Of a stretch of 46,637 bases of DNA, positions 1 to 46,637 are shown piece by piece. The notes under the pieces are model-generated. The model was not told the origin of the DNA and ran no database searches. It worked only from the letters and a program-made list of their open reading frames with translations. Position numbers and translations under genes: made by a program. This DNA comes from Oligoflexia bacterium (lineage in GTDB: Bacteria > Bdellovibrionota > UBA1018): positions 1 through 46,637 of the forward strand of contig CAIRTR010000155.1 in the NCBI GenBank assembly GCA_903881565.1. The letters run 5' to 3'. Positions within the stretch are counted from its first letter, which is position 1. Every line of letters begins with the position of its first letter.

Positions 1-58
1 ATCGGGCTGTTTCAGCGCCTGCAATTCAAACAATTCATGCAAAGGGAGAAGGGGGAAT

Positions 59-724
59 CTATTCATGGGCAACCTCAACGAGAGTATGAACAAGACGGCC
101 GTTCAAGGCGAAACGCCCGCAAAGCAAATAACCTTTACCAAACTCGGGCGACAACGGCGTTAGCAGCTCCAGATCAACCTCTCCTTCTTGCCAGCGGATT
201 TTCCGCACGGCCACGTCGTGAAATTCAAAGAATTTTGAAACCAACGGATTCAGACATTTGAAGACGCTCTCCTTGACGGAAAAAATGAGAGTTAAAAATG
301 TGAGAAAATCGAGGTGTTGATTCGATTCATTTTCAAAAAGTGCTTTTTCGCAAGGATTCAGCAGCAGGCTTTCGACGTCCGAAGCCGTTTTGGATTCCAT
401 GATTTGCTCAGAATCAACGCCAATGCTGCGCATTGCTTCAGCCCGGGCCACCACGGCTGAAACAAAAGCCTCCCCAGGAGATAAAGAGGTATGCGTAATT
501 GATCCCACCCATCCTTGCGGCCAATCCGGCGCACGATTCGAGCGAGTGCCGATGATTGGCGTTCCCGAGAAACCAGCCTTCTGTAATGCTTGCGCAGCGC
601 AAAATCTCCCAGCCGCAAATTCAGCCTGTCTCTTTGTAGATCCTGCTTCACGCGTCGCACTACAATAGGAATGACCCACAGCGTTCTCTAGGCTAAATGG
701 AAAGTAATTTTGGCTCGACTTCAC
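59..724 (-). CDS. 4'-phosphopantetheinyl transferase (EntD/Sfp superfamily)
   Basis: GWVGSITHT, IGVDSE and FSVKESVFKC motifs typical of the PPTase superfamily. Confidence 0.85.
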   Translation of the reverse strand: MKSSQNYFPFSLENAVGHSYCSATREAGSTKRQAEFAAGRFCAAQALQKAGFSGTPIIGTRSNRAPDWPQGWVGSITHTSLSPGEAFVSAVVARAEAMRSIGVDSEQIMESKTASDVESLLLNPCEKALFENESNQHLDFLTFLTLIFSVKESVFKCLNPLVSKFFEFHDVAVRKIRWQEGEVDLELLTPLSPEFGKGYLLCGRFALNGRLVHTLVEVAHE

Positions 725-797
725 TTAGGTAATTCCTCTTTCTAAACACGATCAGGCACAGTTAACCCGAAATGTTGATCTGCAGAGTAACACTAAT

Positions 798-814
798 AAC
801 GCAATGTGTCATCA
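798..814 (+). promoter_or_regulatory. Recurring AACGCAATGTGTCATCA motif (copy A)
   Basis: 14/17 identical to 14447-14463 (AACGCAACATGTTATCA); intergenic, upstream of the PEP-CTERM/exosortase genes. Confidence 0.35.
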
Positions 815-911
815 TCAATCTGAAGTGATCCATCTAAAATGGCGCACGAAATCATTCAGAATTGTTGACTAGGACACCCCACAAAGAGACTTCTGTAAGA
901 TTCCGATTTTA

Positions 912-1028
912 TGGTGTAATAAGCAACACCAACCCCAAGGGTGGGGCAGGTTTAGAAGATTTTCTTCTGACCAAAAGAATTTTGGTGCAATTGGAAAACT
1001 TCTCCTGTATCTACTCGCGTCAGGAGAA
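912..1028 (+). promoter_or_regulatory. Structured 5' leader of PEP-CTERM gene: five consecutive hairpins, last one occluding the SD
   Basis: TGGTGT/ACACCA, CCCCA/TGGGG, AGAAGA/TCTTCT, ACCAAAA/TTTTGGT and TTCTCCTG/CAGGAGAA, all perfect arms read directly. Confidence 0.5.
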
Positions 1029-1032
1029 TTAC

Positions 1033-1326
1033 ATGCGTTTATTTAATGGTTTAGTAAGTTTAGTAGTTTTTGGACTTGCTCTGGTTTCTTTGGAAAATCA
1101 GGCCTCTGCCTATAGCAGAGCCTATCAGCCTGAGCCTGCATCAAAAGGAAACTCTCGGACTGAGTCTTTCAGACCCAGTGGCAAAGGTGAGACTTCTCAT
1201 CGCGAAAACCACTTCCCTGGCGGCGGCGGAGCTCCAGAACCTGCTTCTCTCCTGCTACTAGCAGCCGGCGGCGGCATTGTAGGGTTTAAGCGTTATCGCG
1301 CTCGCAAGGCTGCAAAAAAAGACTAA
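1033..1326 (+). CDS. Small PEP-CTERM sorting-domain protein
   Basis: Signal peptide MRLFNGLVSLVVFGLALVSL; C-terminus APEPASLLLLAAGGGIVGFKRYRARK = PEP motif, TM segment, basic tail; SD AGGAGAA 4-5 nt upstream. The track ORF start at 862 is too early. Confidence 0.85.
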   Translation: MRLFNGLVSLVVFGLALVSLENQASAYSRAYQPEPASKGNSRTESFRPSGKGETSHRENHFPGGGGAPEPASLLLLAAGGGIVGFKRYRARKAAKKD

Positions 1327-1346
1327 GAGAAGCTCTCTAGATTTCA

Positions 1347-2906
1347 ATGAGCTTTCAATTGATTTTATCAGTGGCAGCATCAATCGCTGCCACTTTTTTT
1401 TTCAGCCCTACCTTCGTTTCGCTCGCCCAGCGGTGGCGGGAACCTTATTCCTCTTATGATCATGCGATATTGGTCCCATTCATTTGCCTATGGATGACCT
1501 ACCGCGAATTCAAAAAGAGCGCTGAAACTCCCATATCAATCCCTGTTTCGACTAAGGTCTTTATCTTTGGCCTCCTGGGACTGGCCTCATCCCTGCTGCT
1601 TTCAGTGGTAAGCAGTGTGCAACAAATCAACTTCCTCCAGGCTTCGGCGCTGGTTTTTTGCATTTGGAGCTGTGTGCTTATCCTAGGTGGGACGTCCATT
1701 TGGAGTCGTTTTCGCTGGCCCCTGGGATTTCTGCTCATGCTCATCCCCGTACCAACGTTTTTTCTAGCCCAGATGACTTTTGGACTTCGTCAGACAAGTA
1801 CGCTCCTCGTAGCGGGCACGCTTCAAATCCTGAGCGCGGTTTTCAAATTCCCCTTTGAGCGCGTCGGAAACGAACTCTATTTTGCACACCATCAGGTCAC
1901 CATTGTCGATGCATGCAGCGGTTTGAACACCCTTTTTTCCGTGATCACAATGGGGCTGATTCTTGTTTACCTCGAAGACCTCCCAATCAAACGCTGGATC
2001 ATCGCAGCCTTACTCATACCCAGTGCCGTGATTGCCAATGTGATTCGAATCCTGAGTATTTGCGCCTTTGTTGCCTTAGGATACAGCGATTTTGCCTTCG
2101 GTGCTGGTCACGATGCGTTTGGCATTCTAGCCGTTATTTTGGCTTTGGCACTATTGGCTTTTGGATTACCCGGTTTTCGTAGCAGGGGCAGCGCGCGCAG
2201 CGATCTGAACACAAGCAAGCAAATGCTCAGCGAGACGGGCTCCCCCAAATCAATCCCACGCGTCCAAAGGCTTTTCGCGGTTTTTCTCCTATTTTCCCTC
2301 GCGTTTCCTGCAGGTCTTGCACTTCAACATCCTATCGCGGTGACGCCCCCATTAACGCCGACCCAACCCCCTGGCATTTCCTCTTCACCCGACTCACTCT
2401 GGAAATTTCGCGAATTCAAGATGGACGCGGCTGTTGTCGAAGTTCTTGGCGTTCCCGACGCCAGAATGTTCGAAGCGGTTCCCATTGAGCCCAAGAAGTT
2501 GCCCCTCTACTACTACTGGATCCACGCGGCCGACAGCCGCAAAATCGGGCATCCCCCTGAGCTCTGCTATCGCGGCGACGATTACGAAATCCTCGATCGC
2601 AAGCCCCTAGAACTTTTACTTGGAAATCAAACTCTTCCAGTCATGCAATTGCTTGTGGAACGCGAAAAGAAGCGTTTGTTGGTCCTGTATTGGTACCGGA
2701 TTGGGGATCAGAACACTTCAAATTATCTTACCCATCAGTGGCATTGGGTTTGGAGCCAGATCACGAGGATCGCGCGCTCAACGCCTCCAGAAGAAGGAAG
2801 CCTCTACCGGATCTCAACGGAGCTTGACCCTAGCCTGCCCGAAGAAAAGCGCATTGAAGACGCGACGACGCGAATGAGTGCCTTTATTCAGACGATCCTG
2901 AAGTAG
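1347..2906 (+). CDS. Exosortase with C-terminal EpsI domain
   Basis: Multi-TM; VDACSGLNTLFS (catalytic Cys) and NVIRI plus GHDAFG (Arg/His) exosortase motifs; C-terminal HPPELCYRGDDYEI typical of EpsI/DUF3485. Confidence 0.92.
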   Translation: MSFQLILSVAASIAATFFFSPTFVSLAQRWREPYSSYDHAILVPFICLWMTYREFKKSAETPISIPVSTKVFIFGLLGLASSLLLSVVSSVQQINFLQASALVFCIWSCVLILGGTSIWSRFRWPLGFLLMLIPVPTFFLAQMTFGLRQTSTLLVAGTLQILSAVFKFPFERVGNELYFAHHQVTIVDACSGLNTLFSVITMGLILVYLEDLPIKRWIIAALLIPSAVIANVIRILSICAFVALGYSDFAFGAGHDAFGILAVILALALLAFGLPGFRSRGSARSDLNTSKQMLSETGSPKSIPRVQRLFAVFLLFSLAFPAGLALQHPIAVTPPLTPTQPPGISSSPDSLWKFREFKMDAAVVEVLGVPDARMFEAVPIEPKKLPLYYYWIHAADSRKIGHPPELCYRGDDYEILDRKPLELLLGNQTLPVMQLLVEREKKRLLVLYWYRIGDQNTSNYLTHQWHWVWSQITRIARSTPPEEGSLYRISTELDPSLPEEKRIEDATTRMSAFIQTILK

Positions 2907-2913
2907 AGTTCCT

Positions 2914-3537
2914 CTAATTCAAAGGAACGTTGCCAATTTCTTTGGCGGGATTTCCGCCTACAATCCGCAAAGCAGGCACATCTTTTACAACGACTGCGCC
3001 AAATGCGATCACCGAATTTTCACCCACTCGCACGCCTTTTAGAATCGCGGCACCCGCCGCTACCCAGACATTACGCTCGATCACAATCGGAGCGACACCG
3101 ATCTCAATGCCAGGACCGGTTCTTCGCACCCCGATGGGATGAAAATCCGTATCCATGATCCGCGCGTCGGCCAAGATACAATCGTCTCCCACTGAAATAC
3201 TGCGAGAGCATCCAAAACGAGTTCCATTCAGAAAACAGCGGGATCCGATTTGGATGATCGCCTGAGCATCGTGAGTAAAAGGCGTACAGATCATGGCGAC
3301 GGTCACGTCATCGCCCAAAATCACCCGGCCCGGGCCGCGGCACGAAAACGCCCCTTGTAGCGAGAATCGCTGCCCGACCTGTATTTTTGAACCCCCCATT
3401 ACCTCTCGGAGTTTCCATAATGGCCTAACGAGCCAGCCCTTGGCCCAACCCATCCGCCAACCGATGGCGAGCGCACCGGGCTGCGCACCCGCTGGCAAGG
3501 GCAACATCCGCAATGCGATGGACAACAAGAACTTCAT
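2914..3537 (-). CDS. Left-handed beta-helix (hexapeptide) acyltransferase
   Basis: Hexapeptide repeats; NVWVAAGAAILKGVRVGENSVIAFGAVVVKDVPALRIVGGNPAKEIG. Confidence 0.88.
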   Translation of the reverse strand: MKFLLSIALRMLPLPAGAQPGALAIGWRMGWAKGWLVRPLWKLREVMGGSKIQVGQRFSLQGAFSCRGPGRVILGDDVTVAMICTPFTHDAQAIIQIGSRCFLNGTRFGCSRSISVGDDCILADARIMDTDFHPIGVRRTGPGIEIGVAPIVIERNVWVAAGAAILKGVRVGENSVIAFGAVVVKDVPALRIVGGNPAKEIGNVPLN

Positions 3538-3557
3538 GGGTCTCCTTCAACATATCG

Positions 3558-5216
3558 CTAAAAGAACGATCGTGGAATTTCCAAATTAAGAGCCTCCACA
3601 TAGCCCTCTTTCCAGCAGAGACGATTGATCTTTCCAATCACCGAAGCCAACGCACTCTGTGCATTCACCACTTCGGACTCCACTCGAAGGACGCCCTCAA
3701 GGGCGGAGCGGACCGCCAGGATCGAAGTGTATCCCCCTTGATAAAGACTCTCGACTTGTTCCAAATTCTTATGGCGATTGGCGAGTGAAAGCTCCAGAAT
3801 ACGATTTTGATCCAACAGCTGATTATGCAAAGAAGTAAGCGAAATCACCTGCTCCTCAACCTTATTTTCCATATTCTTGCGCATCAACTGAACTTCTCGG
3901 AGCGCGGACTGCGCTATTTTGATTTTATGAATAGTCCCCTCATTGAAGCCAATCCATTCAGAAGGGTTGATAAAAGAAAACGCTTCCCCAAGCTTATGAA
4001 GCTCCGCCGCCTTTTCTAAAAACATGACTTGCCTGATCTCGAGCGAGCCACTTAGCGCTTCGGCCATAATGTCCGTCGGATTCAGCGGCCCACGAGTCGC
4101 AATCGGAATCAGCTCCGGTGCCACCAGAGTTTTAATTCCGGTGCGCGGTGACAACCCTACACCCCTCGAAAGAATCGCAACCTGACTCACCAAACCTTGC
4201 TCCATTTGAGAAATGTCCGCCTGATTCTTATAGATCAGATCCTCCAGCTCCATGAGGTCACTTTCAGGCGCATATCCGAGACCCACCCGCAAAGAAACCA
4301 TTTCACGGCTGGAATCCAGGATCGTTCGCGCATTTTGATAGCGCACGAGCAACTGCTGATCCCGAACGATCGCATGAACCATATCCTCGACAAGATTCAT
4401 TTGATTGGCGACCAAAGCCTTATACGACATGACCTCGCCTTCGTAGACGGCAGCTTCGCGCTTGAAATCAAACCAGTTGCTCGGAAAAATAAAAGGCACC
4501 AGCGAACCGATCATGGACGCGGCACTCAGTGGATAATTAACCAAGGAGATGATGCCACCCAAACTCATCGAAGGAAAAAGACGGGAGCGCACGACTTTTA
4601 CTTCCTGATGTGCCTGAAACAGTTTCTCGGCCGCAATCCGCGTATCATAACTCGTTGTTAGAACTCTTTTCCAAAGATCGGAGAGAGCAAAAGCGCCGTC
4701 TTTTATATCAGAACTTACGGATTCAGACGCCTTCAGCGGGTCGGATCCCACGCGATTCAGATAGAGCAATACGCGAAAACCGCCAGTTTCATCGGTCGAA
4801 AACAAGCTGAACACTTCTGTTTTCAAGCAAACTGTGGTGAATTTTGAATCCGCACAAACCCCGCGATCCTCAAGTTCGATCTCACTGCTCCCCGCGAGCA
4901 TGGAACTGCTGAGCAACAGCTTCGAACCCTTTTTCTTAAGCGTAATCAAGCCTAGTTCCCGCTGTGTCACACTATCTTGCAAGGCCAGTTTCGCCTCGCC
5001 CTTTTTTATCTGCTCAGGATCCATCTTCATGACGACACGATAGGACTGCACCACTCCATTCTCAATTCGACTATAATCGCCCTCATATTGGCCATCCAGG
5101 GTCGCCACTCGGTTATCGCATCCCATCAGACCCAAAGTGAGTCCGGCCACCGCGATGGCCGCCCCTAATCTGATCGAGAGATATGTTTTATTGAGACTCA
5201 TATTTTTCTCCCTCAC
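3558..5216 (-). CDS. TolC-like outer-membrane protein with extra N-terminal lipoprotein domain
   Basis: Lipobox-like LGLMGC; long helical region with TolC-type features from about residue 165; upstream domain LDGQYEGDYSRIENG. Confidence 0.75.
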   Translation of the reverse strand: MREKNMSLNKTYLSIRLGAAIAVAGLTLGLMGCDNRVATLDGQYEGDYSRIENGVVQSYRVVMKMDPEQIKKGEAKLALQDSVTQRELGLITLKKKGSKLLLSSSMLAGSSEIELEDRGVCADSKFTTVCLKTEVFSLFSTDETGGFRVLLYLNRVGSDPLKASESVSSDIKDGAFALSDLWKRVLTTSYDTRIAAEKLFQAHQEVKVVRSRLFPSMSLGGIISLVNYPLSAASMIGSLVPFIFPSNWFDFKREAAVYEGEVMSYKALVANQMNLVEDMVHAIVRDQQLLVRYQNARTILDSSREMVSLRVGLGYAPESDLMELEDLIYKNQADISQMEQGLVSQVAILSRGVGLSPRTGIKTLVAPELIPIATRGPLNPTDIMAEALSGSLEIRQVMFLEKAAELHKLGEAFSFINPSEWIGFNEGTIHKIKIAQSALREVQLMRKNMENKVEEQVISLTSLHNQLLDQNRILELSLANRHKNLEQVESLYQGGYTSILAVRSALEGVLRVESEVVNAQSALASVIGKINRLCWKEGYVEALNLEIPRSFF

Positions 5217-6241
5217 AACAACATCAGCGTCACTGCGGAAATCGTAATCATTGAAAGCGAAATGACATAGGTCAAAAACCGATCCACAAACGAAGGCGAG
5301 TTATCTAGCGCGCGAACCACCACCACATCCCCCGCCTTAAGTTCACCCATGAGGCGATCGGAGATCAGGTTAACGGTTTGGCGCTGATTCGTGGCACGAT
5401 GAATGATTTCCACGCGTGAAAAATCCGCATTAGAGGTAGGCCCGCCAGAGCGCCCAATATAAGTGAGCAAGTCCCCATTGGGCAAAATAGGCAGATCCTT
5501 AGCTTCGCGTACTTCACCCATCACAGAGATCGTGTGCCAGTTCTTCTTGATGTTGGCATCAGGAGGCGCGGTCATTTGGAAATAGATTTTTTCGCCGCCG
5601 CGCCAGAGCAGATCAGGCTCCGTGTCATATTGAGAGAAATATTCTGCCAGTTGAAACCAGACGGATTCTGCAGCGCCGCCTTCACTTGGCGCTCGTTCAA
5701 TTCGGAGATATTCGGGGCGCTGCCCCGCACTCCCCGGTGCGCCCGCCTGCTCATTCACAAAGCCTCCAGCTTTTGCGACAATCTCTTCAAGGGACATATC
5801 GAGGCGAACGAGATATCGGCCCGGATTCTTCACTTCACCACGAGCTTCTACCCAGACATTTCGTTCCTTGACTTCGACTTTAACGAGAGGGTCCCCTTTG
5901 ACATAATCTTGATACGCTTTTTGAATACTTTCCTTGAGTTCCGCAATCGTGAGCCCACCGGCTTTTACGGTCACTTTATAGGGCATCTGAACTTTTCCAT
6001 CAAAATCCAGCTTATATTCGCCTGATATTTTTGAATCGCCAGCATGGTCCACTGAAATCGTATTCCCGGGAACCACTCGATCATTTTGCTGGAGGGTCTT
6101 GCGCATGCGCTCATAACCCTCGTTCGAACGACGCACTTCGAGTTGACTGACCGGCGCAGAAGCACAGCCCAGCGCTCCCAGGCATCCTAATAATCCAAGC
6201 ATTAATCCCAATTTTGATTTCACAAATGCTCCTCTACTCAT
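5213..6241 (-). CDS. Polysaccharide export protein (Wza/BexD family, SLBB domain)
   Basis: Lipobox LGALGCAS; ISVDHAGDSKISGEYKLDFDGKVQMP, VWVEARGEVKNPGRYLV, VSLS C-terminal TM. Confidence 0.85.
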   Translation of the reverse strand: MSRGAFVKSKLGLMLGLLGCLGALGCASAPVSQLEVRRSNEGYERMRKTLQQNDRVVPGNTISVDHAGDSKISGEYKLDFDGKVQMPYKVTVKAGGLTIAELKESIQKAYQDYVKGDPLVKVEVKERNVWVEARGEVKNPGRYLVRLDMSLEEIVAKAGGFVNEQAGAPGSAGQRPEYLRIERAPSEGGAAESVWFQLAEYFSQYDTEPDLLWRGGEKIYFQMTAPPDANIKKNWHTISVMGEVREAKDLPILPNGDLLTYIGRSGGPTSNADFSRVEIIHRATNQRQTVNLISDRLMGELKAGDVVVVRALDNSPSFVDRFLTYVISLSMITISAVTLMLL

Positions 6242-7413
6242 TTTTCGGACTGACGTTCAAGCATCCCAAAGTACTCCTTGCCATAGGGAGTCTGGATCTT
6301 GACGTTGAATGACGGAAGGGTTTTGAATTCGCCGCTCATCAAACGAGAGCTGATTTCACTGCTTCGGGCCACGAGATTTTCCGAAGTGCGCGCCAATTTA
6401 GACTGGGTCGAATCCACCATCACGCCATCCCAAAAAGCATCGTCCATCCCAAAAAGGTATTCGCGCCCCGTCGCCAACGCGGCGTTGCTGCAGATAAATC
6501 GAAGGGTTCCTTTTTTAACATCAGGTCTGAGCGCGCCAAACGTGCACAAAACCTTCGAGAGCAGTGCGGTGGCCGACGCCGCTTCTTCAACAACTTCTAG
6601 ACGCAGACTTAAATCGTTCGCCCGCGCACTGATTTGATCGGCCGTAAAAGTTTCAATCTCTGGAAACTGTACAAAATCATTCTCGAGTTGAATCCGAAGG
6701 GTCAGGCGCGCTTTTATCTTATCGTTAAGAAGGGGCGACGAAACCGCGGGACCACTGTCAATTGCGGAGAAACTCCCAGAGTACTCTCCTTCAAGGGCCA
6801 CAAGATAAGCTCTCCGCGCCTGCATCGCCTTAAGCGCTTTTTGGGCTTTTGCAGCCTCCTGAGCTTTTGTTTCTTCTTCTATTTTTCGTTTTTCCTCTTC
6901 TCGATCTAAATTTGCTTCGGCCTTGAGCTCTGCCCGATCCACTTTGGCTTCGGCCTTGGCTTCGACCTTGTCTTTCTGTTGCTCCACCTTGGCTTCGGCC
7001 TTATCCTTTTGCTGCTCAGCCTTGCCTTCAAGCTTATCTCTTTGCTGCTCCAGCTTCTCTTCAGCCCTAAGCTCCGCACGGTCTGCTTTGGCCTCAACCT
7101 TCGCCTGGACTTTTTCAACTTGCGCCTCTGCTTTAGCTACGATTTTCGCTTCTTCAGCCTCTTTTTTTGCCGCTGCTTTTTCCTCCGCAGCACGCTTTTC
7201 AGCGTACGCGCGGTCATCGGCGGCACGGCTTTCAGCTGTTTGTTTATCTACCGATTTTTCAACCTTCGCATCTGCCTTGTCTTGCGCAATGCGATCGTCA
7301 ACCGCCTTTTTTTCTTCAGCTTTCCTATTCACCTTTGCATTAATAAAACCGCACGAAGGCATCGCCCATAAACTCAAGAGAACAGTTCCTATAGTCAAAT
7401 TTCTAAACGTCAT
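6238..7413 (-). CDS. Secreted/lipoprotein with long Lys/Glu/Ala coiled-coil and C-terminal globular domain
   Basis: MTFRNLTIGTVLLSLWAMPSCG signal; repetitive KAEAKVDRAELKAEANLDREEEKRK; GGCGGAGG-like SD before ATG at 7413. Confidence 0.7.
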   Translation of the reverse strand: MTFRNLTIGTVLLSLWAMPSCGFINAKVNRKAEEKKAVDDRIAQDKADAKVEKSVDKQTAESRAADDRAYAEKRAAEEKAAAKKEAEEAKIVAKAEAQVEKVQAKVEAKADRAELRAEEKLEQQRDKLEGKAEQQKDKAEAKVEQQKDKVEAKAEAKVDRAELKAEANLDREEEKRKIEEETKAQEAAKAQKALKAMQARRAYLVALEGEYSGSFSAIDSGPAVSSPLLNDKIKARLTLRIQLENDFVQFPEIETFTADQISARANDLSLRLEVVEEAASATALLSKVLCTFGALRPDVKKGTLRFICSNAALATGREYLFGMDDAFWDGVMVDSTQSKLARTSENLVARSSEISSRLMSGEFKTLPSFNVKIQTPYGKEYFGMLERQSEK

Positions 7414-7470
7414 GACAAAACCTCCGCCAATTAGATAAGGAGTAGATCCAAACAAATTTGACGCAATGTA

Positions 7471-7486
7471 CTATTAATGTTGCGTT
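7471..7486 (-). promoter_or_regulatory. Recurring AACGCAACATTAATAG motif (copy B)
   Basis: On minus strand facing the 7413 to 2914 operon; a second ACGCAATGT half lies at 7461-7469. Confidence 0.35.
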
Positions 7487-7636
7487 AAGTCAATTTGTTT
7501 GAAGAATGGCGAATTAAGACTTGGGCATTATAGCAAGAATAACCAGCAAAAACGAATAGATATAGCGATACCAGGTTAGATAGGAGAGGTCAGAAGAGCC
7601 ATCAAAAATAGTCTGATTATCATAAAGCAGGGCACA

Positions 7637-10600
7637 CTATTTTACATCAAAGAGTACGTAGTCTTTTTGCGGACCGCGCACAATGTGCATGCTCGATGCT
7701 CCAAGACTCAGACGGATTCCCCCTATTACCTCTGAGGGGGAGCCTTCACGCTGCACGACAAACTCGCCACTCGGTGTAAGGCTTAGAATCTCGAAATGTC
7801 CGTATTGATCCAGATGCACGATTTCATCCGTACCATCGCCATCCAAGTCCGCGGTAGCGATCGTGTCGTCGTAGGGATGCCGGGTCAACTCCGACATAAC
7901 GCCCTCTTTAACCCAACTCCAAGAGGCATCCTGCTTTACTCGAATTCCGATGCCCCCCGACTCCCCGGTGATGAGAAGACTCAGCGTACCCGTCTTATCG
8001 AGATCTCCCATGAGCATGCCCGTGTAATCAAAATGAACACCGGGCTTAAACTCAAAGGCTAGGCCGATAGAGATCGATATCTTCCCCCCTGCAACCGCAG
8101 AGCCTGTCGGCGCAAGTGCCATCATTTTGTACCAAGCGGAGCTTTTTATCTCTTTGTCTAAATCGAGCGCCAGGACTTGACTCAGTTGAAAAGGGGCCAG
8201 GTGAGTGAGGCTCACAATCAAAAGCCGCTTATTCAGATCAGAAAACAGCACAACCCAAGTCGGCCCACTCGGGCCCTTGGGCTTCCAAGAACCCGCGATT
8301 CTATAAGTGGAGGGATACTTTTCACTGTTCAACGCATTGAGTGAAGTCTTCGTCACCGCAACCTGATTAGCTCCAGTGCGAAGAAACTTTTTGATGACCA
8401 AGTTCCAGTAGGACATATCAATCCGCTCCACATAGCCATCACCATCCAAATCAACATAATGTCGATACGGCCCGATCTGACCTTCCTCCGAGTTCGATAG
8501 GTTGCTGTCGGCGGCCAGTGCGGTAGGAGCGCTGAAAGCTCCGCTCTCTTTTTCTGGAATAAACACCGATCCTGTGGAACTCAGATTAGGAGGGAACAAG
8601 CCAAGAATCAGCTGTCTGACATAGATTTGAACCGACCTCGTACCGGGAAAAGCCCAATCCGGAAAAAATCGACCGATCCCGTGCAGGAACTGCACTTCAA
8701 GAAAAGAAGGCTCCAGCTTTGTAAAATCGACTTCCACGGATTTAGTCGCGTCCTTAGGATCCGGAAGCGAAAACTGCCCTGCGGCCTTCTCGTACTGAAC
8801 GGACCCCTGCTCGCCGTCCTTTAGGTTCACCGGAAAACTCACCCAGGCGCCCAAGGCCCCATACTGGTGCAAAAGGCTGTAGATGCGATCAGGAACTTGA
8901 GACACGCTCCGAGGGCCTAATTGATTTACCGGCAAAAGCGAAAAGTTAGGTTGAACGACAAAGGCCCCACTCCGCGAAAAGGTTGAAAGGCTGTAAGGGA
9001 TTTTCCGCGTCATCACGCCCGTTAAAGAGCGGTCCTTGGAAAACTTTCCAAGGGTAACCGGTGAAAACTCAACAACCGTGGAGCCGACCTGATTTAGGGT
9101 CTCCCAGATATCCGGAACGCCATTGCTGTTCAAATCATTAGGGTGGAACTCGACATAAGAACGTCGTTGAAATCGATCGTAAAGTTTCGGAAGGCGATCA
9201 CAGGCATCGCCGACGCCATCGCCGTCTGAATCCGCTTGAGTTGGATTGGGCGCGAACGGGCAATTATCAAAAAAATCAATCACCCCGTCTCCGTCCGTAT
9301 CCCGAGTGGCGATGCTGTCCGTGTAGCTGTACTTCTTGGGATCATCGACACCATTTGAAGAAGAGAACGCCAGAGAGGTGGGAACCGTAAAAATCGTACC
9401 GAGGGTCCCTTTCGAATTCCAAACAAAAAAGTTTCGCTGGGTACTTTTGTCATCGAACGCTGACGAAAAGTGACTCGGAAGCTCTGCGAGTTGAAAGATC
9501 ATCTGGCTCGGATTAAACTCACTTCCGTCCGTATAGTCCCCATGACTATTCTTGAGAATAAAATATCCCTCACTCGGATTATCAACTCCTTTTAAGAATC
9601 CAATGATCTGAAAAGCGTGGGCAGCGGCGTTCCCAAAATTATAGGGTTTCCCATCCTTGATTCGATCCAAGCAATCTTTACACTGTAGTTTGTCATCAAG
9701 ATAACTTTCGAGCGGAGCCGGAGTGACCCGACGAAAAACATAGGGCGTACCACTGACGGGAGCGTTGTAGGAGCTCTTCCCATCCCAAAGCCATGATCCG
9801 CCCACCAGGACCGGAAAACCCGCAGCGATCGCGGCGAAAATTCCTTCTTCGCTCTTAGCGAAGTCCACCTGAAGAGCCGAGTCGGGTCCGCCAAATGTCT
9901 CACTCGGGCAAGCCACACTCGACCAGGCGCTCCCACTCTTTTTCCTACAGAATTTTACGTCAATCGCCTGAGGGTTTTGGACTGAGACCGTGAGCAAATC
10001 TCTTTTCTGATAGGCGTCCAGGAAACACGCACGAATATCACTGAAGTCCGTCATTTTTCCTGCTGCGTCTAACTTCATTTGCGGACCGCCCGGAAAATTA
10101 TAGTTCACCAACTTCGCACAAACGTCCGAATAAGGAGCCAGCAGCTTTGCGTAACCGCGAACCGCTTCAGGATAGATCTTCAAATCATCAGCAGTTCGAT
10201 CCATAGAACTGGTAAAAGCAGCTTCAACAACCATTCCGAACTGAGAGCCCTGCAGGGGGGCCCGGACTCCATTCCAATTCGTATTGAGTCGCTCATTGCC
10301 GACCTCGCTGAGGTCAACCGGCGCCATGTCCAATGACCCATAGGGGGATTTATTGGCAGGGCGGTAAGAATCAAAAGCGCGTGCAACCATGGATTCCATC
10401 GCGCCCGTCCAAGCAAAATCCTGGCATGTACCGCCAACCTGACTTTTGATCCGGCTCACCCAGTTTCGTCCGTTACAGTTGAGGAGCGAAACCATACTGT
10501 ATTTTTTAGGTGCCTCGCCAACCTTGCCCGTCAGCTCCAGTTCCAGCGGAACTTGCTGACATTGCAGATTGGGAAAAAGAGGTCCTCCTGTTATTGCCTT

Positions 10601-10798
10601 CGAAAAACTCGGAAGTGTGGCGGACCACTGCTGGAACTTAAACGCCTCCGCCTGCGACATCCCCGGGATCGCCTGACCGGGCGCATGGATAAGTTCGATC
10701 ATGGGCCGAACCAAGCTTAGCGACTCGGGCGCTTGGGCGAAAGACGATGAAGATAAGCTAAGAGCCAGAAATCCAAAAAAGATTCCGAGTAATTTCAT
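7637..10798 (-). CDS. Secreted papain-family (C1A) peptidase with thrombospondin type-3-like Ca-binding repeats and FG-GAP-like repeats
   Basis: [13 protein letters not shown] (catalytic Cys), [11 protein letters not shown] (His), [10 protein letters not shown] (Asn); [41 protein letters not shown] repeats. Confidence 0.85.
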
Positions 10799-10956
10799 GC
10801 ATCCCCCCTAAATACCGGTAAATGTTGACTACTTTAGTATACTATAAGCTCGAACTGCTGCGCAAGCCTGGGGGAGACATCAATAAAGCAAAGTGTTTTC
10901 AAATAGATAGGCGACATCTTCGTAATTACCCAACGGCCACCTGCGGCCTGCGGACA

Positions 10957-12003
10957 TTAAGATGCCGCAAGGACCGATGCGTCGGCTTGGCTTCTCTTCT
11001 TCACAAAAAGAGAGGGGCAACTCACGACACCCACGGTGATGGACAAATCAAGATCAGGAACAAGGCGCCTGATGCAAAAAGGATCTTTCCTTAAATTCTC
11101 TAGGCTATTCACTTCATGAGTAAAAGAAAAACCAGCCTCATAACCACAATCACGTGCCAGGGCTTTTGTCTCAAGATTAAAATGCTCGTATCCACCCACC
11201 GGATAGGCAACGGTTCGAACAGGGCGCTGAATCCGTTTCTCCAATTCTATTTTCGAGAACTCAAGTTGCTCTTTCTGTTGGGCCAGAGTCAAGGTCGAGA
11301 GCACATCACTTGAATGCGAATGCGATCCAATCGTAAGCCCCTGCTCCGCGAGTTCCTGAACCTGATCCCAAGTCATGAGCTCTTTGCTACACGTTTCACG
11401 AGACGGCATCTGCACACCACACGCGCGCGCGAGTTCCTCAATAAGTCCCGTATTCCCTGAGGCGGGCTCCAATTTAAGAATATCAAGTAACGCACGTTTT
11501 GCATCTTCTTGTTTTGAAAGATCAAACCGAGCCCCCCGCAAGGAGATCTCGCGCAAAGTCGTTTTCTTTAAAAAGTAGGCAATGAGATCCCACCATCCCA
11601 AACCGCGATCGGTTATGGATTGAGTCGGAATAAAAAAGATGGCGGGCACCCCGAGATCACGAAGTACGGGCCAAGCCAAAGAATAATTGTCTGCGTAACC
11701 GTCATCGAAAGTGATCAGCGTGCTGACACCCTCTAGTTCACGCCGTCCCTGAACCACATCCAAAAGTTGTTTTTCGGTCAAAATGCGAGTGTTTTTTTTC
11801 AACCAGATCATCTGCCGACGGAACTCACTCACCGTAGGGCCAAAAACCTCGTCATCAAATTCACTGCAAAAATCAGCAGAATCCGGACGAATTCGATGAA
11901 AATTAAAAACCATCAAACGCGGATCGCACCACTGCCTGAGAACCCGATCGATTCCCGTTTTCCACAAAATCTGAGAAAGTAATTGTTTCTTACCTTTTAC
12001 CAA
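10957..12003 (-). CDS. Polysaccharide deacetylase (NodB domain)
   Basis: STLITFDDGYADNY, GLTIGSHSHSS, VAYPVGGYEHF. Confidence 0.9.
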   Translation of the reverse strand: MVKGKKQLLSQILWKTGIDRVLRQWCDPRLMVFNFHRIRPDSADFCSEFDDEVFGPTVSEFRRQMIWLKKNTRILTEKQLLDVVQGRRELEGVSTLITFDDGYADNYSLAWPVLRDLGVPAIFFIPTQSITDRGLGWWDLIAYFLKKTTLREISLRGARFDLSKQEDAKRALLDILKLEPASGNTGLIEELARACGVQMPSRETCSKELMTWDQVQELAEQGLTIGSHSHSSDVLSTLTLAQQKEQLEFSKIELEKRIQRPVRTVAYPVGGYEHFNLETKALARDCGYEAGFSFTHEVNSLENLRKDPFCIRRLVPDLDLSITVGVVSCPSLFVKKRSQADASVLAAS

Positions 12004-12042
12004 ACCCTTTTCCCACTCTCAGCTTAATTTGACCCCTGGCAC

Positions 12043-14391
12043 TCATCGAGGAGCCGGACCATAGAGCATTCCCCCACCAAAGAACAAATAAAAAATTGAG
12101 CCCGCACGGTTTGGATCAAATACCGTCCCATCTAGGTTAGACAAAAGTGGAATGTTCTTATTTTTTTTCCAGCTCGCTCCCCCATCCAGCGAATACCATG
12201 CGCCTCCCTCACCCCAGGAGCCATCCACCTTATACAGCCCCGAAGCAAACACGTGTCCGGAGTCTTTCGGATCTAATGTAAGCGCCGTGGGATGAGTCAT
12301 TTGTCTTTGCCTCGTCCAAGTCACGCCTCTGTCTTCGGATTTCCAAACACCAGAGGCAAGCCAAGCGCCTTGACTCTCAATATCCGTTAGCCACAAGGTT
12401 TCCCGTTTGGGATCACGGAAATCTACCGCAAATGCCGAGGGAAACCACCAAAATTTAACATCGGCGCTAACCCCTTCAGGTCGTTTGACGGTTTGCCTGA
12501 GCAGCTGCCATTTCAGCGAACCGTTTGCGACATCGAGAAAATAAATGCCGGTCGTGCCAGGATTTGAGAACTTCGGGGCATCTCCGGTGAGTAATAAATA
12601 GGCGTTGCCGTTGGCCGGATCGATCTCAAGCTGAGGGACCATCTGGATGCCGGCAGGCAATCCTTCATTGAGGGGCGCCCAAGTTTTTCCGCCGTCTTTC
12701 GAGCGCGCCACACCCCGTCCGCGAGTGCCCCCGTAGAGATTTTTGTTAAACGAATCGTAGGCAACCGATAAAAATTCGATATTCCATTCTCCCGAACTCG
12801 GAGTGAGGCGACTCCAAGAACGACCCCGATCATTTGAGCGAAAAACTCCTCCTTCAGTCCCCTCAACAAAACTCCCGTTTCCCAGGGGAAAATCGTGCAA
12901 ACTTCCCGAAGCGGCAAAAACAACCGCTTCTTCTAAAGGATCAAAGGCATAATCATAATTGGTATTGTACTTCGCCTGCGTGATTCTCCACGTCTCGCCG
13001 CCATCTTCGGTAACCAGTCCGCCGATATCGGCGAGCGATGCGTAGCCCGTTTTCGAAAACTTAGGATGAAACTTTAACCGATGGACTGACGTCACTTCAA
13101 TTCCCGTGGAGCGCCACTTCTTTCCTTTTTCTCGTGCGCCCTGATCCGCAAATTGGGTAAACGGGGCTTTCCAGGTTGCGCCATAGTCTGAAGAAGTGTG
13201 TAAGAAAAAATGCCCCGTTCCGCCAACTTCAGAAGAATCCCGCGGATTGATGGCAAAACTCCAAAAGGCTCCATCATACCACCCCACATCTAAACCCACG
13301 GCGCTATACTCGAGCTTCTCTTTTGGCCAAGGCGCGTAGGGTCTCTTGTCCCAGTCATTGACCAAGAATCGAAGCGCCCAACTTTCTCCCGCATCGCGCG
13401 AAACCCAGACTTTGCTGCCCGTCTGGCGAATCCAGTTTCCCCCGGTTATATAGAGGGTTTTGGGATCATTTTCCGCCATCCGAATAAAGCGCCCAGCCTC
13501 TTTTTTCGTCTGAACAAACGAAGGCGTCTCTGTATCGGGCTTGGATCGGCTGACCCACACGAAACCACATTCAGCTTGGGTGGCGGCATCTCCCGATCCC
13601 GCGCAAGCTTTTTTCCCCTGACCATCCATCCAGGCCAGCGTTCTCAACTGGGCATCCGCGCCACCCGCAAATCCCCGAATGACATTCGCTCCGGGTTCAG
13701 TGCCAGAGGGTTTGAACCAAGGCTGAAAAGTTTTTCCGTCGTCGTTGGATAAAAAAATCGCCGTCTCCGTGGCGTGAAAAACCTTGGGGTGGGTGCTTGG
13801 GAGCGCGCTTGACAGCGCGCCAGCCTGAATACCAGACTGAATAAATGTCCCGCGACTCTCACCCGTTTGCACTTTTTTCCAACTCGATCCCAAATCCTCT
13901 GAACGATAAAGGGCCTGATTTGTAGCACAAAAGATCAGTTTTGATTTCTCATGATCTCCTAACCAGTATTTGATCCACTCGTCTTTTTCTAAAGGAACAG
14001 CAATCGACGTCCAGAGCGCGCCCTGATCCAAGCTCCGCTTGGGATTTTTTCCGCCTGAAGCAAAAAAAACGGTACGACCATCTGAACTCAGTCCTACCCC
14101 CGAACTTCGCTCCAGATTATAATCGAATACGACCTGATCATGCGCAATCGCTCGCCATGACTTCCCTTCGTCCTGAGAACGAAACAAAGTGCCCATGTCC
14201 GTTCCAACAAAGCGAAGACGCGAACCTGCTTTTCCATAAGGACTGAGGGTGAAACCCGAAAGCGCGCCCCCGCCTCCCACACCCCGGGGCTGATAGTCTT
14301 GCATTTTGGAATCTGAAAATGCGACGGGCATCGCCCAAAGAGCGCCCAGCAAACCCCACACGACTCCTCTGAGAACCCTTACTTGAAACAT
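12043..14391 (-). CDS. Secreted BNR/sortilin-like repeat protein (GH74/VPS10-like beta-propeller)
   Basis: Many S.D.G.SW/SKDGGKTW/SEDRGVTW Asp-box repeats, signal peptide. Confidence 0.85.
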   Translation of the reverse strand: MFQVRVLRGVVWGLLGALWAMPVAFSDSKMQDYQPRGVGGGGALSGFTLSPYGKAGSRLRFVGTDMGTLFRSQDEGKSWRAIAHDQVVFDYNLERSSGVGLSSDGRTVFFASGGKNPKRSLDQGALWTSIAVPLEKDEWIKYWLGDHEKSKLIFCATNQALYRSEDLGSSWKKVQTGESRGTFIQSGIQAGALSSALPSTHPKVFHATETAIFLSNDDGKTFQPWFKPSGTEPGANVIRGFAGGADAQLRTLAWMDGQGKKACAGSGDAATQAECGFVWVSRSKPDTETPSFVQTKKEAGRFIRMAENDPKTLYITGGNWIRQTGSKVWVSRDAGESWALRFLVNDWDKRPYAPWPKEKLEYSAVGLDVGWYDGAFWSFAINPRDSSEVGGTGHFFLHTSSDYGATWKAPFTQFADQGAREKGKKWRSTGIEVTSVHRLKFHPKFSKTGYASLADIGGLVTEDGGETWRITQAKYNTNYDYAFDPLEEAVVFAASGSLHDFPLGNGSFVEGTEGGVFRSNDRGRSWSRLTPSSGEWNIEFLSVAYDSFNKNLYGGTRGRGVARSKDGGKTWAPLNEGLPAGIQMVPQLEIDPANGNAYLLLTGDAPKFSNPGTTGIYFLDVANGSLKWQLLRQTVKRPEGVSADVKFWWFPSAFAVDFRDPKRETLWLTDIESQGAWLASGVWKSEDRGVTWTRQRQMTHPTALTLDPKDSGHVFASGLYKVDGSWGEGGAWYSLDGGASWKKNKNIPLLSNLDGTVFDPNRAGSIFYLFFGGGMLYGPAPR

Positions 14392-14446
14392 AGACGACCG
14401 ACTTTCTTCTAATGACGTTTTACTGCCTTCGGGAAAAACCTTAATT

Positions 14447-14463
14447 AACGCAACATGTTATCA
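14447..14463 (+). promoter_or_regulatory. Recurring AACGCAACATGTTATCA motif (copy C)
   Basis: About 130 bp upstream of the large EPS operon; matches copies A and B. Confidence 0.35.
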
Positions 14464-14595
14464 AATGATTCCATATTTTGGTTGCGATGACTACCCCCTA
14501 ATCATTCGACTCCGAAAAAAATGTACAAATAAACATTAAACAAATCCAGCCGATATGCTATGACACGGCGAATCTTTTAGAGGAGCTGAATTTAG

Positions 14596-15573
14596 ATGAC
14601 TCATTTTCACAAACCCGTATTGATCACTGGCGGCGCAGGTTTTATCGGAACCTATCTCGCTCGCCGTTTACGTGCGGAAAATATCGAAGTTCGAAGCCTG
14701 GATATTCGCGATCCACGTACGCCAGTTTCGGGTGTGAACTACCTCAATGGCGATGTGCGCAACCCTCAGGACCTCATGCAGGCAGCGACAGGCGTTCAGG
14801 CGATCTATCATTTGGCGGCAGTCGTAAGTGTGGTGGAGTGCCAGGAAAAGCCCACCGAAAGTTATAGCACAAATTTCATGGGAACCATTCAAGTCCTCGA
14901 AGCGGCGCGAGCCGAGGGAAAAGCTGCTGGCAAAATTCCTCGGATTATTTTTGCAAGCAGCGCTGCGCTTTACGGCCACAATGGAAAAGAGAACATTCCG
15001 ATTAAAGAAACCGACGTTTCTGAAACCCCCCTCTCCTACTATGCCCATCAAAAATTGTCTTCGGAGCAGGCAATCCGACTCTATCACGAGCATGCCGGAG
15101 TGCCTGCCGTGGTCTTCCGATTCTTCAATGTCTTTGGAATCGGCCAGGATCCTCACTCTCCGTATTCGGGTGTAATCAGTATCTTTTCAAGACTGGCCAA
15201 GGAAAACGCGCCGCTTAAGCTCAACGGCGGAGGCACCCAAACTCGCGATTTTGTTTCGGTAAAAGATATTGCGGAGGCCTGTTTCCTGGCTCTTCCTTCA
15301 AATTCTGCAAATTCTGCAAATTCCGCAAATTCTGCTTCGACTGAACTCACGCGAGGCGAAGCCATTAATCTTGGAACGGGCACTTTAATTTCGATTCGCA
15401 AACTTGCTGAATGGATTGTCAAACTTTCTGACGGAAAAAGTGAGATCATCACGGGCCCGGCTCGCGAAGGGGACGTCCTTCATTCATTGGCGGATCATTC
15501 TCGCGCCAAAGCCCTGCTCAATTGGAAACCTCAAGTTTCCCTTGAAGCTGGATTAGCGGAGCTCCTTTCATGA
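14596..15573 (+). CDS. NAD-dependent epimerase/dehydratase (extended SDR)
   Basis: VLITGGAGFIGTYLARRL, YYAHQKLSSEQ, TRDFVSVKDIAEA. Confidence 0.93.
   Translation: MTHFHKPVLITGGAGFIGTYLARRLRAENIEVRSLDIRDPRTPVSGVNYLNGDVRNPQDLMQAATGVQAIYHLAAVVSVVECQEKPTESYSTNFMGTIQVLEAARAEGKAAGKIPRIIFASSAALYGHNGKENIPIKETDVSETPLSYYAHQKLSSEQAIRLYHEHAGVPAVVFRFFNVFGIGQDPHSPYSGVISIFSRLAKENAPLKLNGGGTQTRDFVSVKDIAEACFLALPSNSANSANSANSASTELTRGEAINLGTGTLISIRKLAEWIVKLSDGKSEIITGPAREGDVLHSLADHSRAKALLNWKPQVSLEAGLAELLS
15301..15335 (+). repeat. In-frame 9-bp tandem repeat (AATTCTGCA x ~4) encoding (NSA)n
   Basis: aattctgca aattctgca aattccgca aattctgc. Confidence 0.95.
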
Positions 15574-16769
15574 TGAGTTTCATCTCACTTACTTTTATTG
15601 CAGTTGCCTGCATCGGCTGTCTTGGCACCCTCGGGATGACCTGCGTTTTTCCGCTCTTGGGCGGAATGCTCCATTTCCTGAGTCTTCGATTATCCGGTGG
15701 CTCCACGAAAGACACGACCCGCACTCCGGTGAAACGAATTGCCATTCTCATCCCGGCTCATAACGAAGCCCATACCCTAGCTTTAACTCTGACTTCTGTG
15801 CAAAAATCAATTTCCCATCTTCAGGCAAAACACCCCAAAATCCAGGTCGTAGTTCGCATTGGCGCCGATGGCTGCACCGATACGAGTGAAAAAATCGCAC
15901 ATTCATTTGGGGTCGAGGTCCTTCAGTTTCCTGGCCAAGGTAAATGGAAAACCGTCCACGCGCTCGTGAAGGCATCTCAGGATTCTGATTGGGTCGTCAT
16001 GGCCGATAGCGGAATCTTATGGCCAGATAATTTCCTCCTCGAATGTCTCCCTCTGTGTGAACAAAGTGACGTCATGGGTGTCGCGCCCACTTATCAAAAC
16101 CCCTCCCCTGGGATCGTCGAGCGGATGATCTGGAATCTTGAGCGGGTTTTGAAAACACTCGAAAATATTTCAGGCGGCCCTGTCAGTGTGCACGGCCCTA
16201 CGGTGCTTTATCGACAGGCCATTTTGCAAACCGCTTTGGATCAACTCACTCGTAAATCTGAAGCTCAGCAGGCCGGCTGGATTAATGATGATGTTGTGAT
16301 TTCGCTGTTTTTGCGACTCACTCAACCGCAACAGCGAATTGTTTACCTCTCCAGTGTCGCGGCTTTTGACAGCGTGGAGTCCCAGATTGATGTAAAAACC
16401 CAGAAACCTCTGCGCGAGCTCAATCGCCGCAAAAGGATCGTATTGGGGAACCTGCAATGGATGCGCATCATTCTGCGCCCCTACGCGAGACAGAATCTCA
16501 GCGCCAGCCTCATAGCCTGCCGCCGTATTTTTCGAATGCTTTGGGCTTACTGGATGCTGGCACTAGCCGTTGGCGGAATTTCACTGATGTTCCTATTACA
16601 GGGCTTAAATTTGTCCCTGGCCCTGTCGCTATTTATTATCCTTCTTGCATTCGCAATCGTTGTATCCCCCACCCTTCGCCCCCTTCAAATGCTTTTAGAT
16701 GCTGGGTGGGTTTCGCTTATGGCTCCCTATTATTGGATGTCAAAACAGTCACTATCGAGGTGGAAATGA
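15570..16769 (+). CDS. Glycosyltransferase family 2 (membrane-associated)
   Basis: IAILIPAHNEAHTLALTL, VVRIGADGCTDTSEKIA, WINDDVVIS; C-terminal TMs. Confidence 0.88.
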   Translation: MMSFISLTFIAVACIGCLGTLGMTCVFPLLGGMLHFLSLRLSGGSTKDTTRTPVKRIAILIPAHNEAHTLALTLTSVQKSISHLQAKHPKIQVVVRIGADGCTDTSEKIAHSFGVEVLQFPGQGKWKTVHALVKASQDSDWVVMADSGILWPDNFLLECLPLCEQSDVMGVAPTYQNPSPGIVERMIWNLERVLKTLENISGGPVSVHGPTVLYRQAILQTALDQLTRKSEAQQAGWINDDVVISLFLRLTQPQQRIVYLSSVAAFDSVESQIDVKTQKPLRELNRRKRIVLGNLQWMRIILRPYARQNLSASLIACRRIFRMLWAYWMLALAVGGISLMFLLQGLNLSLALSLFIILLAFAIVVSPTLRPLQMLLDAGWVSLMAPYYWMSKQSLSRWK

Positions 16770-18163
16770 AAACGATAAAAGAACGAATCCTGTCATTTGA
16801 TTTAACCGGGCTCTGGTCGCTGCTATGGCTTGCCTGTACGGCCTACTTCTGGTTTTTTCTCAATCTTCACAACCCGTCTTTTTCGGCCTGGAGCCTGCCT
16901 CTCAATGTGATCATCGCCGCAGGCATTGCGCTGCTGGCGAGTTATGTGCTGTGGGCCGTTCGGTTCTTCAGCATTATCCGAATCGCGCCACTTAAAAGTG
17001 ATTTTTTCCTCTTCTTGTTTGCGATGGGTGTGGCATCGGGCGTGCTGGCGCTTTTGCTTTTGCTAGGGTTCCATGCTCCCAAAGCCCTCCTTGTTCAAAT
17101 GGCCGTATCACTTCCGATCGTCTCGGCTGCCTATTTCTCGGGCTATGTCTTTTTTACTCAGTGGCTTGGTCGTAACCGAAAACGGAGAATCACGCTGCGA
17201 CTTCGCCCCGAAGAAACCCGTCAATACCTTGAAGCGCTTGAAGAGGCCGGTTTGATTGACCAGATTGAGCTCGTTCCTGCCTCAGAAGTTCTTGCCGAAT
17301 TTGCCGAAGGCAATCGACCTAAGATCGATCTCATCGTGTTTTCTCGAGGCGGCTCTCGCGACATGCGCACCGATCGTTTTCTCTTGCGCGCGCATCTGGC
17401 CGGCATTCGAATCAAAGACCGCAGAAGTACGTTAGCTTCACTCACCCGCAAAGTTGATCTTGAGGATCTGGATGTGTGGAGCTTCGTCTCGTCAGCGAGT
17501 TCGCAAAGTGCCTGGCAACGATTCACTCGGATGCTTCGTGAATCTGTTGAACCCGTGCAGGCGTTAGTGTTGATCGTCGCGTTTCTGCCCTTGCTTTTGA
17601 TTCTTGCAGTTTGCATCAAATACACTTCGCCAGGCCCCGTCTTCTACTCTCAGCGCCGCACCGGCTATTACGGCAAGGTTTTTAAACTCTACAAACTCAG
17701 AAGTATGCGAACGGATTCTGAGTCCAGCGGTTACCAGTGGGCCTCCAAAGGGGACTCTCGAATCACCCCGTTTGGTAAGTTTCTGCGAAAATCCCGACTC
17801 GACGAACTCCCACAACTTTGGAACGTCGTCCGGGGGGATATGAGTTTCATTGGTCCCAGGCCGGAGCGGCCCGAGATTTACCGCGACTTAAAAGAAACGA
17901 TCCCCCTGTTTTCTCTTCGTACGGACGTCCGCCCGGGAATTACGGGATGGGCTCAAATTTGTTCTGGCTACGCGGCCTCTGTCGATGAAACAAGGCTAAA
18001 GCTTGAGCATGACTTGTATTATATTCAAAACATGTCGGTACGGCTGGATATCGTGATTTTTCTCCTGACCATCAAAGTGATGCTCTTTGGGAATGAATTT
18101 ATTGACAGACCTAAGGTTAAGTTTCATCGTACAGCAAGCATTCTTTCTGGCATGTTTCCCTGA
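16766..18163 (+). CDS. Undecaprenyl-phosphate sugar phosphotransferase (WbaP/WcaJ-type)
   Basis: SPGPVFYSQRRTGYYGKVFKLYKLRSMRTD, KFLRKSRLDELPQLWNVVRGDMSFIGPRPERPE; ATGA overlap start. The track start at 16457 runs into the previous gene. Confidence 0.93.
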   Translation: MKTIKERILSFDLTGLWSLLWLACTAYFWFFLNLHNPSFSAWSLPLNVIIAAGIALLASYVLWAVRFFSIIRIAPLKSDFFLFLFAMGVASGVLALLLLLGFHAPKALLVQMAVSLPIVSAAYFSGYVFFTQWLGRNRKRRITLRLRPEETRQYLEALEEAGLIDQIELVPASEVLAEFAEGNRPKIDLIVFSRGGSRDMRTDRFLLRAHLAGIRIKDRRSTLASLTRKVDLEDLDVWSFVSSASSQSAWQRFTRMLRESVEPVQALVLIVAFLPLLLILAVCIKYTSPGPVFYSQRRTGYYGKVFKLYKLRSMRTDSESSGYQWASKGDSRITPFGKFLRKSRLDELPQLWNVVRGDMSFIGPRPERPEIYRDLKETIPLFSLRTDVRPGITGWAQICSGYAASVDETRLKLEHDLYYIQNMSVRLDIVIFLLTIKVMLFGNEFIDRPKVKFHRTASILSGMFP

Positions 18164-18187
18164 CATCGACAACATCGGAGTTAAAAC

Positions 18188-20872
18188 GTGAAAAAACCGA
18201 CCTCTTCATCGCACTGGCCGATCTCCCTGCTTTCAAGCGTCTCTGCGCTCGTGAATATGGCGGTGCCCCTGATCATGGTGCGCATTCTTCCGCCTGAGCA
18301 GATGGGAATTTTCAAGATCTTCTTTCTTTATGTTCTCATGATGCCAGCCTTCTCCATGACCAATGGTCTAACCAACGGCCTTGGCTATTGGGCGGGACAA
18401 GGGGACCGAGGACTGCGAGCGATCCGCATGTCCAACTCGCTGATTAACCTGATCGCCGTCGCGCTGACCTTTCTGATGCTCCTCGCCTCACCGTTAGTGG
18501 CAGCGATTTTTCATTGGCCATTCATGACGGCATGCCTTTTTGCTTTTTCGATTTGGGGCGCGGTTTGTCTGACCTTTCTCGAAGAGTCTTCGATCGTCAC
18601 CGGAAAAATCTGGTTTGGGGCAATTTACCTTTCCTCGACCGAAATCCTGCGATCAGCCCTCCTCGTGGTGACTGCCCTTGTCACCCGAAGTTTGGACATG
18701 ATACTGTTGGTTGCATCACTTAGTGCCGTCGCCAAAGTCACCGCAAGTCTCATTCTCGCCAAAAGGCGTGGCCTGATCGACTTCACATTCGGTGGCTTTT
18801 TTGAAAAAGATGAGAGTAAGAAAGTCTTGTTTCAAGATATCTGGAAATATGCATTCCCGGTGTCTGTCGCTGGAGTTTTCGGAGTATTTGTAACGTCCAG
18901 TGACCAGATCATCCTTTCGCATGTGCTGCAACCCGCACAGTTTGCCCTTTACGCGATAGGCTGCTTGAGCCTTCCTCCCATTTTCATCCTTGAACAGTCC
19001 GTGACTCGCGTGATGATCCCTCAATTGTCTGCCGCTTTTGCAGAGCGAAACACACTTCGAGCCGCCCACTCTTATCGTGGCACTGTCGATCAACTGGCTT
19101 GGCTTATTATTCCAGCAGTGACTGGCCTTATTGTCTTTGCAGAACCGATTATCCAGCTTCTCTTTACGGCCCAATATCTCGAATCTGCGCAGTACCTGCC
19201 TTGGTTTGCGCTGGGTTATCTTCTTTTGATTTTTCCAACCGATGCCGTTCCGCGCGCTCGCGGCGAAGGCCAGTGGATCCTTCGAGCGTCTCTTATCTTT
19301 TCCCCACTTTCTTTGATTCTTTGCTTTGCCCTTGGCTCGACATGGGGAGCCTTCGGCGCATTGGCCGCCATTCTCATTGCAAAATTGGCACTCAAGATTT
19401 ATGCCGTTTACTATATCAGAACTTCTACGAAGTGGAGCTGGAGTTCTTTTATTCCGCAGAGATCTATCGCCATTTATCTTATAACCAGCGTTCTCTTGGC
19501 ACTGCTTATTGAGTTCGCCCAAAAGGAGTTCCATCTTTTTGCGGGTAGCTTAAACTTTTTTGTTTATGGCTTTGCTTTCATTTTGATGTATTTTCCATTG
19601 GCTTTCTTTTTTTCGATCTATGGAGTCCCCAGAGAGAGAGACGAGGGAGTGCAAGGGAACGTGCTGCTCTTTACGCAGCATCTTGGAATTGGTGGACTTG
19701 AGCGCCTTGTCTTGAATTTAGCTAAAGATCTGCGCAGTCAAGGCAAATGGAAACCGTTTGTTTTTTCGCACGATTCAGCGGAAAATGCGCAGAATTACTC
19801 TTCGCGCTCGTTGGTCGGTGAGTTTCTCAAACATGATATCCCCGTCGATGCTCTTCAGAAGGGCGCGGGTTTTTCGTTGCACACTGTCTACCGATTGCTC
19901 CGCTGCATTCACGTTCACGAAATCGACATCATTCATTCACACGATATGGGCACCCTGATCTATGCCGTTTTTGCCAAGCTTCTGACCCTCGGCAGAGTTC
20001 GGTTAGTTCATACCCAGCACAGCTTCGTCCATCTCGCTCGCCATAAGCGATATGCGCTCTATGAAAAATTCTTTACGCGTTTCGTGGACACATTGACAGT
20101 GGTTAACGAAAGTCTGGTTTCATCCTATGAGGCCTTGGGAGTTTCTCGAAACAAGATCCAGGTTATCAGCAATGGCGTAACTTTCCCAAAACAATCGCTC
20201 ATCACTTTTGAAGAGAAGATTCAGCTTCGTCGAGAGCTTCTGGCCGAACTCAGGGCCAGCCAAAAACTTGCTTCGCTGCGTGCGCCCTTGCCCGTACTTG
20301 TGGTCAAAGATCATTGGCTCCTTTATATGGCCAGGTTACATTCAGTCAAAGGCCAGCGAAAAGCAGCTGAGCTCTGGAGCGCCCTGAATCCCGCCATTCG
20401 GAGAACATCGTTGCTATGGATCGTGGGCCCCGAGGCCCAAAGCGGCGAGCAAGACGCAGTTTTGAAAGCCTTCGAAGCCGTCCCTAATCGTGATCGAGTT
20501 ATCTTTATTGATGGCACGCAAAATCCGCAGCAGTGGCTCAACGCTTCGGACCTCTCGATCTCCTGTTCCCAGGTCGAAGGCATGCCCATGGGCCCGATCG
20601 AAGCACTGGGATCAGGTCTCCCGGTCGTGCTTTCGGAGATTGAGGGTCATGAGTTTCTGAGAAACCAAGCTAAACTTTTCCCTCTTTCGGACCTCCAAAA
20701 AGGGGCTGCCGCCATTGAATCCACCCTCAGTGTGCCAGACTACCGCTCTCCTCTCTATTATTATCACCTTTGGCGAGCGAGCCGTGGGATAAGACAGGAG
20801 TATTCACTCGCTGCCATGACTGAAAAATATGCCCAAGCTTACAGTACCCATGCCACAGGGAAAAGCACATGA
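18188..20872 (+). CDS. Fusion: Wzx-like oligosaccharide flippase plus GT4 glycosyltransferase
   Basis: N-terminal ~480 aa multi-TM MATE/Wzx-like (ILPPEQMGIFKIFF); C-terminal LGIGGLERLVLNLAKDL ... HSHDMGTLIYAVFAKL ... MARLHSVKGQ ... VEGMPMGPIEALGSGLPVVLS. Confidence 0.87.
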   Translation: MKKPTSSSHWPISLLSSVSALVNMAVPLIMVRILPPEQMGIFKIFFLYVLMMPAFSMTNGLTNGLGYWAGQGDRGLRAIRMSNSLINLIAVALTFLMLLASPLVAAIFHWPFMTACLFAFSIWGAVCLTFLEESSIVTGKIWFGAIYLSSTEILRSALLVVTALVTRSLDMILLVASLSAVAKVTASLILAKRRGLIDFTFGGFFEKDESKKVLFQDIWKYAFPVSVAGVFGVFVTSSDQIILSHVLQPAQFALYAIGCLSLPPIFILEQSVTRVMIPQLSAAFAERNTLRAAHSYRGTVDQLAWLIIPAVTGLIVFAEPIIQLLFTAQYLESAQYLPWFALGYLLLIFPTDAVPRARGEGQWILRASLIFSPLSLILCFALGSTWGAFGALAAILIAKLALKIYAVYYIRTSTKWSWSSFIPQRSIAIYLITSVLLALLIEFAQKEFHLFAGSLNFFVYGFAFILMYFPLAFFFSIYGVPRERDEGVQGNVLLFTQHLGIGGLERLVLNLAKDLRSQGKWKPFVFSHDSAENAQNYSSRSLVGEFLKHDIPVDALQKGAGFSLHTVYRLLRCIHVHEIDIIHSHDMGTLIYAVFAKLLTLGRVRLVHTQHSFVHLARHKRYALYEKFFTRFVDTLTVVNESLVSSYEALGVSRNKIQVISNGVTFPKQSLITFEEKIQLRRELLAELRASQKLASLRAPLPVLVVKDHWLLYMARLHSVKGQRKAAELWSALNPAIRRTSLLWIVGPEAQSGEQDAVLKAFEAVPNRDRVIFIDGTQNPQQWLNASDLSISCSQVEGMPMGPIEALGSGLPVVLSEIEGHEFLRNQAKLFPLSDLQKGAAAIESTLSVPDYRSPLYYYHLWRASRGIRQEYSLAAMTEKYAQAYSTHATGKST

Positions 20873-21570
20873 GCGGCAGCCCCTCCTCCTTCTTGGGCAA
20901 AGCCATGCGAATTTTGCAAAGCAGGCCCACCCGGTTTTTTCTTACAGTGCGGGGCTGGTTTCTCTTCAAAGCAACCCGGTGGCTGTCTCGGATATTCCCG
21001 CTCCCGGGTGTGGTTTTGGGCAAGAACGTACGACTTCAGCGGTTGCGCTGCTTGATGGCCGAAGCCCCGGAGGCTTCAATCCACATTCAAGATCATACGA
21101 TTATCTATGAAAATGCCAGGATCGAAGCCTATGAAAAGGGCATGATTCAAATCGGCGATTGCTCAATTCTGGGAGATATTCGAATCCAGGCGCGGGAACG
21201 AATCCAAATTGGCAAAAGGTTTCTCTCAAGCTGGAACGTCTTTATTTCAGACTTTGAGCCTCACCCTATCGAGGCCGACCTTCGGGGCTTTCAAGTGGAG
21301 ATGATGGTCGAACAATTTAGACCCCGATTTGCGGGTGCCCATTCAGACAACGCGCTTTCCACACGCTGGACCTCCAAAGCCTGGGCCTTCCCGAAAGAGG
21401 CTATCGAGATCGGGGACGACGTGTGGGTCGGCGCCAACGCCACCATTCTAAAGGGTGCAAAAATTGGAAAAGGCTGTATCGTTGCAACCGGCTCCGTTGT
21501 CATTCGAGGCACTTACCCCGAGCATTCAGTGCTTGCGGGCAATCCCGCGAAAGTGGTAAAAACGATATGA
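20869..21570 (+). CDS. Hexapeptide-repeat acyltransferase
   Basis: IGDDVWVGANATILKGAKIGKGCIVATGSVVIRGTYPEHSVLAGNPAKVVK. Confidence 0.88.
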   Translation: MSGSPSSFLGKAMRILQSRPTRFFLTVRGWFLFKATRWLSRIFPLPGVVLGKNVRLQRLRCLMAEAPEASIHIQDHTIIYENARIEAYEKGMIQIGDCSILGDIRIQARERIQIGKRFLSSWNVFISDFEPHPIEADLRGFQVEMMVEQFRPRFAGAHSDNALSTRWTSKAWAFPKEAIEIGDDVWVGANATILKGAKIGKGCIVATGSVVIRGTYPEHSVLAGNPAKVVKTI

Positions 21571-22156
21571 CCGTGGAAACACCATTTCCTTTTCTCAATT
21601 ACCTTCGCTTGGGTGAGATCAAACGGCTGGTTCATCGCTTCAACGACCAGGTCAATCAACACCAAGCAAAAGCGGTCTCCATCACCAGCCTTCAACCCGG
21701 CGAGGGAAGAACCTTTCTTGTGGCGGTACTGGCCATCGGACAAGCCCTCTTTCTAAAGAAAAAGGTTTTGGTTATTGATGCCAGCAGTCAGCCGGAAAAA
21801 GGCCTCTGTACCTTAATCGAATTTTTGAGGATGAGCTTTTAGGAAAATGTGTCGACCTCATCTCGCCAAAAAACAAAACGGCATCCTCAGAAGATACTGC
21901 CGACTTCGAACTCCGGGAGCTGATCGAGAGTTATAAAAGAAAATATGATCTCATTCTCCTTGATACCACCGCCATCGAATCTTCAAACACGACCTCGATG
22001 GATCCCATGATCGTCTCTAAAGCTGCCGAGCACACCCTGATGATCCTCTCGAATCCCAGCATTTCGTCGGGAAACTTCAAGCATGTGAAAAAGGATTTTG
22101 AAAGTTGGGGCATTCACCTGCTTGGAACGGTCTATAACTTCGGGAGCTTGAAATGA
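21567..22156 (+). pseudogene. CpsD/CapB-family (BY-kinase-like) ATPase, reading frame broken by a -1 frameshift near 21785-21800
   Basis: Frame 1: MTVETPFPFLNYLRLGE..SLQPGEGRTF..KKKVLVIDASSQPEK then stops at 21842; other frame continues RPLYLNRIFEDELLGKCVDLIS..YDLILLDTTAIES..GTVYNFGSLK to TGA 22154-22156. Confidence 0.7.
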
Positions 22157-23292
22157 GAAACCAGCCCCATTCACAACCTGACGACACGATCGCTTTTCAT
22201 GAAGTAGCAGCCATAATCAAGCGCCACTTTTTGCGCTCAATCATCATCATGATCTTCGGCACCGCGGTAGGGATTGGCCTGACCTCGGTTGTACCCAAGC
22301 GCTTTGCCTCAAAAGCGGTTCTCAACATTCAGGCCGCCTATTTTCAAATCCCGCTTGTCGGAGATCTCGTGTCTAACCCCAGCGACTCCCTTGAGTATAA
22401 GGCCCAGCGAGAGTCTCTGCTCCGCTTTGCGCTCAGCGATGGTTTCTTAGAAGACGTCGGCACCAAGTTTGGGCTTTTCAGAACTGACAAAGAGGATCGC
22501 CGTCATCCTGCGGAAAGAGAGAGTCTTCTTCAGGGAATTGAATACTTCAGTCTGGGTGGAAACAGTTATCAGATCTCCGCAGTCGGACCTTCTGCCGAGA
22601 TCGCGTATGAACTCACGCGCGCCGTGCTTAACCAAATGATCGCAACACTTGCGGCGGAGCGACTGGGCAAACTCACGCGCGCGCGCACCGCAATTTTATC
22701 CAATCTTGAGACCTTGAAAACTGAGATCGCACACGCCGGACCCTCTCAACCCGCATCTGTGGATGAAGCTTCCGAGAGCCTGGAAGAAGCGCAAGCCAGG
22801 CTTCATTCGCTGGAACAGCGTTTTACGCCCCAACATCCCTCTGTGGTCGAACAACGCCATAAGGTCGAGTTACTCAGATCAAGAGTATCCCGAGGCAGTA
22901 AATCTGGCGTTTCGGACACTCCCCTTTCGGCATCCCGCCGCACGATACAGGATCTCCACGACGATCTGGCCAAGAAGTTCAACTACCTGAATATCGTCAT
23001 CGACATGGAAAAAACCACGGATAACTACGCGTATCTTTCGGTTATCGAGCATCCGAGTATCCCGTCGGGGCCCTATGCCCCCAAAAAACGAGTATTCGCT
23101 TTGGGCGGCTTGATTCTCGGCCTCGTGCTCTCTTTGTTATGGGCCGTGGTTAAAGAACTACGGCGCGGCACCTTCGTTCAACCCATCCACGCTTCTGAAG
23201 TTCTGGACGCCCCGTTCCTGGGCAGTCTGCCTCGCTGGGAAGGAGAGTCTTCCCAAAAACTGCTAACTCCCCCGAAACAACCTTCCTCATGA
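22153..23292 (+). CDS. Chain-length determinant / Wzz-GumC family protein
   Basis: N- and C-terminal TMs flanking coiled-coil; HPSIPSGPYAPKKRVFALGGLILGLVLSLLWAV. Confidence 0.87.
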   Translation: MRNQPHSQPDDTIAFHEVAAIIKRHFLRSIIIMIFGTAVGIGLTSVVPKRFASKAVLNIQAAYFQIPLVGDLVSNPSDSLEYKAQRESLLRFALSDGFLEDVGTKFGLFRTDKEDRRHPAERESLLQGIEYFSLGGNSYQISAVGPSAEIAYELTRAVLNQMIATLAAERLGKLTRARTAILSNLETLKTEIAHAGPSQPASVDEASESLEEAQARLHSLEQRFTPQHPSVVEQRHKVELLRSRVSRGSKSGVSDTPLSASRRTIQDLHDDLAKKFNYLNIVIDMEKTTDNYAYLSVIEHPSIPSGPYAPKKRVFALGGLILGLVLSLLWAVVKELRRGTFVQPIHASEVLDAPFLGSLPRWEGESSQKLLTPPKQPSS

Positions 23293-24698
23293 CGGCACTC
23301 ACCGCAGCGATACCCTGGATATTGGGTTTATTTACCCTAGGAATCTGCGGCGCCATCTTTGGAAAATTTTGGAGTTCGTGGAGGACCTTCTCCTTTCCCG
23401 TTTCCCTGACACTGCTTCTTATGTTTCTAGGACTCAGTGGCGTTATGGTGATTGGCGTTGGCGTTACTCAAGCCTTGTTGGGTGTCGGGTTGGCCGCCGG
23501 AATTATTTTGAGCTTCTTGCAGCCGGTCGCCGCGGTTTGCATTCTCGTCTCGCAACTCTTGATTCGACCCTGGGAAGTGATCGCCGATGCCCCCTCGCTT
23601 CTGGGGACTTTGCCTCGCCTTTTAGCCGCGATTACCTTCACGTCATGGCTCCTTCACCGTTTACTTCGAAAACGACTCAGCTTTGTTTGGAATTCGAGTC
23701 TTACCGTTTTCACCTTTCTTTTTGGATGGCTCCTCCTATCCGCTCTTTTGGCCCCCTATGCTGAATACAATCTTGAGGACATCTTTCGCATTTTCCTGCC
23801 CATCTTTGGTTTTTGCATTCTCCTCGTCAATTGTGTTGAAACAAAACGGGACTTTGCACTTGTCACCCAGTCACTCACTCTTGCACTGGCCGCCGTGATT
23901 GCGACTGCACTTGTGTACACCCTTGCTGATCCCGAGTTCCTGACAGGCGGTCTGCGACTGCAAAGTGTGGGGCAAAACGGCAACACCAATGATCTTGCCG
24001 CGCTCACGGTGCTTGCGATTCCCTTCTCGTATTTTTCTTGGATGGAAAAGCGGAAACTCAAGAAATCCGGATCCTGGGTTGATGTCTTGTGCCTGGTGAT
24101 CTTCTTTACCGCTCTGATTTTGGCAAAGTCTCGGGCTGCCATGCTCGCCCTGGGTGGCGCCTTCGGTTTTCATCTTTTTCTCACGACCCGTTCTAAAGCC
24201 AAGCTTTTGTTGAAATTGAGTTTATTGGCGCCCGTGGCCTTCGGACTCTTTGTCGTCGCCTTGCATCGAGATGCGGCGGATCTTGAGGGCTCCTCTGATT
24301 CGCGATTTAACTATATTTTGGCAGGATTCAAAATGCTTCGGGCCCACCCGTTTTTCGGCGTAGGCGTTGGCAACTATCCCCGATTTTATGATCAGTTTAC
24401 CTTAGCGTACATCGAAACCGGAGAGCGCACGGCTCATTCGACCTGGATGCTTTTGCTTTCAGAAACAGGTCTGATGGGTCTGTTGCTCTTCGGCATTCTA
24501 TTCTACACTTCAGTCAAACGGGCATGGAGCATTCGAGCGGTTTACCCGGAACTCTTAGTCTCCTTGTTCGGATATTCCATCACGATGACTTTTCTTTCCC
24601 ACGCCTACTGCCTTTATCCCTATTTGCTATTTTTTCTCATTCTCAGCGCCAGCCGGCTGCCTTTGCCCCAGTCAGGAGATCCCCTTCATGGAACTTAA
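23289..24698 (+). CDS. O-antigen ligase/polymerase family (Wzy/WaaL-like)
   Basis: Multi-TM; ILAKSRAAMLALGGAFGF, HPFFGVGVGNYPRFY, AHSTWMLLLSETGLMGLLLF. Confidence 0.87.
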   Translation: MTALTAAIPWILGLFTLGICGAIFGKFWSSWRTFSFPVSLTLLLMFLGLSGVMVIGVGVTQALLGVGLAAGIILSFLQPVAAVCILVSQLLIRPWEVIADAPSLLGTLPRLLAAITFTSWLLHRLLRKRLSFVWNSSLTVFTFLFGWLLLSALLAPYAEYNLEDIFRIFLPIFGFCILLVNCVETKRDFALVTQSLTLALAAVIATALVYTLADPEFLTGGLRLQSVGQNGNTNDLAALTVLAIPFSYFSWMEKRKLKKSGSWVDVLCLVIFFTALILAKSRAAMLALGGAFGFHLFLTTRSKAKLLLKLSLLAPVAFGLFVVALHRDAADLEGSSDSRFNYILAGFKMLRAHPFFGVGVGNYPRFYDQFTLAYIETGERTAHSTWMLLLSETGLMGLLLFGILFYTSVKRAWSIRAVYPELLVSLFGYSITMTFLSHAYCLYPYLLFFLILSASRLPLPQSGDPLHGT

Positions 24699-25779
24699 AC
24701 GTATCTCGATTCTCGACGGTTTTCGGGCGCTTGCGATTTTGCCCGTAATTGGCTTTCATTATTTCAGCCGATGGACACCTCCACTTTGGGGGACGAATCT
24801 CTACCCCTACGGAGGAACGTATTCGGAGTTTCCACTTTTTCGTTATGGGTATCTTGGCGTGGAGTTCTTTTTTGTCATTTCGGGATTCGTGATTTCGATG
24901 ACTTTGTTTGCCTCTAAAAATGTGCGCGATTTTCTGATGAAGCGGATCGCGCGCCTTTGGCCCGCAATGCTGCTGTGTTCGGTGCTTACTTTTTCGCTTT
25001 TGAAGATTCTTCCGCAAACGTTTTTCGTCATGGAGGCAAAAAACTTTCTCCCCAGTCTGACCTTTGTGGAACCTTTTGTTTTTGAAAAGCTCCTGCACAC
25101 ACCCTTTTCATGGATCGATGGCGCTTATTGGTCGTTGTCGGTTGAAGTGCGTTTTTATTTTTGGGCGACCGTTCTCTACTTTTTATTTCGAAAGCATTTT
25201 TTGGAGACGTTTTTTGCATTCACCCTCGCGGGCCTAGCCATTACGGCCGTGGCCTATCGTTGGATTTTGCCGCTTCGAACCGTCTCGGAGCTTGCGTTTT
25301 TTCCCGGATTTTTGCCCTGGTTTGCCATGGGGGTTGCCTTTTTTCATCTTTTCCAGGGGAAAAAGCAGAAACAAGCGCACCTCATCGTTGTTGCGAGTTT
25401 AGGCCTTCAGTTCGTTCAGTCTATTCTGCGCCAGGCAACTGAGGGCGCGACTGTTGGATCCCCCGTGGGAGAGTGGGCGGTCTTTGCTCTGATTGTCGCC
25501 TTCTTTTACGCTCTCGTTTACCGGCCGCATTGGCTCTCGTTTTTTGGGTGGTCTTTTGTCAGTACCTTGGGCGCAGCAAGTTACAGCCTTTATCTTTTGC
25601 ATCAAAACCTAGGAGTCGCTCTTATTCGCGTTATAGCGGATCAGACCTCACTTCCGGGCGAATTAATTGCATTAGGCGTGATTGGATTATTGATTACAGC
25701 TGCTATCTCGATATATCGTTTTTGGGAAACGCCGGCAAAACGCCTGATTCTCAAACGCACTGCAAGGTGGACTCTATGA
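24688..25779 (+). CDS. Acyltransferase 3 family (OafA/ExoZ-like)
   Basis: ISILDGFRALAILPVIGFHY, YLGVEFFFVISGFVIS, WSLSVEVRFYF. Confidence 0.92.
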   Translation: MELKRISILDGFRALAILPVIGFHYFSRWTPPLWGTNLYPYGGTYSEFPLFRYGYLGVEFFFVISGFVISMTLFASKNVRDFLMKRIARLWPAMLLCSVLTFSLLKILPQTFFVMEAKNFLPSLTFVEPFVFEKLLHTPFSWIDGAYWSLSVEVRFYFWATVLYFLFRKHFLETFFAFTLAGLAITAVAYRWILPLRTVSELAFFPGFLPWFAMGVAFFHLFQGKKQKQAHLIVVASLGLQFVQSILRQATEGATVGSPVGEWAVFALIVAFFYALVYRPHWLSFFGWSFVSTLGAASYSLYLLHQNLGVALIRVIADQTSLPGELIALGVIGLLITAAISIYRFWETPAKRLILKRTARWTL

Positions 25780-27008
25780 AATTTTCAAAAATCCTGATTC
25801 TGTGTTTCCTTATAATACAAACGATTGCACCCCTGGCGATTGCCGCAACTCCCGGGTCACTCGAACTCGACCTGTCGAGCTCGGATTACCGCAAAGCCTT
25901 GGAGGGACGTCAGGTCCTATTTTCCAACTCAGGGCTTGAGCGCATTCTTAAAATCGGACAGCGCAATTTGGACTGGCTGGAGCTGATCAATAAAAACCGC
26001 CCGGACGACAAGAAACTTGAGCTCTCGACTGCTGCAACTCAAGGCGGAATCCCCATCGAGAGCCCTCGCAAATCAAACCCGACTATCATTCAAGCCGACT
26101 TTGATGCGATCACGGCAACTTTGCCCAAATCGGTTTCGGATGTTTTGCTCAACAACTGGCCTCAGTCAGAGCAGCCTCCGATTGAAGACGAAGCCTTCTT
26201 GGAAATCGCTCGAAAAATCGATCGATCCTATCAATCGGCAAGTCGCTGGATCCTGCAGGAGCCTGATCTGTGGTCTTATACGATGCGTTCCAATATGGAC
26301 ATTCGTGGCTATGTATTTTTGTCGCGTGAAGCGGGACTTGAAGCCAAGCTCAAGGGTTGGACCGGCTTGGACGCAGAAGTGCGCAAGAATTTTGAAAACT
26401 GGCTGGTGGGTGAATGCCACAACTCCAATCATTCAATTCAAGACTGCAAAAATATACTCAGTCATGAAATCTCGGTAAAAGGCCATCCCTGGAACTTTCA
26501 CCTCACCTATTTGGCAGGTTCCAAAGAACTGTACGATGGTTTTTTTGAACTTCAAAATTCAAGGAGTGATTCACACTGGAATGCTGGCAAATCTCTCTAT
26601 ACGGTGCCCTTTAAAACCCCGGAGCTTCCGGCTGTGGGCCTCTGGCTCTCAACAAACATTGAAGACGAATGGCGTTTTAATGGATTTCAACTGCGCTTGA
26701 ACTTTAAGAGCAATGGATCCGGAATGCCTCGCGTTGTGTTCGAAGCCGGCGCCACTCCGCATGTGGATGGACTGGGCGGCAACACCATTACGATGGACGC
26801 CAATCGCTCGATTCAAGAATACTCCTCGCGCTGGACGATCCGTCATGAATTTGGACACGTCCTGGGTTTTCCGGATTGCTACGTTGAATATTATGACAAC
26901 GAGGATTCAGTGATGATCAGTTATCAAATCGATATTGAGAATCTGATGTGCAGTCGCAAAGGCAAATTCAAACAGACGCACTTAGATGAACTGCGAAAAG
27001 CAAATTAG
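25776..27008 (+). CDS. Secreted zinc metalloprotease-like protein (metzincin motif HEFGHVLGFPD)
   Basis: Signal peptide MKFSKILILCFLIIQTIAPLAIA; TIRHEFGHVLGFPDCY; start overlaps previous stop (ATGA). The track start at 25473 is too early. Confidence 0.75.
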   Translation: MKFSKILILCFLIIQTIAPLAIAATPGSLELDLSSSDYRKALEGRQVLFSNSGLERILKIGQRNLDWLELINKNRPDDKKLELSTAATQGGIPIESPRKSNPTIIQADFDAITATLPKSVSDVLLNNWPQSEQPPIEDEAFLEIARKIDRSYQSASRWILQEPDLWSYTMRSNMDIRGYVFLSREAGLEAKLKGWTGLDAEVRKNFENWLVGECHNSNHSIQDCKNILSHEISVKGHPWNFHLTYLAGSKELYDGFFELQNSRSDSHWNAGKSLYTVPFKTPELPAVGLWLSTNIEDEWRFNGFQLRLNFKSNGSGMPRVVFEAGATPHVDGLGGNTITMDANRSIQEYSSRWTIRHEFGHVLGFPDCYVEYYDNEDSVMISYQIDIENLMCSRKGKFKQTHLDELRKAN

Positions 27009-27415
27009 CAGGCGTCAAAAAGCTGGAAAGTGAAAACGGACTGAATCTGGTCCTGTTCGAGCTGATCAAGGGTCACGGTACAGTAGTCGTCATTTTCAAC
27101 GACTAATTTCGTCTCACCTTTAGCGGCATCAAATGTAGCGGAGCTGACTTGGCAAGAAGAGCCCGTCGTGCGAATTACGAAATCACGGCCCAAAGCTCCC
27201 GGCACTGAAAAGCTAATCGCGCGATAGATGATGTCATCACAACGCATCGGCAGATCAAGTTCACGGCCCGCGTCGCGCTTCCAGTCAATTCGTTGTTGAT
27301 GCTCATAGACACCGTCTTGCGCGCCGTCAGTTTCAGAGGCCAGGCTGGAACCTGGAATCAAAGACGTTCCAAGAAGACAAAGTGCCAATGCATAGAATTT
27401 AAGCGTTTTCATCAC
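27005..27415 (-). CDS. Small secreted protein of unknown function
   Basis: Signal peptide MMKTLKFYALALCLLGTSLIPGSSLASE; four Cys in the mature part. Confidence 0.6.
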   Translation of the reverse strand: MMKTLKFYALALCLLGTSLIPGSSLASETDGAQDGVYEHQQRIDWKRDAGRELDLPMRCDDIIYRAISFSVPGALGRDFVIRTTGSSCQVSSATFDAAKGETKLVVENDDYCTVTLDQLEQDQIQSVFTFQLFDAC

Positions 27416-27495
27416 CTCCCAACCTACGCCATGTCTAGGCGAAGGTTTAATACATAGAGGTAATGTTATTATACTTATGATGCATAATTACGCGC

Positions 27496-27522
27496 CTCCG
27501 GCGCGCCCAAAGCGCGCCGGAG
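27496..27522. repeat. GC-rich perfect hairpin CTCCGGCGCGC-ccaaa-GCGCGCCGGAG in divergent intergenic region
   Basis: 11-bp perfect arms, 5-nt loop. Confidence 0.85.
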
Positions 27523-27578
27523 CAAATTGACTTGTCATCTGTTCGAAAAGGCGATTTATGTCTAGGCGGGAGATCTTT

Positions 27579-29186
27579 ATGCATCAAAGTTCACGATCTA
27601 GAACACTCAAAAAAGCGCTAGGAATCCTATCCCTTTCGCTTGCCTCAGTCTCCTCCTTAATCGCTTTGAGTAGTTGTTTTGGTCGATCCTCAGACGTTGA
27701 GGCCCCAGCTCCTGAGGTTTCGGTAACGCCGAGTCCAAGTCCCACTTCCGTAATTGCAGCCACTTCATGCACTTTGAACAGCGATTGTACCTCAAACTTT
27801 TGTGTTGATGGATACTGTTGTAATTCTGCATGTGCCGGACAATGTCAAGCTTGCGATGTCACGGGCAGTCAAGGTCTCTGCACTACCGCACCCGCCGGGC
27901 CCGTTCATGGAACCCGTACCGCGTGCACTGGGGCCGGAAGCACGTGCGGAGCAGCTTGCGATGGGAATAATGCCACCGCTTGTGCTTTTCCCTCAGGAAC
28001 GTCATGTGGCTCGAGCTCCTGCTTGGGGGATTTTCTAGCGAGTTCAGCTTGCGACGGTGCTGGAACTTGCGCAGTCGGGGTAACGGAGTCTTGTGGCGCC
28101 TATAGTTGCGGAAATTCCGCATGCAAGACCTCCTGTAGCAGCAGTTCAGATTGCTCCAGTGGTAATTTATGTTCCAGCTCCAGTCTCGAGGTTCTGCTTA
28201 AAGACATCGCGGTTGAGAAACAGTCACTTCAAATCCTGACATCGCCAAACGGTACCGCTTGCTCCTCAGGCTCAGACTGTACTTCAAACTTTTGTGCTGA
28301 TGGCTACTGCTGTAATTCTATTTGCGGCAACGACTGTTACTCCTGCAGCGCTGCGACCAACACAGCGGGTATCAATGGGACATGTAGTCCTATCAGTAAT
28401 GGATTGGATCCCAAGGGACAATGCCTAGGTTCTGACCCCATCTGCGGCGCCACCTGCAATGGAAACGGCAATTGCACGAGCGTGCCGAATTCGGCAACCT
28501 CGTGTGGAGCGGCCTCGTGCTCGAGTGGGAGTGAGACCTACACTCGTTGTAGCGGCACGGGGGATTGTTTTGGTCCCACCACGCATACCTGTGCGCCCTA
28601 CATTTGCGACACCACGAGTTGCAAGACTTCGTGTAGCAGCAATAGCGATTGCATCACCAATTTTGTCTGTTCGAGCGGGAGTTGTGTCTCTGCAGGATAT
28701 TCCAATGGAGCTTCTTGCAGTTTAAATTCAGAATGCGCCTCAAATTTTTGCGTGGACGGATATTGCTGCAGTGGTGCTTGCAGTGGACAATGCCAGGCTT
28801 GCGACATTATAGGCCATCAGGGAACTTGCACGACTGTTTCCTCGGGGGCACCCCATGGCGGGCGAACGGCCTGCACCGGTGCGAATACGACCTGTGGTGG
28901 GACCTGCAATGGATCAAGCGGAGTCGCTTGCGCTTATACCGTCGCGGGTACTACCTGTGGAACAGCCTCTTGCGCTTTTGAGACCGAACAGCCGGCTGCT
29001 ACGTGTAGTGGTTCAGGAGCTTGCACGACACCCTCCTCCCACACCTGCGCTCCCTATGTCTGTGGCCCTCTGGCGTGCAAGACCTCTTGCACTGGTAACA
29101 CGGATTGCGCGGCCGGGAAGAGCTGCTCCAATGGTGCCTGCATTACGGGCACGAGTGGACCAGGCAGCTGCACTCCAGGGCCATAA
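27579..29186 (+). CDS. Cysteine-rich repeat lipoprotein (Dickkopf-like CxxxxDCxSNFCVDGYCC modules)
   Basis: Signal with LSSC lipobox; three copies of CSLNSDCTSNFCVDGYCCNSACxGQCQAC; SD gggag before ATG 27579. Confidence 0.8.
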   Translation: MHQSSRSRTLKKALGILSLSLASVSSLIALSSCFGRSSDVEAPAPEVSVTPSPSPTSVIAATSCTLNSDCTSNFCVDGYCCNSACAGQCQACDVTGSQGLCTTAPAGPVHGTRTACTGAGSTCGAACDGNNATACAFPSGTSCGSSSCLGDFLASSACDGAGTCAVGVTESCGAYSCGNSACKTSCSSSSDCSSGNLCSSSSLEVLLKDIAVEKQSLQILTSPNGTACSSGSDCTSNFCADGYCCNSICGNDCYSCSAATNTAGINGTCSPISNGLDPKGQCLGSDPICGATCNGNGNCTSVPNSATSCGAASCSSGSETYTRCSGTGDCFGPTTHTCAPYICDTTSCKTSCSSNSDCITNFVCSSGSCVSAGYSNGASCSLNSECASNFCVDGYCCSGACSGQCQACDIIGHQGTCTTVSSGAPHGGRTACTGANTTCGGTCNGSSGVACAYTVAGTTCGTASCAFETEQPAATCSGSGACTTPSSHTCAPYVCGPLACKTSCTGNTDCAAGKSCSNGACITGTSGPGSCTPGP

Positions 29187-29341
29187 ATGACCGGAATTCC
29201 GAGTATCGAAAGCCCTCCATCTTTGCAAAATCTTGAAGACAAAATCTTGAATAATTTCTCAAGTCCTAGCCCACTCCTGTCGATACGAAGCTAAATACAG
29301 ATTTAAACGTGTCGAACCTTTAAAAAACACAGGAGCCAATC

Positions 29342-29491
29342 ATGAAGTGGAAATTGATTATTTTGGTAGCAATCTTAAGCGTTAGCGCGGCTGTTTTGAG
29401 CAATTGCGGCACAACCGACCCCGCTGCGGTGGCCCCGGACACCACAATTTTGCCGTCTGGTAAAACAATCTGGCCAACGATCAACCCCTAA
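29342..29491 (+). CDS. 49-aa small lipoprotein (not in ORF track)
   Basis: MKWKLIILVAILSVSAAVLSNCGTTDPAAVAPDTTILPSGKTIWPTINP; lipobox-like VLSNC; aggagc SD region upstream. Confidence 0.6.
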   Translation: MKWKLIILVAILSVSAAVLSNCGTTDPAAVAPDTTILPSGKTIWPTINP

Positions 29492-29509
29492 TTTTCGGAG
29501 ATCTTTCAC

Positions 29510-30604
29510 ATGAAGAATAGAATGAAAAATAAATTTATGAAATCAGGACTAGCGCTCTGCTTAATCGGTCTTTTTCCCTCAACAATGGGCTTCTCGGAAA
29601 CGATTCCATCGAATCAATCGTCCGGACCAAGTCGCGCATTTAGCATGGCTTATAATAAGATTTTCCCGACCATCGCCGGGAAAGCGACCGTCGCTGCTGC
29701 GATGGCTGGAACGAAAGCATGCAGCACAATTAAAATTGCAAGCACGACAGATGAGAGCACGCTGGGTTTTGCTTCTTATATTAACTATGTGATGTGCGTT
29801 CTGATCCATGATGCCAAACTCACTTCCGCAAGCTCAAGTACCGTTACGCTTGCAGATGGTACTGTATTGCACTCTGAGATCGCCTCCGGGACGACCATTG
29901 CCGCTAATTCGGCCTTTGGAACGACTTATGGATATGAAGCGCGAATCTGGACTTGCAGCTCAAGCTGCACCGTCACCACCTCCTTTAAGCCGCTTCTGTA
30001 TATGATCTTCGATGTTAAGGTAACGGGAACGTCACTCACAACTAACAAGGGGGAATTATGGATCGACACGGGCGCGATTCTTGGCACCGCGGGATCGCTT
30101 GGTTTCTATTCAGTCTACGATCTCCCTGAAACTGGTGATCAAAGTATTGAGCTCAAAGGCATGAAAACGACGATATTCTCAGACGGCACGAGCGAAGCTT
30201 TTCACGGAAAGCTGACCAAGACGTCGGTCGGCACCTCGAGCGAAAACACGAAAGCCAGTTTTGCAATTTCGAATCCGACAACTGGCTTTGCCACGGTCGC
30301 GGCACTCAACTTTACCGGCCGCTACGGGACAGACACGCTGACGGGCGGACTCTATGCTGATACCACCCGCGGCACGGTCAGCACGACAACGGCAATGTCC
30401 AGTTTAGATGTTTCAGGCTACAGTTGTTTTTCGGGTGCACTCGGAGCTAGCGACTACACCATTACAACAACTACAGGATGTTCCGCGCTCCCTGTAATCA
30501 CGATGAGTGAAACCTTAGCCGCGGTTGCCACTTTCACCTATGACACCATCATGGCGACGACGCCGGTTTGGGCCGTGATGAAAACGGGCCCAAGCGCACT
30601 TTAA
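29510..30604 (+). CDS. Secreted protein of unknown function, Thr/Ser-rich
   Basis: Signal peptide MKNRMKNKFMKSGLALCLIGLFPSTMGFS; long ORF followed by a terminator. Confidence 0.7.
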   Translation: MKNRMKNKFMKSGLALCLIGLFPSTMGFSETIPSNQSSGPSRAFSMAYNKIFPTIAGKATVAAAMAGTKACSTIKIASTTDESTLGFASYINYVMCVLIHDAKLTSASSSTVTLADGTVLHSEIASGTTIAANSAFGTTYGYEARIWTCSSSCTVTTSFKPLLYMIFDVKVTGTSLTTNKGELWIDTGAILGTAGSLGFYSVYDLPETGDQSIELKGMKTTIFSDGTSEAFHGKLTKTSVGTSSENTKASFAISNPTTGFATVAALNFTGRYGTDTLTGGLYADTTRGTVSTTTAMSSLDVSGYSCFSGALGASDYTITTTTGCSALPVITMSETLAAVATFTYDTIMATTPVWAVMKTGPSAL

Positions 30605-30627
30605 ATTCGTGGGTCTTTAGGTACTAC

Positions 30628-30680
30628 AAGGGGGCTAGGCGCTGGGATCAAACCCTGTGTTTAGCCCCCTTTTCTTGTTT
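30628..30680 (+). terminator. Rho-independent terminator
   Basis: AAGGGGGCTA ... TAGCCCCCTT 10-bp stem followed by TTCTTGTTT. Confidence 0.8.
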
Positions 30681-30744
30681 CGATTCCCCCTATCTTCTCC
30701 CTATCTTCTGGCGCCGCAGTTTGTTATTACCCTTCCCCTACCCT

Positions 30745-32373
30745 ATGATTCACTTTACCAACGTCACCAAGCAGTACGGCCAGCGCATTCTCTATAAAGA
30801 CAGCAGCTTCCAGGTCCGCCCTAACGACCGAATCGGGCTGGTCGGTCCCAATGGCGCCGGGAAAACCACGGTTTTTCGGCTTGTCACGGGCGAAGAGAGG
30901 GCCGATGGCGGCACGATCAGCTTCTCTGACAAGCTCGTGATTGGCTACTTCTCTCAAGACGTTGGAGAAATGTCAGGCCGCTCGGCGCTTGAAGAAGTCA
31001 AAGCGGGCGCCGGAAAAATATCAATGCTGGCTGAACGAATTACGAAGATGGAAAAACAGCTGGAGCAATCAGCTGAGCAGCCCCTCTCTGATGATCAAAT
31101 GGAGAAGTTGCTAGAAGATTACGGCGACGCTCAACTCGAGTTTGAACAGCGTGGTGGCTACGACCTTGATTCGCGCGCCAAAGCCGTTCTTACCGGACTT
31201 GGGATCGGCCCCGAAGACTACGATCGCCCTGTCGAGACCTTCAGCGGTGGCTGGAAAATGCGTATCGCGCTGGCTCGTATTTTGGCACTCAACCCTGATC
31301 TTTTGTTGATGGATGAGCCCACCAACCATTTGGATATCGAAAGCATTGTCTGGCTTGAAAACTGGCTCTCAACCTTCAAGGGCGCACTGGTCATGACTTG
31401 CCATGATCGTGACTTCATGAATCGTCTCGTCACTCGGATTGTCGAAGTCGCTAACAAAGCGATCACTTCTTATACGGGCAATTATGATTTTTACGAGCGC
31501 GAGCGCGACATTCGCAAGGATCAGCTCTTGGCCTCTCAGCGAAAACAAAACGACATGCTGGCTAAAGAAGAAGAGTTTATCGCCCGATTTGCCGCTCGGG
31601 CCTCCCATGCAGCACAAGTTCAATCGCGCGTGAAGAAGCTTGAGAAGATTGATCGCATCGAGATTCCAGCTGAAGAAAAAACGGTTAACTTTGAATTTCC
31701 AAAACCGCCTCGCAGCGGCAATGACGTTGTCAAACTCGTGGACGTTGCCAAAACTTGGCCCCTGCCTGATGGCAAAGTGAAGCCCGTTTTTCACGGCGTT
31801 TCGGGCATGGTTTCGCGCCTGGATCGTACGGCGGTCGTCGGTGTCAACGGCGCGGGTAAATCCACGCTGCTTAAGTGCATCGCCGGAATGACCGAGCCCA
31901 CCGAGGGGCATGTCACCATTGGCGCCAACGTCAATATCGGGTATTTTAGTCAAAACTCTTTGGACGTACTGAATCCGGATAAAACCATTTTCGACGAAAT
32001 CCACGACCGCATCCCTGATGCGACCCTAGGCTACGTTCGCAATCTCTTAGGCGCCTTCGTGTTCAGTGGCGATGACGTGTACAAGAAAATTTCCGTGCTC
32101 TCAGGGGGCGAAAAAAGCCGGCTGGTTTTGGCGACGATTTTGGCTAGCCCTGTGAATTTTTTGATCTTGGATGAGCCGACCAACCATCTGGACATTAAAA
32201 CTCGCGAGATTCTTTTACAAGCCATTCAAGATTTCGATGGCACCGTGATGATCGTTAGCCATGACCGGCACTTTTTGCGAAAAGTCGCGCACAAAGTGAT
32301 CGAAGTCGATCATGGCGAGCTCAGAGTGTATAACGGCGGCTACGAGTACTACTTACAAAAAAAGGGGCACTAA
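30745..32373 (+). CDS. ABC-F family ATPase (Uup/YbiT-like)
   Basis: Two ABC cassettes: GPNGAGKTT/FSGGWKMRIALARIL/LLMDEPTNHLD and GVNGAGKSTLL/LSGGEKSRL/LILDEPTNHLD. Confidence 0.95.
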   Translation: MIHFTNVTKQYGQRILYKDSSFQVRPNDRIGLVGPNGAGKTTVFRLVTGEERADGGTISFSDKLVIGYFSQDVGEMSGRSALEEVKAGAGKISMLAERITKMEKQLEQSAEQPLSDDQMEKLLEDYGDAQLEFEQRGGYDLDSRAKAVLTGLGIGPEDYDRPVETFSGGWKMRIALARILALNPDLLLMDEPTNHLDIESIVWLENWLSTFKGALVMTCHDRDFMNRLVTRIVEVANKAITSYTGNYDFYERERDIRKDQLLASQRKQNDMLAKEEEFIARFAARASHAAQVQSRVKKLEKIDRIEIPAEEKTVNFEFPKPPRSGNDVVKLVDVAKTWPLPDGKVKPVFHGVSGMVSRLDRTAVVGVNGAGKSTLLKCIAGMTEPTEGHVTIGANVNIGYFSQNSLDVLNPDKTIFDEIHDRIPDATLGYVRNLLGAFVFSGDDVYKKISVLSGGEKSRLVLATILASPVNFLILDEPTNHLDIKTREILLQAIQDFDGTVMIVSHDRHFLRKVAHKVIEVDHGELRVYNGGYEYYLQKKGH

Positions 32374-32376
32374 ATA

Positions 32377-33045
32377 GTGAGCGCATATGTTTTTAATTCG
32401 CGGGATCCCTTTCCCTTGTTATCGGATGATCAGATTACGTACAGTGGCGCGCAACTCCATTCCGAAAAGGTTGATGCCTGGTATGGGATGGAGACCCAGA
32501 AGGTAGAGGCCCGTATTGCGGCTTTGCCCAGCACGGCCGAGCACCAGTTTTGGCAGCACCTTCCGGCTCGCTCTTTTCAAACTCCTTACACCGAATTCAG
32601 GCAGATCCTGCATCTTTTGGATCCGAAACCAAAAACCTCACTCATTGATTTAGGCGCAGCTTACGGCCGCATGGCCTTTGTGATCGGTCGACATTACCCG
32701 GGTGTGCGCTTTATCGGTTATGAAGCCGTAAAAGAGCGCGTGGTGGAGAGCCAGCGCATCTTGGACCGATGGGCATTTCCCAACGTCAAGATGGTTCACG
32801 CGGATCTTTCGACTCCAGAGTTTACCTTGCCGTTTGCGGAGAACTACTTTGTTTTTGATTTTGGCTCAAAAGAGGACGTTTCCAAAACGTTAGAGGATCT
32901 CAAGAAGTTATCTAAGCAAGGCGCGTTTTCAGTGGTTGCCCGCGGGCGTTTATCTCGTCACTTGATTGATCAAGAGCACCCCTGGCTCTCGCAAGTCGTG
33001 CCGCCTAGGCATTTTGAGCAGTTTTCGATTTATAAGAGTGCTTGA
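32377..33045 (+). CDS. SAM-dependent methyltransferase
   Basis: LIDLGAAYGRMAFVIGRHYPGVRFIGYEAV motif I; GTG start. Confidence 0.75.
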   Translation: MSAYVFNSRDPFPLLSDDQITYSGAQLHSEKVDAWYGMETQKVEARIAALPSTAEHQFWQHLPARSFQTPYTEFRQILHLLDPKPKTSLIDLGAAYGRMAFVIGRHYPGVRFIGYEAVKERVVESQRILDRWAFPNVKMVHADLSTPEFTLPFAENYFVFDFGSKEDVSKTLEDLKKLSKQGAFSVVARGRLSRHLIDQEHPWLSQVVPPRHFEQFSIYKSA

Positions 33046-33242
33046 AACTGCACGCTGCGTCTGTCTAGAAAGCCCGCCTTACGAGACAAGCTATGAATCG
33101 GTTACGGACATAAAGGCACGCGCAACCAAGCGTGGGCATTTCCGATATACTAGGGGTTGAATCTCGTAAGAAGAACTCAACTACTGATTTTTAAAACCGC
33201 TCCTAAAACTGTTGCCCACAAAACCCCATTTAAAAACCAAAA

Positions 33243-33276
33243 CCCCAGATTCACGGTTTTGCCGTTGAATCTGGGG
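33243..33276 (-). terminator. Intrinsic terminator for the minus-strand gene
   Basis: CCCCAGATTCACGG-ttttg-CCGTTGAATCTGGGG; T-rich (TTTTGGTTTTT) on the minus strand after the stem. Confidence 0.65.
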
Positions 33277-33315
33277 TCCCTAAATTTTAATATACTTTAT
33301 ACTAATCCAGAATAT

Positions 33316-34119
33316 TTAGAATCCCCCACCAGCCGAAAGCATGCCGGTAAAAGCAAGGGTTTCATTCTTGGTTTCTGAATTTGATCCGTCATTGCCTGCG
33401 CTAACTGATTTATAGCTGAGTCCTTCTGCGACTGCTTGAGCCTTAATGTAAAAGTGCTCGCCGACCTTTGCTAGAAGCTCGACCGACGGACTCATGTAGA
33501 ATCCGTTCTTTGGCGAACTTCCGTTGTCGAGGTTTTGAGCGCCAAAGAGATAATCGCCTTCAAGGGAGCCGCCGACGGAAAAGACTTTAGAGATGGGGCC
33601 GAAAGCCTCTACTTTCAATCCCGTTGCGAGTAACCCTGCACCTGTCCGTCGATCAATTATAGCGCCCCCAAGTATCGGGAGGCGGCCACTGACCGTTACG
33701 GGTCCAAAATTCATTCCTGGTAGAAAATCGATTCGAGCAACTTGGCTATTTACGTTTGTTCCCACATGCACAGCTAGTGCGGGTTCACTAAAGGTCGTAG
33801 AGTGTGCCGCGCCGACATCGATGGCACCTGATCCAATCATATTCGGCCCGACTTTTCCGAAGGAGCCTGAGATGACCATGGGCACCGATCCACCGCTTCT
33901 TATTCCGTTCGGTCAATCCTCATTCGCACCAGGCTTTGTTGCAAATTCGATTGAGGCTCCGACTTGACCACCGACTCCAGTATCGCTTGTCGAATTAATT
34001 TCAGTGTTGGCGACGGCACCCGCCTCGGCTTTGACCGTTACGTCTGCCCAAGCTGGGGTTCCTGTTGTAACCACCAATAAAGCGATTACTGCTGCACCGG
34101 AAAATGATTTCTTATTCAT
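33316..34119 (-). pseudogene. Secreted OMP-like protein gene interrupted by in-frame TGA (33913-33915)
   Basis: ORF 34119-33913 (signal peptide MNKKSFSGAAVIALLVVTTGTPAWA) and ORF 33885-33316 lie in the same frame, separated only by TGA plus 9 codons. Confidence 0.7.
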
Positions 34120-34299
34120 AAATTACTCCTCCAAGCTTTCTTAAAGAATACTGAGAGCAAGGATAATGCCAAAATAACACAACGCAACATAGCTCTTACT
34201 CTTTGAGGAGTTACGGTGTCCTCATTGTTTGCGCTATTTGCGTCGAGTGCATTCGATGAATCTAAGTGTAAAGTTCTTAACCACTTAGGAGGCTCTCTT

Positions 34300-34341
34300 A
34301 TGGCGGGGCTTGACTTTAATATATATTCTGATATATATTGA
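34300..34341 (+). CDS. 13-codon leader ORF MAGLDFNIYSDIY with perfect AGGAGG SD, ending 2 nt before the DUF4160 ATG
   Basis: AGGAGG 34287-34292, 7-nt spacing, ATG 34300, TGA 34339-34341. Confidence 0.4.
   Translation: MAGLDFNIYSDIY
34310..34339 (+). promoter_or_regulatory. Sigma70-like promoter TTGACT-N18-TATATT
   Basis: -35 at 34310-34315, -10 at 34334-34339; predicted start at or near ATG 34344. Confidence 0.4.
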
Positions 34342-34343
34342 TA

Positions 34344-34583
34344 ATGGGCGAAGTGGTCTATTTTCATGGTGTAAGTATCCGAGTGAATCTCCGAGATCAC
34401 CTTCCGCCCCATCTCCATGTCGTAGGTAATGGCGGTGAAGCACGCTTTAACCTAAAGACGATGGAGTGGATGGAGAGCAAAGGCTTTACCCGTTCTGATC
34501 TTGTTGCGATTCGAGAAGTGATCGAACGCCGCATCGAAGAATGCTGGGATGAATGGAGGCGAATTTATGGCGAAAAAAACTAA
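34344..34583 (+). CDS. DUF4160-family protein
   Basis: GEVVYFHGVSIRVNLRDHLPPHLHVVGNGGEARF matches the DUF4160 signature (DHxPPHxH). Confidence 0.75.
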   Translation: MGEVVYFHGVSIRVNLRDHLPPHLHVVGNGGEARFNLKTMEWMESKGFTRSDLVAIREVIERRIEECWDEWRRIYGEKN

Positions 34584-34875
34584 AGTTCACTACGGCAAGT
34601 CAAATTTACTCCCTGAGCGGATTGAACCCAAAGATGAGAAGATTCGAATTTCAATCATCATGGAAGGGGATTTGCTCGATGCACTTAAGACGCGCGCAAA
34701 GGAGCTAGGGCGCCCTTATCAAACGTTGATGAAGGAGGTTCTTCGGAAGAACCTGCAAATAGAAATTCCAGGTCATTTCGATTTCGATGCGTTGATGCAG
34801 AAGGTGCAGGAGATCAACACAAAACTCGACCACGTTCAGGAGACTGAAGATCAAATTCTGGCAAAACGAGCTTGA
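34567..34875 (+). CDS. BrnA/CopG-like putative antitoxin
   Basis: KIRISIIMEGDLLDALKTRAKELGRPYQTLMKEVLRKNL; overlaps the DUF4160 gene. Confidence 0.7.
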   Translation: MAKKTKVHYGKSNLLPERIEPKDEKIRISIIMEGDLLDALKTRAKELGRPYQTLMKEVLRKNLQIEIPGHFDFDALMQKVQEINTKLDHVQETEDQILAKRA

Positions 34876-34955
34876 TCGCAGATACGAGCGACCGTCAAAC
34901 AAAGGGCGCGGGCAAGAGGATTCCTGATGGACTCAGACGCAAAACAGAGTGAGCC

Positions 34956-34973
34956 GTTGACAGTACTGTCAAC
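34956..34973. promoter_or_regulatory. 18-bp perfect palindrome GTTGACAGTACTGTCAAC overlapping a TTGACA-N16-TATAGC promoter
   Basis: Direct reading: -35 34957-34962, -10 34979-34984. Confidence 0.65.
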
Positions 34974-35143
34974 AATGGTATAGCCAGGTCGAGATATGCC
35001 GTCATTACGAAGAAAAGCATGGCGACTACCTTCACGATGATTTGATTTTGGAACTGCTGGAGAACCTCGAGGGAAGTGATTACCGCCTCGTTTGGCGGGT
35101 GACCAACGGACGACTCAGGCTTCTCGTGATCAACTGTTATTGA
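34961..35143 (+). other. Small open frame without an obvious start, upstream of the XRE gene (possible degraded toxin or TTG-initiated 33-aa ORF at 35042)
   Basis: QYCQQWYSQVEICRHYEEKHGDYLHDDLILELLENLEGSDYRLVWRVTNGRLRLLVINCY*. Confidence 0.35.
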
Positions 35144-35160
35144 AATAAGGAGAAACTGAA

Positions 35161-35505
35161 ATGCCTAAAAAAGCGCGGATCACGAAGCTACCCATTGGCG
35201 ATCAAGAGCATTGGGCGACCGTTGAGCGCCTATCCGCCCAAGATCATGAGGCGACACGAATTCCATCGAAGACGGCTCCGCTGCGCGAACGGATGAAGTT
35301 TGAAGCTGCCCAGGTGATCACCCGATATTTGATTGAAAATAAACTTTCCCAAGTTCAATTGGCTGAGAGGTTGAAAATCAACCGGTCTCTAGTGAACAAA
35401 ATTGTAAGGGGGAGGCTCGAAGAGTTTGGTTTAGATCGGCTCACCGAATACGTCGAGAGGCTTTATCCGAAGGCCACAGGGCATTTTAAGGTCGCTTTGG
35501 GCTGA
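35161..35505 (+). CDS. XRE-family HTH regulator (antitoxin-like)
   Basis: YLIENKLSQVQLAERLKINRSLVNKIVRGRLEEFGLDRLTEYVERL HTH; SD AAGGAG. Confidence 0.8.
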   Translation: MPKKARITKLPIGDQEHWATVERLSAQDHEATRIPSKTAPLRERMKFEAAQVITRYLIENKLSQVQLAERLKINRSLVNKIVRGRLEEFGLDRLTEYVERLYPKATGHFKVALG

Positions 35506-35532
35506 GCGTGTCGGCTCGCTTTCTTACGGACT

Positions 35533-36258
35533 TTACTTCACCAATTGCGCTTCAATATCCTTCATAAAAGCCACTCGACCCGCCATGGACTTTTTACTCC
35601 CGAAAAGCCCCCGAAAACCCGCGACCCAGCTTCGATCACAAAGATTGCCGTTTTGATCAGCATCGATGAGCAGACGACGGATTTCATCTTCGTTTAATTC
35701 AGGCTTTTTCTTCTGAACCGCCTTCGTGAGTTTGCGCAACATTTTTCCGTTGCCGACGCCGTAAGCGTCTTTCAAAAGTTTGTAAACGTGATTGGTCTTC
35801 ACAAATTTGGTGATCGCATAACTCTCATAGCCAATCAGGCCGACCAAAACCGCACCGGGAATCACGTTTTGCACGATAAACCCTGCCGTAGTCGCAAACG
35901 ACCCTAAACCCGCTTTCAGCGTGGTCCAACCAGCGTACTCCCAGTTGAAGGCCAAAATCGCGGATTCGATTTCACCTGCGACTCCCACGACGGGGATCAC
36001 TCCTGTCATGATCGCGTAGCGGTTCCTTAATTTGCGATAATCATCCATGCAGCGAGACTCAACGGTGAGCGCCGCTTTTTCGGATTGGATTTCACTCATT
36101 AACTCATCCGGATCCGGTGCGGTCGCACTCGTAACGACATCATCTTCTGCAGCAGAATTTGCTTCATCAGCAAAAGAAGCGGCAGGTGACAGCGCCAACA
36201 TTGAAAGAACCGCAAAGGACACCAAAACTAAATAGGATCGTGTTTTCATACGGGACAC
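35533..36258 (-). CDS. Secreted/membrane protein of unknown function
   Basis: Signal peptide ending SFADE; single long ORF. Confidence 0.6.
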   Translation of the reverse strand: MSRMKTRSYLVLVSFAVLSMLALSPAASFADEANSAAEDDVVTSATAPDPDELMSEIQSEKAALTVESRCMDDYRKLRNRYAIMTGVIPVVGVAGEIESAILAFNWEYAGWTTLKAGLGSFATTAGFIVQNVIPGAVLVGLIGYESYAITKFVKTNHVYKLLKDAYGVGNGKMLRKLTKAVQKKKPELNEDEIRRLLIDADQNGNLCDRSWVAGFRGLFGSKKSMAGRVAFMKDIEAQLVK

Positions 36259-36347
36259 TTGCTAACACTTGCGTCCCGGGGCGTCAAGGCTTCGTGAATT
36301 CAACGCCTCATTGCCATTATATCGAGTTATGCGCTACATTATGAGTC

Positions 36348-38543
36348 ATGAAGCGAGAAAAGAAACGCGAAGAGCGGTCTTCCGGCGGCGGGCAGTTTAC
36401 GGACCGAAGTGGACGAGTGCATGACAAAAAAAAAGGTCCTGTTGAAGGCGCAAAGCCCCTACACGGGAAGCCCCCTCACAAGGGCGAGCAAAGAGATTTC
36501 AAAAAAGGATCTCAGAAGCCTTCCCAGAAACGGTTCCAAAAAAGCTACCAAGACACGCCTCTCCGACCCGAAACCGTGCTTCGAGCCACCGTTGAAAAGA
36601 ACCGCAAAGGCTTTGGCTTTCTGATTTTCGAAGGACAAAGAAGAGAAGACGCCTTCATTCCCCCCAGGGAAGCAGAAAAATTGTTTCAGGGCGATCGCGT
36701 CGAGGTCACCCTTAATCAACGAGGCGGCGTCGTCGATCTAAAAGTTCTGGAACATCGGTTTAGAGAACTTGTAGGACGCTATACCCCTATCCCATCGCAG
36801 GGCAAACATCCGCGAGGTGGATATGTCGTCTACGAACGCAAGCGCACCCGCGAAGAAGTTTTTGTGCCTGAAAAGATGTCCCAGCCAAAAGGCGCGAAAC
36901 CTGTGGCTCCCGGCGATTGGGTGCGCGCAAAACTTCACTTTCACGAAAAAGGCCCTTTTCAGGTTACAGCCGAGATTACCGAAAGTTACGGCAGCGAACT
37001 TCCCGCAAGCGCCGACATCGAAATGGTTGCGGCCGAATACAATCTGATTGAAGAACATTCGGCCGGCGCCGTACGCGAAGCCAAAGAGTTTAAACTTGAT
37101 GTCGCGCAAGTTCTTTCGACCGGCCGCGAAGACCTACGCAATGTCCCCTTTATTACAATCGATGGTGAAACCGCCCGGGATTTTGATGATGCGATATATG
37201 TCGAGAGAAACAAATCCGGCTATATTCTCTGGGTCGCCATCGCAGATGTAAGCCATTATGTCCGTCCCGGCACCGAACTCGACAAAGAGGCTTTATCCCG
37301 GGGTACGAGCGTGTATTTTCCGGAGCGCGCGTTTCACATGCTGCCCGGCGCCCTCTCAGAGCACCTCTGTAGCCTCAAGCCCAAAGAACCTCGTTTGGCA
37401 TTTGTCGCAAAGATGGAATTTGATCGAAACGGTCAACGAGAGAACACCGTGCTCATCGAAGCGGTGATCGAAAGTAAAAGAAGAGCCACTTACAATGAAA
37501 TCCAAAAAGAATGGCTTGCCCAACAAAAAGACAAGACCTGGGAATTCACCCCCCATTTTGAGCTTTTTAGACTCATTCAGAAAACTCGCTCCACGCGAGG
37601 ATCCATCGACTTTGATCTCCCAGAAGCGCAAGTCCGAGTGGATGCCGTCGGAGAGCCGATTTCGATTACCCTCGCCGAGCGTTTTGAAGCCCATCGTTTA
37701 ATCGAAGAATTCATGATCGCAGCCAACGAGGCCGTGACGGATTGGATGATGCAAAAAAAGTGGCCGTTCATCTATCGAACTCATGATGAGCCCGCTTATG
37801 AGTCCTTGCTCAAATTCTCGAAACTCGCGGCAACCGCAGGAATCAAATTTTTGCTCCGTGACGAAAACCTCAATCAATCGCTGGCCGACCTTGTTCGTCG
37901 CCTCGATAATCATCCAGCGCAGTCTCTTTTGAATACTGCCCTTTTGCGTTCGTTAAAGCGCGCGATTTATAGCGCAACCCATGGGATTCATTTTGGACTG
38001 GCCTCCCCTGGCTACACTCACTTTACGAGCCCCATTCGGCGCTATCCCGATCTTGTCGTGCACCGCTTGTTACGCCACGCTCTTCAGATCGAAAAAAGCA
38101 AACTCCCTCCGCTCAAACCCAAAGAGCGCAGTGATATGGAAAAAGCACTTGAAGAAACCGCAGACCACTGCAGCTATCGTGAGCGAGTGGCAACACTTGC
38201 GGATCGCGAAGCGATAAAGCTCAAGCAAGTTCGATTGATGAAGCGTCACATCGGCGAAGAATTTGACGGCAAGGTTATTGGCATGGCTGAAGTGGGAATG
38301 TTCGTTCAGATCGACGCCCCTTATGTCGAAGGACTGGTCACCGCGGAGTCCATTGGCGATGACGTTTATCAATTCAACGAAGAGCGAATGATCTTCTTCG
38401 GACTGCGCAAGAAACGAACGTTTCGCATGGGCGAAGCCATGCGCATTCGAGTCGTGCGCGCCGATCTTGATGAGCGCAAGATCGACTTTCAATTTATTGA
38501 TTTGATAAAGCAGCCCCCGACGCCTTCTGCTACTGAGCTGTAA
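36348..38543 (+). CDS. rnr: Ribonuclease R
   Basis: TIDGETARDFDDAIYVE, SHYVRPGTELDKEALSRGTSVYFPERAFHMLPGALSEHLCSLKP, YTHFTSPIRRYPDLVVHRLL, C-terminal S1 domain. Confidence 0.96.
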   Translation: MKREKKREERSSGGGQFTDRSGRVHDKKKGPVEGAKPLHGKPPHKGEQRDFKKGSQKPSQKRFQKSYQDTPLRPETVLRATVEKNRKGFGFLIFEGQRREDAFIPPREAEKLFQGDRVEVTLNQRGGVVDLKVLEHRFRELVGRYTPIPSQGKHPRGGYVVYERKRTREEVFVPEKMSQPKGAKPVAPGDWVRAKLHFHEKGPFQVTAEITESYGSELPASADIEMVAAEYNLIEEHSAGAVREAKEFKLDVAQVLSTGREDLRNVPFITIDGETARDFDDAIYVERNKSGYILWVAIADVSHYVRPGTELDKEALSRGTSVYFPERAFHMLPGALSEHLCSLKPKEPRLAFVAKMEFDRNGQRENTVLIEAVIESKRRATYNEIQKEWLAQQKDKTWEFTPHFELFRLIQKTRSTRGSIDFDLPEAQVRVDAVGEPISITLAERFEAHRLIEEFMIAANEAVTDWMMQKKWPFIYRTHDEPAYESLLKFSKLAATAGIKFLLRDENLNQSLADLVRRLDNHPAQSLLNTALLRSLKRAIYSATHGIHFGLASPGYTHFTSPIRRYPDLVVHRLLRHALQIEKSKLPPLKPKERSDMEKALEETADHCSYRERVATLADREAIKLKQVRLMKRHIGEEFDGKVIGMAEVGMFVQIDAPYVEGLVTAESIGDDVYQFNEERMIFFGLRKKRTFRMGEAMRIRVVRADLDERKIDFQFIDLIKQPPTPSATEL

Positions 38544-39381
38544 ACACCGTTTGATAACATCCCATCGCCATCAAGAATTTGGCAGATGTTGCATCTGCAA
38601 CGGCCGACATGAGGCGCACCAGATATTGCTTCCCTTTCTGAATCTGCGAGGGAGCAAAGCTTGCGTCCGCTTTCATATCGCCAATACAGACCGGGAGACC
38701 ATACTGCGTATTGCCCTGGGAGGGATTCGTATGACAACTTATATAACCCTTTTGAGTGTCATCGATATTCTTGCCGGCCCCCGAACCCGTCTTCCACCCG
38801 ATAGAGCCGCTGTAGGGAACATAACCTAAGATAAATCGACGATCGCCGGAGTCTTCAAAATGAAAGCTTTGGAAATCCTGTCCGTCCGTTTGAAAACGCC
38901 CCGTTCTCCAAATAACTCCAGGGGGAACCGTCCAACCGGAAAACAGAACTTGGCTGACAACGGGATTACCATTTGCAGCATAGCAGTATTGCTGCCCATT
39001 AATCTTGTCGCCCGCTTTAGTACAAAGAGTGACTTCCCAAACCAGAAAGTTATTAGCCTTCCCCTCGTAACCATCCCAACCCCCTGTAACTGGACCGAGA
39101 TCAAAATATTCAAAGTGGGGCGCCGAAGTCACAATATAATGGGGTTTGCCCTGTTGTTGCTCCTGCGCGGTCAATTCCGACCTCAGACGTAAATCAACAC
39201 ACCCAAAAGTTTCGCCGCCTGGTGGACTGGTATTCGTAGGAGTTGGTGAAGGTGTAGGCGTCGGTCCTGGTATGCCATCTTCTGTGATACAAGAAGATAG
39301 AGCCATTGCACCAACGAGTAGAATAGCTGCTGCGGCCAAACTTGATCTGATCTTTTTAACTGTGTGAGTCTGTTTTTTCAT
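38530..39381 (-). CDS. Lipoprotein of unknown function
   Basis: MALSSC lipobox; PTPTPSPTPTN linker. Confidence 0.65.
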   Translation of the reverse strand: MKKQTHTVKKIRSSLAAAAILLVGAMALSSCITEDGIPGPTPTPSPTPTNTSPPGGETFGCVDLRLRSELTAQEQQQGKPHYIVTSAPHFEYFDLGPVTGGWDGYEGKANNFLVWEVTLCTKAGDKINGQQYCYAANGNPVVSQVLFSGWTVPPGVIWRTGRFQTDGQDFQSFHFEDSGDRRFILGYVPYSGSIGWKTGSGAGKNIDDTQKGYISCHTNPSQGNTQYGLPVCIGDMKADASFAPSQIQKGKQYLVRLMSAVADATSAKFLMAMGCYQTVFTAQ

Positions 39382-39402
39382 AAGAGTTTTTTCCTTTGTC
39401 GC

Positions 39403-39939
39403 TTACTTATGTTTCGCGATCACGGCATGAATTTCAGCGAGTTCTTCATTGGCAGCAACAAGTTTCTCGGCTGCTTCGCTGAATTGGCCCTGTTTATGAT
39501 AACTTTCCAGCACTCCGACATCGTCTTTCAGCGTGTCGGTTAAGTCCTCGAGTGCCCAGGCAAGATACGAACTCTGCAACTTCATCGAGTGTTTTGTGGT
39601 CTTGATCACAAAATCCAGTGCAAAAGATTTGGCCTTTTTCGGCGCTTTCTTGTTCTGAAGAACCGCCAAAGCCCTCGTGTTCCTCAATCGATAAACATTC
39701 AGGTTATTGAGCGCGGATTGTTTAAAATTTGGAAAATATTCGATCATGCGTATCGCAAACTCCCGAAACGAAGGCATGCTGGCAAGCGATCGCTTGACCT
39801 CCACTGAAGCAATTGCACGATCCGGCTCCTTCCCATTATTTGCCCCATTATTTGCTTCTTGAATGGGCTTTGACGAGCAAGCCGAAGCAAGACAGAATGT
39901 CGCTGTTGCCACCGAAACCAATAGAATCTTCTTGAGCAT
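39403..39939 (-). CDS. Small lipoprotein of unknown function
   Basis: MLKKILLVSVATATFCLASACSS signal and lipobox. Confidence 0.65.
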   Translation of the reverse strand: MLKKILLVSVATATFCLASACSSKPIQEANNGANNGKEPDRAIASVEVKRSLASMPSFREFAIRMIEYFPNFKQSALNNLNVYRLRNTRALAVLQNKKAPKKAKSFALDFVIKTTKHSMKLQSSYLAWALEDLTDTLKDDVGVLESYHKQGQFSEAAEKLVAANEELAEIHAVIAKHK

Positions 39940-40022
39940 AGGAGTTCTCCTAGTTTAGATATCGGCTATCCATATAATTTCTTTTAGAATTTCTTGTGTT
40001 TTTGCCGTATTATTTTGGTGCA

Positions 40023-40074
40023 ACAAAACGTCAGTTTTGTGACACAATAAGCGCCTCAAGCAGGCTGTCACAAA
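40023..40074 (+). promoter_or_regulatory. Two overlapping inverted repeats upstream of the ECF sigma gene
   Basis: ACAAAAC-gtca-GTTTTGT (40023-40040) and TTTGTGACA ... TGTCACAAA (40036-40044 / 40066-40074) share 40036-40040. Confidence 0.6.
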
Positions 40075-40120
40075 CAGGGGCTCTGGAGCGTATATATGAT
40101 TGAAGTGATTAAGAGGATGA

Positions 40121-40630
40121 ATGACTGAACCAAGCGATGAAACCCTTATGAGCGCCTATCGACAAGGGCAGAGCGATGCGTTTGAGATCCTTTATAGGAG
40201 ACATTCGGGCAAAGTTTATGGATTTTTGATGAACAAATTAAAGGATAGAGAAATGGCTGATGACGTTTTTCAAGCGACGTTTCTTAAGCTGCACCATTCA
40301 CGTGCCGCTTATGGGCCAACGCTTCCCTTCTTACCTTGGTTGTTTACCATTTGCCGAAACACGATGATCGATTCGCTGCGAAAGAAAAAGCGCACCTTAG
40401 AAGATTTCAATCAAGACGCCATAGATAATGCCCCTTCTCCGAAACCAGATGTTTCCGAGGCCGTGCTCCCAGATCTCGCTTCTCTTTCATCACATCAACG
40501 AGAAGCGTTGGAGCTTCGCTACAGCCACGATCTCTCCTTTGTGGAGATCGCCCAAAGACTTAATACTTCTTCAGTCAATGTCAGACAGCTGATTAGCCGA
40601 GCGGTCAAGAAACTGAGGTCCAACCAATGA
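40121..40630 (+). CDS. ECF-type RNA polymerase sigma factor
   Basis: DAFEILYRRHSGKVYGFLMNKLKDREMADDVFQATFLKLH; LPWLFTICRNTMIDSLRKKKR; sigma4 LELRYSHDLSFVEIAQRL. Confidence 0.93.
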   Translation: MTEPSDETLMSAYRQGQSDAFEILYRRHSGKVYGFLMNKLKDREMADDVFQATFLKLHHSRAAYGPTLPFLPWLFTICRNTMIDSLRKKKRTLEDFNQDAIDNAPSPKPDVSEAVLPDLASLSSHQREALELRYSHDLSFVEIAQRLNTSSVNVRQLISRAVKKLRSNQ

Positions 40631-41154
40631 AAATCAATAATAGTGATTATACCGCGTTTCTCGCAGCGAAGGAGATTCCCCCTCCCCCGCGCCTCACTCA
40701 AGAGATTCTCACTCAGGTGCAGCGAGATTTGAACCCACCCCTATGGCGCGTTTTTACCAAGCTTGGTGCTTTGCAGTTAGGCGTCGGCGGCATTGTCCTC
40801 ATGTTTTGCCCACAATTTGGAACAAACCTCTTTTCCGGCATGGGACTTATGACGCCCTTCATGCGCTTTGGAGACATCGGTTGCATGATCGGTTGTGGAT
40901 CTGTTTTCTTGGGGGCCAGCGGGCTCTTGGGCGCACTGATCTTTAGCACAGCCGAACTGGGCGTCATCCGCAAATCCAGACTTCTGCAACTCAGTTCGAT
41001 GGTCTTGCTTTCGGGCGGGGCCTTCGTATGCTTAGCAGGCGACCAGCTCCTGACCCTCGGCTTAGCCTGGGTTTTTGGCGGACTCGTGGGTGGCTTGGCC
41101 ACCATGGAGCTGGGCTGGTTTGCTCGAAAACTCTTCGCTCACGCGAGTCGTTAA
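40627..41154 (+). CDS. Integral membrane protein, putative ECF-coupled anti-sigma partner
   Basis: ATGA overlap with the sigma gene; short N-terminal cytosolic part followed by ~4 TM segments. Confidence 0.55.
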   Translation: MKINNSDYTAFLAAKEIPPPPRLTQEILTQVQRDLNPPLWRVFTKLGALQLGVGGIVLMFCPQFGTNLFSGMGLMTPFMRFGDIGCMIGCGSVFLGASGLLGALIFSTAELGVIRKSRLLQLSSMVLLSGGAFVCLAGDQLLTLGLAWVFGGLVGGLATMELGWFARKLFAHASR

Positions 41155-41936
41155 ATCACGCGCGAAATAATCCGCATCAGCCAAGGCATGTATCGCGCAA
41201 GCAGCACAATCACCTTCCCATGAAGGGTCAGCACATACTCCCGCTTTCGCCTTGAGATCGCGCACAGAATTTTTCGGGCCGCCGTGTCCGTGGGCATGAC
41301 TAAGAACGCCGGTGCCCGATCCACCCTTTCGGGGTGAAGAACGCCTTGATTGTCAATGTGGCGAATTTCGCTCTTCACAAGTCCCGGGCAAATGAGCGTG
41401 ACCGCGACACCCCACTCTTTCCATTCCGCCGTCAGAGATTCTGCCAGCGCCCGCACCGAGAATTTACTCATGCTATAGGCACTCGATTCAGCAGGAGAAA
41501 TATATGACATCACACTTCCCAGAATCACAAACTGGCCCTTGGATTTTTTAAGCGCTTCACAGCTTGCCTGGGCGGATCTTATAACGCCAAAGACATTGGT
41601 TTCAAATTGGCGCCGGTAATCGTCAAGGGTGAGCTGATCAACCCTGCCGGTCACGCCAAATCCCGCATTTGCGACGAAGATATCCAACTGCCCAAACTCT
41701 TTAATCGCGGCACTCACCGCTGCCTCAAGATCTCCATCGCGATCGACATCCCCTTTAAGGGCGAGCGCTTTTCCCCCCGCGTTTTGAATCTCTAGCGCGA
41801 GTTCGCGGATGCGATCGTCTCGTCGAGCCACTAATGTTACAGCTGCGCCGCTTTGGGCCGCAAGCCGTGCGAGTGCCGCGCCGATGCCGGCGGAGGCACC
41901 CGTGATAAGAATGGATTTACCTTGAAGGTTTGTCAT
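41151..41936 (-). CDS. Short-chain dehydrogenase/reductase (SDR)
   Basis: ILITGASAGIGAALARLAA, NAGFGVTGR, SAYSMSKF (YxxxK). Confidence 0.93.
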   Translation of the reverse strand: MTNLQGKSILITGASAGIGAALARLAAQSGAAVTLVARRDDRIRELALEIQNAGGKALALKGDVDRDGDLEAAVSAAIKEFGQLDIFVANAGFGVTGRVDQLTLDDYRRQFETNVFGVIRSAQASCEALKKSKGQFVILGSVMSYISPAESSAYSMSKFSVRALAESLTAEWKEWGVAVTLICPGLVKSEIRHIDNQGVLHPERVDRAPAFLVMPTDTAARKILCAISRRKREYVLTLHGKVIVLLARYMPWLMRIISRVI

Positions 41937-42331
41937 GGCGCCACTCTCGCAGAATAGAGCTTATTGATCTGATTCTGCTGAATCGCGTCCGCCACAACGG
42001 TTAAGCCAAAAAATGAAACGAGCAAACTCACCAAGGGGAGGTTCGCGTCTTTGGGGTGCCCATACTTCACTTGAACTTCTTGAAGCGCCAAGCCCATTCG
42101 GTATTCGTAGTAAAGGTGAAAAATACCGAACGTGATAATGGACATGATCGCCCAGAGGCTGAAACTCAGCTCTTTTCTGCCCAAAAGACCATTGATCGTC
42201 TTCATCTCACAATAGTTCCAGTAGACGTTGTAAATTCCAAGAGTCACAATCGAAAGGACAATTCCCCACACGATGCTTCGGCAAGCGTCTTGTTCGGGTA
42301 CGGGCAAGTGAGACGTGGCTTCTAAAGTCAT
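41933..42331 (-). CDS. DUF4234-like membrane protein
   Basis: IVLSIVTLGIYNVYWNYCEMKTIN, ITFGIFHLYYEYRMG. Confidence 0.65.
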   Translation of the reverse strand: MTLEATSHLPVPEQDACRSIVWGIVLSIVTLGIYNVYWNYCEMKTINGLLGRKELSFSLWAIMSIITFGIFHLYYEYRMGLALQEVQVKYGHPKDANLPLVSLLVSFFGLTVVADAIQQNQINKLYSARVAP

Positions 42332-42587
42332 GGGAGCATCCTATTTCAAATACCCTTGCTCCACAAATGCATTCAGGACGACACCCAGCGGGAAGCATGG
42401 GATGCTTGCACCTTGCGTTGCCGCGCCGTACCAGAAGACAAATTTCCTGCTCCCCCCTCTTCTCTTCGCCCGCCAAAATGTCTGTGGGCCAAACTTCGCT
42501 CTTTAGGAAATTCGCCGAGCATTATTGCAAACGCCCCAAAACTTCCCCCTTTTTCCTCCCCAATTATCGTGCTAAGCCTTCTCAAAC

Positions 42588-43610
42588 ATGACAAATAAAA
42601 ATCTGCCGATCCTAGAATTTGTGCTCAAAAACTATAAGAATTTCAACTCCCGCGCGACCAGAGACGCGACCCTCTCCTACTGGAGCCACATCGAAGGTGG
42701 CGGAAAAATGTTCTGGGCTGTCGCAGGCGCCATGTCCTCGGCCCAACTCGGAATTACACTTGCCCCTGCCATTCGCGCAGGCCTGATTCATGGCCTATCG
42801 GTCACAGGTGCGAACCTTGAAGAATCCCTCTTCAGACTCGTGGCTCATCATAGCTACAAGGATTTTCCTGAGTATCGTTACTTCACCAAAGACGACGACA
42901 CCAAAATTCTTGAGCAGCGTATGCGTCGCGTGACGGATACGAGTATCCCTGAGGACGAGGCGTTTCGCGCGGTCGAAAAATACATCGTGCCGATGTGGAC
43001 GGATGCGACGAAGAACAAAACGCGCCGGTTTTGGCATGAATACTTTTACGAACTCATTCAAAAGATTGAGCCCAAACTTTATGAAGGGAGTGCTGAGGAA
43101 TGCTGGTTACTCGCCGCCGCCCGCGCCAAGTTACCGATGGTCGTGCCGGGATGTGAAGATTCCACTTTTGGAAACATTTTTGCTTCACACGTGAAGACCG
43201 ATGAGTGCAGCGCTTTGATCGTGAAGTCTGGCATTGAATACATGGGCCAGCTTTATGACGATTATAAAGAGCTCTCGACGGGTAAGGGTGTCGGCTTCTT
43301 CCAAATCGGCGGCGGAATCGCAGGCGACTTCCCGATCTGCGTCGTTCCTTCGATCAAGTATGATTTGGCTCAGCCGGTGAAGCCGTGGGCGTACTTCTGC
43401 CAGATTTCGGATTCAACGACTTCGTACGGATCCTACTCAGGCGCGACGCCGAACGAGAAGATCACGTGGGACAAGCTCACGCGCGACACTCCGATGTTCG
43501 TCATTGAATCCGATGCGACGATTGTGGTTCCGCTGATGCTCAACGCACTCTTGGAAGCCAAGCAGGATCCTAAAGCCGCGAATGAGTTGATTAAGAAGTA
43601 TACGGCTTGA
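42588..43610 (+). CDS. Deoxyhypusine synthase-like protein
   Basis: HIEGGGKMFWAVAGAMSSAQLG, GLSVTGANLEESLF, GKGVGFFQIGGGIAGDFPI, YGSYSGATPNEKITWDKL (candidate catalytic Lys), ESDATIVVPLMLNALL. Confidence 0.85.
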   Translation: MTNKNLPILEFVLKNYKNFNSRATRDATLSYWSHIEGGGKMFWAVAGAMSSAQLGITLAPAIRAGLIHGLSVTGANLEESLFRLVAHHSYKDFPEYRYFTKDDDTKILEQRMRRVTDTSIPEDEAFRAVEKYIVPMWTDATKNKTRRFWHEYFYELIQKIEPKLYEGSAEECWLLAAARAKLPMVVPGCEDSTFGNIFASHVKTDECSALIVKSGIEYMGQLYDDYKELSTGKGVGFFQIGGGIAGDFPICVVPSIKYDLAQPVKPWAYFCQISDSTTSYGSYSGATPNEKITWDKLTRDTPMFVIESDATIVVPLMLNALLEAKQDPKAANELIKKYTA

Positions 43611-43683
43611 TTCTAAGACAATTCAGGAGTCTATTCCCGAATTATCTTGACTAAACGGGAATGCGCGCCCATATTGTCTTTAT

Positions 43684-44847
43684 ATGAAGAGACACCTGCA
43701 GACGGCTATTCTCAAAGACCTGAACAGAAAAATAGTCCTCCTCTCTGGACCAAGGCAGACAGGGAAAACAACGCTAGCCAAGAGTCTTGGTCTTTCCTTT
43801 GACTATTTGAATTGGGATTTTCTGGAGGACCGCGTAAGCGTACTCAAGAAAAAGTGGGACCGATCAAAGGAGCTTGTGATTTTCGATGAGCTCCACAAAA
43901 TGGAAAAGTTCAAGTCGTGGCTGAAAGGTGTCTATGACAAAGAAGGAATTCCTCCTGCCATTTTGGTCACGGGGAGTGCCCGGCTAGATATCGCAAAAAA
44001 GATGGGGGATTCGTTAGCCGGACGATTCTTTCCATTCAGATTGTACCCTTTGGACCTTTGGGAAATCTCAAAAACCGGCGCACCTTTCAATCCTATTCAG
44101 ACTTATGAAAGGCTGCTTTCCTGTAGTGGATTTCCAGAACCATTTTTGAATGGCGAGGAGTCCTATTATCGACGATGGGCAAAGACGCATTTGGATATGA
44201 TTCTCAGACAAGACCTCCTGGATTTAGAGTCCGTTCGTAATATCGGATCTATCGAGACCTTAGTGGCATTACTACAGACCCGGGTTGGGTCGACAGTTTC
44301 ATTTGCCTCGCTATCGCGAGATCTGCAAGTAGATCCAAAGACGGTACGTCGATGGCTAGATCTCCTAGAGAACTTGTTTGTTATTTTTCGCGTGCCCCCT
44401 TTTCATAAAAACATTGCTCGCTCTTTGCTCAAGGAGCCCAAATATTATTTTTTTGATCAGGCGCGCGTAAAAGGCGATGAAGGGCAAAAGGCAGAAAACT
44501 TAGTCGCGCTGGCATTGAAGAAGCAGCTCGACACTTTACAGGATGTAGAGGGTTGCACCGGCAAAATATACTTCATCCGTACACGAGATAAACGTGAAGT
44601 CGATTTTCTAATTGATTGGGAGGACTCCAAAGTTTCGCCGCTCATGATTGAGGTGAAACTGTCGGATGGAAACCTTTCGTCCTCGCTTTCATACATGAAG
44701 GGTTCCTTTGAACACTCAAATCGCATACAGCTGGTAAAGAATCTTGATCGAGAGAAACACTTTCCTTCGGGAGAAAAAGTTCTATCACTCATCGATTGGC
44801 TAGCGAAAATGCCGCTGCGAAGTATGTATGGAGGAACCATACAATGA
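43684..44847 (+). CDS. AAA ATPase with DUF4143 C-terminal domain
   Basis: IVLLSGPRQTGKTTLAKSL Walker A, ELVIFDELHK Walker B, KTVRRWLDLLENLFVIFRVPPF, KREVDFLI. Confidence 0.92.
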   Translation: MKRHLQTAILKDLNRKIVLLSGPRQTGKTTLAKSLGLSFDYLNWDFLEDRVSVLKKKWDRSKELVIFDELHKMEKFKSWLKGVYDKEGIPPAILVTGSARLDIAKKMGDSLAGRFFPFRLYPLDLWEISKTGAPFNPIQTYERLLSCSGFPEPFLNGEESYYRRWAKTHLDMILRQDLLDLESVRNIGSIETLVALLQTRVGSTVSFASLSRDLQVDPKTVRRWLDLLENLFVIFRVPPFHKNIARSLLKEPKYYFFDQARVKGDEGQKAENLVALALKKQLDTLQDVEGCTGKIYFIRTRDKREVDFLIDWEDSKVSPLMIEVKLSDGNLSSSLSYMKGSFEHSNRIQLVKNLDREKHFPSGEKVLSLIDWLAKMPLRSMYGGTIQ

Positions 44848-44875
44848 TGACATTTGAAGACGTAGTCCCCGGAGA

Positions 44876-44914
44876 GCGGGCGGCTAAGTCTATCTTTGCC
44901 GTCCGCTTTTTTTT
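44876..44914 (+). terminator. Rho-independent terminator
   Basis: GCGGGCGGC-N13-GCCGTCCGC then TTTTTTTT. Confidence 0.85.
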
Positions 44915-45171
44915 GCAAAGTGAGCCGAAGTAGTCAGGCCGTTATCGCGAGGGTTGATTAGCGAAGGGCCAAAGCAACCTGCGGCATCGCGAAACATTCC
45001 CCGGGATCTTTTTAGATAGATTACCAGGACCCATAACGCAAAGCGGTATCGCTGCTAATATAAAGAAACTAACCAAATTGAAATCACAAAAACATAGCCG
45101 AAACAAAACAACTACTTCCCCCGCAAGCTTATGCCTTCACAAAGCCTCTTTAGAATGTACAATAAAAACAG

Positions 45172-45873
45172 ATGCCGCCCTCAAGTTCCTGGAGCCAAAG
45201 GCCCCGCCGCAATTCCGCCCTGATTTGCCTCGCACTTATTGGCCTTCTTCCCGGCAAATCCTATGGGGACTCTGAATCAAAGGGGTCCCTCACCCCCTCT
45301 CTTGGCTATACAAGCATCAACTACCAGGAGACGTTCAAAACCGATTATGTCGCCCGCGTTCTAACAGCAAAACTTCAATACCAGCGCCAGCTCTCCTCTT
45401 CACTCAGTTTTGGCGCCAGCACCTATGCCACCGCCCTGACTTTGAGTTCAAATCTGCCCGACACTAGTGTCAGGTTCGTAGGACTCAACCTTCGATTGGG
45501 TTACCTCCCCTCAAAATCGGCAGGGTGGAACTTCGGAATTTATGGCGGCTGGTACTACAACACGATGTGGGTTCAGGACAAAAGTTTTGGGGTACGAAAC
45601 CTTTCAGGCCCGCAGATTTTCCCGACACTGATTCGCAGGTTCGGCCCCAACAGCTTCGCCTCAGCCTACCTGAAATTCTCACCCACCCTAAACAACCTCT
45701 CTCTCATGCCCCTTGAAGATCGAGAGCTTGGTGCAGGCTTGGGCTGGAGCTTCTCGATCACTCAGAAGAAAAGGGCCTCGGTCAATTTGGACGTCTCAAA
45801 TTTGCGCGAATACTTTGCGCCCGTCCAGGTTAACTTGACGACGTATTCGCTGAGTTTTGGATTGGGGCTGTAA
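45172..45873 (+). CDS. Putative outer-membrane beta-barrel protein
   Basis: Signal peptide-like SALICLALIGLLPGKSYGD; alternating aromatic/hydrophobic strands; C-terminal YSLSFGLGL. Confidence 0.65.
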   Translation: MPPSSSWSQRPRRNSALICLALIGLLPGKSYGDSESKGSLTPSLGYTSINYQETFKTDYVARVLTAKLQYQRQLSSSLSFGASTYATALTLSSNLPDTSVRFVGLNLRLGYLPSKSAGWNFGIYGGWYYNTMWVQDKSFGVRNLSGPQIFPTLIRRFGPNSFASAYLKFSPTLNNLSLMPLEDRELGAGLGWSFSITQKKRASVNLDVSNLREYFAPVQVNLTTYSLSFGLGL

Positions 45874-45920
45874 TCAAAATTCGCAGCCGAAATTTAGCCA
45901 CGCAAAAGCCGATCCTATTT

Positions 45921-46637
45921 CTAGCCGCCTTCCATGAGATCAGGCCATGGACCCGTCAGTTCTCTGAACGCTTTGCGGTTCTTATAGGCTCCGCAAACTT
46001 CTGTGAGTGATGCGCCTGAACGTGGCGGAGCATCTTTTACCTTCAAGCCAAAAATTCCAAATGTTTCATTGTTTCGAGAGTAAACGTCCCGCCATTTTTC
46101 AATGACCCTATTTAAACGACCTTGGTCGACCACACTGACGTCTGCATCTACCGACGCCGTCACCTGATGCCCAGACTCCGTCGCAAGGTCCAGAGCGCCG
46201 TCATCGGGCGCTTTCGTAGAGTGCTCACAAATCATTCTCAACTCGTCCCTCACCCCACCGATTTGCGTTCTTTTATGGAGAGCGCGCAACGCCGGATCAC
46301 CGCTTCTTTTTACTTCTTGCTCAAGGGCAGCAGAATATTCTGCGTTTTTTGATTGCCTGCACAGATCCTGTTTGAACGCGGTCGCCTTCTTCTCGCATTC
46401 AACATCCCCCGCGTAGAACTTCACCAGTTGACCCAGGAAAACTTTTCCGAGCGCTGGATACTGCGCACATGTCGCGTTCTCAGGAGGCACACTTCGATAA
46501 CCTCCGTTATCAGGCTGCAGGCAACGATTGCAGACCTCCCTCGTCATTTTCGAGGGATCGCCCAAACATAGATTGGAGCAGGCAAAAACACGATCTTTCC
46601 ACGGGCGGTCAATATTATGCGTATTATTGTGATGAGC
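45921..46637 (-). CDS. Cys-containing protein of unknown function, 5' end outside the window
   Basis: Open frame continues upstream to the window edge (..HNNTHNIDRPWKDRVFACSNLCLGDPSKMTREVCNRCLQPDNGG..). Confidence 0.55.
   Translation of the reverse strand, partial: AHHNNTHNIDRPWKDRVFACSNLCLGDPSKMTREVCNRCLQPDNGGYRSVPPENATCAQYPALGKVFLGQLVKFYAGDVECEKKATAFKQDLCRQSKNAEYSAALEQEVKRSGDPALRALHKRTQIGGVRDELRMICEHSTKAPDDGALDLATESGHQVTASVDADVSVVDQGRLNRVIEKWRDVYSRNNETFGIFGLKVKDAPPRSGASLTEVCGAYKNRKAFRELTGPWPDLMEGG

Follow-up and report, generated by a model that had tools for sequence, protein, structure and literature searches.

The window, the whole 46,637-nucleotide stretch of the Oligoflexia bacterium contig CAIRTR010000155.1 that was analysed, carries a Wzx/Wzy-dependent exopolysaccharide locus, in which a polyprenyl phosphoglycosyltransferase (PGT), glycosyltransferases (GTs), a Wzx-like flippase, a Wzy-like protein, a polysaccharide co-polymerase (PCP), and a Wza-like exporter occur together (Table 1). 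Within this locus, one uninterrupted frame with a GTG start at 18188 and a TGA stop at 20870–20872 joins an MOP flippase to a GT4 glycosyltransferase in a single 894-aa protein. The upstream PGT probably has its true start downstream of 16457. A second hexapeptide acetyltransferase, an acyltransferase, and a polysaccharide deacetylase are also encoded in the window.

Several further features of the window were recorded. Of 58 genomes of the class, only the window genome and G024 encode an exosortase, in each case with the fusion on that same contig. The Sortilin/BNR-repeat protein has a counterpart of 58% identity at the corresponding position next to the locus in G024, and a 50% match in G061. 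The Wzc/tyrosine-kinase-like gene, located between the acetyltransferase and the PCP, shows an apparent frameshift near 21800, which may reflect either genuine damage to the gene or a fault of assembly; the gene is intact in G024 and G036. A bacterial member of the deoxyhypusine synthase family is encoded farther downstream.

Table 1. Coordinates of the fused gene, its parts, and neighbouring features in the window
Feature	Position	Strand	Evidence and remarks
Exosortase (EpsH) fused to EpsI/DUF3485	1347–2906	+	PF09721 1.2e-40, PF11984 8.9e-17
Wza-like exporter (Poly_export + SLBB)	5213–6241	-	Domain match
Sortilin/BNR-repeat protein	12043–14391	-	
NAD-dependent sugar epimerase/dehydratase	14596–15573	+	PF01370; synteny
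GT2 glycosyltransferase, conserved neighbour	15570–16769	+	PF00535; synteny
Polyprenyl phosphoglycosyltransferase (Bac_transf), likely initiating enzyme	16457–18163	+	PF02397 2.5e-62; TIGR03025 287 bits vs cut-off 295.6
Fused MOP flippase-GT4 gene	18188–20872	+	894 aa, GTG start; single frame also in 8 other genomes/contigs
MOP (Wzx-like) flippase half, residues 1–478, 14 TM helices	18188–19621	+	PF13440, AlphaFold, Foldseek
Linker, residues 479–489 (GVPRERDEGVQ)	19622–19654	+	Low AlphaFold confidence at 479–488
GT4 (GT-B fold) glycosyltransferase half, residues 490–894	19655–20869	+	PF13439, PF13692, PF00534; Foldseek
EX7E motif of GT4 half, E797–E805 (EGMPMGPIE)	20576–20602	+	Invariant in 9/9 fused proteins
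Hexapeptide (WbbJ-like) O-acetyltransferase	20869–21570	+	ATGA overlap with fusion stop; adjoins fusion in nearly all relatives
Wzc/tyrosine-kinase-like gene	21567–22153	+	Apparent frameshift
Polysaccharide co-polymerase (Wzz/PCP-like)	22153–23292	+	TIGR03007 1.1e-13, below cut-off
Wzy/O-antigen-ligase-like protein	23289–24698	+	PF04932 2.3e-20
Deoxyhypusine synthase family protein	42588–43610	+	PF01916 2.6e-34

Domain architecture and junction

An earlier sequence-only reading of this DNA had described a flippase of ~480 aa and a complete GT4 of ~400 aa within one ORF, and both the architecture and the split are borne out, with the boundary at residues 478/490. Pfam assigns Polysacc_synt_3 (PF13440) to residues 29–334 (E 1.4e-10), Glyco_transf_4 to residues 501–664 (E 3.5e-23), and Glyco_trans_1_4 or Glycos_transf_1 to residues 707–847 (E 4.5e-14 and 6.9e-13, respectively). 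The AlphaFold model of the whole fused protein, built with six fused homologues, has a mean pLDDT of 79 and a pTM of 0.56, and the sole low-confidence break separating the two halves spans residues 479–488. The linker comprises ~11 residues in the window protein and 3–12 across the nine fused proteins defined below. The fusion also survives inspection of positions 19630–19660, near which, according to the sequence-only reading, a stop or frameshift would have refuted it: the frame there contains neither a stop nor a frameshift.

The flippase half

Modelled alone from a 19-sequence alignment, the flippase half adopts 14 helices (pLDDT 91.7, pTM 0.90), within the 12–14 helices in two lobes that define the MOP fold. 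Because phmmer searches with the fused protein and the flippase profile returned no solved relative by sequence, structure comparison was needed; at E 1e-7 to 1e-6, Foldseek aligned the half with MATE transporters and with MurJ (TM up to 0.74) and WzxE (TMt up to 0.72), the latter two being among its best solved matches. The half scores 41.3 bits against PF13440 (cut-off 23) and lies far below the MurJ equivalog TIGR01695 (26.1 bits vs cut-off 235.6). With the Wzx/MOP flippases (WzxE, MurJ; PF13440, PF01943, PF03023) it shares the 14-helix fold, the position in a Wzx/Wzy locus, and conserved charged residues inside the helical bundle; unlike the fused protein, known Wzx and MurJ carry no catalytic domain.

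Genome-wide, PF01943 has no match, PF13440 places the fused protein alone above its cut-off (genome 98.75% complete), and PF03023 adds a true MurJ on another contig (G000:C278, 344 bits), which leaves the fused protein as the single Wzx candidate detected. As the sole Wzx-type flippase detected besides MurJ, encoded in a full Wzx/Wzy locus, its flippase half is very probably functional; on sequence and fold it is assigned to the MOP superfamily as Wzx-like, with predicted transport of a lipid-linked oligosaccharide.

Positive charges number 19 in the would-be cytoplasmic loops of the flippase half and 3 in the others, which together with the 14 TM helices predicts that both termini are cytoplasmic. 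A cytoplasmic C-terminus would place the GT4 half on the correct side for a lipid-linked unit, and since this half begins almost directly after the last helix, it must sit at the membrane, close to the flippase.

The GT4 half

The C-terminal half combines a GT-B fold, GT4 Pfam domains, and an intact EX7E motif, which upholds the earlier description of a complete enzyme with a donor-region motif. Foldseek matches it to HepE with bound UDP and glucose (4xsu, TMt 0.80), to BshA, and to other GT4 enzymes. The nine fused proteins agree without exception at twelve GT4 signature residues, including G502, G503, H585, N662, R716, K721, and the motif glutamates E797 and E805. The likeness to the retaining GT4 enzymes HepE (4xsu), BshA (5d00), and TIGR03088 covers the GT-B fold, the EX7E motif, and a donor-site arginine and lysine, whereas those enzymes are standalone; against TIGR03088, the XrtA-system GT, the half scores 70.9 bits, below the cut-off of 409. 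By fold and motif this is a GT4 glycosyltransferase, with predicted catalytic activity.

Conservation of the fusion in Bdellovibrionota

The MOP-GT4 fusion is encoded in a single frame in at least eight other Bdellovibrionota genomes or contigs, at 32–57% identity. The fused relatives belong to Bdellovibrionales and Oligoflexia MAGs of this phylum and include G024 (57%), G036 (44%), G021 (39%), G053 (35%), and G026 (33%). G232 encodes the fusion as an 868-aa ORF in a genome consisting of one 3.35 Mb contig; two further examples lie on contigs L037 and L036, the ORF on L036 running off the contig end yet holding both halves. These eight and the window protein constitute the nine fused proteins compared throughout. 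In G049, the fusion is split across two contig ends. The relatives were recovered by alignment-based search, single-protein patterns having given no match against the genome contigs, and a tblastn search of plasmids gave no site that spans the two halves. The fused gene of G024 (L002, upstream of 4068, - strand) shows no ATG, GTG, or TTG between the in-frame upstream TGA and a conserved SHWP motif, which points to a non-standard start codon or to an error.

Other flippase-GT fusions in the phylum

A PF13440 scan of the phylum, followed by Pfam scans of long frames, revealed proteins with an N-terminal flippase joined to a GT2 enzyme in G226, G249, G250, G251, and G273. An open frame equal to these in length is present in G248, and the 998-aa protein of G187 (L098) matches GT2 only weakly (E 0.0014). 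The reverse layout, with the GT2 enzyme N-terminal to the flippase, occurs in two Silvanigrella-type MAGs (L043, L044), in which it is the gene next to one encoding a GT4 relative within a protein of ~930 aa; the flippase of this GT2-MOP fusion is a true relative of the window flippase (E 4e-24, 25%). All of these share with the window protein an MOP flippase joined to one glycosyltransferase, and differ from it in carrying GT2 instead of GT4, in the N-terminal enzyme of L043/L044, and in the MOP subfamily of the MOP-GT2 group.

By sequence, the MOP-GT4 fusion is real and conserved, and fusion of an MOP flippase to a GT is recurrent in Bdellovibrionota, in at least three layouts (MOP-GT4, MOP-GT2, and GT2-MOP). 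The earlier impression that this is not a common architecture thus holds in part: MOP-GT4 is patchy inside one phylum, whereas the MOP-GT2 and GT2-MOP fusions occur there too. No description of an MOP-GT fusion was found in the literature searched, the coverage of which was incomplete for subscription journals and domain-architecture resources.

Further details of these and of other composite proteins were recorded. The MOP-GT2 fusions on L094, L095, L096, L097, and L100 measure 768–839 aa and belong to another flippase subfamily and to other families of the phylum. The GT4 relatives at L043:8010–10793 and L044:7995–10808 bear a C-terminal extension of ~550 aa that matches no Pfam model. At L025:1811–4879, a Wzy_C protein is joined with a glycoside hydrolase domain of GH123-like type, another fusion of locus functions; at L028:4924–6624, the GH123-like gene is separate.

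Unfused relatives and origin

In many of the 369 genomes covered by a phylum-wide search, members of this flippase family and relatives of the GT4 are encoded by separate neighbouring genes. In G215 and G214, the flippase gene precedes the GT4 gene with overlapping ends: the overlap is 4 bp (ATGA) in G215, and in G214 the GT4 begins at a GTG within the end of the flippase gene. These pairs have the same flippase family and a GT4 of the same clade as the fusion, and differ in being two genes. Most examined loci of family f9 follow the order GT4a, flippase, GT4b; here the flippase family is again the same, but the order is reversed, the GT4 belongs to a more distant group, and the genes are separate. 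The clade of the fused GT4s also has standalone members, in G020 and an Elusimicrobia MAG; these are adjoined by the same acetyltransferase, with no flippase adjacent. Since close relatives retain adjacent, slightly overlapping flippase and GT4 genes, the origin of the fusion is visible: a neighbouring, co-translated pair would have been joined into one frame.

In the GT4 tree, the fused halves, the enzymes of G214, G215, and G234, and the solo enzymes form one well-supported group. The AU test rejects a single clade for the complete set of fused GT4 halves (p 0.0098), since the G232 half groups with the unfused G214, G215, and G234 (support 98/89); with G232 left out, such a clade is no longer rejected (p 0.2). 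For the flippase, a clade confined to the ten fused rows is rejected, probably because it shuts out contig-edge fragments, such as G034, which is close to the fused G026; once the fragments are added, the clade is not rejected (p 0.525). Two separate fusions would fit these trees, as would a single fusion with a later fission.

Discussion

We consider it fairly probable that the fused gene encodes a two-domain inner-membrane protein of the Wzx/Wzy pathway, in which the GT4 adds a sugar at the mouth of the flippase and the finished unit is handed over. The N-terminal MOP domain would flip an undecaprenyl-PP-linked repeat unit to the periplasm, and the C-terminal GT4, held by a tether of 3–12 residues where the last helix ends on the cytoplasmic side, would add a sugar, plausibly the last, to the same lipid-linked unit beside the cytoplasmic mouth. 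The likely benefit would be twofold: the enzyme could pass finished units to the flippase and could reach unfinished ones ahead of it. We infer the channelling, the substrate, the topology, and the last-sugar role of the GT4. By Pfam, the locus holds one PGT, one GT2, and one GT4, and is therefore compatible with GT4 as the last-sugar enzyme.

The flippase has been described as a checkpoint retaining incomplete units, with channelling suggested as a safeguard (PMC11759038), and certain Wzx proteins are reported to flip in response to terminal residues (PMC6436433); by analogy, channelling and a dependence of flipping on completion are plausible here and would fit this view. A Wzx, in turn, need not belong to a multi-protein complex to work (PMC6436433). 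Coupling gains weight from the homologous flippase fused to GT2 at its opposite end, beside a related GT4 (E 4e-24). Counting against it, most relatives in the phylum keep separate genes, so fusion is not required; the two close GT4 relatives in G020 and the Elusimicrobia MAG indicate that the GT4 can work alone; and the whole-model pTM leaves the relative orientation of flippase and GT4 unfixed.

The fusion might instead be a mere tether, ensuring a 1:1 amount and membrane anchoring of a soluble GT4, without channelling or control of flipping. We regard this as rather unlikely, although the overlapping genes of the relatives already favour co-expression, a small indel suffices to fuse such genes, and standalone GT4 relatives exist. 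Against it, the flippase fusions of the phylum take GTs of two families and at either end, arguably more than would be expected of joining any neighbour.

It is improbable that the product acts as two proteins, with GT4 made also from an internal start or released by linker cleavage. The window protein does have in-frame GTG codons, at residues 488 and 492, and ATG codons occur at 474 in G036 and 484 in G026; however, the junction lacks any in-frame start in G232 and L037, the remaining fused genes have no consistent ribosome-binding site, and the linker is very short. Still less probable is a transport-dead flippase half serving only as a membrane anchor for GT4, which is opposed by its standing as the only Wzx-type flippase found in a nearly complete genome with a full Wzx/Wzy locus, and by the conservation of the same residues in fused and unfused flippases. 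Joining of two genes by a sequencing or assembly error, for which a T7 run at 19607–19613, the nearest suspect feature to the junction, and the apparent frameshift 1 kb downstream in the kinase-like gene might speak, is rejected because the same fusion is kept in a single frame in eight other genomes or contigs, one of them a single-contig genome.

Direct handover from GT to flippase and the avoidance of flipping unfinished units have been discussed but not settled (PMC11759038, PMC6436433). More tentatively, and with some doubt, Bdellovibrionota may on several occasions have turned their flippases into catalytic checkpoints, by making the unit-finishing enzyme one molecule with the flippase, in which completion and flipping would both take place. 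The three or more layouts would then be independent answers to lipid carrier being lost when unfinished units are flipped. A natural covalent fusion, with separate-gene relatives and GT2 joins at the other end, makes coupling testable by cutting or keeping the tether, and the fused protein may serve glycoengineering as a ready-made module.
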